Assembly (NCBI GenBank): GCA_039033415.1
Contig: JBCCCR010000019.1
Location: 62,001 to 126,000, forward strand
Source of the DNA: Pseudomonadota bacterium
GTDB lineage: Bacteria > Pseudomonadota > Gammaproteobacteria > Xanthomonadales > SZUA-38
Direction: 5' to 3'
Length of the DNA stretch: 64,000 nucleotides
Part shown: positions 1 to 64,000 of the stretch, piece by piece
Numbering within the stretch: the first letter of the stretch is position 1
Layout of the letters: every line of letters starts with the position of its first letter
Position numbers and translations under genes: made by a program
The notes under the pieces: model-generated
Database searches by the model: none
Told to the model about the DNA's origin: nothing
The model's input: the letters and a program-made list of their open reading frames with translations, nothing else

Positions 1-934
1 CCCGATGTCGGAGGTCAACCAGCCGGCTGTCCGGCCACGAAACCAGCTTAAAGCGGCTTTGGGCCGGCACCTGCATGCCGTGCGTCACCTCCAACGCGTG
101 GCCGGATAAGCCGCTGGATTCCTCGCTGGCCAGCCAGGTGATGGTGTCCGCGACGTTGGTCGGCGTGGGGTAGCGAAAGTCCAGCTGCCCGTCGTCGTCC
201 GCCTTTTTGACGGTCATCAGCCCGCGGAAATGCTCTGAAGTGCTTCCCGACTCGAGCTGCTGCAGCTCGTCCATGGCGGCAAACACGGTGTCGATGCGTT
301 CCGACTTGATCGGCCCAGGGAACACCGTGTTGACCCGCACCGCCTGTCTACTGGGGCCGAGCTCGCGCGCAAGGCCCAGCGACAGGGCGTTCAGCGCCGA
401 CTTGGGGACAACGTACGGGATCCGACCGAAGTATGGCGTGCGAGAGAATATGGTTGATACGTTGATCACCGACGCGCCGTTCGACAGTCGGGGCAGGGCG
501 GCTCGTGTCATATTCCAAGGTCCGCCCAGCAGGTTCATGCAGGCCTCGAAGAGCGTCTCCGCATCGCCGATCTGCAGTTTCTGGTCCTCGCTGAACGGGA
601 TGTGCTCCAGCGTTTGTTTTGGGCCCGCGCCGCCGGCATTGTTGATCAGGACGTCGATGTCGCCAAAGTGTTCGGTTGCGGCGCCAACCACGGCTTCGCA
701 GTCGGCGGGCACCGCGCAGTCACCCGCAGCACAAAGGATGCTGGAAGCGTCAAATCCCTCTTCGACCAGCTGCTCGGCCAGCTCTGTGAGCTTTTGTTCC
801 GTGCGGCCGTTCAGCACAACCCTGGCGCCCTCCTGGAGCAGGTGGCGGGTAATGTGGGAGCCGATATTGCCGGCGGCTCCGGTCAGAATGATGTGGCGGC
901 CGGTGAGCCGGCCAGTGCTGATTGATTCGCTCAT
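1..934 (-). CDS. mcr: Malonyl-CoA reductase, N-terminal part (truncated by window edge)
   Basis: About 311 residues are visible; the rest lies left of base 1. The N-terminal half is an SDR domain with the nucleotide motif TGAAGNIG near residue 19 and an active-site YVVPK following INVSTIFSR. From memory, the stretches VINVSTIFSR, GRIPYV.PK.ALNALS, VNT.FPGPI and EVTHGM match the Chloroflexus aurantiacus bifunctional malonyl-CoA reductase much better than generic SDRs. In that enzyme this half reduces malonate semialdehyde to 3-hydroxypropionate and the C-terminal half (not visible here) makes the semialdehyde from malonyl-CoA. The ATG at 934 overlaps the pcs stop codon as ATGA, implying translational coupling. 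A separately encoded N-terminal half cannot be excluded, since the C-terminal half is outside the window. Confidence 0.85.
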   Translation of the reverse strand, partial: MSESISTGRLTGRHIILTGAAGNIGSHITRHLLQEGARVVLNGRTEQKLTELAEQLVEEGFDASSILCAAGDCAVPADCEAVVGAATEHFGDIDVLINNAGGAGPKQTLEHIPFSEDQKLQIGDAETLFEACMNLLGGPWNMTRAALPRLSNGASVINVSTIFSRTPYFGRIPYVVPKSALNALSLGLARELGPSRQAVRVNTVFPGPIKSERIDTVFAAMDELQQLESGSTSEHFRGLMTVKKADDDGQLDFRYPTPTNVADTITWLASEESSGLSGHALEVTHGMQVPAQSRFKLVSWPDSRLVDLRHR

Positions 935-3900
935 CGGAGGGTCCCTGCTGATCCCGTATCCACCTGTTCAAAGTCTTCGCCTCGGGCCTGGGCCTCAGCG
1001 ATGGCCCATGCGCGGTAAAGCTCGTCGCGGGTTTTGAGCCCCATCCGAGGCAGCGCGTGCAGCGCCACGTAGGTGGCTCCCTCGTGGCGGTTTTCCCACA
1101 TCGCCTGGTGCGCCGCAGCCACCTCGTCGAAGGCCACCGGCACCGGCTCGACGACGTCGATCATGCCGGCAGCGATGCGCTCCTGAACCTCGCTGAATTC
1201 GCGAGCCGTATTGAGATGGGTTCCACGGATTTCGGCGGTTGGCATCAGGATGCGTCGTTGCCGCATCCAGACCTGCGGTGCGTAAAAACTCAGGCGGCGG
1301 CCGCTTAAGCTCTCGCTGTAAACCACCTTGCCTGTGTTCGGTTTAACCAGCGACGTGGACAGCGCCAGCGAGTCGCGGCCGCGGCGCTCGAACACGACGT
1401 CCGGCAGGCCCCGCCGATCCATCGTGTTGCGCAGCAGCGGCCCAATCGCTGAGCCGATGGGCTTCAACGTTCGGTCGGAGAAGCGGCGCACGGCCTCCTT
1501 GAAGCTCGGTGACTCGGTAAAGGGGTCGGGCATTGGGGCCAGCGGACCCGGCGGATCAAACTCGTCACCCAGCCGACGCTGAATCTGCTCGACGCTGACC
1601 ACGCCGGCGAGCTGCGCACCGAAGCCCAGCGAGGTGACGAACTCGCGCTGCTCGATCGTATCAGCGAGCACCGCTACCCGGGCGCCGATGGCGCAGCCGG
1701 CCTCGATTGCCTCGATGCCTATCGGGTCCACCACACCGTCTTCCGCGCCGGGACCGTAGATCACCAGGAGCGACTGGCCAGCCCGCAGCCGGGCGCGACG
1801 CAGCGTTTGGGGCACTTCCTCCTCACCGCTTTTGCCCATAAACGAAAAACGGTAGCCCGTTGAGGCGCCAAAGAAGGTCAGAATGCCGCCGTCACCCAAT
1901 AGCTGGAAAGAGCGGCCGAAGGCTCGTTCGCCAGCGTGCGACACCACAAAGTCGAGCGGTCCACCCACCTGGCTATGTGCCTCGTTCACAAAGGTCTCGC
2001 CCGCTTGCTCCCAGGCGTCCCAGCCCTCCGGCTCATCCGGCACGGGCGTAAAGATCGTCGCCCAGCGAGGGTCTTTACGGTTGATCGCCACGCCGCCGAG
2101 TGACGCTACCCGCGATGCCCGATCGTCTGAGGAGACCATCCCCAACACGCTCAGCCCGCTGCTGCGGGCGCTGCGCAGACATTCAAGGCCTGTGCCGGTT
2201 GAGGCGCCCTCAACGAACAGGCGGGCACCGGCGTGTATGTCGAGCGTGTGGTAAAGCGCGCGGTGAATGGTGCCCTGGGTCAGGCCGTAGGCGCCGGCCT
2301 GTTCGATGGTCAGCCCGGGCAGCTTGGCGTGGAGCTGCGGGCCCTGCACCACGAGAAACTGCGCGTGGCTGCCGTCGTTACGTTCGTAGCCCTGGATGCG
2401 AAAGTCGGCCGCCATCGGGTCCAGACCCTGGTCGGGTGACAGCAGCTCGCTCTGGCCGGAGTAGATGGTAACCAGCTGTCCGACGGACAGCCGGCCCTCA
2501 CGCGCGAGCTCGGCACCCAGCTGAGCGATGATCGCCACGCCGCCCGAACCGGTGACCTGCACGTCCACGTCGCGGGCATCAAACGGTGACACCGGGATGC
2601 CGGTGATGGCCCAGATGTCGTTGAAGTTCAGCTCGGAGGCCAGCACGTAGACCAGCGCATCGTTGGGCCCAGGCTCAGGCGTATCGAAGACCAGCAGGCG
2701 CTCTGCCTCAATCGGGTCGCCGTGATCCGGCGCGCCGTCTTCAGGCCGTTTGATCACTCCGAGGCCGTACTGATAAGCCGGAACCGAGGTCACACCCGGG
2801 AAAAAGCTCGCTCCAAGCGGCAGCAGCTCGCCCTCTGCCTCGAGCTGCCGGCGAGTGGCCTCGTCAGCGTCGGGCGGCACCGCGGTCTCGCGAACCGGCA
2901 GCGGGTTGCTGCGTCGCTCCAGAAACGCCCGGATGCCGATTGGACCCGCGGCCGGATCGCAGACGCCGTCAGCGAACAGACCCGCCTCGGTCTTGAGGCC
3001 CGCCGCCTGGCCCTGCGCGGCGCCGACCGACGTGGCCTTGAGGATCCGTTCGACGGCGCTACCGCGATCACCGGCGTGAGCCTGCTCCACCACCTGCTTC
3101 AGGCGGCCCGACTCGAGCCAGGCCGGATCGAAGGGCAGGGGCTTTTCCCGATCTTTGAGCTGCTGGGCGCGCGCGGCGGCAACCGCGACCAGGGGCCCCT
3201 CGCCCTGGATGAGCCCTCGAACCCGATCGACCGCGGTCTGGACGACGCCAACAGCGCCCGACTGCTCGTCTGCCAGGCCGAGCGCCAGCGCCCGCTCGAC
3301 GTCCACCGAGCGACCGCTGATCATCATGTCCAGCGCAACCCGAATTCCGTCTTCGCCCTGGCGCTCGTAGAGCTTGCGGGTCAGGCGCTGGGTGCCACCA
3401 TAGCCGGGCAGCAGGTTGAGGTTGATTTCCGGCTGACCAAAAACCGCTCGCGGATCGGCCACCACATAGCTGCAGGCCAGCACCAGTTCATTGCCCCCGC
3501 CCAACGCCGGGCCGTTGACGGCCGCGATGACCGGAACCGGGAGATTTTCGAGCGCGGAGAAGGCGGTGTGAGCCGCGTTGGCGGGCGTCTGCGCACTCTC
3601 GCGGTCACCGGCTTCGCCAACCTCCAGGAGCTCTTTGACGTCAGCGCCGGCCACAAACGCGTTGCCGGCGCCGGTGACCACCACCGCCGCGACGCCCGAC
3701 TGATCCTTCAGGTGCTGCAGCACCGTGTTGAGCTCGTCGAGCGCCCGTTCATTCAGAGAGTTCACCGGCGGGTGGCTGATCGTCAGCACCACCACGCTGT
3801 CCGTTTCTGTGAGCTGGTGGGTTTCGACCCGCAGGTAGCGGTAGGTCTGGACAATCTGCCGAGCGTCAGCCAGGCGTCCGAAGGCGCGCCACTCGGCGAC

Positions 3901-6342
3901 GGTGGCCGCGATTTCGTCGACCACCTCGGGATTACGCAGGGTGGAAAGATCCCCCAGCGGTTCGTCCAGCAAAATCGCGCGAAGCGTGCGGCGCATGTAC
4001 TTGCCAGACCGCGTCTCGGGAAACGCTGAAACCACCAGAAAATCCGACGGCACCGCGGTCACACCCTTCTCGGTTTTGACCAGACCCTTCAGTCGTGCCA
4101 GGTCGTCATCGGACAGCCGGCCACCGGGGGCGGGAATGACAAACGCCACCGGCGTTTCACCTTTCTCGGTATGGGGTGCGCCGACAACCACGGCATTGCC
4201 CAGGGGTGACTCGGTGTTCAGGACCTTGTCCCGGAGAATGGCACCCTCGATTTCTTCGGTGCCAATGCGATGCCCCGATACGTTGATGACGTCGTCAGAG
4301 CGGCCGTGCAGCGTGACGCTGCCGTCGTCATGCTGCCGGGCAAAGTCACCCTGGGTGTAGGCCAGACCATCGCTCCAGCGGCTGAAGTACACCTCCGTAA
4401 AGCGTTCGAGGTCGCCACACCAGCCGGGCTCGCCGAGCGCCTCGCCGTTCCCCCAGATCGTCCTGGCCAGGTAGGGGTAAGGCTGCGTGATGACCAGCTC
4501 ACCCTTTTCCCCCAGCTCGGCGGGCCTCCAGTTGGGTTCACCGGGCGCGGGCTCATCGACGGCAACGCGCACCTCTGCCTGGATCCAGGGTAGGGGCCAG
4601 CTCTTCGCGTCCGCCGCCAGCGCGTGGACGTCTCCCCACGGGCAGCTCAGCACCATGCCTCCGTGTTCGGTAGCCCAGTATGAGTTGATGTAGCGGCTGC
4701 AGACATTCTCCATCGCAAACTGCTGGACCGCCGGCGACACGGGCTCAGCGCAGAAGGTGGCAACCTTGAGACCCGCCATGTCGAAGGTGGCCATGTCCCG
4801 GGTGCTGGCCGGATCGGTCATCACCGCTTTCAGAAACGTTGAGCCAGCTTTAAAGATGCGCGCGCCGTGGCGCTGAATGATCGAAGAAAAGCGACCGGCG
4901 TGCGGAAACAGCGGAGAGCCCTCAACCACAATAGAGGTGATGCCCAGCGCAAAGGGTGCGGCAATCAGGTACGACTGTCCGGTGATCCAGCCTGGGTCGG
5001 CGATCACGTAGATCCGGTCCTCAGGCTGCGCGTTGAACACCATCCGCATGGTGTGCGTGATCCCGGCGAGCCAGCCGCCGTGGGTGTGGACCACCCCTTT
5101 GGGTTTGCCGGTGGAACCGGAGGTGTAAATGATGAACAGCGGCCAGTCGGCGTCGACCGGCTGCGCGGGCTGGATCCGATTCAGCGTCGACCACAGTTCC
5201 GTGTCCTCCAGCTGATCGAGTGAGTCCAGATCGCCGGCCTGCGTGAGCAGCACGGCCGCCGCGTCGGAAACCAGATCGGCCGACCACCGGTCGCGCTTTT
5301 GCTGGACGATGTCCTGCCCGGTGTGCCTGACCACCACCACCGTCTCCACCACGTGGGTGACTTGGGACAGGCGCCGGGCGACGCTGGTGCGGATACGGGC
5401 GGTTTGGGTGGCACCCAAGGCTGTGGCTTCGGTGCCGCGCAGACTGCGGCCCAGTTCGCGCATGACGTCGCTGCGCTCGATGGTGATTTCCCCACGCAGC
5501 GCGGCTTCGACCTGCTCGTGAATATGGGTTGCCAGGTCGCCGAGCTCATGCTCAGCGAGCACCTCGGCGAGGGCGTCCAGCGCAGCCGGCAGCGGCACGT
5601 AGTTGTCCAGCGCCGGATCGGCATAAGTCTCCTTAAACGGGACAACCTCAGCATTGCGATAGCCACCGTCCGCTGTCACAACGACGCGAGCGCCCGCATC
5701 GCAGATCCGGTCGGACAGTGTCTTGGCCGAAAAGCCGCCAAAGACCGGGGTGTAAATGATGCCGAGGCGCTTGGCCGCCTCGGTATAGAAAATCTGCTCC
5801 GGGATACTGGGTAGATTAAACGCCACCCGGTCACCCTTTTTGAGACCGAGCGAGCTCAAGACCTGGGCGCGAACAACCGTCTCGACAAAAAACTCGCGAT
5901 AGCTATGGCTGCGCTCCTGAACCGGTCCGCCCTGACCATTGTTCAGGGAGGGGTCCCAGCGGTCGCCCTCAAACACAAAAGCGGTATGGGCACCTCGGCC
6001 CGCCAACAGGTGCCGATCAATTTCGTTGAAGCAGGCATTCGTGAGGCCCCCGCTGAACCAGCGGTAGAAGGGGGCCTGCTCGTCGTCCAGCGCGTTGCGC
6101 CAGGGCTGCCAGCCCGGGTCGCGCGCTTTGTCTACCGGATCGCCGTTGGCTGCAGCAAAGCCGGACCAGCTTCCGGTGTTGGGGTCTGCCTTAAGCCAGT
6201 TATCCTGCTCGGGGTCGAACCAGTGAAGTTCGCCGGCCGCGATGCGACCGTGAAACTGGCCAGGATCGTCGATGGCCTCTTGCCTGAGGACCTGCTCGTC
6301 AGTATTTCCAAGCGTTCCCCAATGCCCGTTCGCCTGCGCCAT
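931..6342 (-). CDS. pcs: Propionyl-CoA synthase (trifunctional, 1803 aa)
   Basis: One polypeptide with three domains in the order and length of Chloroflexus propionyl-CoA synthase. (1) Acyl-CoA (3-hydroxypropionyl-CoA) synthetase, about residues 80-800, with YTSGSTGKPKG at 406-416, YWATEHGG at 555-562, GRSDDVINVSGHR near 680 and the adenylation lysine in SGK (K781). (2) Enoyl-CoA hydratase, about 845-1100, with the two crotonase glutamates E952 and E972 at the usual 20-residue spacing. (3) A zinc-independent MDR enoyl-CoA reductase, about 1180-1770, with GASTGTGLE at 1379-1387. Together these convert 3-hydroxypropionate, CoA, ATP and NADPH to propionyl-CoA through an acrylyl-CoA intermediate. 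The start ATG is preceded by AAGGGG. It is the upstream gene of a coupled pair with mcr. No frameshift or missing catalytic residue was seen. Confidence 0.95.
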   Translation of the reverse strand: MAQANGHWGTLGNTDEQVLRQEAIDDPGQFHGRIAAGELHWFDPEQDNWLKADPNTGSWSGFAAANGDPVDKARDPGWQPWRNALDDEQAPFYRWFSGGLTNACFNEIDRHLLAGRGAHTAFVFEGDRWDPSLNNGQGGPVQERSHSYREFFVETVVRAQVLSSLGLKKGDRVAFNLPSIPEQIFYTEAAKRLGIIYTPVFGGFSAKTLSDRICDAGARVVVTADGGYRNAEVVPFKETYADPALDNYVPLPAALDALAEVLAEHELGDLATHIHEQVEAALRGEITIERSDVMRELGRSLRGTEATALGATQTARIRTSVARRLSQVTHVVETVVVVRHTGQDIVQQKRDRWSADLVSDAAAVLLTQAGDLDSLDQLEDTELWSTLNRIQPAQPVDADWPLFIIYTSGSTGKPKGVVHTHGGWLAGITHTMRMVFNAQPEDRIYVIADPGWITGQSYLIAAPFALGITSIVVEGSPLFPHAGRFSSIIQRHGARIFKAGSTFLKAVMTDPASTRDMATFDMAGLKVATFCAEPVSPAVQQFAMENVCSRYINSYWATEHGGMVLSCPWGDVHALAADAKSWPLPWIQAEVRVAVDEPAPGEPNWRPAELGEKGELVITQPYPYLARTIWGNGEALGEPGWCGDLERFTEVYFSRWSDGLAYTQGDFARQHDDGSVTLHGRSDDVINVSGHRIGTEEIEGAILRDKVLNTESPLGNAVVVGAPHTEKGETPVAFVIPAPGGRLSDDDLARLKGLVKTEKGVTAVPSDFLVVSAFPETRSGKYMRRTLRAILLDEPLGDLSTLRNPEVVDEIAATVAEWRAFGRLADARQIVQTYRYLRVETHQLTETDSVVVLTISHPPVNSLNERALDELNTVLQHLKDQSGVAAVVVTGAGNAFVAGADVKELLEVGEAGDRESAQTPANAAHTAFSALENLPVPVIAAVNGPALGGGNELVLACSYVVADPRAVFGQPEINLNLLPGYGGTQRLTRKLYERQGEDGIRVALDMMISGRSVDVERALALGLADEQSGAVGVVQTAVDRVRGLIQGEGPLVAVAAARAQQLKDREKPLPFDPAWLESGRLKQVVEQAHAGDRGSAVERILKATSVGAAQGQAAGLKTEAGLFADGVCDPAAGPIGIRAFLERRSNPLPVRETAVPPDADEATRRQLEAEGELLPLGASFFPGVTSVPAYQYGLGVIKRPEDGAPDHGDPIEAERLLVFDTPEPGPNDALVYVLASELNFNDIWAITGIPVSPFDARDVDVQVTGSGGVAIIAQLGAELAREGRLSVGQLVTIYSGQSELLSPDQGLDPMAADFRIQGYERNDGSHAQFLVVQGPQLHAKLPGLTIEQAGAYGLTQGTIHRALYHTLDIHAGARLFVEGASTGTGLECLRSARSSGLSVLGMVSSDDRASRVASLGGVAINRKDPRWATIFTPVPDEPEGWDAWEQAGETFVNEAHSQVGGPLDFVVSHAGERAFGRSFQLLGDGGILTFFGASTGYRFSFMGKSGEEEVPQTLRRARLRAGQSLLVIYGPGAEDGVVDPIGIEAIEAGCAIGARVAVLADTIEQREFVTSLGFGAQLAGVVSVEQIQRRLGDEFDPPGPLAPMPDPFTESPSFKEAVRRFSDRTLKPIGSAIGPLLRNTMDRRGLPDVVFERRGRDSLALSTSLVKPNTGKVVYSESLSGRRLSFYAPQVWMRQRRILMPTAEIRGTHLNTAREFSEVQERIAAGMIDVVEPVPVAFDEVAAAHQAMWENRHEGATYVALHALPRMGLKTRDELYRAWAIAEAQARGEDFEQVDTGSAGTLR

Positions 6343-6448
6343 GCGCTATTGCCCCTTACTCGAGAGCAACCGATGCAAACAGATGGTGGGCGCTAACGCA
6401 AGCGAGTCTTGGCGTTTCTCATCGCCGCCGGGGAAAACTTCCGTCCCT

Positions 6449-7408
6449 CTATCCTGCTGAGGCGGCTTCGCGGGCTTTGCGCCGGCGCTTTGCCGCGACA
6501 AACGCCAGGCCCTGGGCGTTGAGCTCCAGGTCCATGGCCATCAAATCACGATAGAGCTGTCGATCGCTCGCGCCGCGGTCCTTAAGCACCTGATCAAAGT
6601 ACGTGTCCAGCCGCTGCTTGATCATCGACTCCAGCTGGTCGTCGGGATGCCCGGACGTCTCGGCTTCGAGCATCAGCGCCTCAGAAAAAGCCAGGTGCGC
6701 CAGCATCTGCTCACCGCGCTGGCCAATCTCGTCCAGCGGCCCAAAGTGGGTTGGATAGATGCAGCTGGGCTTCAGCGACACCAGGCGCTTCACTGACTCG
6801 CGCGCCAGCGGCCCGTCAAAGTCCGTCGGGCTCGTGGAAGGAAAGGCAAACGGGCCGTCAGCCTGCAGGGCCGGGTAGTGGAGCCCGAAGGCGTCCCCGG
6901 TGAAGATGCTGTGGCTGGCGCTGTCGACGATACAGAAATGGTGATTGGCATGGCCCCGGGTGTGCAGGAAGGTGAGCGTGCGCTGACCAAAAGACAGCGT
7001 TTCGCCGTCCTCCATCTCCCGGACTCGTTCTGCCGGCACGGGTTCGATGGTGCCGTAGAGCTTGTCGAACGTCTCGGCGCCGTAGACGGCCCTCGCGCTG
7101 CCGACCAGGCGTTCCGGGTCGATCACATGTCGGGCTGCGCGTGGGTGTGCGACCACCACCGCGTTGGGGCAGGCCTTGAGCAGCGCCGAGGTTCCGCCGG
7201 CGTGGTCTAGGTGGACGTGGGTAATGACCAGATATTTGACGTTCTCGGGCGCCAAACCCTCCGCCGCAAGGTGCTCCAACAGTGTCGGGACCGCCAAAGC
7301 GGTGTTGTTGTCGATGAATGCCGCCTCATCACCCTCGATCATGAGGTAGGCCGCAGCGACCAAGGGCTGCCCCGCGTAGTGGCAGTCGATCGTGATAATT
7401 TTCTGCAT
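6449..7408 (-). CDS. Metallo-beta-lactamase-fold hydrolase
   Basis: 319 residues from the chosen ATG at 7408. The open frame extends 55 codons upstream, but the family domain begins with MQKIITIDCHY and the upstream residues look non-coding. The zinc motif THVHLDHAGG (H64, H66, D68, H69), a later GHANHH and the ITGDAF-like SIFTGDAFG give the MBL order of metal ligands. A helical C-terminal region of about 100 residues follows the domain. The substrate is unknown; this subgroup includes thioesterase-like and lactonase-like enzymes. It follows pcs on the same strand about 100 bp upstream of it, so co-transcription with pcs/mcr is possible but unproven. Confidence 0.8.
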   Translation of the reverse strand: MQKIITIDCHYAGQPLVAAAYLMIEGDEAAFIDNNTALAVPTLLEHLAAEGLAPENVKYLVITHVHLDHAGGTSALLKACPNAVVVAHPRAARHVIDPERLVGSARAVYGAETFDKLYGTIEPVPAERVREMEDGETLSFGQRTLTFLHTRGHANHHFCIVDSASHSIFTGDAFGLHYPALQADGPFAFPSTSPTDFDGPLARESVKRLVSLKPSCIYPTHFGPLDEIGQRGEQMLAHLAFSEALMLEAETSGHPDDQLESMIKQRLDTYFDQVLKDRGASDRQLYRDLMAMDLELNAQGLAFVAAKRRRKAREAASAG

Positions 7409-7520
7409 ATCGATACTGTTACCGCCACGCCTGAAAAATGCAATATCGTCGGTCTTAGCTGGATGCTGGGCGGCCAATCCCCTACAATTTAGCCTTAGTT
7501 TTTGGGCGGCAAAGCCTTCG

Positions 7521-8093
7521 ATGAAAGCAAGCAAACGCGATATTTTCTGGTTCGCAGCACTCGCTGCGCTCATGCTGGCAACCCGTGGAAATCTTCTGGG
7601 GACGATCGTGCCTGTACAGCTGCACGACGCGTCCTGGGCGGCATTTCTGCTGGCGGGCGCGGTGCTGAGAAAGCCGGTGTACCTCGCGTTGCTGGCGACG
7701 CTGGCGCTGGGACTGGATTACGCAGCACTGTGCGCCGGCAGCCTGGATCTCGCGGGTTGCCTTAAGCCTTCCTACCTGACGCTCCTGGGAGCGTGGGCCA
7801 TGCTCTGGGTGGCGGGCCGCATGATCCGCACCGGCAGCTGGGACCTGGCGACCGCCGGTCGAAACGTGCTGCTGGTGCTCGCCGTAATCACGACTGCTTA
7901 CGTGTTGACCAGCGGTGGCTTTTATCTTTGGTCGGGCCACTACGAGGCGTGGTCCATCACCCAGTTCTGGAACATGAGCGCGCCGTTCTTTCTGGTGGCG
8001 CTAGGTTCAACCGTGGGCTACACGGCCCTTGGCCTGCTCGCTCAGCAGGTGACGACGTCTTTACCCCGTAGCCGGGAGCCGCTCGCCGGCTAG
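7521..8093 (+). CDS. Small polytopic membrane protein
   Basis: 190 residues from the ATG of MKASKRDIFWF. The frame extends further upstream, but those codons overlap the start of the divergent MBL gene. About five hydrophobic segments are visible, with conserved-looking features LATRG, DASWAAFLLAG, a central CLKPSYL and SGGFYLWSG. It vaguely recalls small integral membrane proteins found near cobalamin genes in Pseudomonas, but I see no B12 gene or riboswitch here, so no function is assigned. No strong Shine-Dalgarno is present. Confidence 0.65.
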   Translation: MKASKRDIFWFAALAALMLATRGNLLGTIVPVQLHDASWAAFLLAGAVLRKPVYLALLATLALGLDYAALCAGSLDLAGCLKPSYLTLLGAWAMLWVAGRMIRTGSWDLATAGRNVLLVLAVITTAYVLTSGGFYLWSGHYEAWSITQFWNMSAPFFLVALGSTVGYTALGLLAQQVTTSLPRSREPLAG

Positions 8094-8238
8094 AGCTGGC
8101 CGCTGCCCCTGGGCGGAGACGCGCAAGCGACTCTTAAATCGGCGTAGCCCGTCCCCTTCGGAACGGCAGCGAGCCTTTTCCAATTCGACCGTATGAACGG
8201 GTATTATCGTCAGCCCGCTAACTAGTCAACGTCGGATC

Positions 8239-8907
8239 ATGGAAACCAGCAGCAAAACCGCTCGTGAGATTTACCAGGAAGTCAAAGCCAACCCCGCTCG
8301 AAAAAAATTTGGGTTTGGCCAAAAAGCGGCGCTGATCAACGTCGATCCGCAGAAAGCGTATACCCGGACTGACCTGTTCAAGACTGCGTATGAAACCGAT
8401 CCGCGCCAGCTTGAGTACGTCAACCTGCTGGCCAAACAGTTTCGGGCGCTGGGCTGGCCGGTGGTATGGACCCACGTCGCCTACATGGACTCCGGCGAAG
8501 ATGCCGGCGTGTGGGGAACCCGAACCGACACCGAAGATAGCCTCCAAAACATCAAGTATGGATCGGAACGATCGGAGTTCGACGACCGGCTCGAGATCGA
8601 CCGCAAGGGTGACGCGATCTACACCAAGCGCATGCCGTCAGCGTTCTTCGAGACGCCGCTACAAACCCACCTGGTCTGGCATCAGGTGGATACGCTGGTG
8701 ATCACCGGCGGCTCCACCAGCGGCTGTATCCGTGCCACCGCGGTCGATTCCCTGTCGCGTGGCTACCGGACAATCGTGCCGGAGGAGACAACCGCGGATA
8801 AACATGAGAGCTATCACTTCGCAAACCTGACTGATCTGCTGCTCAAGTATGCGGACGTGGTCGCGGTTCAGGAGGTGTTCGACTGGCTTGAAGGCCAGGG
8901 GTCATGA
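8239..8907 (+). CDS. Isochorismatase-like cysteine hydrolase
   Basis: 222 residues of the isochorismatase/nicotinamidase/N-carbamoylsarcosine amidase superfamily. The triad is visible: D36 in NVDPQKAY, K130 in YTKRMPSAFF and C163 in GGSTSGCIRATA, with the cis-peptide region just before the cysteine. The DPQKAY context and about 30 residues before the core are more like N-carbamoylsarcosine amidohydrolase relatives than isochorismatase proper. The stop overlaps the next start as ATGA, so it is coupled to two PuuE-like deacetylase genes. This suggests hydrolysis of a carbamoyl or amide intermediate in catabolism of a nitrogenous compound. The substrate is inferred only. Confidence 0.85.
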   Translation: METSSKTAREIYQEVKANPARKKFGFGQKAALINVDPQKAYTRTDLFKTAYETDPRQLEYVNLLAKQFRALGWPVVWTHVAYMDSGEDAGVWGTRTDTEDSLQNIKYGSERSEFDDRLEIDRKGDAIYTKRMPSAFFETPLQTHLVWHQVDTLVITGGSTSGCIRATAVDSLSRGYRTIVPEETTADKHESYHFANLTDLLLKYADVVAVQEVFDWLEGQGS

Positions 8908-9842
8908 AAGAAGATCCCGGATTTTACGACTACTGGCCATACCGCGATCGACCGAAGATCACCTGGCCCGGTGGCGCTCGTCTCGCCTTTTGGGTGGCAC
9001 CGAATATTGAGTACTACGAGCTCAATCCGCCCGATAACCCGCACCGCAAACCGTGGCCGCAGGCGAACCCCGCGGTCGCCGGCTACAGCATCCGGGATTT
9101 TGGTAATCGGGTAGGTCATGTTCGGCAGATGGAGGTGCTGGATCGCTACAACGTTCGCGGGTCGATCTCCCTGTCAACGGCGCTGTGTGATCACCATCCC
9201 GAGATTATCGAGATGTGCAAGGAACGGGACTGGGAGTTTTTCAGCCACGGCATCTACAACACTCGCTACACCTACGGCCTGTCCAGCGAGCAGGAAAGGG
9301 CCATGATCCGCGACTCGATGGAGTCCATTCATAAGCACACCGGGCAGAAGTGCGCCGGCTATCTCGCGCCTGCGTTGTCTCACAGCGAGGAGACCATCGA
9401 CCTGTTTGCTGAGGTGGGCAGCGAGCTGTTCGGCGATGAGGGAGGAATCTACACCTGCGACCTGTTTCATGATGATCAGCCCACGCCGATTCACACCCGG
9501 TCAGGCAAACGGTTTGTGTCCATTCCCTACTCGCTGGAAATGAACGACACGATCGCCTACGTCGTGCAGAAAATTGAACCCCGCCGCTACGGTCAGCAGA
9601 TCAAAGACTGTTTTGACCGGCTCTATGCCGAAGGGGAAACCAGCGGGACCGTCATGTGTATCCCCACGCACAACTATCAGGTGAGCTGCGCGCATCGGCT
9701 AAGAGCCTTTGAGGAAGCGGTTGAGTACATCACCGGCCACAGCGACGTCTGGGTCACCACGGGGCGTGAGATCGCCGAGTACTACCGGGACAATTATTAC
9801 GATATCGCGATGCAGGACATAAAAGAGCGGGGGGCAGCCTGA
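8904..9842 (+). CDS. PuuE-like polysaccharide deacetylase family hydrolase (1)
   Basis: 312 residues. It shows the hallmarks of the PuuE-type branch of NodB-fold amidohydrolases: WPGGARLAFWVAPNIEYYE near the N-terminus, IRDFGNRVGHVRQMEVLDRY, and FFSHG carrying a metal-type histidine. This branch includes metal-poor allantoinases and chitin/polysaccharide-deacetylase-like proteins acting on small amides. The classical TFDDG of NodB is absent, as in PuuE relatives. It is the second gene of a three-gene overlapping operon (ATGA with the hydrolase before, TGATG with the paralogue after). No signal peptide is present, so it is probably cytoplasmic. The substrate cannot be read from sequence. Confidence 0.8.
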   Translation: MKEDPGFYDYWPYRDRPKITWPGGARLAFWVAPNIEYYELNPPDNPHRKPWPQANPAVAGYSIRDFGNRVGHVRQMEVLDRYNVRGSISLSTALCDHHPEIIEMCKERDWEFFSHGIYNTRYTYGLSSEQERAMIRDSMESIHKHTGQKCAGYLAPALSHSEETIDLFAEVGSELFGDEGGIYTCDLFHDDQPTPIHTRSGKRFVSIPYSLEMNDTIAYVVQKIEPRRYGQQIKDCFDRLYAEGETSGTVMCIPTHNYQVSCAHRLRAFEEAVEYITGHSDVWVTTGREIAEYYRDNYYDIAMQDIKERGAA

Positions 9843-10768
9843 TGGCGCTTGATCAAAGCTACCTGGAGTATCCCGAACGTTCGTACGGGATGGACCACCA
9901 ACGCTATGACTGGTCGATGCTCAGCGAGCGCAAGCCGGTCAGCTGGCCCGACGGGAAAACGCTGGCACTGTGGGTGAACGTCAATCTGCAGTTCTATCCG
10001 CTGAACCAGGAGGGTAAACCTTTTAAGGTGCCGGGCGGCATGACCATGCCCTATCCGGACCTAAGGCATTTCAGCCTGCGTGATTACGGCAATCGAGTGG
10101 GCCTGTTTCGGGTGCTCGATGCTCTGGACCGATTCGGCGTAAAGCCGACGTTGACGGTGAACTCGCGCCTGCTGGAGCGGGCCCCTTACCTGGCGGCCCT
10201 GATCCGCGATCGCGGCGACGAGGTGCTAGGCCACGGCTCGCATATGGACGCGCTGCACTACGGCGGCCAGGACCGCGCGCAGGAACAGCAGGAGATCGAG
10301 GCCAGTCTTGAAAGCCTGCGCAAAGCCACGTCTCAGGACGTCAACGGGTGGCTCTCGCCGGTACGATCGGAGTCGGAAAATACGCCTGATTTGCTCGCCG
10401 CAGCCGGCGTTGAGTACTTCTGCGACTGGGTGAACGACGACATGCCCTATGAGTTTCGCACCGACCACGGCCCCTTGACCGCCATGCCGCTGCCGCTGGA
10501 GATCGAAGACCGATTCGTGATCATGAACAACCTGCATTCGGAGGCTTCCTGGGCCGAGCAGGTGCTGGACTCAGCCGATCTGCTGGAAGCTGAGGCCGCT
10601 CGACAAGGTGGGCGGATACTGTCGCTGAACATCCATCCCTGGATGCTGGGCCAACCTCATCGTATCAAGCACTTGGAAGGCGTGCTGGAGAATCTTAAAG
10701 CACTCCCCGGCATTTGGAGCGCATCTGCCGGCGAAATCCGGCAAAGCTGGCTCTCCCAACAAGACTAA
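9842..10768 (+). CDS. PuuE-like polysaccharide deacetylase family hydrolase (2)
   Basis: 308 residues, a diverged paralogue of the preceding gene: WPDGKTLALWVNVNLQFYP, LRDYGNRVGLFRVLDALDRFG and VLGHGSHMD occupy the same positions. The start codon overlaps the previous stop by one base (TGATG), so the two are probably made in equal amounts and may form a heteromer. The differing motif after GNRVG and the HPWMLGQPHR segment near the C-terminus suggest that the two paralogues do not share exactly the same active site. The downstream 200 bp contain no convincing gene. Confidence 0.8.
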   Translation: MALDQSYLEYPERSYGMDHQRYDWSMLSERKPVSWPDGKTLALWVNVNLQFYPLNQEGKPFKVPGGMTMPYPDLRHFSLRDYGNRVGLFRVLDALDRFGVKPTLTVNSRLLERAPYLAALIRDRGDEVLGHGSHMDALHYGGQDRAQEQQEIEASLESLRKATSQDVNGWLSPVRSESENTPDLLAAAGVEYFCDWVNDDMPYEFRTDHGPLTAMPLPLEIEDRFVIMNNLHSEASWAEQVLDSADLLEAEAARQGGRILSLNIHPWMLGQPHRIKHLEGVLENLKALPGIWSASAGEIRQSWLSQQD

Positions 10769-10981
10769 GGCCCAGTGACGCCGTCTGCCGACCCTCATGC
10801 GAACGGGCCCGAGCGCCGCTCGGTCACAGACCCAGCACGCGGCCTTGATGCAGAGACTCTGTCCTCGCTCAATTTGCGTCGCCACTTCGCCACAGATTGG
10901 GGGAGGTGGCCCCTCAAAGCGATGTTGGGTGGCCGCCCAAACTGCTGGTGTCGGGCTCGCGCTTAGTGGGTATCGACGCGC

Positions 10982-11824
10982 TCAGCCCGCATCCTGAAAC
11001 AGGTGAACGTCTCTCTGCGGGAATGGAATGCTGCAGCCGGCTGTTTCCACGGCAGCCTTGAGCGCCGGGCGCAGGTCGAAGAAAACGTCCCAGTAGTCGT
11101 CGGTGTTGACATAGGCGCGCACCAAGAAATCGACAGAGCTCGCACCGAGTTCAACCACCTCGACCACATGTTGACGGTCTTTCAGAAACCGCTGGTCTTC
11201 GGCCAGGACGCCCTGCATGGCTTTGCGGGCGTTCACTAGGTTATCGCTGTAGCTGACGCCAATCGCTACTTCGATGGCGCGGGTTTCCGAGCGCGTGTGG
11301 TTGATGATGGAGTCGTTTGCCAATGCGCCGTTGGGGACAAATATCACCCGCTCGTCGAACGTCTTGAGCGTGGTGACAAAAATGCCGATATCTTCGACCA
11401 CACCTTCATGACCCTGTGCTTCGACGTATTCACCGACCTTGATGGGGCGGAACAGCAGCAGCATCACGCCACCGGCAAAGTTTGACAGGCTTCCCTGCAG
11501 TGCTAGGCCTATCGCCAAGCCCGCGGCACCAAGGACCGCGACGAAAGAGGTCGTCTCGATACCGACGATGCTCGCTACGCTGATGATGAGCACCACTTTG
11601 AGCAGGATGTCGACCGCGCTGCCAATAAAGCGTGCAAGCGTTTCATCTGGAACCTGCTTTTCAGATATGCGCGCAACGGCCCGCACGATGCGCTTAATGA
11701 CCCATAGTCCGATGAGCAAAACCAGGATGGCGAGCAGAACGCGCCCGCCATAGAGAGCTATATGACTTTGCATTGACTGCAGAAAGTTTGTGAGTTGTTG
11801 AGGCATGGGCTGACCCCCCGACAT
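10982..11824 (-). CDS. mscS: Small-conductance mechanosensitive channel, MscS family
   Basis: About 280 residues: a short N-terminus, three hydrophobic helices (GGRVLLAILVLLIGLWVIKR, a second about residues 65-90, and the pore helix rich in Ala/Gly, AVLGAAGLAIGLALQGSLSN), then FAGGVMLLLFRPIKVGEYVE and the beta domain. Length and layout match the E. coli MscS pore-forming channel, which releases osmolytes on hypo-osmotic shock. Three in-frame starts exist (GTG at 11836, ATG at 11824, ATG at 11806); the last has the best G-rich Shine-Dalgarno, so the true N-terminus may be six residues shorter. It lies alone, downstream of hppA. Confidence 0.9.
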   Translation of the reverse strand: MSGGQPMPQQLTNFLQSMQSHIALYGGRVLLAILVLLIGLWVIKRIVRAVARISEKQVPDETLARFIGSAVDILLKVVLIISVASIVGIETTSFVAVLGAAGLAIGLALQGSLSNFAGGVMLLLFRPIKVGEYVEAQGHEGVVEDIGIFVTTLKTFDERVIFVPNGALANDSIINHTRSETRAIEVAIGVSYSDNLVNARKAMQGVLAEDQRFLKDRQHVVEVVELGASSVDFLVRAYVNTDDYWDVFFDLRPALKAAVETAGCSIPFPQRDVHLFQDAG

Positions 11825-12023
11825 AGATGTGGCCACACCGTATGGTCGGGGTAGTACAGACGCTATGTCTGTTAGCGATTGTTTACAGTTCCGTCGAAGC
11901 GTCGCCCTACTAAGACGGTGGTCAGAAAAGCCGTGTTGATAACGCTGGTGTCTGTAGGCTGGACGCTGAGTTGCCTTCGGGCGCTAAGGGGTTGGCGGCC
12001 GGAACTTCGCTCAGCTTAGAACG

Positions 12024-12056
12024 TGAAAGGGCCGGTCCCACGCCTGCGGAACCGGC
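12024..12056 (-). terminator. Probable rho-independent terminator of hppA
   Basis: About 30 bp after the hppA stop on the minus strand is a 9-bp stem, GCCGGTTCC pairing with GGGACCGGC (one G-U pair), with an 8-base loop. The U-tract that follows is weak (CCCTTTCACGTT), so termination efficiency is uncertain. Confidence 0.5.
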
Positions 12057-12084
12057 TCCTGAGGTTGGGTAGCGGCTGGTCGGA

Positions 12085-14226
12085 TCAGCCGACGAGGATC
12101 CCGCCGTACTGCACAAAGAAAGGCACAAACACCAGCGACAGGATCGCTGACAGCTTGATCAGAATGTTCAGCGACGGGCCGGAGGTGTCCTTCAGCGGGT
12201 CACCCACCGTGTCGCCGACCACCGCAGCCTTGTGGTTGTCGGTACCCTTGCCGCCGAGATTGCCGGCCTCGATGTACTTCTTGGCGTTGTCCCATGCGCC
12301 GCCGCTGTTGGAGGCGCTGATGGCGAGCACGCCACCGGAAACCAGCGAACCCGCTAGCAGGCCGGCGGTGGCCTGGATGCCAAACAGGAAACCGGTGACC
12401 AGCGGTGCACCCATGATCAGGATTCCCGGGGCGATCATCTCTTTGATGGCGGCCTGGGTGGAGATCGCCACACACTGCTCGTAGTCGGGGTCGCCCGTGC
12501 CTTCCATGATGCCGGGGATCGTTTTGAACTGACGCCGCACTTCCTCGATCATCTTGTAAGCTGCGGAGCCGACCGACTTCATGGTCATGGCGGTGAACAG
12601 GGCCGGCAGTACTGCGCCGATGAACAGGCCGGTGAAGACCATCGGGTCGAGAAGGTTGATGCTGCCCAGGAGGTCAAACTCAGGACCGTTTTCCTCTTTG
12701 AGCAGCAGGTCAGCCCGGGTGAGGAACGCCGCAAACAGAGCCAGCGAGGTCAGAATCGCCGCGCCGATGGCAAAGCCTTTACCCATAGCGGCGGTGGTGT
12801 TGCCGGCGGCATCCAGCACGTCGGTGCGCTGACGCACGTGCTCTTCCATCGAAGCCATCTCGGCGATCCCGCCAGCGTTGTCTGCCACCGGGCCGTAGGC
12901 GTCGATCGTCAGTGCAATCACCAGCGTCCCCAGCATGCCGAGCGAGGCGATGGCCACGCCGTACATGCCGGCGAGCATCCAGGGGATGTAGATGGCCAGG
13001 CCAATCGCCAGGTAGGGGCCCACGGCACTCTTATAGCCCAGCGCTAAACCGAAGATGATGTTGGTTGCGGTACCGGTCTGACACGACTCGGCCACCTCTT
13101 TCACAGGACCGTAGCTGTCCGAGGTGTAGTACTCGGTCAGCAGACCGACCACCAGGCCGGCAATGAGGCCGGTCAAGAAACAGAGGTAAACGCCGAGGTT
13201 GGTGTAGTTTTCGCCGGCGATGGCGAACTCGGCTGGCACCAGCTGCATGGTCACGAAATACATCGCGATGGCCATCAGCACGCTGGAGATGATCAGCATA
13301 CGCTTCAGTGCAGGACCCACCTGACGCTCCAGCGTGACCTTGACCATCAGGATGGTCAGCAGGCTGACCGGGATGCCAATGGCGGAGATCACGATGGGAT
13401 ACAGCAGCGCGTCCACGTTGCCCGCAAAGGCGATCGCGCTGATCACCATCGCGGCGCAGGTGCTCTCGGCGCAGGAGCCAAAAAGGTCAGCCCCCATGCC
13501 GGCCACGTCGCCCACGTTGTCACCCACGTTATCCGCGATGACGGCCGGATTTCGAGGATCGTCTTCCGGGATACCGGCTTCCACCTTACCGACGAGGTCG
13601 GCGCCGACGTCAGCTGCCTTGGTGAAAATGCCGCCACCAACCCGCGCAAACAGGGCGATCGAGGAACCGCCGAGGCCAAAGCCGGCGATCACTTCCATCA
13701 GAATATGCGGCGGGAGCTGCTCGGGCATCACATACTTGAGGCCCAGGTAGATGAGCAGCATGCCCAGGGATGCCAGGCTGACCAGCGCAAAACCCATGAC
13801 GGCGCCGGAACGAAGCGCGAGGTTGAACGCGTCCGACAGCGACTGGTTGGCTGAGACGGTGGTTCGGACGTTGCCCGCGGTGGCGATTTTCATGCCGATG
13901 TAGCCGGAGGCGATGGAAATCACCGCGCCGAAGATAAAGGCGACCGCGGTGTAGATGCCTTCATTGACGTAGTCGGTGTGATGATCGTCGATGAGGATGG
14001 CGATGATGGCGGCAAACACCACCATAAAGATCGCCATAAACTTGTATTCCTGTTTCAGGAACGCCATGGCGCCGGCTGCAATCGCCGCGTGAATTTTCTT
14101 CAGCCGGCCACGGATGCCTTCATCCTCGACGCCCATGTCGATGGCCACTTTGCTCACCGAAGATGAATAGAAAAAGGCGACTGCCAGGCCAAACAGGCTG
14201 AGCGCCAAAACAATTGCTACGGACAT
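12085..14226 (-). CDS. hppA: Membrane-bound proton/sodium-translocating pyrophosphatase
   Basis: 713 residues from ATG 14226 (in-frame ATG alternatives lie upstream, but [10 protein letters not shown] is the usual kind of N-terminal helix). The catalytic signature [11 protein letters not shown] is present, followed by [18 protein letters not shown] and the C-terminal pair of acidic motifs around [16 protein letters not shown]. About 15-16 hydrophobic segments match the family. It couples pyrophosphate hydrolysis to ion export across the inner membrane. [10 protein letters not shown] carries alanine where K+-independent enzymes carry lysine, so it should belong to the K+-dependent subfamily. 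Whether H+ or Na+ is pumped cannot be decided by eye. Confidence 0.95.
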
Positions 14227-14533
14227 GCCCTGTGCTTCTCCAAATGCATAGTCAAAACTGCTGCGCGCCATCCGCAAAAAATCCCCTTGCTAACCTCAAA
14301 AGGGCCCGCAAAGCGTGGATTTCTGGGGGTGGTGCTCCCTGAACTGATTCTGGTTCGACGTCGACGGATCGTGAAAATGCGGCGTTGAACGGCGCGAGAG
14401 TCTACCACAACACGCCTTCGGCCGCAGTGGCTGGGAGGAAAAGATTTCTGGGGAGATTTGGCAGGGGCAACCATCGCTCCGGAGAGCCGCCCGTTCCCTT
14501 CAGCACTCAGCCGGGAGGCTTAGGTTTCAACGA
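14227..14533 (-). other. Intergenic region upstream of hppA
   Basis: 307 bases between hppA and the acetyltransferase gene. It must contain the hppA promoter and the 3' end of the upstream transcript, but I see no clear terminator, RNA gene or conserved ORF. A GGAGAAG about ten bases before the hppA ATG is the likely ribosome binding site. Confidence 0.4.
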
Positions 14534-15013
14534 TCAGGTTTCGAGGGTCAGGACGTCAAAGTGATGGACGTCTTCGCGCTCGCCCAGGCTGCTGTAGAGC
14601 GCAATCGCCGGCGCGTCACCCGCATCCGCCTGAACAAAAGCGACCCAGGCGCCGCGCTCGACGGCGAATGGCCTTAGCGCCCCGATGAGTGCCCTGGCAA
14701 TTCCCCGGCGTCGATGGTTCTTGCGCACGGCCAGATCATAGATATAGATCTCGCTGCGCTGCCGCTCGAATTTTCGCAGCTCGTAAGCCGTGAGTCCGCC
14801 GATCACCACATCGTCGGCCAACGCCACCAGAGCGATGAACTCGCGGCTGCTCAGCAGATCCCCAAGATAGGCATCCGACGGTTTTTCGGCCAGATAGGTT
14901 TCAGGGTCTTCGAAGGCTTCGCTGAATAGTGAAGCGAGCTCACGCAGCAGCGGCACGTCCTCCGCGCTGAGCCGGTGATACCGGTAACGGCCGGGGTCAG
15001 AGTCAGGGGGCAT
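14534..15013 (-). CDS. GNAT acetyltransferase resembling AAC(3)-I aminoglycoside 3-N-acetyltransferases
   Basis: 159 residues, the normal length of AAC(3)-I. Recognisable family segments are YLGDLLSSREFIALVAL, KFERQRSEIYIYDLAV, then the acetyl-CoA loop HRRRGIARALI, followed by VQADAGDAPAIALY and a C-terminal HHFDV. From memory these line up closely with the gentamicin/fortimicin acetyltransferases AAC(3)-Ia. In an environmental chromosome without integron context this is most likely an intrinsic homologue whose natural substrate is unknown; actual aminoglycoside resistance is not implied. It appears last in a minus-strand string with a membrane protein, the broken DUF6713 gene and the intradiol-like gene. 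Confidence 0.85.
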   Translation of the reverse strand: MPPDSDPGRYRYHRLSAEDVPLLRELASLFSEAFEDPETYLAEKPSDAYLGDLLSSREFIALVALADDVVIGGLTAYELRKFERQRSEIYIYDLAVRKNHRRRGIARALIGALRPFAVERGAWVAFVQADAGDAPAIALYSSLGEREDVHHFDVLTLET

Positions 15014-15037
15014 GGCGTGGCCTGTCGCTGTTACCGT

Positions 15038-15481
15038 CTACGCCGCTCCACCCGCTGACGAGGGAGAGGGGCTGAGCCGGCCGCCGATGAGGGAGCTGAG
15101 CCAGGCCATTGGCACATAGGCCACCACCAGGTCGAGCGCAATGAACCAGACGGGGGCGGGAATCATGGTCGCAGCAGCAACGCCGCCGCCGAGAAAAATG
15201 GCGCCGACGATCAGCGCCATCGCAGTTCGTCGACCTCGGGCGAACAGGTAGGCAACCAGTGCCCCGACGAGCGTACCCAGCGCATGGGCCAGAAACGGAA
15301 ACACAAAGTGTCTGGGTTTAAGCAGGTGGGCTGAGGCCTGGAGGCTCTCCGTGCTCGTGACGTCGAAGCCAGGCGGCGGCGCGATCACGATCGGTCCTAC
15401 GGTGACCAGCCCCATGTTCACAACGCTGCCGACGACCAGACCGGCCAAGACGGCCAGCACGTTTCTAAGAGTGGTGTTCAT
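15038..15481 (-). CDS. Small four-helix membrane protein
   Basis: 147 residues from ATG 15481 (MNTTLRNVLAVLAGLVVG); the frame is open further upstream but overlaps the preceding gene's 3' end. Four hydrophobic segments are seen: residues 5-25, 65-85, 92-112 and 116-136. The layout (first helix, a periplasmic stretch with PPPGFD, then three helices) resembles unnamed conserved membrane proteins of many bacteria. It starts 13 bp after the DUF6713 remnant, indicating a shared transcript. No function is assigned. Confidence 0.7.
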   Translation of the reverse strand: MNTTLRNVLAVLAGLVVGSVVNMGLVTVGPIVIAPPPGFDVTSTESLQASAHLLKPRHFVFPFLAHALGTLVGALVAYLFARGRRTAMALIVGAIFLGGGVAAATMIPAPVWFIALDLVVAYVPMAWLSSLIGGRLSPSPSSAGGAA

Positions 15482-15494
15482 GCGCCGCAGGATA

Positions 15495-16161
15495 TCACTC
15501 CGTCGGCTTCTCCCTGTGGACCACCACCAGGTAAGCGGCGCCGACAAGCGCTGCGCCGTAGATCAGCAGCGAGGAATCCGGGGAAGCAAACTCGTAGCTG
15601 GCATGACCGGAGAACAGCGTGTGCAGGCCAGCGTGAATCACCAGAAACGCGGAGGTCCAGTAGCGCGCCCTGGATCGCAACTCAAGGTTCAGGCTGGCAA
15701 TCAGGCCGATCACCAGCGCGAAGAGGGGAATGTGACCAAGCAGAAAGACTCGTTGGCCTAGTGCCCTGTTTAATGAATTCGTTGCGTTTCAGAACCCCGT
15801 TGGGCGCCAAGAACAAGGCGCATCGCGCCAACCATGGCCGTAGCCCTTGGCAAGCGATGCAACGCGGTTATGGTTGCCCAAGGGGGCTCCCTTCGGGCGC
15901 GCACCACAAGGCCTGGAGCGGCGTTGCGAGCCTTGGCCAGGGAACCACCCTGGCCGGCGCCTCGCGCCTAACTCCAGGGCCTTGTGGACACGCGCTGAAA
16001 TACAACGAATTCATTAAACAGGTCACTTTCGGGTCGGTCAGAAAGCTTGTCAGCGGCAGGACCAGCCACTCGTGGTTCAGCATGGCGTCCATTTCATGGG
16101 TCAGCAGTAGCGCCAGGCCCAGATAGAACAAAATGTCTTTCACTAAGGTCAGCTCCCCCAT
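15495..16161 (-). pseudogene. DUF6713-like membrane protein gene interrupted by a MITE-like element
   Basis: The N-terminal part begins at ATG 16161 (VKDILFYLGLALLLTHEMDA, NHEWLVLPL) and stays in frame to TDP near 16029. The C-terminal part (VFLLGHIPLFALVIGL, HAGLHTLFSGH, YEF) resumes at about 15758 and stops at 15495. Between them lies a 266-bp inverted-repeat element. Removing the element and keeping one TA joins the halves in frame as TDP-IGQ-RVFLLGH, giving about 130 residues with four hydrophobic helices, which fits my memory of the DUF6713 family. As it stands, translation from the native start enters the element and ends after 97 codons. The gene is therefore probably inactivated. Confidence 0.8.
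15761..16026. mobile_element. MITE-like element, copy A (266 bp)
   Basis: Terminal inverted repeats begin GTGCCCTGTTTAATGAATTC on the left and, read from the other strand, GTGACCTGTTTAATGAATTC on the right, both running on to a shared TTTCAG. Left flank is TA and right flank TT, consistent with a 2-bp TA target duplication with one later change. The inner ends are shared with copy B: one side reads CCCCGTTGGGCGCCAAGAAC, the other CGCGTGTCCACAAGGCCCTG. No transposase is encoded. TA targeting suggests mobilisation by an IS630/Tc1-mariner-type enzyme elsewhere in the genome (inference). Confidence 0.8.
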
Positions 16162-16186
16162 GACGCCCGAGGGAAAGCTGACAGGC

Positions 16187-16804
16187 TCAGAAGTCAGCCT
16201 TCCTCTTCAGCTTGAATCGTACCCCAACAGTCTGAACCTCATTGACAATTTTTACGGCTCGCACGTTGCCAAGGTCTCCGGCCTTGTCGGATTTTTTGTG
16301 CATCGATTCGGTGACCTGAGGATCGTCAGCGAAAAACACCTTCGGTGCCCACTGTCGACCGAACTCCTCGGACTCGAGCGTAAAGTGAATGTGGCCCGGT
16401 TCCCGACCGAGATGATCAGCGGCGGGGCGGATGGATTCGAAGCGAAAAGCCCCAGTGGAATCGGTCTGGGCCCAACCCTGCAGTCGCCAGGTTTTGCTGG
16501 CGTTTTTATCCTTGCCGAACTCATAGCCGGCGCTGTCGCGATGGTACGCGTGCACTGCAACTCCGCTGGCGGGGCTGCCGTCGGGGTTGAGTACCAGGCC
16601 TTGGATCAGCAGCGGAATACCCGGCTCTTCAGCAGGGGCAATTCGACCACTTGTCGGCAGACGCTGCGGCCGTAGCTTCTGCGCCTCCTGCCAGCTTGCC
16701 AGCCATGCGGGATCCACGTCGGCATAGCTCGCCGGCGCGGTGGCCAGCAGTCCCAGGATTATCAGTGCCAGGGTAATCAGCGCCCGCCGCGTTGCGTTTG
16801 TCAT
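16187..16804 (-). CDS. Exported intradiol ring-cleavage dioxygenase-like protein
   Basis: 205 residues. A signal peptide is clear (TLALIILGLLATAPASYA). The mature protein has the beta-sandwich pattern of intradiol dioxygenases: LIQGLVLNPDGSPASGV, AVHAYHRD, GWAQTDSTGAFRFESIRPA and the iron-ligand-type GHIHF. Cytoplasmic catechol and protocatechuate dioxygenases are not exported, so this belongs with the secreted or periplasmic relatives whose substrates are largely unknown. Not all four iron ligands could be identified with certainty. It lies 25 bp upstream of the broken DUF6713 gene. Confidence 0.75.
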   Translation of the reverse strand: MTNATRRALITLALIILGLLATAPASYADVDPAWLASWQEAQKLRPQRLPTSGRIAPAEEPGIPLLIQGLVLNPDGSPASGVAVHAYHRDSAGYEFGKDKNASKTWRLQGWAQTDSTGAFRFESIRPAADHLGREPGHIHFTLESEEFGRQWAPKVFFADDPQVTESMHKKSDKAGDLGNVRAVKIVNEVQTVGVRFKLKRKADF

Positions 16805-16913
16805 CAGCCAACCTTCTGCCGGATACGTTGAAATACGTTAGGCGCGGGAATCAGCGTCGGCAAGGTGAGTTTCGACGGGGCGGTTTGCGCATGCGGCAAG
16901 CTGTGCCTCAGGC

Positions 16914-17915
16914 TCAGCCCGACTCAAACTCTTCGGTGTCGATGTCCTGCTGGGTGGCGGCGCCGTAGCGCGCGCCGCTCACGTTTGCCTGGCTGACAAT
17001 CTCACCGACGCGTCTCAGCGTGTCAGTCGACAGGTTCACCGACCCGGCGCCAAGGTTATCGACCAGATGGTCCTGGCGGGTCGTGCCTGGAATCACGTGA
17101 ACGTGCTCGCCCTGGGCGAGCGTCCAAGCCAGCGACAGCTGCGCCGGCGTACACCCGGAATCTTCGGCCAGCCCGGTAAACTCCGCGTGCCATGACAGGT
17201 TTTTCTCATAATGCGGCGCCTGGAATCGCGGCATATTCCGGCGAATATCTCCGTCGGCCAGCTCGTCCGGTCGAGGACAGCATGCAGTAAGGAACCCTCG
17301 ACCCACCGGCGAAAAGGCAACAAAAGCCGCGCCGATCTCCCGGCAGGCACTCAGCACGCCGAGCTCCGGGTTCCGGGTCCAGGGAGAGTACTCCGACTGC
17401 ACCGCCGTCACAGGAAACTCCCCATGCGCTCGAAGTAGCGTCTGTGCGGACACTTCCGACAGGCCCACCGCGCGGATCTTGCCCTGTTCAACGAAGCGGC
17501 CGAGCGTGCCCACGCTGTCTTCGATGGGCACTTCCGGATCGAGTCGGTGCAGGTAATACAGATCGATGACGTCGGTCTGCAGCCGGGTCAGCGAAGCGTC
17601 AATCTGCCGGCCCAGCGTGGCGGGAGTGCCGTCGATGACCCGACCGCGATCGCCGATGGTCATGCCGCACTTCGAGGCGAGGAACAGCCGGCTGCGCTGA
17701 GTCTTGATGGTCTTGCCCACCAACGCTTCGTTGTGCCCGTTGCCGTAGAGGGTCGCGGTGTCGAAATGGATCACGCCCAGCTCGAGCGCACGGTTGAGAA
17801 GCGCCTGCCCTTCGTCTTCTGGCAGGGGCGGGCCGTAGGCGTGAGAGAGATTCATGCACCCCAGCCCGATGGAAGGAATTTTCAGGCCGGCGAGGTCACA
17901 CGGTGGATTTTGCAT
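16914..17915 (-). CDS. Aldo/keto reductase
   Basis: 333 residues with the full tetrad: D52 and Y57 in FDTATLYGNG, K82 in LASKCGM and H123 in YYLHRLDPEVP. SIGLGCMNLS at the N-terminus and IPGTTRQDHLVDN for NADP binding are typical of the large AKR group that includes YajO/Tas-like and pyridoxal reductase-like enzymes. It should reduce an aldehyde or ketone using NADPH in the cytoplasm. It sits 74 bp after the oxygenase gene on the same strand. The substrate is not predictable. Confidence 0.9.
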   Translation of the reverse strand: MQNPPCDLAGLKIPSIGLGCMNLSHAYGPPLPEDEGQALLNRALELGVIHFDTATLYGNGHNEALVGKTIKTQRSRLFLASKCGMTIGDRGRVIDGTPATLGRQIDASLTRLQTDVIDLYYLHRLDPEVPIEDSVGTLGRFVEQGKIRAVGLSEVSAQTLLRAHGEFPVTAVQSEYSPWTRNPELGVLSACREIGAAFVAFSPVGRGFLTACCPRPDELADGDIRRNMPRFQAPHYEKNLSWHAEFTGLAEDSGCTPAQLSLAWTLAQGEHVHVIPGTTRQDHLVDNLGAGSVNLSTDTLRRVGEIVSQANVSGARYGAATQQDIDTEEFESG

Positions 17916-17989
17916 CGATCGGAGGTCTTAAGCGCCATAGACGCCGGGATCATAGAAGCTGGGCGCTACGGGGTAAACCCGCTTCATGA

Positions 17990-18733
17990 CTAGACGGGCA
18001 GTGTCTTCCAGTTTTTCATATGGGCCGTTACACGGGGGGTGTGGGCCAGGCAAGACCAGGACACGATGGCCCACTTGTAGCCCGAAATGATCGGCATCGA
18101 TTGATGGCTGAAGAGATGGTTTGACGGAAAAAACACCAGATCGCCGGCCTGAGGCTTATAGGTAAAGTTGAGGACATCGAACTGGAGCTCGCCGCCTTCG
18201 TAGTCGTCGTTGAGGTAAATGAGCAGGCTGACGTCCCGGTCGCGAATCCGGTACCAGCGCTGCGCATGCTCGTCGAACTGTTCGCCGTCGCAGTGCAGCA
18301 CGTACTTTCCGCCCGGCGGGTAGCGCAGGATGTAGGGCGGCTCAAAGCGCTGCACTGGCGAACCGTAGCGCGTGCCGACCTGTTCCTTCAGCGCTTCGCG
18401 AACCCAGGCCTGCATGACCGACTCACGCTTGCCCATGTTGACCGCCTGCGTCACGCGGCCGGGATCTCTGATCTGGACGTTTTTCTCCGGCGTCGAACGC
18501 TCCTTGTCGACCATCATCAGCCACTTGCGCTCCTGCTTTTGGGCGAAACGCAGGAGCTGTTTTCGCTCCGCCGGCGTCACGAAGTTATGGATGACATTGA
18601 GCTGGACCGGATAGGGACGATTCTCGGCCGGGTTTCCGCAGCAGTCACCAAACCGTTTGCCACTGCCGCAGTAGCAGATGTCATCGGGCTTTCGGCGCAG
18701 ACTCGGAACGTAATGTCTGGCGGGCAGGTTCAT
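17990..18733 (-). CDS. 2-oxoglutarate/Fe(II) oxygenase with N-terminal SEC-C zinc motif
   Basis: 247 residues from ATG 18733; the open frame extends upstream without homology. Residues 20-32 form a SEC-C zinc knuckle (CYCGSGKRFGDCC). The rest is a prolyl-4-hydroxylase-type double-stranded beta helix: H147 and D149 in LHCDGEQFD, H210 in NHLFSHQ, and K220 in SGYKWAIVSW for 2-oxoglutarate. LIYLNDDYEGGELQF is characteristic of P4H-like proteins. Probably a cytoplasmic protein or small-molecule hydroxylase; the SEC-C knuckle suggests a protein partner. It follows the symporter gene by about 100 bp. Confidence 0.85.
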   Translation of the reverse strand: MNLPARHYVPSLRRKPDDICYCGSGKRFGDCCGNPAENRPYPVQLNVIHNFVTPAERKQLLRFAQKQERKWLMMVDKERSTPEKNVQIRDPGRVTQAVNMGKRESVMQAWVREALKEQVGTRYGSPVQRFEPPYILRYPPGGKYVLHCDGEQFDEHAQRWYRIRDRDVSLLIYLNDDYEGGELQFDVLNFTYKPQAGDLVFFPSNHLFSHQSMPIISGYKWAIVSWSCLAHTPRVTAHMKNWKTLPV

Positions 18734-18830
18734 AGCGGCGGATGGGTCACGACGAGCTGGGGCACGAGCGAGGCAGTATAGTCCGCCACCGCCGCAGGGT
18801 CGAAGCCTCGCGCCGCCCCGGCTTCTTATT

Positions 18831-20342
18831 TCAAACGGATGAAACCTCGGCCGCCGGAGCGGCCCGGGTCCAGCCGGCGAGCGCCCCAAAGATCATCAGC
18901 GGCGGCAGTGCCACCAGCGTGGCGATAGCCGCGGTGACGCCCGGATTGGCGAACGATACCGGGCTCTCGGGAAACAGGTTTGCGCCGGCAAAATAGAGGC
19001 CGAAGTGAATCGCCAGCGCCACCGCCGACGCAACCCATACCGGTGCGAGCTTGGGTGACGGAAAAATCACGCCCGCCAGGAGGGGCGGCGCGGCGGCAAC
19101 GGCCAGCCCATATACACCTACCTGACCGAACACACCGAGCAGCTGTGGCGGATTCAGATTGATGATGAACGCCGCGATGGCGACGACAATCAGCACGCCG
19201 TGACTGATGCGAAGCGCCAGCTTCATGCGCTGTTCTGACGTCATGCTGCCACCCAGCAGATTGAGCGCGAGGTCGTTGGCGGCGATCGTGGAAAGCCCCA
19301 CCAGCAGGCCATCAAGGGTCGACATAGCGGCGGCCAGCAGCACCACCGCAATCACCGTAAAAACCCAGTCCGGGAAAACCGTCTTCAGGTATACCGTCAT
19401 CACTAGATCCTGGCGGAATGCGCCGCTTGTCGGGTCAACCAGCGCCGCTTCCGGAACGACCAGGTGCGCCACAAAGCCGACGGTCACCAGCAGGGCAAAG
19501 AGGGTGAAAACACCGCAGAAGATCCACAGGTAGCTGCGGACCGCCGCGTCGTCCTTGACGTAGAGAGCTTTGGTCAGGATGTGGGGCTGGCAAACAAGGA
19601 CGGCTCCGATAACAAATCCGGCGATGTAGATTGAAAAGACGTCGTTGAACAGCTGCCCGTCCGTCTTGACCGGGGCCACGAGCCCAGGGTCGATGGCGCG
19701 CAGCTGCTCGATGATCGGCTCGTTTTGTCCCAGCACGACGTACACAACCGATGCGAGAATCAGGATTGAAACACCGATCATCAGCGTGCCCTGCAGCACG
19801 TTGGTTAACACGTGCGCATAGGTGCCGCCGACCAGCACATAGCCGGTGACAAAAATCAGCGTGAGCGCCAGCGCCTGGGTATTGGTCAGGCCCAGTAGGG
19901 GCTGCATCACAATCGAGATGCCGCCGACGAGCAGCACGACAAAAGCAAACGAGAGCAGGGCCAGCAAAGAGAAGTAAAGCGCAAAGCTGGTTGAGGCATA
20001 GCGCCGCCCGATCCAATCCGGGATGGTCAGCGCGCCCGACTGGGCACCAATTCGACGGAACCGAAACGAAAGGATGGTCAACATCGTGAAAAAGCCGATG
20101 CAAAGGCCCGGCACCAGGTGAAACCAGGCGGAGAAGCCGTCTACGTATATGAAGCCCGGATTGATGATGAAGGTCGCTGCCGAGGCGGTGCTCGCGGCCA
20201 GCGTCACGCCGACCACGTAAGGATTCATGTCGCCGTTGCCGATGGCAAAGCTACCGAACCCACGCGTCTGCCGAAAGCCGAGCCAGCCAAGCCAAGACGT
20301 GGCGATCAGGTAGGCCGCAAACAGCCCCCAGGCGAGGGTCAC
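18831..20342 (-). CDS. Sodium:solute symporter (SSS family)
   Basis: 503 residues and about 13 hydrophobic segments. It begins with GTG overlapping the previous stop (GTGA). The SSS pattern is visible: GNGDMNPYVVGVTLAASTAS in helix 1, GGTYAHVLTNVLQGTLM, HILTKALYVKD and the Na+-site region AAAMSTLDGLLVGLSTIAAND. Closest in feel to PanF- and acetate/carboxylate-type members, which import monocarboxylates with Na+. As the last gene of the synthetase-hydrolase-esterase operon it probably imports the acid released by the esterase (inference from context). Confidence 0.9.
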   Translation of the reverse strand: MTLAWGLFAAYLIATSWLGWLGFRQTRGFGSFAIGNGDMNPYVVGVTLAASTASAATFIINPGFIYVDGFSAWFHLVPGLCIGFFTMLTILSFRFRRIGAQSGALTIPDWIGRRYASTSFALYFSLLALLSFAFVVLLVGGISIVMQPLLGLTNTQALALTLIFVTGYVLVGGTYAHVLTNVLQGTLMIGVSILILASVVYVVLGQNEPIIEQLRAIDPGLVAPVKTDGQLFNDVFSIYIAGFVIGAVLVCQPHILTKALYVKDDAAVRSYLWIFCGVFTLFALLVTVGFVAHLVVPEAALVDPTSGAFRQDLVMTVYLKTVFPDWVFTVIAVVLLAAAMSTLDGLLVGLSTIAANDLALNLLGGSMTSEQRMKLALRISHGVLIVVAIAAFIINLNPPQLLGVFGQVGVYGLAVAAAPPLLAGVIFPSPKLAPVWVASAVALAIHFGLYFAGANLFPESPVSFANPGVTAAIATLVALPPLMIFGALAGWTRAAPAAEVSSV

Positions 20343-21358
20343 AGCTCGGATCCGGCGAGCTGGTCCAGCGTGGCCTTGATCGCCGTGATCTGGGGCGCGG
20401 ACCGCGCGACGTAGTCCTCACCGGTGTACCCCCACCAGTCCCAGCAGCCGAGCGGATTCATCGGAACCAGGGAGGATGCCTTCACCTGCGGGTAGACGAC
20501 GATGAGGTCCAGCGCGTCAGCCCACCGGTTGTAGCCGGTGAGCTGAATATAGGTGTCGCCGATAACCTCGGACGATTGCTGGCAGCCGTGGAGCGAAACG
20601 TGAATGCCGCAGCGGTCCCCGGCGGCGCACTGCGGTGGCACGTAGATGCTCGCTTCATCGAGCAGGCTTGCGGCCTCAGCGCCGGGAACCGACACCGGCA
20701 CAAACTGGCCGCTTGGGTCCGCGGCAGCGACCGCGTCCGGACTGTCATAAAGCACCTTCAGCATCTCTCCCGCCACGTCGTAGCCGCAGGCGTTGATGTA
20801 GGGAGAAACAAACTCGCTGCAGTCAGCGCCCTGGTCGACGGTGGGAAAACCGTGCGCCGCAGGTACCGTGTCCAGCTGTACGGCAAGGCCGGTAGCTCGT
20901 TCGAGCGCGCCATAAAAGACTCCCCCAGCGTCGACTACATCGCTGGCAACGGCAGTGTCCGCGCCGCCCGAAAACAGCCACACCTGATCGCCATCGAGGT
21001 GGATCAGGGAGTCGATCGCGCCCGACTCCGCCAACTGTTTGGCGCTCGTCACCGCGGCATCCAGCCCAAAATCGCCGCCCTTGGTGCAGAGCGACAGAGC
21101 GCGGGAAACGTCGCCACGTGCGCACCACCAGGGGCCCGCAGCGACAACGCCTGCGCCCTGGAACACCCGCGAGTGCGCCAGGTGAAGCTGGGTGGCCATA
21201 TAGCCGCCAGACGACAGTCCCGATACGGTGATGCGCGATACATCGATGGTTAGGCGGCTGAGTGCGTTTGCCTCGCCGTCGGTCGGTTCAGCTGCCTTTT
21301 CGCCGCCGCAGGCAACCAGCAGCAGAAAGATTGCTGCGGAAATCAGTAGTCTTATCAT
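20339..21358 (-). CDS. Lipoprotein esterase of the PHB depolymerase-like family
   Basis: 339 residues. A lipoprotein signal ends in the lipobox LVAC (C17), so it should be anchored in the outer membrane or periplasm. The nucleophile is S49 in GLSSGG; later VSLHGCQQSSEVIGDTY, NRWADALDLIVVYPQ and the C-terminal CWDWWGY are typical of extracellular polyhydroxybutyrate depolymerase and feruloyl/acetyl-xylan esterase relatives. It likely cleaves an ester outside the cytoplasm. Both ends overlap neighbours (ATGA with the alpha/beta hydrolase upstream, GTGA with the symporter downstream). The exact polymer or oligomer is unknown. Confidence 0.85.
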   Translation of the reverse strand: MIRLLISAAIFLLLVACGGEKAAEPTDGEANALSRLTIDVSRITVSGLSSGGYMATQLHLAHSRVFQGAGVVAAGPWWCARGDVSRALSLCTKGGDFGLDAAVTSAKQLAESGAIDSLIHLDGDQVWLFSGGADTAVASDVVDAGGVFYGALERATGLAVQLDTVPAAHGFPTVDQGADCSEFVSPYINACGYDVAGEMLKVLYDSPDAVAAADPSGQFVPVSVPGAEAASLLDEASIYVPPQCAAGDRCGIHVSLHGCQQSSEVIGDTYIQLTGYNRWADALDLIVVYPQVKASSLVPMNPLGCWDWWGYTGEDYVARSAPQITAIKATLDQLAGSEL

Positions 21359-22224
21359 GGCACCTGCCTCAGAAATTGGTCGAGCGCCGCTAGACTCTCG
21401 GGCTCATCCAGGAGGGGCACGTGTCCCCGGTTAGGAATTTCAGTGACCGCCAGGTCGGATTTGACCCGCTGCATCTTCGCCACCGTCGCCGGCGCAAGGA
21501 GGTCGGTCAACGCGCCGCGCAGCAGCAGGGTGGGGACAGGCTTGAGCGCGGCAAACAGTTCCCATACGTCGCCGAGGTCGAGCGGCGCTTCACGGATGGC
21601 GCGGCCGATCGCCGGGTCCATATCCGCTACCGGAATACCGTCAGCGTTTTCCCGATAGGCGCGGCGCGCCAGCCGGCGCCACATGGCGTCGTCCAGATCG
21701 CGCCAGGCGTCTCCATATACTGCGCGTGCCTGGTCCGTGGCTTCTTCCCAGGTGGTAACGGGTTTCGTTTTGCCCGTGTATTCCATAATGCGGGCCAGGC
21801 CTTCCGGAGCAATCTCCGGGCCGATGTCGTTCATCACCACGCCGGCAAGGCGTCCCGGATAGTCACGCGCGATGATCATCGCCACCAGGCCACCGAGCGA
21901 CGTGCCGATAATCAGCGCCCGATCGATGCCGTTGTCATCGAGGATTTTGATGGTGTCCGCGGCGTAGGTGGGGGGTTGGTAGTGGGTGAAGTCCGGGTCG
22001 TGATCCGAATGGCCCCGACCCCGGAAGTCCAGCGACAGCACCCGCCGTTTGTCGGCAATGCTGGGCGCCAAGTCCTCAAAATCGCGGCTGTTGCGGGTCA
22101 GGCCATGCAGACAGACAACCGGCGTCTGATCCTCGGGCCCAGGGTAATCTCGATAAAAAAGCTCCAGCCCGTCGCTGCTGCGGGCGTAGCGCAGGTTGTG
22201 GGTTTTCGTCACTATTTTTGCCAC
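21355..22224 (-). CDS. Alpha/beta hydrolase
   Basis: 289 residues. Canonical serine hydrolase: oxyanion HGLTRNSRDFE, DFRGRGHSD, nucleophile S109 in GTSLGG and H268 in NRGHVPLLDEP. No signal peptide, so cytoplasmic; it could cleave an imported ester or a ring-opened diketone. The apparent start is GTG at 22224, immediately beside the left end of a MITE-like element. The element's terminal repeat provides AGGA six bases upstream of the GTG. Before insertion the start codon would have lain within the last codons of the acyl-CoA synthetase gene. An older, longer N-terminus cannot be ruled out. Confidence 0.85.
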   Translation of the reverse strand: MAKIVTKTHNLRYARSSDGLELFYRDYPGPEDQTPVVCLHGLTRNSRDFEDLAPSIADKRRVLSLDFRGRGHSDHDPDFTHYQPPTYAADTIKILDDNGIDRALIIGTSLGGLVAMIIARDYPGRLAGVVMNDIGPEIAPEGLARIMEYTGKTKPVTTWEEATDQARAVYGDAWRDLDDAMWRRLARRAYRENADGIPVADMDPAIGRAIREAPLDLGDVWELFAALKPVPTLLLRGALTDLLAPATVAKMQRVKSDLAVTEIPNRGHVPLLDEPESLAALDQFLRQVP

Positions 22225-22227
22225 CTA

Positions 22228-22769
22228 GTGTCCTGTCACGTTAATTGGTTGAGTTTCAGCGCGTGTCCACAAGGCCCTGGGGTCAGTGGTCCGTGCGGTG
22301 TGGCTGTCGCTTCAGCGAGCGTGTCAGGCGTCAGGCCAAGGCGATTCGTCGCGGTCATAGCCCTCGCTATGGCCGCGGCGGATCAACACCGGCATGGCGC
22401 CTGACGCGCTCGCCCTGCGGGTCCACCGCTGGGCCCGTCTGGCCGCGTTGCAAGCCTTGCCAAGGGCTCCGGCCATTGGCTGCGGCTCGCGCCTTGCCAG
22501 ACGGGCCCAGCGATGGACTGAAGCGACAGCCACACCGCACGGACCACTAAGCGCGAGCCGCCGGCCAGGGTGGTTCCCTGGCCAAGGCTCGCAACGCCGC
22601 TCTTTGCCTTGTGGGACGCGCCCTTCTTCATTTCTTGGGGGAGCCCCCTTGGGCACCAATAACCGCGTTGCATCGCTTGCCAAGGGCTACGGCCATTGCC
22701 GGCGCGATGCGCCTTGTTCTTGGCGCCCAACGGGGCTCTGAAATGCAACCAATTAACGTGACAGGACAC
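22228..22769. mobile_element. MITE-like element, copy B (542 bp, contains copy C)
   Basis: Perfect terminal inverted repeats of GTGTCCTGTCACGTTAATTG, running to (G/C)(A/T)TTTCAG, with TA on both flanks. Without the nested copy C it is about 278 bp, and both inner ends match copy A (CGCGTGTCCACAAGGCCCTG near 22260 and the complement of CCCGTTGGGCGCCAAGAACA near 22720). It separates the acyl-CoA synthetase from the alpha/beta hydrolase. The right terminal repeat now forms the last codons and stop of the synthetase, and the left one supplies the hydrolase ribosome binding site. Confidence 0.85.
22286..22547. mobile_element. MITE-like element, copy C nested inside copy B (262 bp)
   Basis: Terminal inverted repeats GTGGTCCGTGCGGTGTGGCT, continuing to GTCGCTTCAG, are perfect over about 30 bp. 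Aligning the host element with copy A shows the insertion point: copy A has CCTGGAGTTAGGCGCGAG where copy B has CCTGGGGTCA, then copy C, then TAAGCGCGAG. This again implies a TA target, with the left copy mutated to CA. The inner sequence differs from A and B but keeps the same size, the GTG start and TTCAG end of the repeats, and paired internal hairpins (CAGGCG...CGCCTG; ACGGGCCCAGCG with CGCTGGGCCCGT). Confidence 0.75.
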
Positions 22770-24303
22770 TACCGTAAGCCTTGCGGAGTTCTCGCTTCAG
22801 CACTTTTCCGTTCGGATTGCGGGGGAGTTCCTCGATCTGCGTGACGCCTGCGACGCGCTGCTGTTTGCCAACCCGTTGGTTGACCCACTCGCGGACCGCG
22901 GCGTTGTCGACAGGTTCCGGCGCCACGACAAGTGCGAGCGGCGTTTCGCCCCAGGTGTCGCTGGGAACCCCGATGACGGCTGCTTCTGTAATGGCGGGAT
23001 GTTCCGCCAGCACCGCTTCAATGTCTGCCGGATAGATGTTTTGCCCACCGGACAGAATCATATCCTTCTTGCGATCGACGAGGTACAGGTAACCCTCTTC
23101 GTCGAGTTTCCCGATGTCTCCGGTGCGCAGCCATCGCTCGCCAGATTCATCCACGTAGGTCGCCTCTTCGTTCGCATCGGGGCGGTTGTGGTAACCCGCC
23201 ATCTGGAGAGGCCCGCGTCCTACAATCTCGCCGCTTTCGCCGACCGGGCAAGGCTGATCGTTGTCATCGAGAATGATGATCTGCTGGCCGGGGCAGGGCA
23301 GACCGACGGAGCGTGTCTTGCGATCCATATCTTCGGGGGAAAGGATCGTTACAAGCCCTTCGGTCAGGCCGTATAGCTCCATAAACGCTTTACCAAACCC
23401 CGCGATGATTCGGTTCTTGCTGGCCTCCGGCAGTGGCGACCCGCAGCACATGAGGCTCTGCAGCGTACTGAGGCGGGCGTCATCAAATTCCGGATGGTCG
23501 AGCATGCGCTGCAGCTGAACCGGCACCACGGTGGAGTGAGTGATTTGCTGCTCGCCGACGAGCCTCAGGTAAGCACCCGCGTCGAAGGCCGGCATGACGA
23601 TCAGCGTGCCCCCGGCCAGAATCGTCGACAGCAAAGCGACCCAGCTGATGTTGGAGTAAAGCCCCAGCGACATCAGCGTCCTGGCGCCAGAGTGGTAGCG
23701 CAGCCCGACGGCCATGTCGTACGCCCACGCTGCCCGGCAGCGGTGCGAATGCACGATGCCCTTCGGCAGCCCGGTGGTGCCTGAGCTGTAGATGATGTTG
23801 CAGGGTGACTCAGGGTCGACGTCGACGACCGGAGCCACGGCGCTGGCGTTGTCCCGCCAGGACTCAAAATGTTCCCAGCCCTCGGCCGGCTCGCCGGCGC
23901 AGAGAAAACAGCGCACCGTGGTAAGTGATTCGCGTGACTTGTCGATTCGCGGCCGATGGTCTGCGGTGACGATGACTGCCGCGGACTCGCTATCGCCGAG
24001 CATGATGGCGACCGCGGCGTCCGTGATCGATGTGTTGAGCGGAACCGCGACGCAGCCCGCGCGCACCGCGCCAAACATGGCTTCGGTCATGGCCTGGCCG
24101 TTGGTCATGAGGATGCCGACCCGCTGACCCGGCTCGATACCGCTAGCCCGAAGACCGTTCGCCACCCGTGCCGTAGCGGCGTCAAATTCGTGCCAGGTAA
24201 AGGTCTTGTCGCCGACGATCAGCGCCGGCTTGTCCGCGCGGTAACGACCGTTGTTGCTGATCATCTGTGGAAGCAGCAGTGGCGTGGGGCTAAACCAGGA
24301 CAT
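22753..24303 (-). CDS. Acyl-CoA synthetase (AMP-forming), C-terminus altered by MITE
   Basis: 516 residues. Adenylate-forming family: P-loop YSSGTTGLPKG at 172-182, MELYGLTEG, the hinge region YLVDRKKDMILSGG and adenylation lysine K500 in NPNGKVLKREL. It activates a carboxylic acid to its CoA thioester in the cytoplasm; the class is medium-chain or aromatic acid-like, substrate unassigned. The last five codons (SVLSR) and the TAA stop come from the terminal repeat of a MITE-like element; without it the frame would have continued RWQK and stopped at TAG. The loss of a few terminal residues beyond K500 should be tolerated. It is divergent from tetR, with an operator pair between. Confidence 0.9.
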   Translation of the reverse strand: MSWFSPTPLLLPQMISNNGRYRADKPALIVGDKTFTWHEFDAATARVANGLRASGIEPGQRVGILMTNGQAMTEAMFGAVRAGCVAVPLNTSITDAAVAIMLGDSESAAVIVTADHRPRIDKSRESLTTVRCFLCAGEPAEGWEHFESWRDNASAVAPVVDVDPESPCNIIYSSGTTGLPKGIVHSHRCRAAWAYDMAVGLRYHSGARTLMSLGLYSNISWVALLSTILAGGTLIVMPAFDAGAYLRLVGEQQITHSTVVPVQLQRMLDHPEFDDARLSTLQSLMCCGSPLPEASKNRIIAGFGKAFMELYGLTEGLVTILSPEDMDRKTRSVGLPCPGQQIIILDDNDQPCPVGESGEIVGRGPLQMAGYHNRPDANEEATYVDESGERWLRTGDIGKLDEEGYLYLVDRKKDMILSGGQNIYPADIEAVLAEHPAITEAAVIGVPSDTWGETPLALVVAPEPVDNAAVREWVNQRVGKQQRVAGVTQIEELPRNPNGKVLKRELRKAYGSVLSR

Positions 24304-24329
24304 AGGTCGACGATCCTTGCCGGAAAAAA

Positions 24330-24367
24330 TTCAACGAGCGCTGAAGATTAATTCTACGTTCGTTGAA
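24330..24367. promoter_or_regulatory. Operator pair between acyl-CoA synthetase and tetR genes
   Basis: Two 16-bp quasi-palindromes, TTCAACGAGCGCTGAA (24330-24345) and TTCTACGTTCGTTGAA (24352-24367), 22 bp apart start to start, each one mismatch from TTCAACGNNCGTTGAA. The second overlaps the likely -35 region of tetR, whose -10 looks like TATAGT at 24383-24388, and the first lies 27 bp before the synthetase ATG. This fits a TetR repressor controlling both directions. Confidence 0.75.
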
Positions 24368-24394
24368 TTACAAGTTTGCGGGTATAGTAAAGCG

Positions 24395-25042
24395 ATGTCG
24401 CCTAAAGCCCAGCAAACCCGTCAGAGGATCCTGGACGCCGCCGAGCAGCTGTTCGCCCGCGAGGGGTTTTCAGGCGTCACCGTGCGCCAGATTATGAAAA
24501 AAGCCGAGGCTGACGTGGCCCTGGCGTACTACCATTTTGACTCGAAGCGGGATCTCTTTGATGCGGTGCTCCTGCGCCGGGCGGAGAAGCTAAACGCGCT
24601 ACGCGAGAAGGCGCTGGATGAGGTGGAAAGCCGGCACCAGGACGATGCACCCAGCGTCGAGGAGATCATTAGCGCGTTTACCACCCCGCTGCTTCAGCTG
24701 CTGGCCGAAGACCACGAGAAGTGGCGCCACTATTTTGCGCTCATCGCGCAGGTGAACAGCTCCACCGAGTGGGGTGGTGAGTTGATGACGCGCTATTTCG
24801 ATCCGCTCGTGAAGCGCTTTATCGCGGCTCTGCGGCGGGCGCTACCCCACTGTACCGATCAAGATCTCTATTGGAGCTATCACTTCCTCTCCGGAGCGCT
24901 CACGCTCTCATTTGCCGAAACCGGACGCATCGACAATCTTTCCGGTGGGGTCTGCCAGTCCTCCGACATGGCCAGCGTCAGCGATCGCATGCCCAAGTTT
25001 ATTGCCGCGGGCTTCGAGGCGCTCTGCGTACCCAAGTCCTAG
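24395..25042 (+). CDS. TetR family transcriptional regulator
   Basis: 215 residues from ATG 24395; upstream codons run into the operator region. N-terminal helix-turn-helix: TRQRILDAAEQLFAREG, FSGVTVRQIMKKAEAD, ALAYYHFDSKRDLFDAVL. The C-terminal ligand domain is of the group with PLLQLLAEDHEKWRHYFALI, common among regulators of acyl-CoA and lipid metabolism genes. The TATAGT -10 hexamer is only six bases before the ATG, so the message may be leaderless. It probably represses itself, the divergent acyl-CoA synthetase operon and the downstream TonB receptor through the 16-bp palindromes; the inducer may be a CoA ester or acid (inference). Confidence 0.9.
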   Translation: MSPKAQQTRQRILDAAEQLFAREGFSGVTVRQIMKKAEADVALAYYHFDSKRDLFDAVLLRRAEKLNALREKALDEVESRHQDDAPSVEEIISAFTTPLLQLLAEDHEKWRHYFALIAQVNSSTEWGGELMTRYFDPLVKRFIAALRRALPHCTDQDLYWSYHFLSGALTLSFAETGRIDNLSGGVCQSSDMASVSDRMPKFIAAGFEALCVPKS

Positions 25043-25133
25043 CCAATTCGATCTAAATTGCCTTACTGGCGGGCCCATTAACGGGCGACAAGCAATCCGA
25101 CCAAAGTCGTAGGTATTTCCCGCAGCTTGCTTT

Positions 25134-25175
25134 TTCAACCAACGTTGAAATAGTATTCATTCAGCGTTCGTTGAA
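25134..25175. promoter_or_regulatory. Second operator pair, upstream of the TonB receptor gene
   Basis: TTCAACCAACGTTGAA (25134-25149) and TTCAGCGTTCGTTGAA (25160-25175), 26 bp apart, each one mismatch from the same TTCAACGNNCGTTGAA consensus found beside tetR. They lie 43-84 bp before the receptor ATG, where a promoter would be. The repetition of the motif in both regions is direct sequence evidence of shared regulation. Confidence 0.75.
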
Positions 25176-25217
25176 AACTGGCCTAAATCTGCGCCCGCAG
25201 CGCATTGAGGAACTACC

Positions 25218-27524
25218 ATGTCTACCCAATCCGTATTGACACTTTCGTCCCTGGCCGTGGCTGTCGCCGTCGGTCTTTCCGCTGCCCCGACGGCCAGCGC
25301 GCAATCCACCACCGAAAACACTGGTGTGATCGAAGAAGTTACCGTCACCGCCCGACGGCGCGCGGAAACGTTGCAGGACGTGCCCATCGCGGTCACCGCG
25401 TATTCGGGCGATCAGCTGGAGATGATCGGGGCGCTGGACATCACCGCCATCGGACAGACCACGCCCAATCTAACGCTGGAAGTGTCCCGCGGAACCAACA
25501 CCACGCTCACCGCCTTTATTCGGGGTGTGGGCCAGCAGGACCCCGTGCCAGGCTTTGAAGCGGGGGTCGGCATCTATATCGACGACGTGTACCTCAACCG
25601 GCCGCAGGCGGCCGTGCTCGATATTTTTGACGTCGAACGGATCGAGGTGCTTCGCGGTCCGCAGGGCACCCTCTATGGCCGAAACACCATTGGCGGCGCG
25701 ATCAAATACGTCACCCGTCGGCTGGACGACGATCCCAGCTCCCGCATCCGCGGAACCCTGGGCAACTTCGGCCAGGTGGACGTTGTGTTCAGCGGTTCCA
25801 CCCCGCTCTCAGACACCTTCCGCGTGGGCGGCGCGATCGCCAGCCTCAACCGCGACGGCTTCGGCGACAATGTGAATAACGGCTTGGACAACTACAGCAA
25901 AGACATCCTGGCCGGCCGTCTCAGCGCGGAGTGGGACCTCACCGACACGTTTTTCCTGCGCCTGGCCGCTGACTACATCCAGGATGACTCCGATCCCCGC
26001 CAGGGCCATCGCCTGACCCCCGGTAACCTGACCGGCGCACCGGTGCTCGGTGACGTGTTCGACACGCGCTCGGGACTCAACAACCCCATCCAGGAAGTTG
26101 AGGCTCGCGGTATCTCGCTGACAGCCGAGTGGGAGATCAACGAGAACTGGACGCTGAAAAACATTCTGGCCTACCGCGACGATGAAACACAGTCGCCCAT
26201 CGACTTTGACAGCCTGCCGTCCGATGATCTCGACGTGCCGGTGATCTATGAGAATGACCAGCTTTCGGAAGAACTGCAGCTTCTTTACAGCGGCGATCGC
26301 TGGAACGGCGTCATCGGGGCCTACCTGCTCGACGCCAACGCGTTTACCGCCTTCGACGTAATCCTGGGCAACACCGGTGCGGCGATCGGCCTGCCGGGCT
26401 TGAACGCCTTCACGCTGGGTGACGTTGACACGGACACCTGGTCGCTGTTCGCCGACTTCACGTTCGACATCAACGACGAGTGGAGCGTTGCCTTCGGCGG
26501 ACGCTACACCAGCGACGAGCGGACCTCCCGCGTCCTGCGCGAGACGCTGATCGGCGGCACGTCCTCGTTCTTCGGCGGCAGCGCGATACCGATCGCGACG
26601 ACGTCGGATTTCCAGGGCAGCGAGGAGTTCAACGAGTTTGTGCCGCGGGTATCCGTTGCCTGGCAGCCGAACGACGATAACAACTTCTACCTGTCTTACA
26701 GCGAAGGCTTCAAGGGCGGCAGCTTTGACCCCCGCGGACAGACCTCCGCGGCGCCCGACCTCGACGGTGACGGCGACATCGACGAGCAGGACATCTTTGA
26801 GTTCATGCAGTTTGAGCCAGAGTTTGTGGAAACCGTCGAGTTGGGCTGGAAAACCAGCGCACTGGACGGCCGCCTGAAGTCGGCGATCGCGGTGTTTTTC
26901 TCGGACTACACCGACGTGCAGATCCCTGGATCGGTAGGCGTTGACACCACCGGCGACGGCGTCACCGACTCCTTTATCGGTATTACCTCCAACGCCGCTG
27001 ACGCGGACATCAGGGGGATCGAGTGGGAAGCCCAGGCATACCTCGGCGAAAGTCTGCTCACCGGTGGCGACAGCCTGTCGGCTGCCTGGACCGTCGGCTA
27101 CATCGACGCGGAATTCAACGAGTTTGTTGACGCGTTCGGGGTGGACGTCGCTGACGAGCGGGTGTTCCAGAACACGCCCGACCTCACCGGCAGCTTCACG
27201 CTGAACTATGCGATGCCGCTGGATTTGTTCGGAAAATCCGGGCAGCTGAGCGTGATCAACACCTTCTCGCACCGCGATGAGGCGAGCCAGTTTGAGGTGC
27301 CCAACGAGTTCCTCGATCAGGACACCTTCACGCTCTGGGACCTGAGCCTGGTGTGGGAAGACGACGGCGGCCAGTGGCGCGCCGGACTGCACGGAAAGAA
27401 CCTGTTTGACGAAGAGTATAAAGTGGCCGGCTACTTCTTCCCCACGCTGGGACTGGAAGGCAGCATCACGGCTTTCTACGGTAACCCGCTGACCGTTTCT
27501 GGCACCGTGGAATACCGCTTCTAA
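25218..27524 (+). CDS. TonB-dependent outer-membrane receptor
   Basis: 768 residues with a signal peptide cleaved after PTASA, a TonB-box-like segment IEEVTVTARRR, the plug domain (TLQDVPIAVTAYSGDQLE, FIRGVGQQDP, VGIYIDDVYLNRP, VERIEVLRGPQGTLYGRNT IGGAI) and a beta-barrel ending in EYRF. The plug pattern is that of the large family used by aquatic bacteria for siderophores, sterols, aromatics and oligomers rather than a classic siderophore receptor. GAGGA lies before the ATG. It is controlled by the second operator pair and followed by a terminator. Context suggests uptake of the ester-type substrate handled by the divergent operon. Confidence 0.95.
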   Translation: MSTQSVLTLSSLAVAVAVGLSAAPTASAQSTTENTGVIEEVTVTARRRAETLQDVPIAVTAYSGDQLEMIGALDITAIGQTTPNLTLEVSRGTNTTLTAFIRGVGQQDPVPGFEAGVGIYIDDVYLNRPQAAVLDIFDVERIEVLRGPQGTLYGRNTIGGAIKYVTRRLDDDPSSRIRGTLGNFGQVDVVFSGSTPLSDTFRVGGAIASLNRDGFGDNVNNGLDNYSKDILAGRLSAEWDLTDTFFLRLAADYIQDDSDPRQGHRLTPGNLTGAPVLGDVFDTRSGLNNPIQEVEARGISLTAEWEINENWTLKNILAYRDDETQSPIDFDSLPSDDLDVPVIYENDQLSEELQLLYSGDRWNGVIGAYLLDANAFTAFDVILGNTGAAIGLPGLNAFTLGDVDTDTWSLFADFTFDINDEWSVAFGGRYTSDERTSRVLRETLIGGTSSFFGGSAIPIATTSDFQGSEEFNEFVPRVSVAWQPNDDNNFYLSYSEGFKGGSFDPRGQTSAAPDLDGDGDIDEQDIFEFMQFEPEFVETVELGWKTSALDGRLKSAIAVFFSDYTDVQIPGSVGVDTTGDGVTDSFIGITSNAADADIRGIEWEAQAYLGESLLTGGDSLSAAWTVGYIDAEFNEFVDAFGVDVADERVFQNTPDLTGSFTLNYAMPLDLFGKSGQLSVINTFSHRDEASQFEVPNEFLDQDTFTLWDLSLVWEDDGGQWRAGLHGKNLFDEEYKVAGYFFPTLGLEGSITAFYGNPLTVSGTVEYRF

Positions 27525-27600
27525 GGATTGCTCTCGCGGATCCCACACAGGGATTTGCGACAAACTAAGCGTTTTGTGGTCGGAGAAGGATCTCCATTCA

Positions 27601-27639
27601 GGCCCGACGGCGTAGCACGCCGCTCGGGCTTGACCTTTT
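27601..27639 (+). terminator. Rho-independent terminator of the TonB receptor gene
   Basis: GCCCGACGGCG pairs with CGCCGCTCGGGC (one bulged base) around a TAGCA loop, followed after a short gap by TTTTT at 27635-27639. It lies about 75 bp after the receptor stop. Confidence 0.8.
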
Positions 27640-27750
27640 TCTGGGGCTGACGTTTTGGTGGAGAGCGCGGTCCCAACGTCCTAAATTTGGGGGCAGAGTG
27701 CGCCGCTGATGCTGGTACACTTGCCTCGTGATGTCGGCGTCCCGCTTTCC

Positions 27751-28374
27751 ATGACTGAAGCCCCAGGCAGTCCGATCGCCGGCGCTGAACCGGCGCAGCA
27801 GGTCAACGTGCTGCTCGCCGATCTAAACCGCCTCCAGCTTGAAACCACCGGCAGCCCCGAGCAGGCCAGCGCGCTGCTGTATGAGGACCTTAAGCGGATG
27901 GCCCGCCGGATCAGCAGCGAATTCAGCGCCAGCGAAACCCTGCGAACCACCGCGTTGCTGCACGAGGCTTATGCCCGGCTGGCGGGCGGCCATCGAAAAG
28001 ATCTGCCGGACAAGCGATCGATGATGGCGCTCATGGCAACCGTCATGCGCAGGGTCGCCGTCGATCATATCCGGGCTACCACCGCAGCGAAGCGCGGCGG
28101 CAACATGCAGCGCGTCACGCTGGCCGAAGCGGCTGCCCGAAGCGCTGCCGGCGACCCCGACGAGCTGATCCTGGGTGTCGACGACTCGCTCGCGCAGCTG
28201 CAGAAATTTGCTCCCGACCTTGCCCGCCTGGTGGAGCTGCTGTTTTTTGTGGGGCTGAGCCAGGCGGAGGTGGCTGAGCTCGAGGGAAGCTCGGAACGCT
28301 CCGTCAGACGCAACTGGCGCAAGGCCCGCGCCTGGCTCTATCGGTTGATGTCGGAGGACGACGGTGATCGCTGA
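27751..28374 (+). CDS. ECF-like RNA polymerase sigma factor (module A)
   Basis: About 207 residues; an ATG at 27709 would add 14, and neither start has a clear ribosome binding site. The PF07638-type ECF pattern is visible: LYEDLKRMARRISSEFSAS, ETLRTTALLHEAYARLAG, MATVMRRVAVDHIR, KRGG, and the region 4 helix-turn-helix GLSQAEVAELEGSSERSVRRNWRKARAWLYR. Such sigma factors typically sit beside a Ser/Thr kinase that controls them. The stop overlaps the kinase start by 11 bases. A second, related sigma/kinase pair lies at 40251-43778. Confidence 0.85.
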   Translation: MTEAPGSPIAGAEPAQQVNVLLADLNRLQLETTGSPEQASALLYEDLKRMARRISSEFSASETLRTTALLHEAYARLAGGHRKDLPDKRSMMALMATVMRRVAVDHIRATTAAKRGGNMQRVTLAEAAARSAAGDPDELILGVDDSLAQLQKFAPDLARLVELLFFVGLSQAEVAELEGSSERSVRRNWRKARAWLYRLMSEDDGDR

Positions 28375-30859
28375 CCGGGCACTGGTGAACGAACACTTCG
28401 AGCGGCTGCTTGAGATGCAGGACGCGCAGGCGGAGGCCGAGCTCGACCGGATGGCCCAAACCGATCCAGGCCTCCACGCCGAGCTGAGCGCCCTGCTGGA
28501 AGCTGACCGGAAAGCTGAACAGTTGCTCGGTCTCGTTACCGCCGTCCCCGCGTCGCTGGAGCTGATGACCGGGTCGACGTTTGGTCCGTATGAGCTTCAG
28601 GAGCTGCTCGGTTCGGGCGGCGGCGGCAGGGTTTACCGGGCCCGGCGCAGCGACGGTCGTTTTGAGCACACGGTCGCCATCAAATTCCTGGCTCTCGCGG
28701 CCTCCGAAGACGCTCGGCGTCGCTTCCGCGGTGAGATGCAGATTCTCGCTCGGCTGGATCACCCCAATATCGTTTCGCTGCTCGACGGTGGGGATACGTC
28801 GGACGGTGTCTACTACCTCGTCATGCAGTGGGTGGACGGCCGCAGTCTGACGGAGGCCGCGCAGGGCCTGAAGCTTGCGGAGCGGCTCGGTTTGCTGCTG
28901 CAGCTTTGCGGCGCCGTGGAGTATGCCCACCGACGCCTGATTGTTCACCGGGATCTCAAGCCCAGCAACGTGCTGGTGGACAGCGAAGGCCAGATTAAGC
29001 TGCTGGACTTTGGCATCAGCAAAGACCTCGATGCCGGCAATACGCAAACGCAGGCGGTGATGACCCCTCGCTACGCGGCCCCAGAGCAGATTCTGGGTGA
29101 GCCCGTCACCACGGCAACGGATGTTTTTGCCTTAGGGATGCTGCTGTTTGAACTCCTGACCGATTCGCTGCCACCGATTCCTGCCGCTGAGTCGCTGGGT
29201 GAACTGGTGGACTACGCCCGGCACTTCACGTGTCCGCCGCCAAGCCGGATGACCGATCGGACGATCGCTGCGGACCTCGACGCGATTGTGCTCAAGTGCC
29301 TGGAGCGAGATCCGGATCGGCGTTATGCGACCGTCGCCGAGCTGGCGAATGACCTTCAGCGTTTCCTGGAAGGCAGGCCGATCAGCGCACGGGTTCTCAA
29401 TCCGCTGCAGCGGGCCGGCCGCTGGGCTCGCCGCAACCGAGGGCTGGTCGCGATGCTGCTCGGGGCCGTGCTGCTGGGTAGCGCAGCGGTGACGCTGCAT
29501 CTCCGGCAGCTGGCACAGGAGCGCGACCAGGCGGAAGCCGCGCTGGCCTTTGTGATCGGTCTGTTCGGTAAGCTCAACCCGTTTGACAGCGGCGACGAAG
29601 AGGCGCTGGAGATCCCGGTGGCTGACGTCTACCGCCTTGGCCTGGAGGAGCTTGAGTCGGCGGTTATGCTCTCGCCCGGCTCCAAGAGCGACCTGGCGAT
29701 GGCATTTGGTGCCGGGTTGGTCGACGCAGGCAAATACCCCCGGGCGCTGGAGGCCGTGCAGTCCGCCAAGGCTCTGCTGGCCCAGTCGCCGAGGGCCGAG
29801 CAAAGCGTCCGACGGGCCCGAGTGCTGATGCTGGAGGCTCGCGCGCAGTCGTTTATGGGTAACGACGAAGAGGCTGTCGCTGCGCTGGCGGCAGCGGCGG
29901 AGGAACCGGTCATCCAGGCTGGTGACAACATGCAGGCGGGGCGCTACTGGTACCAGCTTGGCAACGAGACTTACTGGGGGGGAGATCTTGAGGCCTCAAG
30001 GTCACACCTGCGAAAGGCCGTCTCGGTGATGCAGGCGCATGCTGTTACCGATGTTGAAAAGCTGCTCCTGTACCAGGCGATGAGTGACCTCGCCTGGGGC
30101 CTGACCGAAATCGGCGATACGGAGCCGGCGCTCGACTACATCACCCAGGCCGTGGAGGGCGCAGAGGCACTGGGCGTCTCGGAGGTTCGTCTCGCGCTTT
30201 TCTATGCCAAACGCGCGAGCATTCGCGAACGGTCGCTGCATGTCGGCGCCGGGGATGAGGACCATCTGCGCGCCAAGGCGCTGGTTGAGAATGTGCTGGG
30301 GCCAGCTCACCGCGAAACGCTGGCGATCACAGGAAATTATGCGCTCAGCCTGATTCGGCAGCATCGCTATGCTGACTCGGTGCCCATCTTCCGGTCGCTG
30401 ATCGAAATCACGGAATCGATCGAAAACTATGATCAGATCGAGCTAGCGGCGCGCTATCAAAACCTCGCCGCGGCCCACAAGGGGCTGGGCGACTATGAAG
30501 ATGCCGAGGCTTCTGCCAGGCGGGCCCACGCGCTCTATCGCGAGGCCCTGGGACCGGATCATTACCGCAACGCCTTCCCCTTAATGACCTTTGCGGAGCT
30601 GGCGCTGCTGCGCGATGAGCCAGAAGGCGCCTTTGAACCTGCCGACGCAGCGGTCGGTTTGCTGCACGTCCTGCCGCCAGACCATAACCTGGTGCTCACC
30701 GCCTCAGCGTTCCGGCTGGCGGCTAGTACTGACGAGTGTCGGCCAGCGTCCGGCATGAGCAAGGACCAGCTGGAGCAGGTGGTCGAGTTTCTCGGGGAAG
30801 CCAGGCGGTCAACGCCGCTGGTGGAAGCGCTACTCACCTGGCCTAACTGCACCCGCTGA
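28364..30859 (+). CDS. Transmembrane Ser/Thr protein kinase with C-terminal TPR-like region (module A)
   Basis: 831 residues from GTG 28364. Kinase domain about 75-340: glycine loop LLGSGGGGRVYRA, K107 in VAIKF, HRDLKPSN with D197, and DFG at 215-217. A helix at 360-378 (GLVAMLLGAVLLGSAAV) anchors it in the inner membrane. The remaining 450 residues are helical repeats resembling TPRs, presumably periplasmic. The N-terminal 70 residues (NEHFERLLEMQDAQAEAEL) are of the kind preceding such kinases. It probably phosphorylates a partner, possibly the overlapping sigma factor, in response to an envelope signal (family-based inference). Confidence 0.9.
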   Translation: MIADRALVNEHFERLLEMQDAQAEAELDRMAQTDPGLHAELSALLEADRKAEQLLGLVTAVPASLELMTGSTFGPYELQELLGSGGGGRVYRARRSDGRFEHTVAIKFLALAASEDARRRFRGEMQILARLDHPNIVSLLDGGDTSDGVYYLVMQWVDGRSLTEAAQGLKLAERLGLLLQLCGAVEYAHRRLIVHRDLKPSNVLVDSEGQIKLLDFGISKDLDAGNTQTQAVMTPRYAAPEQILGEPVTTATDVFALGMLLFELLTDSLPPIPAAESLGELVDYARHFTCPPPSRMTDRTIAADLDAIVLKCLERDPDRRYATVAELANDLQRFLEGRPISARVLNPLQRAGRWARRNRGLVAMLLGAVLLGSAAVTLHLRQLAQERDQAEAALAFVIGLFGKLNPFDSGDEEALEIPVADVYRLGLEELESAVMLSPGSKSDLAMAFGAGLVDAGKYPRALEAVQSAKALLAQSPRAEQSVRRARVLMLEARAQSFMGNDEEAVAALAAAAEEPVIQAGDNMQAGRYWYQLGNETYWGGDLEASRSHLRKAVSVMQAHAVTDVEKLLLYQAMSDLAWGLTEIGDTEPALDYITQAVEGAEALGVSEVRLALFYAKRASIRERSLHVGAGDEDHLRAKALVENVLGPAHRETLAITGNYALSLIRQHRYADSVPIFRSLIEITESIENYDQIELAARYQNLAAAHKGLGDYEDAEASARRAHALYREALGPDHYRNAFPLMTFAELALLRDEPEGAFEPADAAVGLLHVLPPDHNLVLTASAFRLAASTDECRPASGMSKDQLEQVVEFLGEARRSTPLVEALLTWPNCTR

Positions 30860-30883
30860 TCCGCTTCGGCTGATCCCCCAGTA

Positions 30884-32212
30884 TCAGTCCTCAAAGCTGT
30901 CGGCGAACAGCCCGTCGTCAAACAGGTAGAAGAACGCTGCGCCGACACGGGTCAGCCTATCCATGCCTGGATTATTGGGATCCGGTAGCAACAGTTCGGC
31001 GATACGATCCCCAACGATTCCGTGGAGCCGCGTACCCTCTCGGGTGAAGGCGACCGATGTGCCGAACTGCCGTACGGTCTGAGGCGGAGGAAAGTCAGGC
31101 GCCGAATTTCGGTCAATCTCTGCCCACTGACCCTGCGTGCTGCGCCGGAAGAGAAACCCGGCAGCTTCGTCGGCGCTCCACAGTAGATCACCCTCGATGG
31201 CCAGGTCCGCGGCAAAACCGTTGAGAAATTCAGGCGTGCTCGGGACCAGTTCGTCCATCAGGTCGTAGCCGGTGAGGCTCGGTTCGAAGATATAGATAGA
31301 ACCGTCGTTGGTTGCCAGCGGGGTGAGATCACCGGCACCGTTAGGCGAGCCAACTGCCAGCGTCGTGGCACTCAAACCCAGTGACACCCCGAAACGGCCG
31401 TTGTCGACCGGCGCGTCTGACCGCAGCGTGTCGAATAGCGTAAAGTCTGACGTCGCGGTGTTCCGCTGGTAAACCCAAACCTGCCCGGGGCTCCCGAGCC
31501 CGGCAAAGCTGTAGGTGGGCGAGCCGACAGCCAGCAAATTGCCCAGCACCTTTACGCTGCCGCCAAAGCCGGCTATTCGTTCCTGGTCCGCTGCGGGAAT
31601 GGTGATCAGCTGACTCAGCTGCCAATCGTTGCCAACGAGGCCGTACACCAGCACCGATCCCACCTGATTGGTGTCCGCGGTGAACGGTCCATAGTCGGTC
31701 AGCGGTGCACCGACGATCAACGTATCCCCGTCCAGTGCCACGGTCAGGCTGGCATCCCGCTCGCGGAACTGGGTGTTATCGTCTTCTACGACGCGGCTGT
31801 GGAACCCCCAGTTTTCTGGTCCACCCTGATCACGCCGATACAAAGCAACGCCGGTGTTCTGGATCGAGACAGCGATCCACTCGCCGTCGATCGCAACATC
31901 CCAGCCGACTCGCCGCGGCGTGTCCGGCTCCGGCGGCGTTTCGAGGCGCTTCTCAAAAACCCAGCCGTTGTCGAATCGGTAGAGGTAGACCGCTCCGAGC
32001 GTCCCATCGGGAATGGTTGTGTCGGTTCCGGAAACCACGGCCCAGATCCCGTCAGCAGCCATGTGGGTGCCGAAGGTCTGGCCTGTCGCGTCGGGATCGA
32101 TATCGCTGCGGAAGCTGGATAGGATCAGATCAAGGTCCTGTGCCCGTCCGACTCCGGCCAACAGCAGCAGAATCGGCGCCAACGCGGCGATCTTGAATGT
32201 TGGAATACGCAT
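30884..32212 (-). CDS. Secreted FG-GAP-like beta-propeller protein with DSFE tail (module A)
   Basis: 442 residues from ATG 32212; the longer open frame lacks homology upstream of MRIPTFKIAAL. Signal peptide ALAPILLLLAGVGRA. The mature part has repeated blades with the pattern A-DG-WAVVSG/VGSP-GAVYLY (for example DGIWAVVSGTD, DGEWIAVSI, DGDTLIVGAPLTDYG, GNLLAVGSPTYSF, ATTLAVGSPNGAG), as in integrin-alpha/FG-GAP propellers. The protein ends LFADSFED, close to the FxDGFE tail found on many exported proteins of Xanthomonadales-type bacteria. It is convergent with the module A kinase. Function unknown; adhesion or surface sensing is a guess. Confidence 0.75.
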   Translation of the reverse strand: MRIPTFKIAALAPILLLLAGVGRAQDLDLILSSFRSDIDPDATGQTFGTHMAADGIWAVVSGTDTTIPDGTLGAVYLYRFDNGWVFEKRLETPPEPDTPRRVGWDVAIDGEWIAVSIQNTGVALYRRDQGGPENWGFHSRVVEDDNTQFRERDASLTVALDGDTLIVGAPLTDYGPFTADTNQVGSVLVYGLVGNDWQLSQLITIPAADQERIAGFGGSVKVLGNLLAVGSPTYSFAGLGSPGQVWVYQRNTATSDFTLFDTLRSDAPVDNGRFGVSLGLSATTLAVGSPNGAGDLTPLATNDGSIYIFEPSLTGYDLMDELVPSTPEFLNGFAADLAIEGDLLWSADEAAGFLFRRSTQGQWAEIDRNSAPDFPPPQTVRQFGTSVAFTREGTRLHGIVGDRIAELLLPDPNNPGMDRLTRVGAAFFYLFDDGLFADSFED

Positions 32213-32322
32213 GAAAAACTCCCTTTTCCCTCCAAATCGCAAAACGTTCGGGAAAGCGGCCAACTTTTTCTAAGCAGGTCTATCAACAGGGAGCATTCGT
32301 GGGTTGGCACCCGTTGCCCTTG

Positions 32323-32817
32323 TCAGGGCGTGGAGGGTTGTTCGCTGCAAAGGGCCTGGAAGTGCATGAGGTTCGGGGACACAAGACGCCAATGCAGCGA
32401 CAGGCCCATGGCCACGCAGACCGCCAGCATCACGCCGCTCAGGTGAGGGAGAAACCTGGCGACTCGGGCGCGAGCTGGGACACTGGCGAGCCGCACGGGT
32501 CGCACCGTCCGGAACACCAGCGCGCCCGGTGGCGGCAGCTGTCCCGAACTCACTACCCGCGCCCAGTAACGCGACGCGAACACGCCGAACAGCAGCACGC
32601 AGACACCGGCGCCGGCGGTCACCGTCAGCAGCAGGGCGCTGAGCCCATTGGTGCCCAGCCACCGATCGCAGGCGGCGCGCGGCACGTAGTTTTCTACCAA
32701 GGGGATCAGCCACTGGTGGCCCAGGACGGCGACCAGGCTGAGCACCACAACCAGCGAAATGCCAAGCAGCGGTCGACCGACGATCAGCTCAGGTGGATCT
32801 GTCTCGGGATTCGTCAT
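32323..32817 (-). CDS. Hypothetical membrane protein
   Basis: 164 residues, with hydrophobic segments at about 18-38 (LLGISLVVVLSLVAVLGHQW), 60-85 (LSALLLTVTAGAGVCVLLFG) and 125-142 (LSGVMLAVCVAMGLSL). The linker between the second and third segments is basic and Pro-rich. No family recognised. It is divergent from the downstream SDR gene, with 88 bp between starts. Confidence 0.55.
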   Translation of the reverse strand: MTNPETDPPELIVGRPLLGISLVVVLSLVAVLGHQWLIPLVENYVPRAACDRWLGTNGLSALLLTVTAGAGVCVLLFGVFASRYWARVVSSGQLPPPGALVFRTVRPVRLASVPARARVARFLPHLSGVMLAVCVAMGLSLHWRLVSPNLMHFQALCSEQPSTP

Positions 32818-32905
32818 CCTGTATCCGACGATAGCAAACTGCGGTTCATTTCCCTTACCGCAACGCGCTGATCCCGCTAAGGTGTGCGCTCCAAGGGAGA
32901 TAACA

Positions 32906-33898
32906 ATGAAACAACAACAGTCTCAATCTCAATGCTTTTGGGTGGCCTTGCTCTCGGTCATCGCAGCCCTGGCATCCGGCGCCGCTGCAGCGGATGGCCA
33001 TGAAAAGGAAAATGCTGTCCAGCGAGCCATTCTGGTGACCGGAGCAAGCTCCGGAATCGGCAGAAATATCGCGGAAACGCTGGCCGCTCAGGGGCATTTT
33101 GTTTACGCCGGAGCCCGCAAGCAGGCTGATCTGGAGTCCCTCAACGCGCTGAACAACGTGCAGGGAATCCGGCTCGACGTGAACAAGCCCGAAGAGATCA
33201 CTGCGGCTGTCGAGACAATCGCCGCGGCCGGCCGTGGGCTTTACGGTGTGGTTAACAACGCCGGGGTTGCGGTGGTCGGACCGCTGGTGGAGCTGAGCGA
33301 GGCGGACATGCAGTTCCAGATGGACGTCAACCTGTTTGGACCCTATCGGGTGACAAAAGCCTTTGCGCCGATGTTGATTGAGAGCCAGGGCAGAGTGACG
33401 ACCATCGGATCAATTTCCGGCGTACTCTCCTCGCCGTTCTTGGGGGCGTACAGCATGAGCAAGCACGCGGTGGAATCGTTCACCGACACGCTCGCGGCAG
33501 AGATGAACAAGTTCGGGGTGGCGGTTAGTGTCGTTGAACCGGGAAACTACGACTCAAAAATCGGCGAATCCCTTGCGCGGCGGATCAAGCGTTCGGGCGT
33601 CGACTACACGGATTCTCGCTTTTCAAACGAGATGCAGCAGGTCATCGACCGACTGTCCAGCAACCGATCCCAGTACAAAAAACCCGATGAAGTCTCGGCA
33701 GCGGTTGTGGATTTTCTGTTCAGCGCGAGCCCTAAGCGCCGCTACATGGTGGTGCCAAACGCGCGGGAGGCGGAGATCACCATTCGCCAGATCATGAGGG
33801 AGATGCTCCAGCTGAATCAGGACCATCCCTACAGTCTGACCCGCGACCAGCTCATTGCGATGATGGATGGGGTGCTGAACGAGGCGGCGGGTGACTGA
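32906..33898 (+). CDS. Short-chain dehydrogenase/reductase with an N-terminal signal peptide
   Basis: 330 residues from ATG 32906, preceded by GGGAG. Residues 10-29 look like a cleavable signal (FWVALLSVIAALASGAAAA), followed by a complete classical SDR: TGASSGIG at 45-52, NNAG at 117-120, S169, Y182 and K186. Sequence such as LVTGASSGIGRNIAETLA and YGVVNNAGVAV resembles retinol/17-beta-hydroxysteroid dehydrogenase-like SDRs. An exported NAD(P)-dependent enzyme is unusual because the cofactor is cytoplasmic. Alternatives are an uncleaved membrane anchor with the catalytic domain inside, or a Tat-independent export without catalysis. Confidence 0.85.
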   Translation: MKQQQSQSQCFWVALLSVIAALASGAAAADGHEKENAVQRAILVTGASSGIGRNIAETLAAQGHFVYAGARKQADLESLNALNNVQGIRLDVNKPEEITAAVETIAAAGRGLYGVVNNAGVAVVGPLVELSEADMQFQMDVNLFGPYRVTKAFAPMLIESQGRVTTIGSISGVLSSPFLGAYSMSKHAVESFTDTLAAEMNKFGVAVSVVEPGNYDSKIGESLARRIKRSGVDYTDSRFSNEMQQVIDRLSSNRSQYKKPDEVSAAVVDFLFSASPKRRYMVVPNAREAEITIRQIMREMLQLNQDHPYSLTRDQLIAMMDGVLNEAAGD

Positions 33899-33908
33899 AA
33901 CGGCGGAT

Positions 33909-33932
33909 GCCACGGGTGAAAAGGCCCGTGGC
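33909..33932 (+). terminator. Possible terminator hairpin after the SDR gene
   Basis: Perfect 8-bp stem GCCACGGG/CCCGTGGC ten bases after the SDR stop, with an 8-base loop. No U-tract follows, so it may only be an RNA-stabilising hairpin. Confidence 0.35.
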
Positions 33933-34045
33933 AGCCGGTAAAATGGCGAGGACCACCTGGTGAGGCATCGTCAGCGCAAGCGTCGGCGCTGGCAACGCCA
34001 CCCGGTGTGTCCACTTTGCACGCAAATGAAGGCCATTAGACCTGC

Positions 34046-36217
34046 ATGAATCTAACAATCGACGCGCGTTTTCGGCAGTTTGTCGAAACGGAACTGCTTG
34101 CCGATCTGCCCCTGTCCGCCGCTGAGTTCTGGTCGGGTTTGGATCGAATTATCCACGAGCTGACGCCGGTCAACCGGCAGCTGCTGGAGAAACGTCAGGA
34201 GCTGCAGCAGCAGCTGGACGACTACAATCGCGAACATCCCGCAAAAAGCTGGAACGCCGACGCGTACCGACAGTTTCTGGTTTCCATTGGCTATCTGGAA
34301 CCGGCTCCGGCGCCCTTTGAGATCGACACCCAGGGTGTGGACGACGAGATTGCCAAGGTGGCCGGCCCGCAGCTGGTGGTCCCGGTCGACAACCCACGGT
34401 TTGCGCTGAACGCTGCCAACGCGCGCTGGGGCAGCCTCTATGACGCGCTTTACGGCACCAACGTAATTCCCGAAGACGACGGCTGCGAGCGAGCCGGGGG
34501 CTACAACCCGCGGCGCGGTGCTCGTGTGATCCAACGCGCAGCCGAGTTTCTTGATCAGGCGGTGCCGCTGGAAGACGCAAGCTACGCGGACGTGACCGCC
34601 TATCGCATCGATCAAGGCAACAGCCCTGCCATCCTGACGGCCATGCTGGCCAGCGGTAGCTCTACCGGCCTCAAGAACCCCGAGGCGTTTGTGGGCCACC
34701 GGGAGCAGGGAGCGCAGCGCGGAATCCTGCTCAGGAACAACGGACTCCATATCGAGATTGTGATCGACCCCGATCACCCGATCGGCAAGGATGCTTCGGC
34801 AAACGTCGCTGACGTTGTGCTCGAGGCGGCGCTGACCAGCATCGCTGACTGTGAGGATTCGGTTGCGGCGGTTGATGCGGAGGACAAGATTGCGGTCTAC
34901 CGCTGCTGGCTTGGGCTGATGCGGGGCACGCTCAGCGCAACGTTTGCCAAAGGCGGCAAAGACATGACCCGAACGCTGGCCGCCGATCGGGAGTTTGTGG
35001 CGCCGGACGGCCAGACGCTGACCTTGCCGGGACGTAGCCTGCTCCTCGTGCGCAACGTCGGCCACCTGATGACTACCGATGCGGTGTTTGACGCTGAGGG
35101 CAACGAGGTCTTCGAGGGGCTGCTCGATGCGGTAGTGACAGCAACCTGCGCTCTTCATGACTTGAAGCAGCTGGGGACACGCGGCAACAGCCGCACTGGC
35201 AGTGTCTATATCGTCAAACCCAAGATGCACGGCTCGGCCGAGGCAGCGTTTGCCGACAATCTGTTTGCTGCCGTCGAGGATATGCTGGGACTCGAGCGCT
35301 ACACGCTGAAAATCGGCGTGATGGACGAAGAGCGGCGCACCACAATCAACCTCGCGCAATGTATCGCCGCGGTTCGGCATCGACTGGTCTTCATCAACAC
35401 CGGTTTTCTTGATCGCACCGGCGACGAGATCCACACCTCCATGGTCGCCGGGCCGATGCTGCGCAAAGACGCCATCAAGGCTCAACCCTGGATCGGCGCG
35501 TACGAAGACCAGAATGTCGACCTCGGCATCGCCTGCGGGCTTCCCGGAAAAGCGCAGATCGGCAAGGGCATGTGGGCCAAGCCGGACGAGATGCGCGAAA
35601 TGGTAGACAGCAAACAGGATCATCCACTCTCCGGCGCCAGCTGCGCCTGGGTGCCATCGCCAACGGCGGCAACGCTCCACGCGCTGCACTACCACCAGGT
35701 GGACGTCCAGGGTCGGCAGACCGAGCTGGGAAATCGCGAGCAGGCGAGCCTTGAGCATATCCTGACGCCACCGTTCGGGGATCCTGAAACGCTCAGCGCT
35801 GAGGATATCCAGCGTGAGCTGGATAACAATGCCCAAGGTATTCTCGGCTACGTGGTGCGCTGGATCGACCAAGGTGTTGGTTGCTCAAAGGTGCCTGACA
35901 TCAACCACGTGGGTTTGATGGAAGACCGAGCGACGCTGCGCATCTCCAGTCAGCACATCGCCAACTGGCTGACCCACGGAGTTTGTTCCGTGGATCAGGT
36001 CAAAGAGACGTTCCGTCGCATGGCAAAGGTGGTCGATGAGCAGAACGCCAACGACCCGCAGTACACGCCGATGGCGCCGGGCTGCGACGGCGTCGCGTTC
36101 GAGGCTGCGCTCAACCTGGTGCTGGCCGGGACGGCTCAGCCCAGCGGCTACACTGAACCGTTGCTGCACATGTATCGTCGACAAAAGAAGGCTGAGCTGG
36201 CCAAAGCGTTGAGCTAG
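34046..36217 (+). CDS. glcB: Malate synthase G
   Basis: 723 residues, the usual length of the monomeric G isoform. Clear family segments: LLEKRQELQQQLDDYNREH, LNAANARWGSLYDALYGTN, GYNPRRGARVI, TGSVYIVKPKMHG, the metal-site glutamate in VMDEERRTT and aspartate in NTGFLDRTGDEIH, and SGASCAWVPSPTAATLHALHYH. It condenses glyoxylate with acetyl-CoA to malate. It is monocistronic here, with no isocitrate lyase or glycolate oxidase beside it. In a genome with mcr and pcs it offers a route for glyoxylate, but the link is only metabolic inference. Confidence 0.97.
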   Translation: MNLTIDARFRQFVETELLADLPLSAAEFWSGLDRIIHELTPVNRQLLEKRQELQQQLDDYNREHPAKSWNADAYRQFLVSIGYLEPAPAPFEIDTQGVDDEIAKVAGPQLVVPVDNPRFALNAANARWGSLYDALYGTNVIPEDDGCERAGGYNPRRGARVIQRAAEFLDQAVPLEDASYADVTAYRIDQGNSPAILTAMLASGSSTGLKNPEAFVGHREQGAQRGILLRNNGLHIEIVIDPDHPIGKDASANVADVVLEAALTSIADCEDSVAAVDAEDKIAVYRCWLGLMRGTLSATFAKGGKDMTRTLAADREFVAPDGQTLTLPGRSLLLVRNVGHLMTTDAVFDAEGNEVFEGLLDAVVTATCALHDLKQLGTRGNSRTGSVYIVKPKMHGSAEAAFADNLFAAVEDMLGLERYTLKIGVMDEERRTTINLAQCIAAVRHRLVFINTGFLDRTGDEIHTSMVAGPMLRKDAIKAQPWIGAYEDQNVDLGIACGLPGKAQIGKGMWAKPDEMREMVDSKQDHPLSGASCAWVPSPTAATLHALHYHQVDVQGRQTELGNREQASLEHILTPPFGDPETLSAEDIQRELDNNAQGILGYVVRWIDQGVGCSKVPDINHVGLMEDRATLRISSQHIANWLTHGVCSVDQVKETFRRMAKVVDEQNANDPQYTPMAPGCDGVAFEAALNLVLAGTAQPSGYTEPLLHMYRRQKKAELAKALS

Positions 36218-36260
36218 CGGACGGTTCGGCTCGGCGGCGGACTAGCGCCCGCCGCATGAG

Positions 36261-38891
36261 TCATTCGCCAAGCTTGATTAGTCCGGCACCGCCGATGTTC
36301 TGAAATCGCCCGGGCGTACAGGTGAGCACAATGACCTGGCAGCTGCGTCCAGCGGCGGCAAACGCGGCGCCCATGGAATTTAGCCGCTGCGGATCGGCAA
36401 AGCCCAGCGCGTCGTCGAATATGACCGGCACCCCGCCGGCGCTGGAGACGATCTGGGCCGCGGCGAGCCGGGTTAGGAGGCTGAGCTGCTCCTGCGCACC
36501 AACGCTCAGCGACTCAACCGGTAGGCGTTTTCCATTCAGCTCACGGTGGGTAATCGTCCAGTCATCGCCGAGCTCAACGCCAAAGGAGTTGCCGAACACA
36601 ATTTGACCCAGCTTGCGCACCGCGTTGCTCATCGGCTCGAGGTAAGCCTGGCGCGCGTGCTCGCGGCAGTCGCTGAGCGTTGTCCACAGCAGCTTTGCCG
36701 CTTCCGCTCGACGGGAGAGCGCCTGGGTCTGCCGCTCGCGGAACTCATAGTCGCGCTGCGCGTTTTCCAGTGTCTCGAACCGCCCGTCAGCGCGAGCGTT
36801 TTCCAGCCGATCGTTGTAGACGGCTAACGTCTGCCGCTGCTCATCAAGCTGCCGCAGGACCTGTTCATGGACCTTCACCGCGTTTTCCAGGAGCGCCTGC
36901 GCCGCTTCGGGCGAATGCTGGTCGAGCTCCTGCGAGAGTGTTTGAACCGCGGCCTGCTGCTGGGCCAGGTCGACGCTTGCCGCCCTGGCGCGATGGTTTA
37001 GCGAGGCGTTGCTCTCACCGGCACATAGGCGCTTGAGATCTTCACGTTTGCTCTTGAGCAGAGACTGCTGGACGGCGGCATTCCGCTCCTGGTCGCGAAT
37101 GGTTTCCCGCTGTGCGTTCACGGCCGCCAGCGCTCCGTCCAGCTCTGCTCTTAGTTGTTCCAGCTGGTCCGAGGTCGAGTCATAAGCCTGTCGACTCTCG
37201 GCCAGGATTCGCTCTGCCTCACCCATATTCTCCGGAGCTGTAAGGTCTGGGTGACGGTTCTTGGTGGCTGTAGCCAGCGCCACCGTAAGGCCGGCAATCT
37301 TCTGGCGCAGCTCGGCCGTGCTCAGGTCGCCAAGCAGTCGCTTTTCTACAGTCTTGAGATCCTCCAGCTTGCGCTCGAGATCCGTCTTTCGAAGTAGTTG
37401 GGTTTCCGCGTCAGCGATTGAGGCTACGCCACATGCTTGGAGCTGTGCGCGAAACTGCTCGTTCGCCTCGCCCGCACGAGCCCTGAGGTCGTCGGCGGAA
37501 GCCGGCGGAATCAGCTCAAGGTCTGCGATACCCGGAAGACTGATTGCAGTCTTCGCGTCGATTGGCTGGCGGTGTACCTGACCGGGAATAAGCTGTAGTT
37601 CCGTATGGTCAATCGCCAGCTTGAGATCCCGGTTGGCGGCAACCTCAAAAATCGTCACCGCTGCAGCAAGCTGGGTCCGTGCAAGCTCCAGATCTCGGTC
37701 CGCCGTTCGCAGGTTTGTCAGGGAATCCTGCGTTACGCGAAGCGCGCCGATCTGCTCGGCAACCTCGGGCTGGCCCGCCTGCGCGTCCTGCACCTGCGCC
37801 AGCTGCTGTTCAAGCTTGGCCAGCTGTGCAGCGTCATTTTGGTTTTGCAGCTCCGCTTCGGCTGCCCGCAAAAGCTCGCGCCGCCGCGTGTTTTCGTTCT
37901 GGCTTGCCGCGATCTGAGCCTTGAGTTCAGCCGCCTTTTTTTCGAGCAGATCGAGCGCCGACTGCCCCGGTTCACCCGCCTGGCGCAGTTCATCGCGAGC
38001 CTTCTCGGCCAGCGTGATCTCGTCGGCGAGCCGCTCCCGTTCGGCCAGCTCTCCGGTGATCTGCACATTCGTTTGTGCCGCAGCGTCAAGCAAACGCTGC
38101 TGCGCAACAAGCGCCTGCCGCTGGGCTTCCAGCGCCCGTTGCTTCTGCTCCTGTTCCTCTCGCTGCGCTGTGAGCTCGGGGAGCTGAGCCTGAAGCCGGT
38201 CGAGCTCTTGTTGGCAGCGTTCCTGGCGTTCAACGTCCTGCGCGATGGCGGCCATGGCCTGCGTCGCATCGTCCAGCGTCTGCTTCGCGACTTTGAGCTT
38301 TTCTCGTTCGTCGAGAAACTTGGGTCGGCCGGTCTTCAGCGTGAAATAGCGCTCATACTCGGCCTGGCAAGCCGCAAAAAGATCGGGGTTTTCGTCACCG
38401 TGTCCTGCGGTGCCGGCGGCCTCGTCGAGCGCTTTGAGCAGGCTGCCCGAGCCTCTGAGCTCCGCCGCGGCCAGGCTTTCACCCTGGTTAACCAGCAGAG
38501 CCTGCCACAAGGTCATGTCGACGGTTTCCGACAGCAACGTATTTACCTGGTCGTGTGCCTCCCGTCCGGTCATTTGACTGACTTCCGGGGCTATGATCCT
38601 CAGCGTTGTCGACGGCGTTTTGTTAAAGGTCTTGCCGTAGACAAAACGATTTTGCCCGGCACTGATTTCGGCCGACACCTCGCTGCCGGCGTCGACATCT
38701 ACAGGCTTGACCGCCTGAATGGCCTTTTTTTTGGATGAGTCCAGTTCATTGAACAGCAGCAGCAGCGCCTCAACAATCGACGATTTACCGATCTCATTCG
38801 GGCCTTCGATGACGGTCACGCCGTCGCCGAATACAAGGTCAGCCGCCTGAACGCCGCGCCAGTTTCGCAGCGTCAGCTGATGGATCTTCAT
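36261..38891 (-). CDS. SMC-type ATPase of the Rad50/SbcC/YhaN group
   Basis: 876 residues. N-terminal MKIHQLTLRNWRGVQ and Walker A GPNEIGKSS (30-38), a long coiled coil from about 190 to 700 rich in Leu/Glu/Arg, then the ABC signature LSVGAQEQLSLL and Walker B VPVIFDDALGFAD. No CxxC zinc hook was seen in the coiled coil, which sets it apart from SbcC/Rad50 proper and nearer to YhaN. The start overlaps the exonuclease stop as ATGA. The pair probably acts in DNA end processing or repair in the nucleoid. Confidence 0.9.
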   Translation of the reverse strand: MKIHQLTLRNWRGVQAADLVFGDGVTVIEGPNEIGKSSIVEALLLLFNELDSSKKKAIQAVKPVDVDAGSEVSAEISAGQNRFVYGKTFNKTPSTTLRIIAPEVSQMTGREAHDQVNTLLSETVDMTLWQALLVNQGESLAAAELRGSGSLLKALDEAAGTAGHGDENPDLFAACQAEYERYFTLKTGRPKFLDEREKLKVAKQTLDDATQAMAAIAQDVERQERCQQELDRLQAQLPELTAQREEQEQKQRALEAQRQALVAQQRLLDAAAQTNVQITGELAERERLADEITLAEKARDELRQAGEPGQSALDLLEKKAAELKAQIAASQNENTRRRELLRAAEAELQNQNDAAQLAKLEQQLAQVQDAQAGQPEVAEQIGALRVTQDSLTNLRTADRDLELARTQLAAAVTIFEVAANRDLKLAIDHTELQLIPGQVHRQPIDAKTAISLPGIADLELIPPASADDLRARAGEANEQFRAQLQACGVASIADAETQLLRKTDLERKLEDLKTVEKRLLGDLSTAELRQKIAGLTVALATATKNRHPDLTAPENMGEAERILAESRQAYDSTSDQLEQLRAELDGALAAVNAQRETIRDQERNAAVQQSLLKSKREDLKRLCAGESNASLNHRARAASVDLAQQQAAVQTLSQELDQHSPEAAQALLENAVKVHEQVLRQLDEQRQTLAVYNDRLENARADGRFETLENAQRDYEFRERQTQALSRRAEAAKLLWTTLSDCREHARQAYLEPMSNAVRKLGQIVFGNSFGVELGDDWTITHRELNGKRLPVESLSVGAQEQLSLLTRLAAAQIVSSAGGVPVIFDDALGFADPQRLNSMGAAFAAAGRSCQVIVLTCTPGRFQNIGGAGLIKLGE

Positions 38892-40054
38892 GACCCGCCA
38901 CCGCTGCCGCTGAGGCGGTAGAGAAGCCGCAGCGCGTCCTGGGCGACCCCAGCCTGGTTCTGATCACTGGCCTCGCTGAGCGCAACAAGCTGCTGCCAAG
39001 CAGTCTGGGCGTAGCCAGTCAGGGCGACGCTGTCCCGGTCAAGCTGATCGGGCACCACCGCCAGGTTAGACGTGCGCTGCCGCTGCCGAAGGCTGGCGAA
39101 CAGCGTCGACTGCTGCTCCAGCAGCGCGTCGAGATCTGCACGGACCCGTAGACTCACCGAGCCGGTAAAGCCGGTTTTGACGACGGTGCGCTCCTTGTCC
39201 GGCAGCGATACCAGCCATTGCTGAAACGCCGCCAGGTCGTTTGGACCGTTGATCACGTGATCGCTGGCAATAAAGCGCCAGTCGCCAACTTCCAGCGCTT
39301 CGACCTGACACTCGCCGACGTTGCTCAGCTCCACCAGCAGCGCGTGGTTTGGCCGCTCCTCGTCAAATGCGGTTGCCACCGGCGCACCGCTGTAGTGAAT
39401 GCGGCCGGTACGGCCCACCTCGGTCAGGGAGTGGCGGTCACCCAGCGCAAGGTAGCGAAAGCGATCATCCGCGATGGCCTGCTCGGCGGCCTCCAGCCGA
39501 ATGATCTCCGGTCGGTCGGGGTCAGGCGAGAGCGTATCGACCTGCCCGTGGCAGACCGCGATGCGCGTCACGCCCGTCGAGGGCGGCAACGACGCCGCCA
39601 ACTGGGCACATAGATCGGTGGACGGCCGTTTGTTGCGCCACGGTGCACCGACAACCTCCACACCCGCCGCACCAGGAACAGGCACGGGTGCCTCGTCACG
39701 CAGCACGATGATGTGCGGGGAGGCGTTTAGCATCGGCGCGCTCGAAAAGATGGAGGAGCCGTCCAACGGGTCATGGTTGCCCGGCAGCAGCAACACGGGT
39801 ACCGGCAAGGCCTCCAAGGCATCCACGGTGCGCAGCAGCGTTTGTCGGCTGAGCTGGTTGGACTCAAAGACGTCGCCGGCAACCACAATAAACTGTGCCT
39901 GCCGCTCCGAGGCGAGACGGCCCAACGTGCCGATAGCATCGATACGCGCTTGGCTAAAGCGAGCCGCCGCCTCGTCACTCAGGAAAGTACGGGTCATACC
40001 AAGCTGCCAGTCGGAGCTGTGGATAAAGCGGGCGGGGGGCTGCGCCTGGGTCAT
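38888..40054 (-). CDS. Mre11/SbcD/YhaO-like metallophosphoesterase exonuclease
   Basis: 388 residues. Phosphoesterase motifs in order: FIHSSDWQLGM (H12, D15), VVAGDVFESN (D61), PGNHDPLD (N93-D95), VCHGQVD and LALGDRHS. The usual D-x-H of motif I is D-W-Q, a variant known in some prokaryotic Mre11-like nucleases. The C-terminal 150 residues form the capping and ATPase-contact region. It is translated just before the Rad50-like gene with ATGA coupling, so the two should form one complex that trims or opens DNA ends. Confidence 0.88.
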   Translation of the reverse strand: MTQAQPPARFIHSSDWQLGMTRTFLSDEAAARFSQARIDAIGTLGRLASERQAQFIVVAGDVFESNQLSRQTLLRTVDALEALPVPVLLLPGNHDPLDGSSIFSSAPMLNASPHIIVLRDEAPVPVPGAAGVEVVGAPWRNKRPSTDLCAQLAASLPPSTGVTRIAVCHGQVDTLSPDPDRPEIIRLEAAEQAIADDRFRYLALGDRHSLTEVGRTGRIHYSGAPVATAFDEERPNHALLVELSNVGECQVEALEVGDWRFIASDHVINGPNDLAAFQQWLVSLPDKERTVVKTGFTGSVSLRVRADLDALLEQQSTLFASLRQRQRTSNLAVVPDQLDRDSVALTGYAQTAWQQLVALSEASDQNQAGVAQDALRLLYRLSGSGGGS

Positions 40055-40250
40055 CGTTTCATCGATCCGGCGATGCCGCCGCGCTGAATGAGCATGGGGT
40101 GAAGGTTACTGACACGTTTAAATTGTACCGCCATCAATTCTCAAGACTTAAGAAAGGTGTGTCAGAAACGGGACCGCATCTTCGTCAGCACGACGCTGCG
40201 GGCGGAGCATTTGACCACCAGCCTGCGGCGGCCGTGCAGCTGAGCTTTCG

Positions 40251-40832
40251 CTAATGCGGCGGCGCCATGTCTTCGTACAGCCACGCTCTGGCGGCGCGCC
40301 AAAGGCGCGATACGCTCCGGTCGGACGATTGCATCGCCTCGGCCGTTTCGGCCAGGCTTAAGCCCGCAAAGAAGTGCAATTTGACGACTGTTGCCATGCG
40401 CTCATCGGCGGCTTCAAGTCGGGTCAGAGACTCATCGAGCGCCAGAATCTCCCGCGGCTGATCCGTTGGTATAGCGCCCATGTCGGTCAGCGGCTGGCGC
40501 TGCCACTCGCCGCCATGTTTGACCGCTTTTTTGCGCCGGGCGATCTCAATCAGGATGCGTCGCATGGCTTGGGCGGCAGCGGCGAAAAAATGCGCTCGGT
40601 TGGCGAAGCCCGCATCGCTGTCTTTGACCAGCCTCAGGTAGACCTCGTGCACCAGGGCGGTGGGCGTCAGGGTCTGGCCGGGTTTTTCGTTGCTCATCCG
40701 CGCGCGCGCCAGATCGCGAAGCTCCTGATAGACCAAAGGCAGAAGCTGCTCGGCGGCGGCCCGATCACCCGACTCCACGGCCAGCAGCAGTCGCGTGACT
40801 TCTTCGGGCGTCGATTTGGGCTCAGAGGACAT
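40251..40832 (-). CDS. ECF-like RNA polymerase sigma factor (module B)
   Basis: 193 residues from ATG 40832; upstream open codons would overlap the divergent kinase gene. Same PF07638-type layout as module A but better conserved: LLPLVYQELRDLARARM, QTLTPTALVHEVYLRLV, FFAAAAQAMRRILIEIAR, KKAVKHGGEWQR, and region 4 GLSLAETAEAMQSSDRSVSRLWRAARAWLYEDM. It is divergent from its kinase, with about 70 bp between starts, so both promoters share a short region. Target genes are not evident from the sequence. Confidence 0.9.
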   Translation of the reverse strand: MSSEPKSTPEEVTRLLLAVESGDRAAAEQLLPLVYQELRDLARARMSNEKPGQTLTPTALVHEVYLRLVKDSDAGFANRAHFFAAAAQAMRRILIEIARRKKAVKHGGEWQRQPLTDMGAIPTDQPREILALDESLTRLEAADERMATVVKLHFFAGLSLAETAEAMQSSDRSVSRLWRAARAWLYEDMAPPH

Positions 40833-40901
40833 GGCGCGGGCAGTGACGAAGAATCGTTTAATGTACCCTGAGTGCAGAACAGGTGCTACGGACGCCAGGC
40901 T

Positions 40902-43778
40902 GTGACCGATCCGAACTGGAACAGGCTTTGGGAGCTCTTTGAGCAGGCGGTTGACCTGCCCGCAGATGAACAAGCGGCGTTTCTGGATCGAAGCTGTGGA
41001 GAGGACGCCGAGTTACGACGCCGATTGGTTCAGTTGATTGCCCGAGACGCTCAGCGGGAGGGCATGCTGGATGTCGGCCTCGAGGGCAGCGGTCTGATCG
41101 ATGAGGTGTCCAGCCCGCTTCCGGGCCAGGTTGGCGCCTATCGGATTATCCGCGAGCTGGGGCGGGGCGGCATGGGCCAGGTGTTTCTGGGTGAGCGGGA
41201 CGACCCGGAATTCCGTCAGCAGGTCGCCATCAAGCTCATCCCGCTGGGTCGATACTCCGACGCGGTGCTGAAACGTTTCGTGCTGGAACGCCAGATTCTA
41301 TCGGATTTGAACCACGAGAATATCGCCCGGCTGCTGGACGGTGGAGTGACCGACGAGGGGATTCCGTACCTCATCATGGAATATGTCGACGGCCAAACCA
41401 TCGACGCCTACTGCGAGGATCAGAATTTGGATCTTCAGGCGCGGCTTGGCCTGTTTCAGCAGGTTTGCCGCGCCGTCGACTATGCGCATCGCCGGTTGAT
41501 CGTGCATCGCGACATCAAACCAGGAAACGTTCTGGTGGACCAAACCGGCCGGGTCAAACTGCTCGATTTTGGTGTCGCCAAGCTGCTCGAGCCCGCGCTG
41601 CAGGGTGAGGATGCCGTCACCGAAACCATGGGCCGGATGGCCACGCCAGAATATGCCTCCCCCGAGCAGCTCAAGGGTGAGCGTCTGTCCACCGCAACGG
41701 ATGTTTACTCGTTGGGTGTTCTGCTCTATCAGCTGCTGACCGGCAAGCGACCCATTGAGGTCACGCGCAGCGATCTGGCGTCCACCATTCAAGCTGTCTC
41801 TGCGGAGGAGCCCGCCCGCCCCAGTCAGCTTCGTGCGCACGGAGCTCCGTCAGTCCCCTCGAAGCTGCTGCGAGGGGACCTCGACAACATCGTGATGCTG
41901 GCGCTACGCAAGGATCCGGATCGACGCTACGGCTCAGCGGCCGAATTTTCCACCGATGTGCAGCGCTACCTCGACGGATTTCCGATTCAAGCCAGGCCTG
42001 AATCGATGGGCTACCGGGCCGGCAAGTTCATTCGTAGAAATCGGCTCGCGGTTGCCGCATCGACCGTCGTCTCGTTTGCGCTGATCATCCTGGCGGCCAC
42101 CAGCTATCTGCAGGCGCGCAACCTATCGGCCGCTTTGGCACAAGCCAATCTCGAGCGGCAAAAGGCAAATGAGGTCGTCACTTTCATGCGCGATCTGTTT
42201 AAGGCCAGCGATCCGTTGGCGCCGGATGCCAACCAGAGGTCGACCGAACAGCTGCTGGCGGATGGCGCCGAACGAATCCGCTCGGAGCTGCAAGGGCAGC
42301 CGGCGCTGCAGGCGTCGCTGATGAGCACCATGGCTGAGGTCTACCTTAACCTGAGCCATTTTGACGAGGCGCAGACCCTCGCCGAAGACGCACTCGACGT
42401 CTACCGCAACAACCCGACAACCGGTGCGAATAGCGCTCTCAAGACGCAGCTTACGCTGGCCCGCATCGCCTTTCTGGAGGAGGATTTTGAGCAGGCTATG
42501 GTGCTGTGCGAAGCGGCGTTGGAGACCGCTGGCAGCGTGGATGACCAGCTTGAGATACGAGTTCAGGCGAATCTTCAGTGCGCGTCAGCGGAGTCGTTTC
42601 TTGGGCGCTACGAGGCATCTATCGACCGAGTGCGAAACCTGCTCGATGGTGACCTTCAGCTCATGGCGGAGCAAACGGACAGCGTGGCAGAGGCCCATAC
42701 GGTGCTGGGCTCCAACTATTGGTATCTCGCTGACTACGATCGATCCCGCACCGAGTACGGCACGGCGTATGAGCTGGTGCTCAGCCGGTATGGAGAGCAG
42801 CATCCCAAATCTATCTCAGCCCTCAATCGCATCGGCTCAGTCGACCTGCGGACCGGTTCGCTAGAGCGGGCAGAAAAGATTCACCGCGAGGTACTGGACC
42901 AGACTCGATCTCTGCTGGGCCAGGGTCACAGCCAAACGGCCTATGCCACAAACGGCCTTGGCGTAGTGTTGCTGCAGCAAGGCAATTACGACGAGGCCGA
43001 AGCGCTGTTCCTGGAGTCGATTACCGCGTACGAGGCGCTGCAGGGGGCAAATTCTGCCGGCGCCCTGCGGCCGATGATCAACCTGGCGCTGGCGTATACC
43101 GAGACCCAGCGCTATGACGAAGCCATACCCATCCACGACGAGCTGCTGCGGCGAGAAATTGCTGCGATGGGGCCGGATTTCTGGCGGGTAGGTCTCCACT
43201 ACAACAATGCCGGCCTGGTCTACCAGGACCTGCGTCAGCTCAAAAAAGCCGAGACCTCGTTTCGGAACGCCCATGAGGTGATTCGCAAGGCCTGGGGCGA
43301 AGACCATCCCGGCCTGGCCTATAGCACGAACAACCTCGCGATTGTGCTGCACGATCAGGGTGAAAGCGAGGAAGCTGAAGCACTCTTCAAGCGCGCGCTC
43401 AAGCTACGGCGGGATGGGCTCGACGAGGCACACCCAGCGCTGGCCGCGACGCTACATGAATATGGCCGGTTTCTGATCGATCACGGACGTCACCATGAGG
43501 CAGCTCCGATGGTGACGCAGGCACTAGCAATCCGCCGTGAGAAGCTTGCCGCCGACGACTGGCGCACGCAGCATACCGAGGCGCTGCAGGGCGCCCTGCT
43601 GGCTCTCGAGAAAGACTTTGACGGTGCGGAACCGCTGATCACTAGGTCACTAGCGGGCCTCGAAACGTCTCTGGGTCCCACCCATTGGAGAACCCTGGAC
43701 ACCCGCCGCCGGGCCTACGACATGTACCGCGCGTGGGGCCGAGAGCAGCAAGCGGATAACTATGCTCCAAGCGAGTAA
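40902..43778 (+). CDS. Transmembrane Ser/Thr protein kinase with long TPR region (module B)
   Basis: About 958 residues from GTG 40902 (VTDPNWNRLWELFEQAVDLP, the normal N-terminus for this type); a GTG at 40872 would add ten. Kinase motifs: glycine loop GRGGMGQVFLGE, K111 in VAIKL, HRDIKPGN with D204, DFG at 222-224, and APE-like SPEQL. One membrane helix at about 382-402 (LAVAASTVVSFALIILAATSYL). Beyond it are roughly ten TPR-type repeats of the kinesin-light-chain kind (SALNRIGSVDLRTGSLERAE, AYATNGLGVVLLQQGNYDEA, AYSTNNLAIVLHDQGESEEA). The repeats probably sense or bind an envelope partner; no substrate is visible. Confidence 0.92.
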   Translation: MTDPNWNRLWELFEQAVDLPADEQAAFLDRSCGEDAELRRRLVQLIARDAQREGMLDVGLEGSGLIDEVSSPLPGQVGAYRIIRELGRGGMGQVFLGERDDPEFRQQVAIKLIPLGRYSDAVLKRFVLERQILSDLNHENIARLLDGGVTDEGIPYLIMEYVDGQTIDAYCEDQNLDLQARLGLFQQVCRAVDYAHRRLIVHRDIKPGNVLVDQTGRVKLLDFGVAKLLEPALQGEDAVTETMGRMATPEYASPEQLKGERLSTATDVYSLGVLLYQLLTGKRPIEVTRSDLASTIQAVSAEEPARPSQLRAHGAPSVPSKLLRGDLDNIVMLALRKDPDRRYGSAAEFSTDVQRYLDGFPIQARPESMGYRAGKFIRRNRLAVAASTVVSFALIILAATSYLQARNLSAALAQANLERQKANEVVTFMRDLFKASDPLAPDANQRSTEQLLADGAERIRSELQGQPALQASLMSTMAEVYLNLSHFDEAQTLAEDALDVYRNNPTTGANSALKTQLTLARIAFLEEDFEQAMVLCEAALETAGSVDDQLEIRVQANLQCASAESFLGRYEASIDRVRNLLDGDLQLMAEQTDSVAEAHTVLGSNYWYLADYDRSRTEYGTAYELVLSRYGEQHPKSISALNRIGSVDLRTGSLERAEKIHREVLDQTRSLLGQGHSQTAYATNGLGVVLLQQGNYDEAEALFLESITAYEALQGANSAGALRPMINLALAYTETQRYDEAIPIHDELLRREIAAMGPDFWRVGLHYNNAGLVYQDLRQLKKAETSFRNAHEVIRKAWGEDHPGLAYSTNNLAIVLHDQGESEEAEALFKRALKLRRDGLDEAHPALAATLHEYGRFLIDHGRHHEAAPMVTQALAIRREKLAADDWRTQHTEALQGALLALEKDFDGAEPLITRSLAGLETSLGPTHWRTLDTRRRAYDMYRAWGREQQADNYAPSE

Positions 43779-43970
43779 TGCCGTTCTCTTGGTGGGCCCT
43801 TTTTCCCGCTCTTGCCACGGCGATGGGCATGCTGGACGTCTCTGAGTCTGAGTCTCTCCAAACTCTGGCGGGCAGTTTCGCGCCGCGGTGTTTCCCGAAA
43901 CCTCCAACCGCGCATGTGCCAATTACTGGTCTTTCCTAGGGGTTATCTCCCGTTTGGTCGTTGTCTTAGT

Positions 43971-46037
43971 ATGTTTCGGTACGTCTGCGCCAATACAGTT
44001 TGGAAGCGAGCACTTCTGGCGCTCAGTTTGATTCTTGCAAGTAGCGCTGCCACGGCCCAAGTATGGCTCGATCTTTTCGGCCAGCCCACGATAACTGGCC
44101 AGATCGAGTCCGTTGCCCGAGCGGGAAATAAGCTGTTCGTAAGTGGAAACCTCATGAGCGTTGCGGAACGGCGAGCGAGCGGGCTGGCTGTTTTGGATAA
44201 CGATACCTGGTCGCCAGTACCGACGGATCTGGGACAGGGGTTTAGCCACATGGCCTGGCATAGCAGCGACAGCGAATCTGCTCTTTACGGCGCTTTACCA
44301 GATAAATTCCGCCTGACTGACGGACTAATTGTCAAAATCGAAAATGGTAGGGTCAGTGAAGAGCCCATAACCGGCGGGGTAACCGGGCTGCAGTCGGTTC
44401 GGCTCAACGGCAAAAATTTGCTTCTGGCGAGCGGCCGATTTAATGATGGAAACAGGGATTTTGGGCTGGTTGTTTGGGATGGCCAGGGGTGGCGTTACTT
44501 GGCAGAAATCGAGGAGCGCTCACAATCACTAACGGTCGTTAGGCGCGACGGCCGCGACTACCTTTACGCTCTGGATTTCGGCCAAAACAGCGTCATCGAA
44601 TACGACGGGTTCGAGCTGGTTCGTCGACAGGTCCCTTTGCTTCCTTTCGTGCGAGATCTCGCACAGTTTCCCGGAATATTGGCCGCCTGCGACTCCCAGG
44701 CCATGTTCCTCAGCCTATTTGATGGCACAAATTGGGCGCTGCTAAGTACTGGCGGAGGATGCCGGAATGTTGTTAGCCGCCGGTTCGATGGAGTTGACCA
44801 AATCCTGTTCAACGACTCAGTTAACGACTGGCTGGTGTATGAAACAGTGGGCTCCACGCCCCAACCGCTTTCGCTGCCGATCGGCGGCGACCGATCCACA
44901 ATTCCAATCTCCGCTGCCGGCGACCTCGCCCTTGGAACGCTGTCCGCGCGGCAAGACTCTCAACAGCTTTCGATCTGGGAGGACGATCGTTGGTATCAGC
45001 CAGAGCTTCGGTTTACGTCTACCCGGTTGCGTGCCCGGGTCCGGTCATCAAACCAATCTGACGGTTTGATCAGTCTGTTCGGGCAATTTGGCATGGCGCC
45101 CGACCCGCTTCAGACCGCGGTTGCGGTCTTTGGAGAAAACGGCGTTGAAAGTGTTCGGGCCGTCCCTGATCAGGCTCTTAACGCGGTCGTGACCGAGTCT
45201 GGTGTGGTCTATGCCGCAACCCCCGATGGACTCTGGCTGAAACAGGATCAGGATGAGTCCCTGATCGAAATCCCGGAAGGCCAACCTGGGGTTGGTCTGG
45301 CTTTGACAAGCGACGGAGAGTTGTTTGTGGGCACGTGCGACGATCGCGTGCTGCGCCTCCAGGACCAGTCGCTTGAGCCTGCCGCACGGCTCCCGCAGGA
45401 CTATACGGTATTGTGTGATGAACCTCTGATTGCGGTCCCCTCATCTTCACCCGCGTCGGGTATCTACTTTACCGCCCAACAGGCGCCTCGCCCGTTCGAA
45501 GTTGGCGTAAGGGTTTCTGTGTGGCGACTGGTAGGAACGAATCTGACCGAGGTATCGCCACCTGGGTTGAACCAACAGAACTATTTCTATCCCTATTTGC
45601 CTCAGGTGTCATTGGTAGAGGTTAGAGGAAACCTGGTACCTGCGGTCGGATCTGAACGCAGCATCAGCTGGTTCGACGGCAGTGAATGGACCACCCTGCC
45701 GGCTCCGCCTGAAGAGCTGTTTCTGCATGGCACTTTGCGCGGCCCGATTGCGACGGCGCGTGTAGGAGGGGCAGCATGTTTTTTCGCGTCCTTCCCGACA
45801 GGGATTGCTCAATTCTGCAACGACCAGTGGTCCATTCCTAGTGAGCTTCGGTTGTCCTTCACTAACTCAAACGATTACTTCAACGTGCGGGGCATTACGA
45901 CAATGGTTTCGGGCAGGTACCAGGGCCGCGGTGTCCTGATCGTAGGCGGGAGGTTCGATGCGGCGGGTCGCTCGACCCAATCACGCACCGCCGTGCTCGA
46001 TTTGGATGTCATTCGCAAGGATGGATTCGAGCCATGA
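43971..46037 (+). CDS. Secreted beta-propeller protein with C-terminal KDGFEP tail (module B)
   Basis: 688 residues from ATG 43971, where a signal peptide begins (ALLALSLILASSAATAQ). Blade-like repeats of the kind LFVSGNL-ERRASGLAVLDNDTW, LLASGRF-DFGLVVWDGQGWRYL and, near the end, VLIVGGRFDAAGRSTQSRTA are spread along the chain, a pattern of kelch-like or YncE-like propellers. It ends VIRKDGFEP, matching the short DGFE tail seen in module A. It starts about 190 bp after the module B kinase on the same strand, so it may be co-regulated. Function unknown. Confidence 0.75.
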   Translation: MFRYVCANTVWKRALLALSLILASSAATAQVWLDLFGQPTITGQIESVARAGNKLFVSGNLMSVAERRASGLAVLDNDTWSPVPTDLGQGFSHMAWHSSDSESALYGALPDKFRLTDGLIVKIENGRVSEEPITGGVTGLQSVRLNGKNLLLASGRFNDGNRDFGLVVWDGQGWRYLAEIEERSQSLTVVRRDGRDYLYALDFGQNSVIEYDGFELVRRQVPLLPFVRDLAQFPGILAACDSQAMFLSLFDGTNWALLSTGGGCRNVVSRRFDGVDQILFNDSVNDWLVYETVGSTPQPLSLPIGGDRSTIPISAAGDLALGTLSARQDSQQLSIWEDDRWYQPELRFTSTRLRARVRSSNQSDGLISLFGQFGMAPDPLQTAVAVFGENGVESVRAVPDQALNAVVTESGVVYAATPDGLWLKQDQDESLIEIPEGQPGVGLALTSDGELFVGTCDDRVLRLQDQSLEPAARLPQDYTVLCDEPLIAVPSSSPASGIYFTAQQAPRPFEVGVRVSVWRLVGTNLTEVSPPGLNQQNYFYPYLPQVSLVEVRGNLVPAVGSERSISWFDGSEWTTLPAPPEELFLHGTLRGPIATARVGGAACFFASFPTGIAQFCNDQWSIPSELRLSFTNSNDYFNVRGITTMVSGRYQGRGVLIVGGRFDAAGRSTQSRTAVLDLDVIRKDGFEP

Positions 46038-46390
46038 GCACGGAATTTCACCTCGCCCGTCGGCAATAGCCGGAGCGGCCAGTTCGCTATGGGGCCGTGC
46101 CCCTGCCATTCTCGGTGAAGCTGAGGTTCCTCTCGGGATATTTTGCGAACGTAAACCTCGCCGCGTCACCGAGTATCAGGCGTGCCGGCTTCCTCTCAAC
46201 TTTTTCTCGATCCAACATGAGCTTTCGCTCAATACCAAGCTCACCTTTAAATTCTTTTAAATCTTTGATTTTACACCAGAAAAACAAGCGGTCACCAAAT
46301 GGTCAGGCCCCGGTCAAGTGAGTCATACGTGTCGGCGCCAGGATGCTCTCCAACGGCGGCAATAACGCTGCTCAATCACGGAGAAAAATC
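46038..46390 (+). other. Intergenic region before the OsmC operon
   Basis: 353 bases with no supportable gene. The second half (46220-46320) is noticeably richer in A and T than the surroundings and probably holds the promoter of the OsmC-like operon; GGAG lies before its ATG. I see no convincing terminator, small RNA or operator. Confidence 0.4.
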
Positions 46391-46954
46391 ATGACCCATA
46401 CCACCGTCGAGACCGAAAACGGCGTTAACGTTGCTGCCCTGCTGGGTGCACGAGAGGCGCTGACCGAAGCCCCGGAGGCCGCCAAGTTTGTCTGGCGCGC
46501 TGCCTGTGAATGGAAAAACGGCACCCACACGGAATCGCGTGTTGAAGGCTTTTTCGGCCTGGGTGAAGAGCAGCGCCACGTGCGTGAGTTTCGCTACGAC
46601 ACCGATCACCCGGAGGTCTTTGCTTCCGAAGACCAGGGATCGACCCCCGTCGAGATGATTCTGGTGGGCCTGGCGGGTTGTCTGACCGCCGGTATTGCCT
46701 CGGTGGCTTCCAACCGGGCGATCCGTCTGAACTCGGTCACCGCGACTCTGGAAGCCGACATGGATATCCAGGGCATCCTGGGCATCGACGGCGATGTTCG
46801 CAACGGCTTCAACGGCGTCACGGTGAGCTATCAGATCGATGCTGACGCCACCGAGGAAGAGATTGCCGCGCTCGTCGCGCAGTCCCAGAAGCGCTCGGCG
46901 GTATTCGACATCATCACGAATCCGACGAACGTCAACGTTCGGGTCAACCAGTGA
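46391..46954 (+). CDS. OsmC-like protein
   Basis: 187 residues from ATG 46391, with GGAG upstream. The OsmC/Ohr fold pattern includes STPVEMILVGLAGCLTAG with the peroxidatic-type C97, and a C-terminal region ALVAQSQKRSAVFDIITN. In Ohr and OsmC the second cysteine lies in that last segment; here it is serine, so the two-cysteine thiol peroxidase cycle is unlikely and a reductant from outside, or a non-peroxidase role, is implied. First gene of a four-gene overlapping operon with oxidoreductase, AhpD-like and CysK-glutaredoxin genes. Confidence 0.88.
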   Translation: MTHTTVETENGVNVAALLGAREALTEAPEAAKFVWRAACEWKNGTHTESRVEGFFGLGEEQRHVREFRYDTDHPEVFASEDQGSTPVEMILVGLAGCLTAGIASVASNRAIRLNSVTATLEADMDIQGILGIDGDVRNGFNGVTVSYQIDADATEEEIAALVAQSQKRSAVFDIITNPTNVNVRVNQ

Positions 46955-48243
46955 GCCTCCTGGCCTACCCACACCCTCGCGCTGCCGGCGCCATTGACGT
47001 TGTTGTCATTGGCGCTGGTCATGCGGGGCTGTCCGCCAGCAGCCTGCTGAGCCGCCAGGGTGTCGGACACGTGGTGCTGGAGCGGGGTGAGGTGGCCAAC
47101 TCCTGGCGTCATGAACGCTGGGACTCGCTGCGCCTGTTGACTCCCAACTGGCAGACTCAACTGCCCGGGAGTCCTTATCAAGGCGAAGACCCGGATGGCT
47201 TCATGGCCATCCCGGAGCTGGTGGAGACCCTGACCGGTTACGCCGCCGCCATGAACGTGCCGGTGCACACCCAGACCACGGTCACCACCGTACGTCCCGA
47301 TGGCCTGGGTTATGAAGTGGTCACCAATCGGGGCACCTGGCGAGCTCGGGCGGTGATCATCGCCAGCGGTGCCTGCAACTCACCTGTGGTGCCAATGGTC
47401 GCCGCTGACCTTCCCGACACGATTTGTCAGTTGACGCCTTTTGATTACACCCATGCCGGCGAGGTGGACGAGGGCGGTGTCCTGGTCGTCGGCGCCTCGG
47501 CCACCGGGCTGCAGCTGGCGCACGAACTGCTGGCCCATGGCCGCCAAGTGACGCTGGCTGCCGGGGAGCACGTACGGATGCCACGCCGTTATCGCGGTCG
47601 CGACATCTTTCATTGGCTGAGCCACTGCGGAATCCATGACGAACGTTATGACGAGATTGATGACGTCTCACGCGGTCGGCGCCTTCCTTCGCCGCAGCTA
47701 GTCGGGAATCACGATCTGCCGATTCTGGACCTGAACGAGATTCAGCGCGCCGGCGGCCAGGTTACGGGGCGCCTGATGGGTGTGCGGGATAACACGCTGC
47801 AGTTTTCCGGCTCGCTGCAAAACGTGTGTCAGCTCGCGGATCTGAAGATGCAGCGCCTGCTGAAGCTGATCGACGAGACGGCCGACGCGGAGCAAGCGCC
47901 GCCGGCTGAAAGCTTTGCGCCGACAGCGGTCGACCTAGCGCCGGCCCTGACCATGGACGTTGACCGCCAGAACATCAAAACGGTGATCTGGGCTACCGGA
48001 TTTCGCCCCGACTACCGCTGGCTCGACGTGCCCGTGCGGGATCGCAAGGGGCACCTGAGACATGACGGCGGCGTGGTGGACGCACCGGGTCTGTACGTGC
48101 TCGGGCTGCCGCTGATGAGGCGCCGCAAGTCCAGCTTCATCTTCGGTATCGAAGACGACGCCCGCGACATCACCCGTCACCTGAGCAACTACCTGGAACA
48201 ACTTAAGAGGAGAGAAAGCGATGGCATTTATCGATACGGTTAG
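46951..48243 (+). CDS. Flavin-containing monooxygenase-like FAD/NAD(P)H oxidoreductase
   Basis: 430 residues, starting at GTG in a GTGA overlap. The FAD-binding motif is GAGHAG near residue 21 (VVVIGAGHAGLSASSLL), then FMO/CzcO-type NSWRHERWDSLRLLTPNW. A second dinucleotide motif GASATG near 180 binds NAD(P)H, and IWATGFRPDYRWLDVPV is the ATG motif. It belongs to the group of Baeyer-Villiger/N- or S-oxygenating enzymes and thioredoxin-reductase-like proteins. In this operon it could supply reducing power or oxygenate a sulfur compound. No transmembrane segment. The next gene overlaps it by 23 bases. Confidence 0.88.
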   Translation: MSLLAYPHPRAAGAIDVVVIGAGHAGLSASSLLSRQGVGHVVLERGEVANSWRHERWDSLRLLTPNWQTQLPGSPYQGEDPDGFMAIPELVETLTGYAAAMNVPVHTQTTVTTVRPDGLGYEVVTNRGTWRARAVIIASGACNSPVVPMVAADLPDTICQLTPFDYTHAGEVDEGGVLVVGASATGLQLAHELLAHGRQVTLAAGEHVRMPRRYRGRDIFHWLSHCGIHDERYDEIDDVSRGRRLPSPQLVGNHDLPILDLNEIQRAGGQVTGRLMGVRDNTLQFSGSLQNVCQLADLKMQRLLKLIDETADAEQAPPAESFAPTAVDLAPALTMDVDRQNIKTVIWATGFRPDYRWLDVPVRDRKGHLRHDGGVVDAPGLYVLGLPLMRRRKSSFIFGIEDDARDITRHLSNYLEQLKRRESDGIYRYG

Positions 48244-48874
48244 GCCCGCCGAGGCCACTGGCCCGGTGCGGGATATGTATGAGCGCCAGCAGGCGCACTA
48301 CGGCTACGTGCCCAACTACGCCAAGGCGTTTAGCCATCGTCCCGAGGTGCTCGCGCGCTGGGGCCGGCTGCTCGCTGAGATCAAGCGCCACACGGACGAG
48401 CGCCGCTTCGAGCTGGTGACCTTTGTTGCCGCCCACGAGCTGGGCTACAGCGCCTGCCTTCTCGCCCACGGAAAGAAGCTGGCCGCCCTGATTGGCCGCC
48501 ACCGCGTGCTGGCGCTGCTCGAGCGTCGCGAAGCGATGGTGCTGCCGATTCCCGAAGTAGCGATGGTGCGCTTTGCCCGAGCGGTGGCTCGCGACGCGTC
48601 GAGCGTCGACGAAGAGCAGGTCAAGACCCTTCGCGATCAGCTTGGCTTCTCCGACGCCGAGATATTTGACATCGCGGCTATTGCTGCTGGGCGCAGCTTT
48701 CTGGCCAAGCTGCTCGATGCGTTGGGTTCAGCACCCGACGTGGCCAGCATGGAGCTAGAAGAAGATCTGCGCGACGCGCTGACCATCGGTCGGCCGATCT
48801 GCAACGAAGCCCCAGAATTTACGCAGCCGCACAACGCAACTTACACGCTGCACGAAGTGAGGAAAGCACAATGA
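48221..48874 (+). CDS. AhpD-like / carboxymuconolactone decarboxylase family protein
   Basis: 217 residues, with GAGGAG before the ATG. Helical AhpD-type fold: GYVPNYAKAFSHRPEVLARW, then HELGYSACLLAHGKKL where CxxxH is retained but the other cysteine of the usual ExxxCxxCxxxH is missing (serine) and spacing is one residue shorter. The second half repeats the helical layout (LRDQLGFSDAEIFDIAAIAAGR). A two-cysteine peroxidase cycle is therefore doubtful. It is coupled upstream to the oxidoreductase and downstream (ATGA) to cysK-glutaredoxin, so an accessory redox role is plausible. Confidence 0.85.
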   Translation: MAFIDTVRPAEATGPVRDMYERQQAHYGYVPNYAKAFSHRPEVLARWGRLLAEIKRHTDERRFELVTFVAAHELGYSACLLAHGKKLAALIGRHRVLALLERREAMVLPIPEVAMVRFARAVARDASSVDEEQVKTLRDQLGFSDAEIFDIAAIAAGRSFLAKLLDALGSAPDVASMELEEDLRDALTIGRPICNEAPEFTQPHNATYTLHEVRKAQ

Positions 48875-50361
48875 TCTACAACAGCATCCTGGAAACCATT
48901 GGCAACACGCCGCTGATTCGTCTGGAAAGGTTAGCGCCCGCCGGCGTCAACGTCTGGGTCAAGGCCGAGTCATTTAATCCCATGGGTTCGGTCAAAGACC
49001 GGATGGCGCTGGCCATGATCGAGAAGGCTGAACAGACCGGAGCCTTGAAGCCTGGCCAGACCGTGGTCGAAGCAACCAGCGGCAATACCGGTATCGGGCT
49101 GGCGATGGTCTGTGCCCGCAAAGGCTATCCGCTGGTCGTGACAATGTCGGAGAGCTTCAGCGTTGAGCGCCGGAAGCTGCTGCGATTTCTTGGCGCCAAG
49201 GTGGTTCTCACGCCGGCCGCGGAGAAGGGCACAGGTATGGTCAAGAAAGCCGAAGAGCTTGCCCATGAACACGGCTATTTCATGCCGCTGCAGTTTGAAA
49301 ACGAAGAAAACGCCAACGTGCACTACCGCACCACCGCCCGCGAGATCGTCCGGGACCTCGATGACCGTCCGCTCCACGCCTGGGTGTCGGGTTTCGGGAC
49401 GGGCGGTACGCTGCTTGGCGTGTCCCGGGCGCTGCGGGAGCTGAGCCCCGAAACCCGCATTGTTGCCGCAGAGCCTGACAACTCCCCGATCGTGGCAAGC
49501 GGCATCGCCCAGGAACGAGATGGCGACGGTCGACCGGTTGGCAGCCACCCACAGTTCCGTCCCCACCTGATGCAGGGCTGGAGCCCGGACTTTGTCTCCG
49601 ATCTGACGCAGGCGGCGGTCGACGAACGGCTCATCGACGACATCGTTCCCGTGGACGGAGAAGAGGCCATGGAGCTGTCTCGCGCTCTGGCCCAGAAAGA
49701 AGGCATTTTTGTCGGTACCTCGGCCGGCGCCACGCTGGCTGCCGCGCTGGAGGTCGCGCGCAAAGCCCCCGAAGGATCACACATCGTGGCGATGCTGCCC
49801 GACACCGGTGAACGCTACCTGTCGACGCCCCTGTTCGGCGCAATCAACGAGGAGATGAACGACGATGAGCTGGCGTTATCGACGTCAACCCCAGGATTTC
49901 GGTTCGACCAGCAGCCGGCTGCGCCTGCACTCGCTTCGTCGGTTGAACAGCCGAAGCAGGAAGACACGGAAGCCACAAACTTTGTCACGGCGGCGGTGGA
50001 GGACAACCCGGTAGTGATGTTTTCACTGGCCTGGTGCGAGTTCTGCTGGAGCGTACGCACGTTGTTCGACGCCCTCGGCGTTCCGTTTCGCGCCATCAGC
50101 CTGGATTCCGTCGAGTATCAGGAGGAGGACTTGGGCGTCAGGGTTCGAGAAGCGCTAAAGCAGCGCGTCGGCGCACCGACCATTCCGCAGGTGTTTGTCG
50201 CGGGTCAGCTACTGGGAGGATGCACCGACGTGATCGAAGCCTACGAAAGTGGCGCTCTCCACCGACAGCTTGATGCTGCGGGGATCAGCTACGATCGAGA
50301 CGCAACGCCCGATGCAAGGAGCCTGTTGCCCAAGTGGGTGCACCCACGCAAAACGGCCTGA
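48871..50361 (+). CDS. Cysteine synthase-glutaredoxin fusion protein
   Basis: 496 residues. Residues 1-325 are an O-acetylserine sulfhydrylase/cystathionine beta-synthase-type PLP enzyme: SILETIGNTPLIRL, PLP lysine K42 in NPMGSVKDRMA, TSGNTGIG at 69-76, GFGTGGTLLG at 174-183 and VGTSAGATLA. After a low-complexity linker (330-370), residues 380-470 form a glutaredoxin with C389-x-x-C392 (AWCEFC), cis-Pro TIPQVFVAG and GGCTDV. The fusion would place a disulfide reductase on a cysteine-forming or persulfide-handling enzyme. Last gene of the overlapping operon. The MSxS at 92-95 differs from the MPxT of many CysK proteins, so O-acetylserine as substrate is not certain. Confidence 0.93.
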   Translation: MIYNSILETIGNTPLIRLERLAPAGVNVWVKAESFNPMGSVKDRMALAMIEKAEQTGALKPGQTVVEATSGNTGIGLAMVCARKGYPLVVTMSESFSVERRKLLRFLGAKVVLTPAAEKGTGMVKKAEELAHEHGYFMPLQFENEENANVHYRTTAREIVRDLDDRPLHAWVSGFGTGGTLLGVSRALRELSPETRIVAAEPDNSPIVASGIAQERDGDGRPVGSHPQFRPHLMQGWSPDFVSDLTQAAVDERLIDDIVPVDGEEAMELSRALAQKEGIFVGTSAGATLAAALEVARKAPEGSHIVAMLPDTGERYLSTPLFGAINEEMNDDELALSTSTPGFRFDQQPAAPALASSVEQPKQEDTEATNFVTAAVEDNPVVMFSLAWCEFCWSVRTLFDALGVPFRAISLDSVEYQEEDLGVRVREALKQRVGAPTIPQVFVAGQLLGGCTDVIEAYESGALHRQLDAAGISYDRDATPDARSLLPKWVHPRKTA

Positions 50362-50574
50362 AAGGTCTTAGCGCAACACATGGAGCTTGCGAAGGTTGGG
50401 GGCTAGGATCGTCCTGATCCTGTTGGTAAGAAACCAATTGGCTCTCGAAATCGATTTCCGCTGCCGAAAACTGACATGAAGCTTCGTATGCGCCCGTTGT
50501 CGCGATAGTACCCCGCTGGAAGGAGCAGACTAATGTCTTATACTCGTTGGTGGTCGAATTCGAGGAGTAAGGCC

Positions 50575-51453
50575 ATGTCCGATGCATCATTCCGCCGATC
50601 GGCGGCCGCGGCACTTGTTTTGCTATGGGTCGCAATCCCGCCATCCGCCGCGCAAAACATGGCCTTCACCTACCAGGGCCAGCTCAATCAGGGTGGACAG
50701 CTGGCAAACGGCTCGTATGACTTCCAGTTTGCACTCTTCGATTCCGGTGATTTTCTCCAAACTATCGCTTTTGCTGACCCTCTCAATATTCTGGACGTTC
50801 AGGTGATAGCGGGGACTTTTTCTGCTGAATTAGATTTTGGCCCCGGGGTGTTTGGGGATGTCGACCTCTGGCTGGAGATCCGGGTACGGGAAAGCGGCTC
50901 TACCGGCCCATTGACAACCCTGTCACCGAGACAACGGATCTCAGCGGTTCCCCTGGCACTAGTTGCTGAGATGTCCTCGGTTGCCGGTGTTGCAGATCTG
51001 GCAGCCAGCGTTGCTCCGGGGAGCGTTGGTAATGCACAACTCGCTGCGAGCGCGGTAACCGGCGACAAGGTTGCCACCGGCTCGATTTTCGGCTCGGACA
51101 TCGCCAACAACAGCATAACGTCGAGTGACATTGCCGATGGCAGCATTACTTCCAGCGACATTGCGAATAACTCAGTTGCTGGCGTGGATTTAGGCAGCTC
51201 AGTATTCACCCGATCTACCGTCACGAGGGTCACCACTAGTGGGACATCGGAGCCTATCGTCTCCGCTGATCTCGGTAGCGCTTTCCGCCGTCTGTGTTTC
51301 CTATCGACGGTGCGGGTAAACGATGTCGACGGCAGCAGTGAGTATGCTGAATGCGAGGTCGACATCGCCTCGGGCCGCTGGCGTGTCCGTGCACTGGCTC
51401 GTCCTAATGACGACAACGACGCGACCTGCGAAGCGTATTGCATCAGTTGGTAG
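50575..51453 (+). CDS. Secreted protein with pentad-like repeats
   Basis: 292 residues from ATG 50575 (an in-frame ATG at 50533 lacks the GAGGAG motif seen here). Signal peptide ALVLLWVAIPPSAAQ. The first 130 residues (FTYQGQLNQGGQLANGSYDF, ISAVPLALVAE) resemble the N-terminal domain of many secreted and tail-fibre-adjacent proteins. Then come short repeats: GSVGNAQLAASAVTGDKVA, SDIANNSITSSDIADGSITS, SDIANNSVAG, typical of stalk-like trimeric structures. The C-terminal 80 residues include several cysteines. Function unknown; surface attachment is a guess. Confidence 0.65.
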   Translation: MSDASFRRSAAAALVLLWVAIPPSAAQNMAFTYQGQLNQGGQLANGSYDFQFALFDSGDFLQTIAFADPLNILDVQVIAGTFSAELDFGPGVFGDVDLWLEIRVRESGSTGPLTTLSPRQRISAVPLALVAEMSSVAGVADLAASVAPGSVGNAQLAASAVTGDKVATGSIFGSDIANNSITSSDIADGSITSSDIANNSVAGVDLGSSVFTRSTVTRVTTSGTSEPIVSADLGSAFRRLCFLSTVRVNDVDGSSEYAECEVDIASGRWRVRALARPNDDNDATCEAYCISW

Positions 51454-51676
51454 ATCAGTTAACGCCAGCGCAGGGCCAAACCCGGCAGCATTAGCTGAGC
51501 CGATGCCGCGGGTAAGATCTCGCTACGGAGCTGAAGCTAGAGCTAGCACTCTTCGCAATCCTAGTCTTTGTATCCACGTTTGCTGTTGCTACCGTCAAAC
51601 GCCACTCTAAGAGGGTTTTTTCGGTCAGCTATTGAGCCAATGAGGTGTACTCTTTTTCGCGCGGATCCAGTCGTGA

Positions 51677-52615
51677 CTAGGTACGATCTGCGTATTCCCG
51701 GGTCATGATGCTCTTGATGGCGTCAGGAAGCTCGTCGAAGGTCGGTGTCTTGATACCGGTCTTGTGGTTGAGGATCTGAGTTTCCTCCGAACCGCCGTAG
51801 CTCTTTGCCCAGGCATAGAGTCCTTTTCTGCCGACGCCGGCAAAGCTGTAGCGCGCGGTTGCTGCGGCGGTGGTCTCGTCCATCAGCTCGTCGAGCGGCG
51901 TCGCCCAGGACGACATGTCGACCTGGGGCTGGTGTGGCCCCTCCGTTTTGGGGCCACCCTTGGCCAGAAAAACGACATCCGGCCCCAGCCGCAGATAGGG
52001 CAGGGTAGGTCCGGCCTCCACGGTCGAGTTGGTTTTTCCCTTGTCGATTCGTCCTTCTTTGCCCGTCAGCAGATCCATTTTGACGCTGGCGGCAAACAAG
52101 GTGTCGGGCACGTACAGCGTCTCACCCGTTTCGGCAACATTGATGGTCCGTTTCGGTGCGAGCGTGTTGGGATCGACGGCGACCCGTGTGAACACCGAAT
52201 GGGTGATCACCTCCGAAGGCTCTCCCGAGCGTTCGTCGGTTTTCGCCAGTTCAATAAACGAATACCAATACTGAAGCTCATTGACCAGGGTCTTCGCCGG
52301 CTTTCCCGGCGGACAGATCAGCGATCGGCTCATGCGAAGGACATGACTCTTGGACCCATCGAGACTGAAAATAGACTTGAGCCGCGCCCGCGCCAGCTGC
52401 GCCGGGTCATCGAGGTCAAAGTCGCCGCGCTGCTTGAAAATCGCGCGAGGCTTTGAAAAGGCCTCCTCCGGCAGGTCTTTCATCAGCCCTTTGGGCGTAA
52501 AAGGCTCGGGCGAGTGGTCAGAGGCCAGGACAGGCTGTGCGAGGAGGCCCAGCCCAACAGTGCCAAAAACGCGCAGCATGCTGCGTCGAGAAAGATCGTC
52601 AGATGGAAGCGGCAT
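51677..52615 (-). CDS. DUF1838-like exported protein (Tat-type signal)
   Basis: 312 residues. The N-terminus has a twin-arginine-like SRRSMLRVFG followed by a hydrophobic stretch ending in VLA. The mature part (FDLDDPAQLARARLKSI, NELQYWYSFIELAKTDER, DTLFAASVKMDLLTGKEG, SMTREYADR-like end) fits my memory of DUF1838 proteins, whose function is unknown. It is the last of three minus-strand genes (with an exported hydrolase and a GH43-like protein). The SRR-M-LR motif is a weak Tat consensus, so Sec export is possible. Confidence 0.65.
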   Translation of the reverse strand: MPLPSDDLSRRSMLRVFGTVGLGLLAQPVLASDHSPEPFTPKGLMKDLPEEAFSKPRAIFKQRGDFDLDDPAQLARARLKSIFSLDGSKSHVLRMSRSLICPPGKPAKTLVNELQYWYSFIELAKTDERSGEPSEVITHSVFTRVAVDPNTLAPKRTINVAETGETLYVPDTLFAASVKMDLLTGKEGRIDKGKTNSTVEAGPTLPYLRLGPDVVFLAKGGPKTEGPHQPQVDMSSWATPLDELMDETTAAATARYSFAGVGRKGLYAWAKSYGGSEETQILNHKTGIKTPTFDELPDAIKSIMTREYADRT

Positions 52616-52647
52616 AGGCTGAGTCCTCAGTTAAGTCGGGAATGGTG

Positions 52648-53571
52648 TCAGCGGGCGGCTGGTCCGGTCCAAAAATTTCGCAGAGCCGCGTTGAGCTCGG
52701 TTGGACTTTCTAACGGCAGTAGCCTTCCCGCCGTTTTGAATTGCACGACGCGCGCATCAGGAAACCGATTGGACATACGCGCAACGTCCTCCGGCGTAAA
52801 GACAATATCCGCGGTACCCACCGGCAGTAGTACCGGTACTTTGACCTTCCCCGGCAAATCGGGACGTCCCTCGGTGAGGCCCGTGCCGGCGAAAAAGGCG
52901 ACAAACATCTCGGTTCGGGTATCGAGGATCATCTGCTTGTAGCGGGCGCGAGCGTGCAGGCTGTTGACCGGCCCGTCGATATACTCGTCGAACCTTCGGA
53001 ACAGAACATCTTTACCCTCAACCACAACGAGGCGGGCCAGCTCCTGCTGATAGCGTTTGTAGGCCGGGTTCGATCCGAGATCAAAATTTCCACTGATGAG
53101 CGTGACGCTGGCGACCCGGTCGGGGATGCGCTCGTAAACCAGCCCGGCGATAAACGCCGTAGCGCTCATCCCGACCAGGTCAATCTTGTCCTCAACGCCG
53201 ATTGCGTCGAGAAAGGTGACGATATCGTCGGCATACCGGTAGTAGTCGAGTGGGAGGTCTGTGACGGGTTCGGAGCGACCCCAGCCCCGCAGGTCTGGCG
53301 CAATGACCCGGCGAATATCCGATAGCCCGTTGAGCTGATCAAGCCAGAGTGCGGAGTGCAGAAAAAAACCGTGCAGCAGGACTGCCGGGGGACCCGATCC
53401 TTTGGATCGATAGCCCCACATCGCGTCTCCCACGGGTACCGAGAATAGTCCGTCCGGACCTGCAGTCTCTCGGTTTGCTGCTAAAGCCGCGGTGGTCGCG
53501 AGGGCAAAACAAAAAAGGAAACTGACCGCCAGCCAAGATCGCGCGCTTAGGTATTGGATCGTCCGAGCCAT
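52648..53571 (-). CDS. Exported alpha/beta hydrolase with altered catalytic triad
   Basis: 307 residues with a signal peptide (SFLFCFALATTAALAA). HGFFLHS and APDLRGWGRS are normal for the fold. The nucleophile elbow is GMSAT (S136), with threonine replacing the last glycine, and the expected GH near the C-terminus is GRLLPLESP, with R283 in the histidine position. The acid is plausibly the D of GTADIV. The loss of histidine suggests an inactive or non-hydrolytic protein unless another histidine serves. It lies between the DUF1838-like gene and the GH43-like gene, 14-32 bp from each, probably in one operon. Confidence 0.78.
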   Translation of the reverse strand: MARTIQYLSARSWLAVSFLFCFALATTAALAANRETAGPDGLFSVPVGDAMWGYRSKGSGPPAVLLHGFFLHSALWLDQLNGLSDIRRVIAPDLRGWGRSEPVTDLPLDYYRYADDIVTFLDAIGVEDKIDLVGMSATAFIAGLVYERIPDRVASVTLISGNFDLGSNPAYKRYQQELARLVVVEGKDVLFRRFDEYIDGPVNSLHARARYKQMILDTRTEMFVAFFAGTGLTEGRPDLPGKVKVPVLLPVGTADIVFTPEDVARMSNRFPDARVVQFKTAGRLLPLESPTELNAALRNFWTGPAAR

Positions 53572-53585
53572 CGGCGACCAGTCCT

Positions 53586-54743
53586 CTAGGCGCTCTTGCG
53601 CACGCGGCGGAAGTTTCGAAGGTTGCCGTCTTCACTGATCGCAAGGCCGATGCCCCGCGTTGGACCGGCGGTGTTCGTCCGCACCGAGAAACCGTAGTAG
53701 TACATATAGATGGCGCCGCTGGGATGCACCGTTAGCTGCGGGTAAGAAACGCCACCGCTGTCGAAGCGGTCGTAGTTGCCCATATGAAAAATCGGCTCGT
53801 CATAAAGCCGCGTCCAGGTCAGCGCGTCGTCGGACACGGCCGCGCCGATCATTCTTGGATAACCCGCCACGCGTCCATCCAGCGCCGTGTACACCATCAG
53901 CCAGCGCGGCCCTGACGAATCTGGATTGGGGATGATATGGCGCGTGTTAGAACCGGCAAGCTCCCACCGGGCCGGTTCCTGTGTCCATTTGATCGGCCCC
54001 AGACGGGTCCAGTTTTTTAGATCCTTGGACTCAGCAACCAAAGTCTCCCAATAGCCAGCGGTGGCGGAAATGCTGGCGTAGTACATGAGGAACCGATCGC
54101 CGTCGTGGATGCCGTTGGGGAATGCACCATAAACATCGTCGTCGATATCAACCGATGCACCGCCGGTTGCCGTGCCACGGATGCGCTCCCAGTGAATGCC
54201 GTCTTTGCTGCGCGCGACGCCCGGTCGGCATCGATAGCCTTTGTGCTGGTAGCTGTTCGGCGCCTGATAGCCCCCCAGGTCGCCAGGGATCGTCGAGTCA
54301 CCGCCGAAGTACCAGAGCAGCCATTCGCCGTTGTGGTAGGTGACGTCACCGCTCGCGACGTGCGTCGCATCAAAATCGTCGGGGTTGTCGCTCCACTCCA
54401 TGACGGCACCGCCGGTCAACGGACCCTTGAAGCGTGTCCAGCTGATCCCGTCGTCGGACTTGGCCACGGCAATCCGGCCCGTGCCGAAGAGCGGGGCGAC
54501 GTCCTCGGGGAAATTGTTGTCCCGCGCGTAGTACCACATCCACCACTTCCGGTCTTGTTCATGCCACCGCACAACGGCGCCGCCGTTTTTGGCCTCGTCG
54601 CACCAACCCTCCGGGCCTTTCCCAAGGATGAAGCCGGGATCGGTGAGTGGCGCTGATCTGGCGAATGCGTTTCGACCTGGCAAAACGGAGGCAAGTCCGA
54701 CAGCGGCCGCGCCGCGAAGGAATGGTCGCCGACCCATGCCCAT
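53586..54743 (-). CDS. Exported GH43/GH32-like five-bladed propeller protein
   Basis: 385 residues. N-terminal GRRPFLRGAAAVGLAS is a possible Tat signal. The mature protein has repeated blades with D-x-G-W/YY patterns: NGGAVVRWHEQDRKWWMWYY, RIAVAKSDDGISWTRF, NGEWLLWYFGGDS, GVARSKDGIHWERI, RFLMYYASISA, RWLMVYTALDG, which is the five-bladed propeller of GH43/GH32/GH130-like families. The acidic catalytic triad was not assigned, so glycosidase activity is uncertain. First gene of the three-gene Tat/exported cluster. Confidence 0.7.
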   Translation of the reverse strand: MGMGRRPFLRGAAAVGLASVLPGRNAFARSAPLTDPGFILGKGPEGWCDEAKNGGAVVRWHEQDRKWWMWYYARDNNFPEDVAPLFGTGRIAVAKSDDGISWTRFKGPLTGGAVMEWSDNPDDFDATHVASGDVTYHNGEWLLWYFGGDSTIPGDLGGYQAPNSYQHKGYRCRPGVARSKDGIHWERIRGTATGGASVDIDDDVYGAFPNGIHDGDRFLMYYASISATAGYWETLVAESKDLKNWTRLGPIKWTQEPARWELAGSNTRHIIPNPDSSGPRWLMVYTALDGRVAGYPRMIGAAVSDDALTWTRLYDEPIFHMGNYDRFDSGGVSYPQLTVHPSGAIYMYYYGFSVRTNTAGPTRGIGLAISEDGNLRNFRRVRKSA

Positions 54744-54961
54744 CAGAGACGACCCTCGTCCAGGTCCAAACGCTTCGTCTTGCGGTCTAGACAGAAATTC
54801 CGAAGACCGTCTCGCTGAGTTGTCCGCATGGGGCCCACCGGCAGGTTGCTGGGAGAGAAGGCCTCATCCTGCGGTGAGCCGCTTGCCCTGCCCAATTGAA
54901 ATGACGAATGGGCTCATAACGGGAAGTCATAATCGCGCCGAACGCAGCGCTTTCGACTTGT

Positions 54962-56431
54962 TTAGGTGCAGGGCTGTGCCTGTCGCAGCCGGAGAAGAAG
55001 GGTGTCTACCTTTGGGTGGGATTCCACGGGCGCCAGGTAGAGTAAGCCAGGTCCACCATGGCGTTTCAGCGTGCAGACCGTGTCTGCTGGAGGCGCTACG
55101 GTTCGCTCACCCAGTCGTTCGAGTAAGTCGCTCAGCTGACCGGGGTGGGCGATGACCACACCATGGAGGTAGGGGTGGTTGGCCAGAATGGAGTTCCCGA
55201 GGTCCTCTTCCACGTCCAGCGTCCACAGACTTCGGTTGCCAATTGACCGCCGAAGCTCCCGCATCAGACTTTCGAGCTGGCTATCTCCGACAACCGCAAC
55301 GGTGACCGCCAGGCGTTGCTCAAGACTGTCCAAGCTGGCATCGAGCTTATTGAGCACCCGGTCGAAGTACCGATCAACAAAGGGCTGATCCATCGCAACA
55401 CCCTCGGAAAGATATTGCTCCACCAGGTCCACCATCAGCTTGGCGGACTGATCGATCTGTGGATCGTTATAAAAAGACAAGGGTGCGTCAGCGTAGACTT
55501 TGTAGCCAACGTCGCCGCGCAGCCGCTTTTCGAGCACCCCGTTACCGATCGCGGTTGCCAGCGCCTCGTCCATCAGCCCCAGCGCTACGGACGCGTTTGC
55601 CGATTCAGCTTTCATGGCGCCCTTGAGGCGCAGCTGATGCCAGTTTGGGGGCGCCAAACTGTAAAGGTAATGGGCAAGCTCGTGAACTACGACGCCAATA
55701 CGGTGTTGAGCGGTTTCCCCGGAAACCACCTCAACTACGCTGTGCTGCTGAATCTGCTGACCGCGGCTCGGGCTGTCATGCGGTGGCCGGAACATCAGGT
55801 TTAAGGTCAGTCCTTCGATGACCGAAGCGTTTTGAACGCCGTAAAAGGCTACGGCCGCCCCGACCGTCGAGTTGATCTCACTCGCAAGCAGCGCGTTTAA
55901 CTCCTTCTTGACCGCAGTCATTGGTGCGACCGCATCACGTGCCCACCATTGCTGAAATGCGGGTTCGAAATGACTGACAATTTCGGTCATCCGCGCCGCG
56001 TCCGGGGTTGTCATCACCAGCATCAGCCGTTCCCGCAAGCCGTCCAGCGAGTCGCTCATGAAAGAGGCCGTTCGAAGGCGCTGTGAGAGGTCAAAATAAC
56101 TGGCCGGGTCAGGCCCCATGTCAGGAATTGGCAATCCTAATAGCGCTGGGGAGGGTCGCTCACCCCTCAGCCACACGCTCGTGCCGTAGCGGTTGCTGAT
56201 GGCAGCAAATTCCGTCAGCAGCCGGTTGGCCTCAGCATCAAGCCAACCTTGCTCAGTCCATAACTCTTCGTAAGCGGGCTGGCTGCAGTGACCGCCATCG
56301 ACCAGGCAGCCCAGCTGGTAATACAGGTTGGCCACCGGTGAAACCCGAATGGTCAGAGCCGTTTCCTGACTTTTCGCGACAGGAAATGCCAGCAGCGCAA
56401 ACACCGCGCCAAGTAGGGACAAAGTTTTCAT
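54962..56431 (-). CDS. Exported zinc metallopeptidase (HELAH, gluzincin-like)
   Basis: 489 residues. A signal peptide (LSLLGAVFALLAFPVAK) precedes a mostly helical mature protein. H250-E251-x-x-H254 (VVVHELAHYLYSL) and a downstream E289 in GLMDEALATAIGNG give the HExxH...E layout. The N-terminal domain includes AVANLYYQLGCL-like SPVANLYYQLGCLVDGGHCS. No named family is recognised. It lies upstream of no obvious partner and about 90 bp from the S41 peptidase gene on the same strand, so the two may be co-transcribed. Confidence 0.72.
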   Translation of the reverse strand: MKTLSLLGAVFALLAFPVAKSQETALTIRVSPVANLYYQLGCLVDGGHCSQPAYEELWTEQGWLDAEANRLLTEFAAISNRYGTSVWLRGERPSPALLGLPIPDMGPDPASYFDLSQRLRTASFMSDSLDGLRERLMLVMTTPDAARMTEIVSHFEPAFQQWWARDAVAPMTAVKKELNALLASEINSTVGAAVAFYGVQNASVIEGLTLNLMFRPPHDSPSRGQQIQQHSVVEVVSGETAQHRIGVVVHELAHYLYSLAPPNWHQLRLKGAMKAESANASVALGLMDEALATAIGNGVLEKRLRGDVGYKVYADAPLSFYNDPQIDQSAKLMVDLVEQYLSEGVAMDQPFVDRYFDRVLNKLDASLDSLEQRLAVTVAVVGDSQLESLMRELRRSIGNRSLWTLDVEEDLGNSILANHPYLHGVVIAHPGQLSDLLERLGERTVAPPADTVCTLKRHGGPGLLYLAPVESHPKVDTLLLRLRQAQPCT

Positions 56432-56523
56432 ACCTGCCTAGATGTTTTTTGAGCAAAGAAGGTCACAAGATAATAAGCAAAAAAAGTGGTTGCTTGACCG
56501 TTGGTTGGCTGCGCAATCGCCGC

Positions 56524-58296
56524 CTAGGGCTTTTGTGGCGCATGGGGAATACGAGTCAATCGCCGGAGCGCCTCTTCTGGGGGTGTTTTCCCCACAATTT
56601 GCATCACGGCTGCTTCCAGGACTTCGTCGCGCGCGTTGCGAATGCCACGTACCGTCGGTTTGATGGATATGTCGGGAACGATGCCTATTTGCTGGGTCGG
56701 GGTCTTGTCTGGATAGAAGACGCCGATGCCGCTGATAAAGGTTCTGTGGTTACCGGGCAGCGAAATCGGAGACATATTCCCGTCTGCGCCAGCGGTCTGG
56801 CTGCCGATTACCACGGCGTCGGGCGCCGCTCGGAAAGCCATGGCTGTATATTCGGCCTGACTTTGGCTGGTCTCATCGACCAAGATGACCACTTTGCCGC
56901 CAAAAAAGGGACTCGCGGGCTTCAATTCCAGCGGTTCCGTCCAGCGAAAAGTACCGGGCGATTCCAAATCACCATGAGTAAATCTCACAAACGGCGTAGC
57001 TTTTTCGACAAGGTGTTGGCCCAGGGCAAACACCACAAATTCAGCGGGGTAATTGCGAATGTCGATGATCAATCCGCGAGCCCCGTCGATAGTTTCAAGA
57101 TATGTCGGTATCTGTTGCTTCGATATAGCGGAAAGCTTCAGGTAAGCGATGCCGTCCGACAGCAGCTGCAGCGCATCACCGTCGCGATCGTGAGTCCATG
57201 GTCGACCCAAGTCCTGAGGCACGCGCTCGAGCGTCAGATCCATCTGCCTGCCATCACGGTCAATCTGAACTTCAACCGACTTTTCTGCCCCTCTGAGCAG
57301 ATAGCGATAGGCCTCGCGGAGCAGCGTCGCCTCGTTGGACACGCCGAGGTAAGGCGTCCAGTTTTTGACCAGTTCCCCGGTTGGTGTGCCGTCGACCGTA
57401 AGAATGATATCGCCGTAACGTAGTCCGTCCGGACCGATCGCCTCGCCCGAGTCGGACACCTCGGACTCATAAGTCCGCCAAACGACTGGCAGTCCCTCAA
57501 CGGGCCGGATGTGTGCCGGAACATCCAGTGTCCCTGCAGGCGGTCGCTGGTCAAACGCACTCCAGAGATTTGAGTGACTGTCTCGGATGCGGGCGATTAG
57601 GGCCATCAGCTCAAGCGCGTACTGATCGTCATCTTCGGCCCTGACAAATCTGGGAATCGAATCTCGAAGCACCCCGTCCCAGTCTGCACCGATAAGATTC
57701 CGGTAGGGCGACCAGTACTCGATGATGTTCCAGAAACGAAAAAGTGCCAGCATCCGGTAACGCCAGTCCAGGTGCTCGACGTCGGAGTAGCCGTCTTCGA
57801 ATTTAAAAACGGGATTGCGAACACCTTCGGCTAGGCTGACATAGTGCTGGCTGTTGACCTGCTCACGCGGACCCGTCCTCGGGGCTATGGCAGTCGCCAG
57901 CTCCGGACTCAGCAGGCTATTGTCCGTAAGCCAATTGTCGTCAACCGAATAGTGTTCGGCGCCAGTGGAAGCGGTCCCACAACCATCCTGCGGCCCGTCG
58001 ATTCGCTTCAGCCAATCCACCAAAACTTCGCTGGCTTCTTCGCGACTGCTGGCTGCAACCGTCTCATCGACAACGCCGAAGAGCTTTTCGTCCCACTTGA
58101 AACATCCAGCGATCACATTTGGGTGATGGTATTTGAGGTATCCCCAAACCTTCCCCAGCAGAAAGAGGTTCTCTATGCTCTGGGGTGTGATCTCTGGGGT
58201 GGCGCTGAATTCGTGCGGGTCGCCGACCGGCTCGTTTCCTTTGGCAGATGACGCTGACAAAACCAGGGCACAAAAAAGAAAAACCAGCCGAGACAT
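56524..58296 (-). CDS. S41 family peptidase with PDZ-like region
   Basis: 590 residues from ATG 58296, where a signal peptide begins (LVFLFCALVLSASSA); upstream codons are not needed. The N-terminal domain has NLFLLGKVWGYLKYHHP and a helical region; a PDZ-like stretch (GDIILTVDGTPTGELVKNW) follows; the S41 catalytic core has GLIIDIRNYP, VVILVDETSQSQAEYTAM and VIGSQTAGADGN. The serine lies in TSQSQAE; the classical Lys partner is not obvious, as in other members of this S41 subgroup. Probably a periplasmic peptidase. Confidence 0.85.
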   Translation of the reverse strand: MSRLVFLFCALVLSASSAKGNEPVGDPHEFSATPEITPQSIENLFLLGKVWGYLKYHHPNVIAGCFKWDEKLFGVVDETVAASSREEASEVLVDWLKRIDGPQDGCGTASTGAEHYSVDDNWLTDNSLLSPELATAIAPRTGPREQVNSQHYVSLAEGVRNPVFKFEDGYSDVEHLDWRYRMLALFRFWNIIEYWSPYRNLIGADWDGVLRDSIPRFVRAEDDDQYALELMALIARIRDSHSNLWSAFDQRPPAGTLDVPAHIRPVEGLPVVWRTYESEVSDSGEAIGPDGLRYGDIILTVDGTPTGELVKNWTPYLGVSNEATLLREAYRYLLRGAEKSVEVQIDRDGRQMDLTLERVPQDLGRPWTHDRDGDALQLLSDGIAYLKLSAISKQQIPTYLETIDGARGLIIDIRNYPAEFVVFALGQHLVEKATPFVRFTHGDLESPGTFRWTEPLELKPASPFFGGKVVILVDETSQSQAEYTAMAFRAAPDAVVIGSQTAGADGNMSPISLPGNHRTFISGIGVFYPDKTPTQQIGIVPDISIKPTVRGIRNARDEVLEAAVMQIVGKTPPEEALRRLTRIPHAPQKP

Positions 58297-58566
58297 AAAA
58301 ACCCTCCGAAACACACCGGGCAAACCCGCCACCCTACACAAGTCTATGTCGTGCTTTGCTCCTCTGTCATCGGCTTTGTCATACGCTGCGGAAACTGCCG
58401 CGGCCTACGAATGACGGGCGGCTTCGCAAAATGATAAAAGGGTCCGGTAGCTCGGTTCCTTTAGTTGCAAATTTTTTAGGTCAGATGTGCATCAGCGCGC
58501 GTTGTTGGCTGGCCTTGTCATACCTAAACTGCCGCGCGATTTGGAGTGATCCGGAGATACCTTTCG

Positions 58567-59451
58567 ATGACAAACTGGAATGAGATTCATACGGCGGCAC
58601 GGGTTGCCAAGCTTGGAACGGTAAGTGCAGCCGCTGACCAGCTGGGTATTCACCGAGCGACGGTGATCAGACATATCGAGCAGTTAGAGAAGCACTATGG
58701 CGCCAAGCTTTTCATTCGAGCGAAGGCAGGCTATACGCCGACAGACTTAGGTGTGGAGCTGCGCCGGGTTGCCGAGCTTGCAGACTCTCGCTTTGCCGAG
58801 ATTGAACGCATGGTCAAATCGCAAGCGGATCATCTTCAGGGTGAGTTGGTTGTAGCAACGCTCGAGCTGCTGGTCCCCGACTTACTGCCGGTGATTGACC
58901 GCTACGCACGCGACTATCCAGATATGAAGGTCCACATCGTCGCGGGCGAAGCGCTTTCCAGGCTAGAGTACGGCGAGGCTGACATCGCCTTTCGAGTGGG
59001 TTCTAAACCTGATCACCCTGATGAGGTTGTTACGCCTTTTCTCCAAAAGACCCTTGGCCTGTTTGCGTCTGGCGACTACGTCCAGCGGCACGGCAAACCA
59101 AAGGATCGGCAAGACTACGCCAATCACACTTTTGTTGGCTCGACCGAAAAACGGCACTCCCAGTCGGCTTTTTTGCGCTGGATGGCAAGACAGGTGCCGT
59201 CCGATCGAATTCAGCTGCTGTTCAACGATTTTGAGGCGGCAGAACAAGCCATTCTTGGGGGCCTAGGCATTGGCTTTATCCCGCATTCCGTGGCGGAAAA
59301 ACATGGCGATATGGTGGAGATTCGACCGGCGATGAAGGCCTGGTTGCTAAAGTCATGGCGGGTAACCCACGTGGACCTCCATCGGTCCGCGAAGGTGCAC
59401 GCCTTCCTAACGACCCTCAAAGCGATTTATCCCAAGCAACCTCCAGTTTAG
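58567..59451 (+). CDS. LysR family transcriptional regulator
   Basis: 294 residues from ATG 58567, with GGAG upstream; an ATG at 58546 would add seven. The winged HTH is MTNWNEIHTAARVAKLGTVS, AAADQLGIHRATVIRHIEQLE, YGAKLFIRAKAGYTPTDLG. The effector domain (LVVATLELLVPDLLPVIDRY, ADIAFRVGSKP) is of the LysR type that prefers an N-terminal NWNE. It is divergent from the S41 peptidase gene and 233 bp upstream of the SnoaL-like gene; it may control that cluster. No clear T-N11-A operator was confirmed. Confidence 0.9.
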   Translation: MTNWNEIHTAARVAKLGTVSAAADQLGIHRATVIRHIEQLEKHYGAKLFIRAKAGYTPTDLGVELRRVAELADSRFAEIERMVKSQADHLQGELVVATLELLVPDLLPVIDRYARDYPDMKVHIVAGEALSRLEYGEADIAFRVGSKPDHPDEVVTPFLQKTLGLFASGDYVQRHGKPKDRQDYANHTFVGSTEKRHSQSAFLRWMARQVPSDRIQLLFNDFEAAEQAILGGLGIGFIPHSVAEKHGDMVEIRPAMKAWLLKSWRVTHVDLHRSAKVHAFLTTLKAIYPKQPPV

Positions 59452-59684
59452 CCCATCCGGTTGTTTCAGCAGGTCCTCAACCTGCTGCAGAAATCCGCAT
59501 TGGATGCGCACTTTCTATCGTTGATGTGGTTGCCGCTGCGCGGCTAGCCTGACGGCAGTTTCGGTTGGCCATGCGCCACGGCAACTGGCCGCATACCCGC
59601 GCCTGAGCTATCAGCTGAAACCCAGACAATTGCGCCAGTTGTTAGCCGTGAACTGGCACCTGAGCTAATGATCGGGAGGTATTC

Positions 59685-60272
59685 ATGCACAGGTTTACGA
59701 CGCCGGTATTGCTGGCAGTGTTCTTCGCGTCATGGCATTCCGCAGCCCCCTGCGCCGAAAAGACGGGCGATGAGGCTAAACCCAGGACTTCCCAGGACCA
59801 GGGCCTCAACTACAGAAACACTGCCCCGCAGGACTTTGACACGGTGATCATCGCGGCAAATGCCGCAGATCGCGCCCGTGCGCAGGAGATTCTGGAGATT
59901 TACCGGGTGCTGGAAAGTGATCCGTCCATCGCCAACATGCGCAAATACATCGCCAGCGGCTATATCCAGCACAACACCGTCATTCCCGACGGCCCTGAAC
60001 CGCTAGCGATGGTGTTCTCCAGCTCAGTTGCGCAATACCCGGTGGCGATTGATGTCCACAAAGTGATGGTTCTGGGTGATTGGGCCATGGCTCACGTCAA
60101 CTTCCGGAACTTAAGCGGCAACAACCCGAATGATCTGGGTATCGCTGCGGTTGATATTTACCGCTACAACGCCGACGGCAAGGTGATTGAGCACTGGGAT
60201 GTGCTGCAGGGCGTGCCCACTCACTCGGCCAATCCTAACGGCATGTTCCTCCCCGTTTTTGATGAGGAGTAA
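59685..60272 (+). CDS. Exported SnoaL-like (NTF2-fold) protein
   Basis: 195 residues with a signal peptide ([17 protein letters not shown]). The NTF2-fold region contains [57 protein letters not shown] and [23 protein letters not shown], the signature of predicted SnoaL-like aldol-condensation-type proteins (COG4922). Most relatives are cytoplasmic; the signal peptide here is a difference. It sits four bases before an AhpD-like/TSP3 gene, forming an exported cluster with the DcaP-type porin. Confidence 0.82.
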
Positions 60273-60276
60273 TACG

Positions 60277-62178
60277 ATGATCCGAGTCCGAATGAACTTG
60301 CTGCCGCTGTTCTTCCTGGTATTCGCAACGGGTCCCATCTTCGCCCAGCCTTTGCCCGAGCCGCCGGAAGAAGATCGGAGCATGCCTTACTACGACAGGC
60401 ACAAGATCGACGTTAGCAATCTACGAGACTTCTTCGAAGGCATCCTGATCGCTGACATCATGATTCATGCTGACGGCATGTTTGATGCGATCACCAAGTG
60501 GCAGATCACTCTGTATCAAATGATCCTGTCGGGAAGCCGCCATCACCAGGCTCGAGCGGCGTATCAGCTCATGTCACTCGGTGTCCCTATCGAGCAGGTG
60601 CGCGCAGTCTGGTCTTCTAACTATCCTGAATCCATCGTCGACAAGCGGACTAGGGCGGCCTTGGAATTTGTGACCTTGGCGGCGACTAACCCGGCCAGGG
60701 TGACCGGGGATTCTCACGCGGCGCTGCGCATGCAGTTTGTTGATCGTCAAATCGCCGAGCTGATCGAGCTGATTGCCATCAACGCGGCGATGGCGAAACA
60801 CGACCTGATGTTGCCAATTGCCACCGATAAAGAGACTTTGGCCTGGGCCGAGACGCATCTGTCATCCGTTGGTTGGAAACCGGGTCGCAACCGCAGCAGT
60901 ACCCCAGACGAGCAGCGCGCGGCACTTTTCGCGGGTGAGGCGCTTAGGACGGCTGAGCAAGAGATAAGGGCCAGGTGGAAGCCCGGCGATTTGGCGGCGT
61001 TAAACCCGGTATTCGAAACCGACTGGGTCAACCGCATCACGGGCTATGAGATTCCCCGCGTGACTTTTGATAGCGATAAAGACGGCGTCGAAGATCCGTT
61101 TGACCACTATCCAGAGGACTATTTGCGCTGGGAAGCGCCGGGTCTTTCTGAGCTCAATCTCCCGGCTTCCAGCACCAAAGCCTTCGACGTCGCGGCCTAC
61201 GACTACCCGTACTATCGACCGTCCGTTGTGGCCAAGGCGAGCTATCCCCTGAGCGACCGGGGACGGTTCGACACCGAATGGACGCGGCAGAGCTCCATAG
61301 GCACCGTGAGTATCGATGAATACTTTTCCGGCACCGACCGGGCGCTCACGCTGGAGATGAAGTGGCTGATATTTTTTGTGAACCAGCTCGCTTCGGGTTG
61401 CGGACACTGCCAGGTGCATGGTGCCTACGGCATCTACGACGCGATCAAGGATGAATACCCTTTCGATCGCCTTCCCCCGGACCAGCAATCCGTGGTGCTC
61501 GAAAAAATCCACGCGCTGTTCGATTTTGAGCGCTCCAGCCTGTTTTCTGAGAAAGAGAAGGCGGCCTTTCGCATCGCTCGAGACGCGGGCCCGCTGCCAA
61601 CACGAACCACGGCAGCGCATATCGAGCATCTTCGCCGTCACTACTCTGATCGGGAGATTCAGGAAATTCTCTCTCTCCTGGTCACCGGCGGGTGGCTGGC
61701 CACAGCGATGCAGTCCCAGCTCACTGTTACCGATCGACTAAGTATGGCCTGGGCACAACGCAATCTCACCCAGGTGGGCTGGAAACCGGGACCACATTTG
61801 GGGCTACCCAACGAGCAGCGCCGCTGGCATATGACCGAAGTGGTGGAATTCGGGATGGCCAAAATGAACGCCGGCGAGGTCATCGACGGCGCCTCTGAAT
61901 GGCTGGACATGCCCGTGCCGCTGGCGGTCGACTCAGACGAAGATGGCGTCGACGACGGCTTTGACGGCTATCCCGATGACCCGACCCGCTGGGAAGACAC
62001 CGATCGAGACGGCATCGAAGACCGTCTCGATGACGATATTGACGGAGACGGTATCGCTAACGCCGAAGAAGTCGCCCAGGGCACGTTTCCCTACAAAGCC
62101 GATTCGGATGCCGACGGCGTCAATGATCCCGCGGAACTCCGGGCGGGGACCAACCCCATAGATCCCCGAGATTTCTAA
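60277..62178 (+). CDS. Exported AhpD-like protein with thrombospondin type-3 calcium repeats
   Basis: 633 residues from ATG 60277, with GAGGAG upstream and a signal peptide ending at IFAQ. Two homologous helical modules are visible: residues about 40-250 and 300-540, each with a W(A)-x-VGWKPG motif ([13 protein letters not shown] at 191-203; [13 protein letters not shown] at 493-505). The second carries an AhpD/CMD-type CGHC at 375-378 and H381 ([12 protein letters not shown]); the first lacks both cysteines. Calcium-binding repeats follow each module ([21 protein letters not shown]-type at 265-285; [21 protein letters not shown]-type at 552-625). Possibly a secreted redox or folding protein stabilised by calcium. 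Confidence 0.75.
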
Positions 62179-62248
62179 TAGATCCCGAGCGACGCAGCCG
62201 CCCCCTGGGCGAGGCGAGTCCCATACCTACCGATACGGCGCAAATCGC

Positions 62249-63667
62249 ATGAAACGAAAGCACTCCGCTTCTTCGCTCGCTTCGGTTCGGTTGATCAAGG
62301 TCTGCTCCATCTTGTCGTTGGCGCATTTGCTGGCGCCGAGCCCAGCGATTGCTCAGTCTGATGCGAATTCGAAAGCCAATCGTCGTGACGAGATTGCGCT
62401 GCTTAGAGCTGAGGTCGAAGACCTGCGAAAGCTCGTACAAGAGCTTTTGGGCAAACCCGTCGCCGGCAGTTTAAGTGAAGGCAAGGACGCACCAAGCGCG
62501 ACGGACTCCGGTGAGCTGGGGAAGAAGGACACGTTCCTGCAGCGTCGACCGATTGGGCGAGTCCCCGACGATGCGTTCGTGACCGCCGGAGATTTCAGCG
62601 GCTCGGTATCCATTCCCGGGTCCGCCGGGTCTTTCCGCATCGGCGGGATGGTGCAGGTCAATGGCAACTACGACTGGGACAACCAGGGTTTTCAGCAAAT
62701 TGGTGTGCCGACCTCCATCCCCATCGACGGTGACCCGGATGACGGCGAGAAACAGTTTGGGATTCACGCGCGACTTTCCAACTTCAACCTCGACTATCGC
62801 GCGCCGACTGCGATGGGCAATTTTCGCGCGTTTGTCGAATTCGACATGTTTGGTGATGGAGATCAGTTCACCAATGACTACGATGTTCGGCTGCGCCATG
62901 CGGGTGTGGAGCTCGGGAACTGGCGCTTCGGTCAGTACCATTCGGGATTTATTGACGTGTTTGCGTTGCCAGAGTCAGCGGACCCGGGAAGCCCGCTTGC
63001 GGCTCCGGTCCTGCGTCAGCCAGGGTTCTACTACATGCGCGGAACCAACGATGGCTCAAACGTAGGGCTCGGCATAGAAAATCCGGCTTTTGATTTTGCC
63101 GGCAACACCGAGCTGCTCCTTTCAGAGTCGCTGCCGAACGTGGTGGCTTTTGGCAAGCTTCAGCGTGATTGGGGCTATGTCCGCTTGGCCGGGCTTGGAC
63201 TGCAGCTCAGATCAAGGAATGAAGAGGTTCTGACGGGCGGGGTTCACCTGTCGGGTCGAATCAATACCCCAATAACCGGGCCGGATGACAACGTCAGCTT
63301 CGGCCTGCAGTACGGCGAGGGATTCGTCCACTACTATTCTTCGTTTGTCGGCGGCTTGGATGGTGTCATCAGCGATGGCGGTGACGTCGAGGCAACCGGC
63401 ATCGAGGCGGCTTTCTTGGCCTATCAACACTGGTGGTCGAATCGATGGCGCACAACGTTTATGGCCAGCGTGTTTGAACTGGATTCTCCAGCCCAGGCCG
63501 CCCCTCTGTCCTATTCGGGTGGTGAGCGATATACCGCTAACCTATTCTGGTCACCCATCGACTCTGCCTCCCTGGGCCTGGAGGTCAACTACAACACGAT
63601 CGAGACGGCCGATGGCTCCGAAGGCGCCGGTTGGCGCCTCGAGTGGGTCGGTCGATTTTTCTTTTAG
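62249..63667 (+). CDS. DcaP-type trimeric outer-membrane porin
   Basis: 472 residues. A signal peptide (ILSLAHLLAPSPAIA) precedes a short coiled coil at about 47-67 (DEIALLRAEVEDLRKLVQEL), the trimerisation stalk of DcaP-like porins, and a beta-barrel with RIGGMVQVNGNYDWDN, DYRAPTAMGNFRAFVEFDMFG, RLRHAGVELGNWRFGQY and a terminal phenylalanine. DcaP-like porins take up dicarboxylates and similar anions. It follows the AhpD-like gene by 70 bp and probably shares a transcript with the SnoaL-like and AhpD-like genes. Confidence 0.85.
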   Translation: MKRKHSASSLASVRLIKVCSILSLAHLLAPSPAIAQSDANSKANRRDEIALLRAEVEDLRKLVQELLGKPVAGSLSEGKDAPSATDSGELGKKDTFLQRRPIGRVPDDAFVTAGDFSGSVSIPGSAGSFRIGGMVQVNGNYDWDNQGFQQIGVPTSIPIDGDPDDGEKQFGIHARLSNFNLDYRAPTAMGNFRAFVEFDMFGDGDQFTNDYDVRLRHAGVELGNWRFGQYHSGFIDVFALPESADPGSPLAAPVLRQPGFYYMRGTNDGSNVGLGIENPAFDFAGNTELLLSESLPNVVAFGKLQRDWGYVRLAGLGLQLRSRNEEVLTGGVHLSGRINTPITGPDDNVSFGLQYGEGFVHYYSSFVGGLDGVISDGGDVEATGIEAAFLAYQHWWSNRWRTTFMASVFELDSPAQAAPLSYSGGERYTANLFWSPIDSASLGLEVNYNTIETADGSEGAGWRLEWVGRFFF

Positions 63668-63715
63668 CCCCATTTGCCGCGCTGGATGAGCGCAAATCCC
63701 TTGCGCTATTCGGCT

Positions 63716-64000
63716 TCAGTTCCCGGCGCTGCTTTGTTGTCCACGGTTTGAAAACCACACCCAGAAGCTCAAAACAATGGCCGAACCGGAGACGATCGTC
63801 ATCACCGTTCCCGGCACAAAATTGACGAACCCAGGAACGTCGACAAAAACGAGATAGCCAACGTCCAGCAAACCCCCAACCATCGCGGTGACCCAGATAG
63901 CGGTCAGGTTCCCGCGCCAGACGAATATCCCGCCGATGATCGTCACCACCCCGCCCCAGAGCAGATTCCAACCATGTTGATTCAGTATTCCGCCGACCGC
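63716..64000 (-). CDS. Small membrane protein (5' end beyond window)
   Basis: At least 94 codons are open on the minus strand and run off the right edge: LNQHGWNLLWGGVVTIIGGI, then FVWRGNLTAIWVTAMVGGLL, DVGYLVFVDVPGFVNFVPGT and IVSGSAIVLSFWVWFSNRG. Three hydrophobic helices are visible. An internal GTG at 63949 would be a short alternative start, but the frame clearly continues upstream. No family assigned. Convergent with the porin gene. Confidence 0.65.
   Translation of the reverse strand, partial: AVGGILNQHGWNLLWGGVVTIIGGIFVWRGNLTAIWVTAMVGGLLDVGYLVFVDVPGFVNFVPGTVMTIVSGSAIVLSFWVWFSNRGQQSSAGN

Follow-up and report, generated by a model that had tools for sequence, protein, structure and literature searches.

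What do the two key enzymes of the 3-hydroxypropionate pathway, propionyl-CoA synthase (PCS) and malonyl-CoA reductase (MCR), do in a gammaproteobacterium? The question is raised by a stretch of 64,000 nucleotides (contig C19:62001-126000, hereafter the window), in which a first-pass annotation had described a complete three-domain PCS of 1803 residues, an ATGA overlap with the N-terminal part of mcr, a probable gammaproteobacterial host, a 3-hydroxypropionate bicycle that is not closed and a suggested use of the pair in the co-assimilation of acetate, malonyl-CoA or 3-hydroxypropionate. We followed up these claims by searching the window genome, a draft of 6.4 Mb and 98.7% completeness, gene family by gene family, and by comparing PCS loci across species.

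A domain search found an acetyl-CoA synthetase (ACS)-like ligase, an enoyl-CoA hydratase and an enoyl reductase fused in a single chain, which phmmer aligned over residues 16-1784 with the solved PCS of Erythrobacter NAP1 (6eqo, 1850 aa; 1922 bits). The ligase P-loop TSGSTGKPKG (407-416), the hinge and the A10 lysine (TRSGK, Lys781) are identical in NAP1 and Chloroflexus, both crotonase glutamates (GGGNELVLAC, FGQPEINL) are kept as in these two, and the reductase nucleotide site GASTGTGLE is nearly the same; the catalytic motifs of all three domains are intact. The window edge cuts mcr, and leftward extension of the contig recovers the whole gene (C19:59311-62934), whose 1207-aa product matches the full-length structures 8hi4 (1045 bits, residues 8-1207) and 8hjw (981 bits) end to end. 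The protein has the four SDR domains, the length of about 1200 aa and the two YxxRxxYxxxK sites of a bifunctional MCR, with YFGRIPYVVPK present in SDR1 and YPNRADYSVSK intact in SDR3; this motif has been described before (PMC10470521). The identity of both enzymes is virtually certain.

The mcr start codon (ATG, 934..932) overlaps the pcs stop codon (TGA, 933..931), an arrangement that would couple the translation of the two genes. The same four-base overlap occurs at the loci L013 and L018, while most Halieaceae have a short gap instead. There is little doubt that pcs and mcr form an operon, and the description of the pair in the first-pass annotation was borne out in each of these respects. 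An artefact or misbinning was ruled out, given that the same-genus genome G001 carries the same operon (L018) at 94% identity. The metallo-beta-lactamase-fold gene does not recur beside pcs in other loci and is a putative operon member at most; DNA repair genes lie beyond mcr, and neither flank of the operon recurs elsewhere. A membrane H+-pyrophosphatase gene, likewise not a recurring neighbour, lies 5.7 kb from pcs; as the AMP-forming PCS releases pyrophosphate, this enzyme could recover energy.

Table 1. Features of the window that bear on the pcs-mcr operon (window positions, or PCS residues where stated).
Feature	Position	Strand	Remark or evidence
pcs, propionyl-CoA synthase, 1803 aa	931..6342	minus	ATG start; ORF, domain searches, phmmer, motifs
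PCS, ACS-like ligase domain	residues about 16-814		
PCS, enoyl-CoA hydratase domain	residues about 841-1130		
PCS, enoyl-CoA reductase domain	residues about 1180-1790		zinc-type
mcr, first 311 aa of the bifunctional malonyl-CoA reductase	1..934	minus	
ATGA overlap, pcs stop / mcr start	931..934	minus	read directly from the sequence
Metallo-beta-lactamase-fold hydrolase	6449..7573	minus	upstream of pcs, on the pcs strand
Membrane H+-pyrophosphatase	12085-14277	minus	
Malate synthase G (glyoxylate shunt)	34046..36217	plus	outside the operon, bears on its function

The nearest genome is G001, a MAG of the same genus named 'Lysobacterales bacterium isolate IP29b_bin.149', and, judged from this nearest named relative, the host belongs to the Lysobacterales, in line with the gammaproteobacterial placement made earlier. 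A search for photosynthesis genes, which the first-pass annotation had proposed, turned up a complete type II photosynthesis gene cluster (contig C8:28095-54000; L101, L102) that, being beyond the window, had escaped that annotation. The cluster comprises pufL, pufM, puhA, bchX, bchY, bchZ, bchC, bchI, bchD, bchO, bchL, bchN, bchB, acsF and ppsR, each above the curated cut-off of at least one model, together with puhC. AcsF is the oxygen-dependent cyclase. No member of the RuBisCO family was found in the 98.7% complete draft. Because it has a type II reaction centre, bacteriochlorophyll genes and AcsF, and no RuBisCO, the host is, by gene content, almost surely an aerobic anoxygenic phototroph. 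Its PufLM forms a branch of its own (best identity within the set 73%), in a tree whose backbone is too weak to tell whether the operon and the photosynthesis cluster moved together. The two lie on separate contigs, and the fetched pcs flanks of other genomes hold no photosynthesis genes except one BchD-like match at L060, so the notion that pcs belongs to the photosynthesis cluster was dropped.

The enzymes needed to carry propionyl-CoA onward were also found. A methylmalonyl-CoA mutase (1272 bits) adjoins a gene for the MeaB chaperone, and the same contig encodes a carboxyltransferase nearest to the beta chains of propionyl-CoA carboxylase (PCC), beside an unusual biotin carboxylase; the assignment of this carboxylase as PCC-like is by homology. 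There are accA/accD-like matches, and the remaining two large carboxyltransferases lie in apparent terpenoid and, by inference, leucine degradation clusters. Together with the operon, the PCC-like carboxylase and the mutase complete the gene set for a route by which acetyl-CoA and two CO2 would yield succinyl-CoA. Acetate assimilation does not depend on mcr-pcs, because isocitrate lyase is encoded as well, along with malate synthase G in the window. Acetate co-assimilation, as first suggested, is thus plausible, but the operon is unneeded for growth on acetate alone; what it contributes beyond such growth is CO2 uptake and NADPH consumption, and a CO2-coupled, reductant-consuming role fits it better than mere acetate assimilation. 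As to the ethylmalonyl-CoA pathway, a genome search with PCS as query gave no second match over the PCS reductase part, and the pathway was set aside since no close crotonyl-CoA carboxylase/reductase was seen in this search.

The first-pass annotation had held that such gene pairs are few in proteobacteria, which did not stand: one species-level scan with a PCS profile gave 336 candidate stretches in GTDB species that encode a PCS relative, and the top 80 of them were retained. In the PCS tree, an analysis that the annotation had also called for, the window protein falls within the PCS clade. The two outcomes named there as refuting the annotation, a pcs outside this clade and an MCR with an unrelated C-terminal domain, were thus both looked for and not seen. 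There are two deep clades, with haloarchaea and Aneurinibacillus apart. The first contains Halieaceae, Woeseiaceae, two Myxococcota, a Longimicrobiales MAG and the window, and the second Sphingomonadales, Steroidobacterales/Nevskiales, Betaproteobacteria, Rhodopila and Gemmatimonadales, with Chloroflexota deeper. At bacterial loci outside Chloroflexota with enough contig, mcr adjoins pcs almost without exception; it is the sole pcs neighbour that recurs across lineages (52/74 loci), and MCR and PCS distances correlate (r = 0.95).

Reaction-centre genes (Photo_RC) are present in 45 of about 53-55 PCS genomes, a set of related best matches to the query that is neither random nor independent, and in 7/369 Gammaproteobacteria of an evenly drawn sample. 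A reaction centre is present in 39/42 genomes in which mcr adjoins pcs, as compared to 0/6 genomes outside Chloroflexota in which it does not (Fisher 7e-6, indicative only, as kinship is ignored and genomes entered the set for their similarity to the window); leaving out two loci with flanks of only 1-1.5 kb gives 0/4 (Fisher 2e-4, with kinship again ignored in the similarity-chosen set). A strong RuBisCO match (E below 1e-100) was found in no more than 4/53 PCS genomes, and such a match in 3/5 sampled Gammaproteobacteria that have a reaction centre but no PCS. Other purple bacteria use the Calvin cycle for redox balance. It is conceivable, though we advance it tentatively and at somewhat less than even chance, that pcs-mcr is a cassette that spread independently of the photosynthesis cluster and serves RuBisCO-less aerobic phototrophs of at least three phyla as a general CO2-fixing electron sink in place of the Calvin cycle.

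Several genomes of the set deserve separate mention. The PCS-like proteins of G163 (L015) and G279 (L014), 31-37% identical, were set aside because their ligase and reductase motifs are altered; they come from one gammaproteobacterial family, from genomes with no reaction centre, and point to a different or decayed function. L087 (gammaproteobacterium CAR3_bin_15) has a PCS of the window clade (68%), no mcr in 6 kb of downstream contig and no reaction-centre genes, possibly by joint loss of mcr and reaction centre. The Longimicrobiales MAG G438 holds two different reaction-centre gene pairs (C235 and C38), one near that of Gemmatimonas, and is either a mixed bin or a genome with two clusters. 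G425 and G428 (Woeseiaceae), G430 (Myxococcota), G438 and G452 (Gemmatimonas) combine pcs, mcr and a reaction centre with a mesaconyl-C1:C4 CoA transferase (Mct) that shares 69-74% identity with the Chloroflexus enzyme, so that each is a candidate aerobic phototroph with a complete bicycle. On Myxococcota, passages of PMC10576062 report the Calvin cycle alone.

Could the host then be an autotroph? A complete 3-hydroxypropionate bicycle, with its second cycle encoded elsewhere in a photoautotroph, would agree with the first-cycle enzymes, methylmalonyl-CoA mutase and the PCC-like carboxylase included, and with the Mct-bearing relatives named above, but it is very unlikely here. The wider search for bicycle genes, also proposed earlier, yielded that carboxylase and no Mct: this second-cycle enzyme was not found at 1e-40 in the window genome, nor in G001, while the weakest Mct of the sixteen other genomes that have one scores 1e-83. 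The search for Mcl gave a 293-aa CitE-like and a 266-aa aldolase-like protein of the HpcH/HpaI family; both fall short of Chloroflexus Mcl in length and have different gene surroundings. The 3-hydroxypropionate/4-hydroxybutyrate (3HP/4HB) cycle, proposed for Luminiphilus (PMC9802188), is an extremely improbable reading for this host. The one HpaB_N match in its genome (L135:5545-7074) does have 4-hydroxybutyryl-CoA dehydratase/vinylacetyl-CoA isomerase as its best solved relatives (307 bits to 1u8v), but it carries Tyr and Ala at Cys103 and Cys299 of 1u8v, which we take to be cluster ligands. It thus lacks two of the four 4Fe-4S ligands and adjoins an MmgE/PrpD protein and a CoA transferase; no ligand-complete dehydratase was found in the window genome. 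Because both Mct and such a dehydratase are missing, neither cycle is, very probably, closed in the host, as far as a 98.7% complete draft can show for these enzymes and for RuBisCO; the earlier view of an unclosed bicycle is upheld, and the presence of mcr and pcs is no proof of autotrophy. The relatives of the dehydratase fall into two types, one (L131, L132, L133) that keeps the cluster cysteines and one, beside MmgE/PrpD, that lacks two of them (L134 of Luminiphilus G441 and the window genome protein), and homology annotation could take the cysteine-poor type as proof of a 3HP/4HB cycle.

Uses of the operon with no special tie to light have also to be weighed. Its product could be propionyl-CoA for polymer (PHBV) or for odd-chain or methyl-branched lipids, as haloarchaeal plasmids with PCS beside a carboxylase and a mutase, and no adjoining mcr, might suggest; a 3-hydroxypropionate route to propionyl-CoA comes up in papers on PHBV in Haloferax. 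We consider this unlikely, in view of the strong co-occurrence of mcr-linked PCS with reaction centres and of a mutase that would drain propionyl-CoA. A further reading, that the cell assimilates 3-hydroxypropionate or acrylate taken up from outside (e.g., from DMSP) and that MCR works mostly as an oxidizing enzyme, is highly improbable. PCS needs no partner to use 3-hydroxypropionate and some lineages have it without adjoining mcr, but where bacterial loci have enough contig mcr nearly always follows pcs directly, the two proteins evolve together, and no transporter or DMSP gene was seen among the operon neighbours tested.

Since a reaction centre is present and RuBisCO is not, the operon is most likely a light-supported reductant sink rather than a means of autotrophy. 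Acetyl-CoA carboxylase would supply malonyl-CoA, which MCR would reduce to 3-hydroxypropionate with two NADPH; PCS would activate this product with ATP, dehydrate it and reduce the acrylyl-CoA with NADPH to propionyl-CoA, all within one protein, and the PCC-like carboxylase and the mutase would convert propionyl-CoA to succinyl-CoA. The net result would be a C4 acid from acetyl-CoA and two CO2, by a route that consumes reductant and co-assimilates CO2 with organic carbon, probably with the support of light. We consider it likely, as an explanation of the whole, that an aerobic anoxygenic phototroph here uses pcs-mcr to fix CO2 onto acetyl-CoA as such a sink, without autotrophy. Light-supported CO2 co-assimilation is probably the main role of the operon, where we infer that the genes are expressed, carry flux and are coupled to light. 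Points against this explanation are the alternative acetate route through isocitrate lyase and malate synthase G and the distance of pcs-mcr from the photosynthesis cluster.

These results extend the carriers of pcs-mcr to a lineage of Lysobacterales that has photosynthesis genes, and they sharpen a testable idea, that RuBisCO-less aerobic phototrophs turn light-derived reductant into biomass through the carboxylation of acetyl-CoA to succinyl-CoA. Should this hold, such bacteria would contribute a real and under-counted carbon flux through light-dependent CO2 uptake. Our literature search found no description of a Lysobacterales/Xanthomonadales phototroph with pcs-mcr; Xanthomonadales pufM from the Adriatic is mentioned in passing (PMC11059731). 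Full sets of 3-hydroxypropionate genes are reported from photosynthetic Burkholderiales and from Gemmatimonadales (PMC9802188), and the partial set of Kentron symbionts is the reverse one, lacking mcr and pcs (PMC6593406).

Chloroflexus resembles the window in its homologous MCR and PCS with the same motifs and in being a phototroph, but it has mct-mcl-mch, whereas Mct is absent from the window genome, and its mcr does not adjoin pcs. The haloarchaeal plasmid PCS is full length and about 51% identical, but has no adjoining mcr and no reaction centre in the genomes tested. Full-length PCS without adjoining mcr is encoded at L016:8923-14358, on other haloarchaeal plasmids and at L070 (Aneurinibacillus); in Natribaculum it adjoins genes for methylmalonyl-CoA mutase, acyl-CoA carboxylase and alcohol and aldehyde dehydrogenases, a setting which suggests that 3-hydroxypropionate or a C3 diol is used.

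Erythrobacter sp. NAP1 and Porphyrobacter are closer in organization, as aerobic anoxygenic phototrophs with an incomplete bicycle, full-length PCS and MCR, mcr directly behind pcs and, in NAP1 (L074), a photosynthesis cluster and no RuBisCO. Unlike the window, they belong to the other deep PCS clade (about 51% PCS identity), and a distant Mct homologue (42%) is present in NAP1 where the window genome has none. Their key 3-hydroxypropionate enzymes are published, as is a proposed role of these in CO2 co-assimilation, and in the transcriptome of Porphyrobacter ULC335 the 3-hydroxypropionate genes are up by day (PMC10674011). Halieaceae, Luminiphilus and Pseudohaliea (OM60/NOR5) share the deep PCS clade of the window (100*; 63-71% identity), mcr behind pcs, the reaction centre and the lack of RuBisCO, but Halieaceae are of a different order, and some genomes of this type (G427, G442) keep a cysteine-bearing dehydratase relative that the window genome lacks. 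The presence of pcs-mcr in aerobic anoxygenic phototrophs is thus already known from Erythrobacter, Porphyrobacter and Luminiphilus; the present analysis adds the host lineage, evidence that both cycles are open in this host, and the tight link between mcr-linked PCS and phototrophy.
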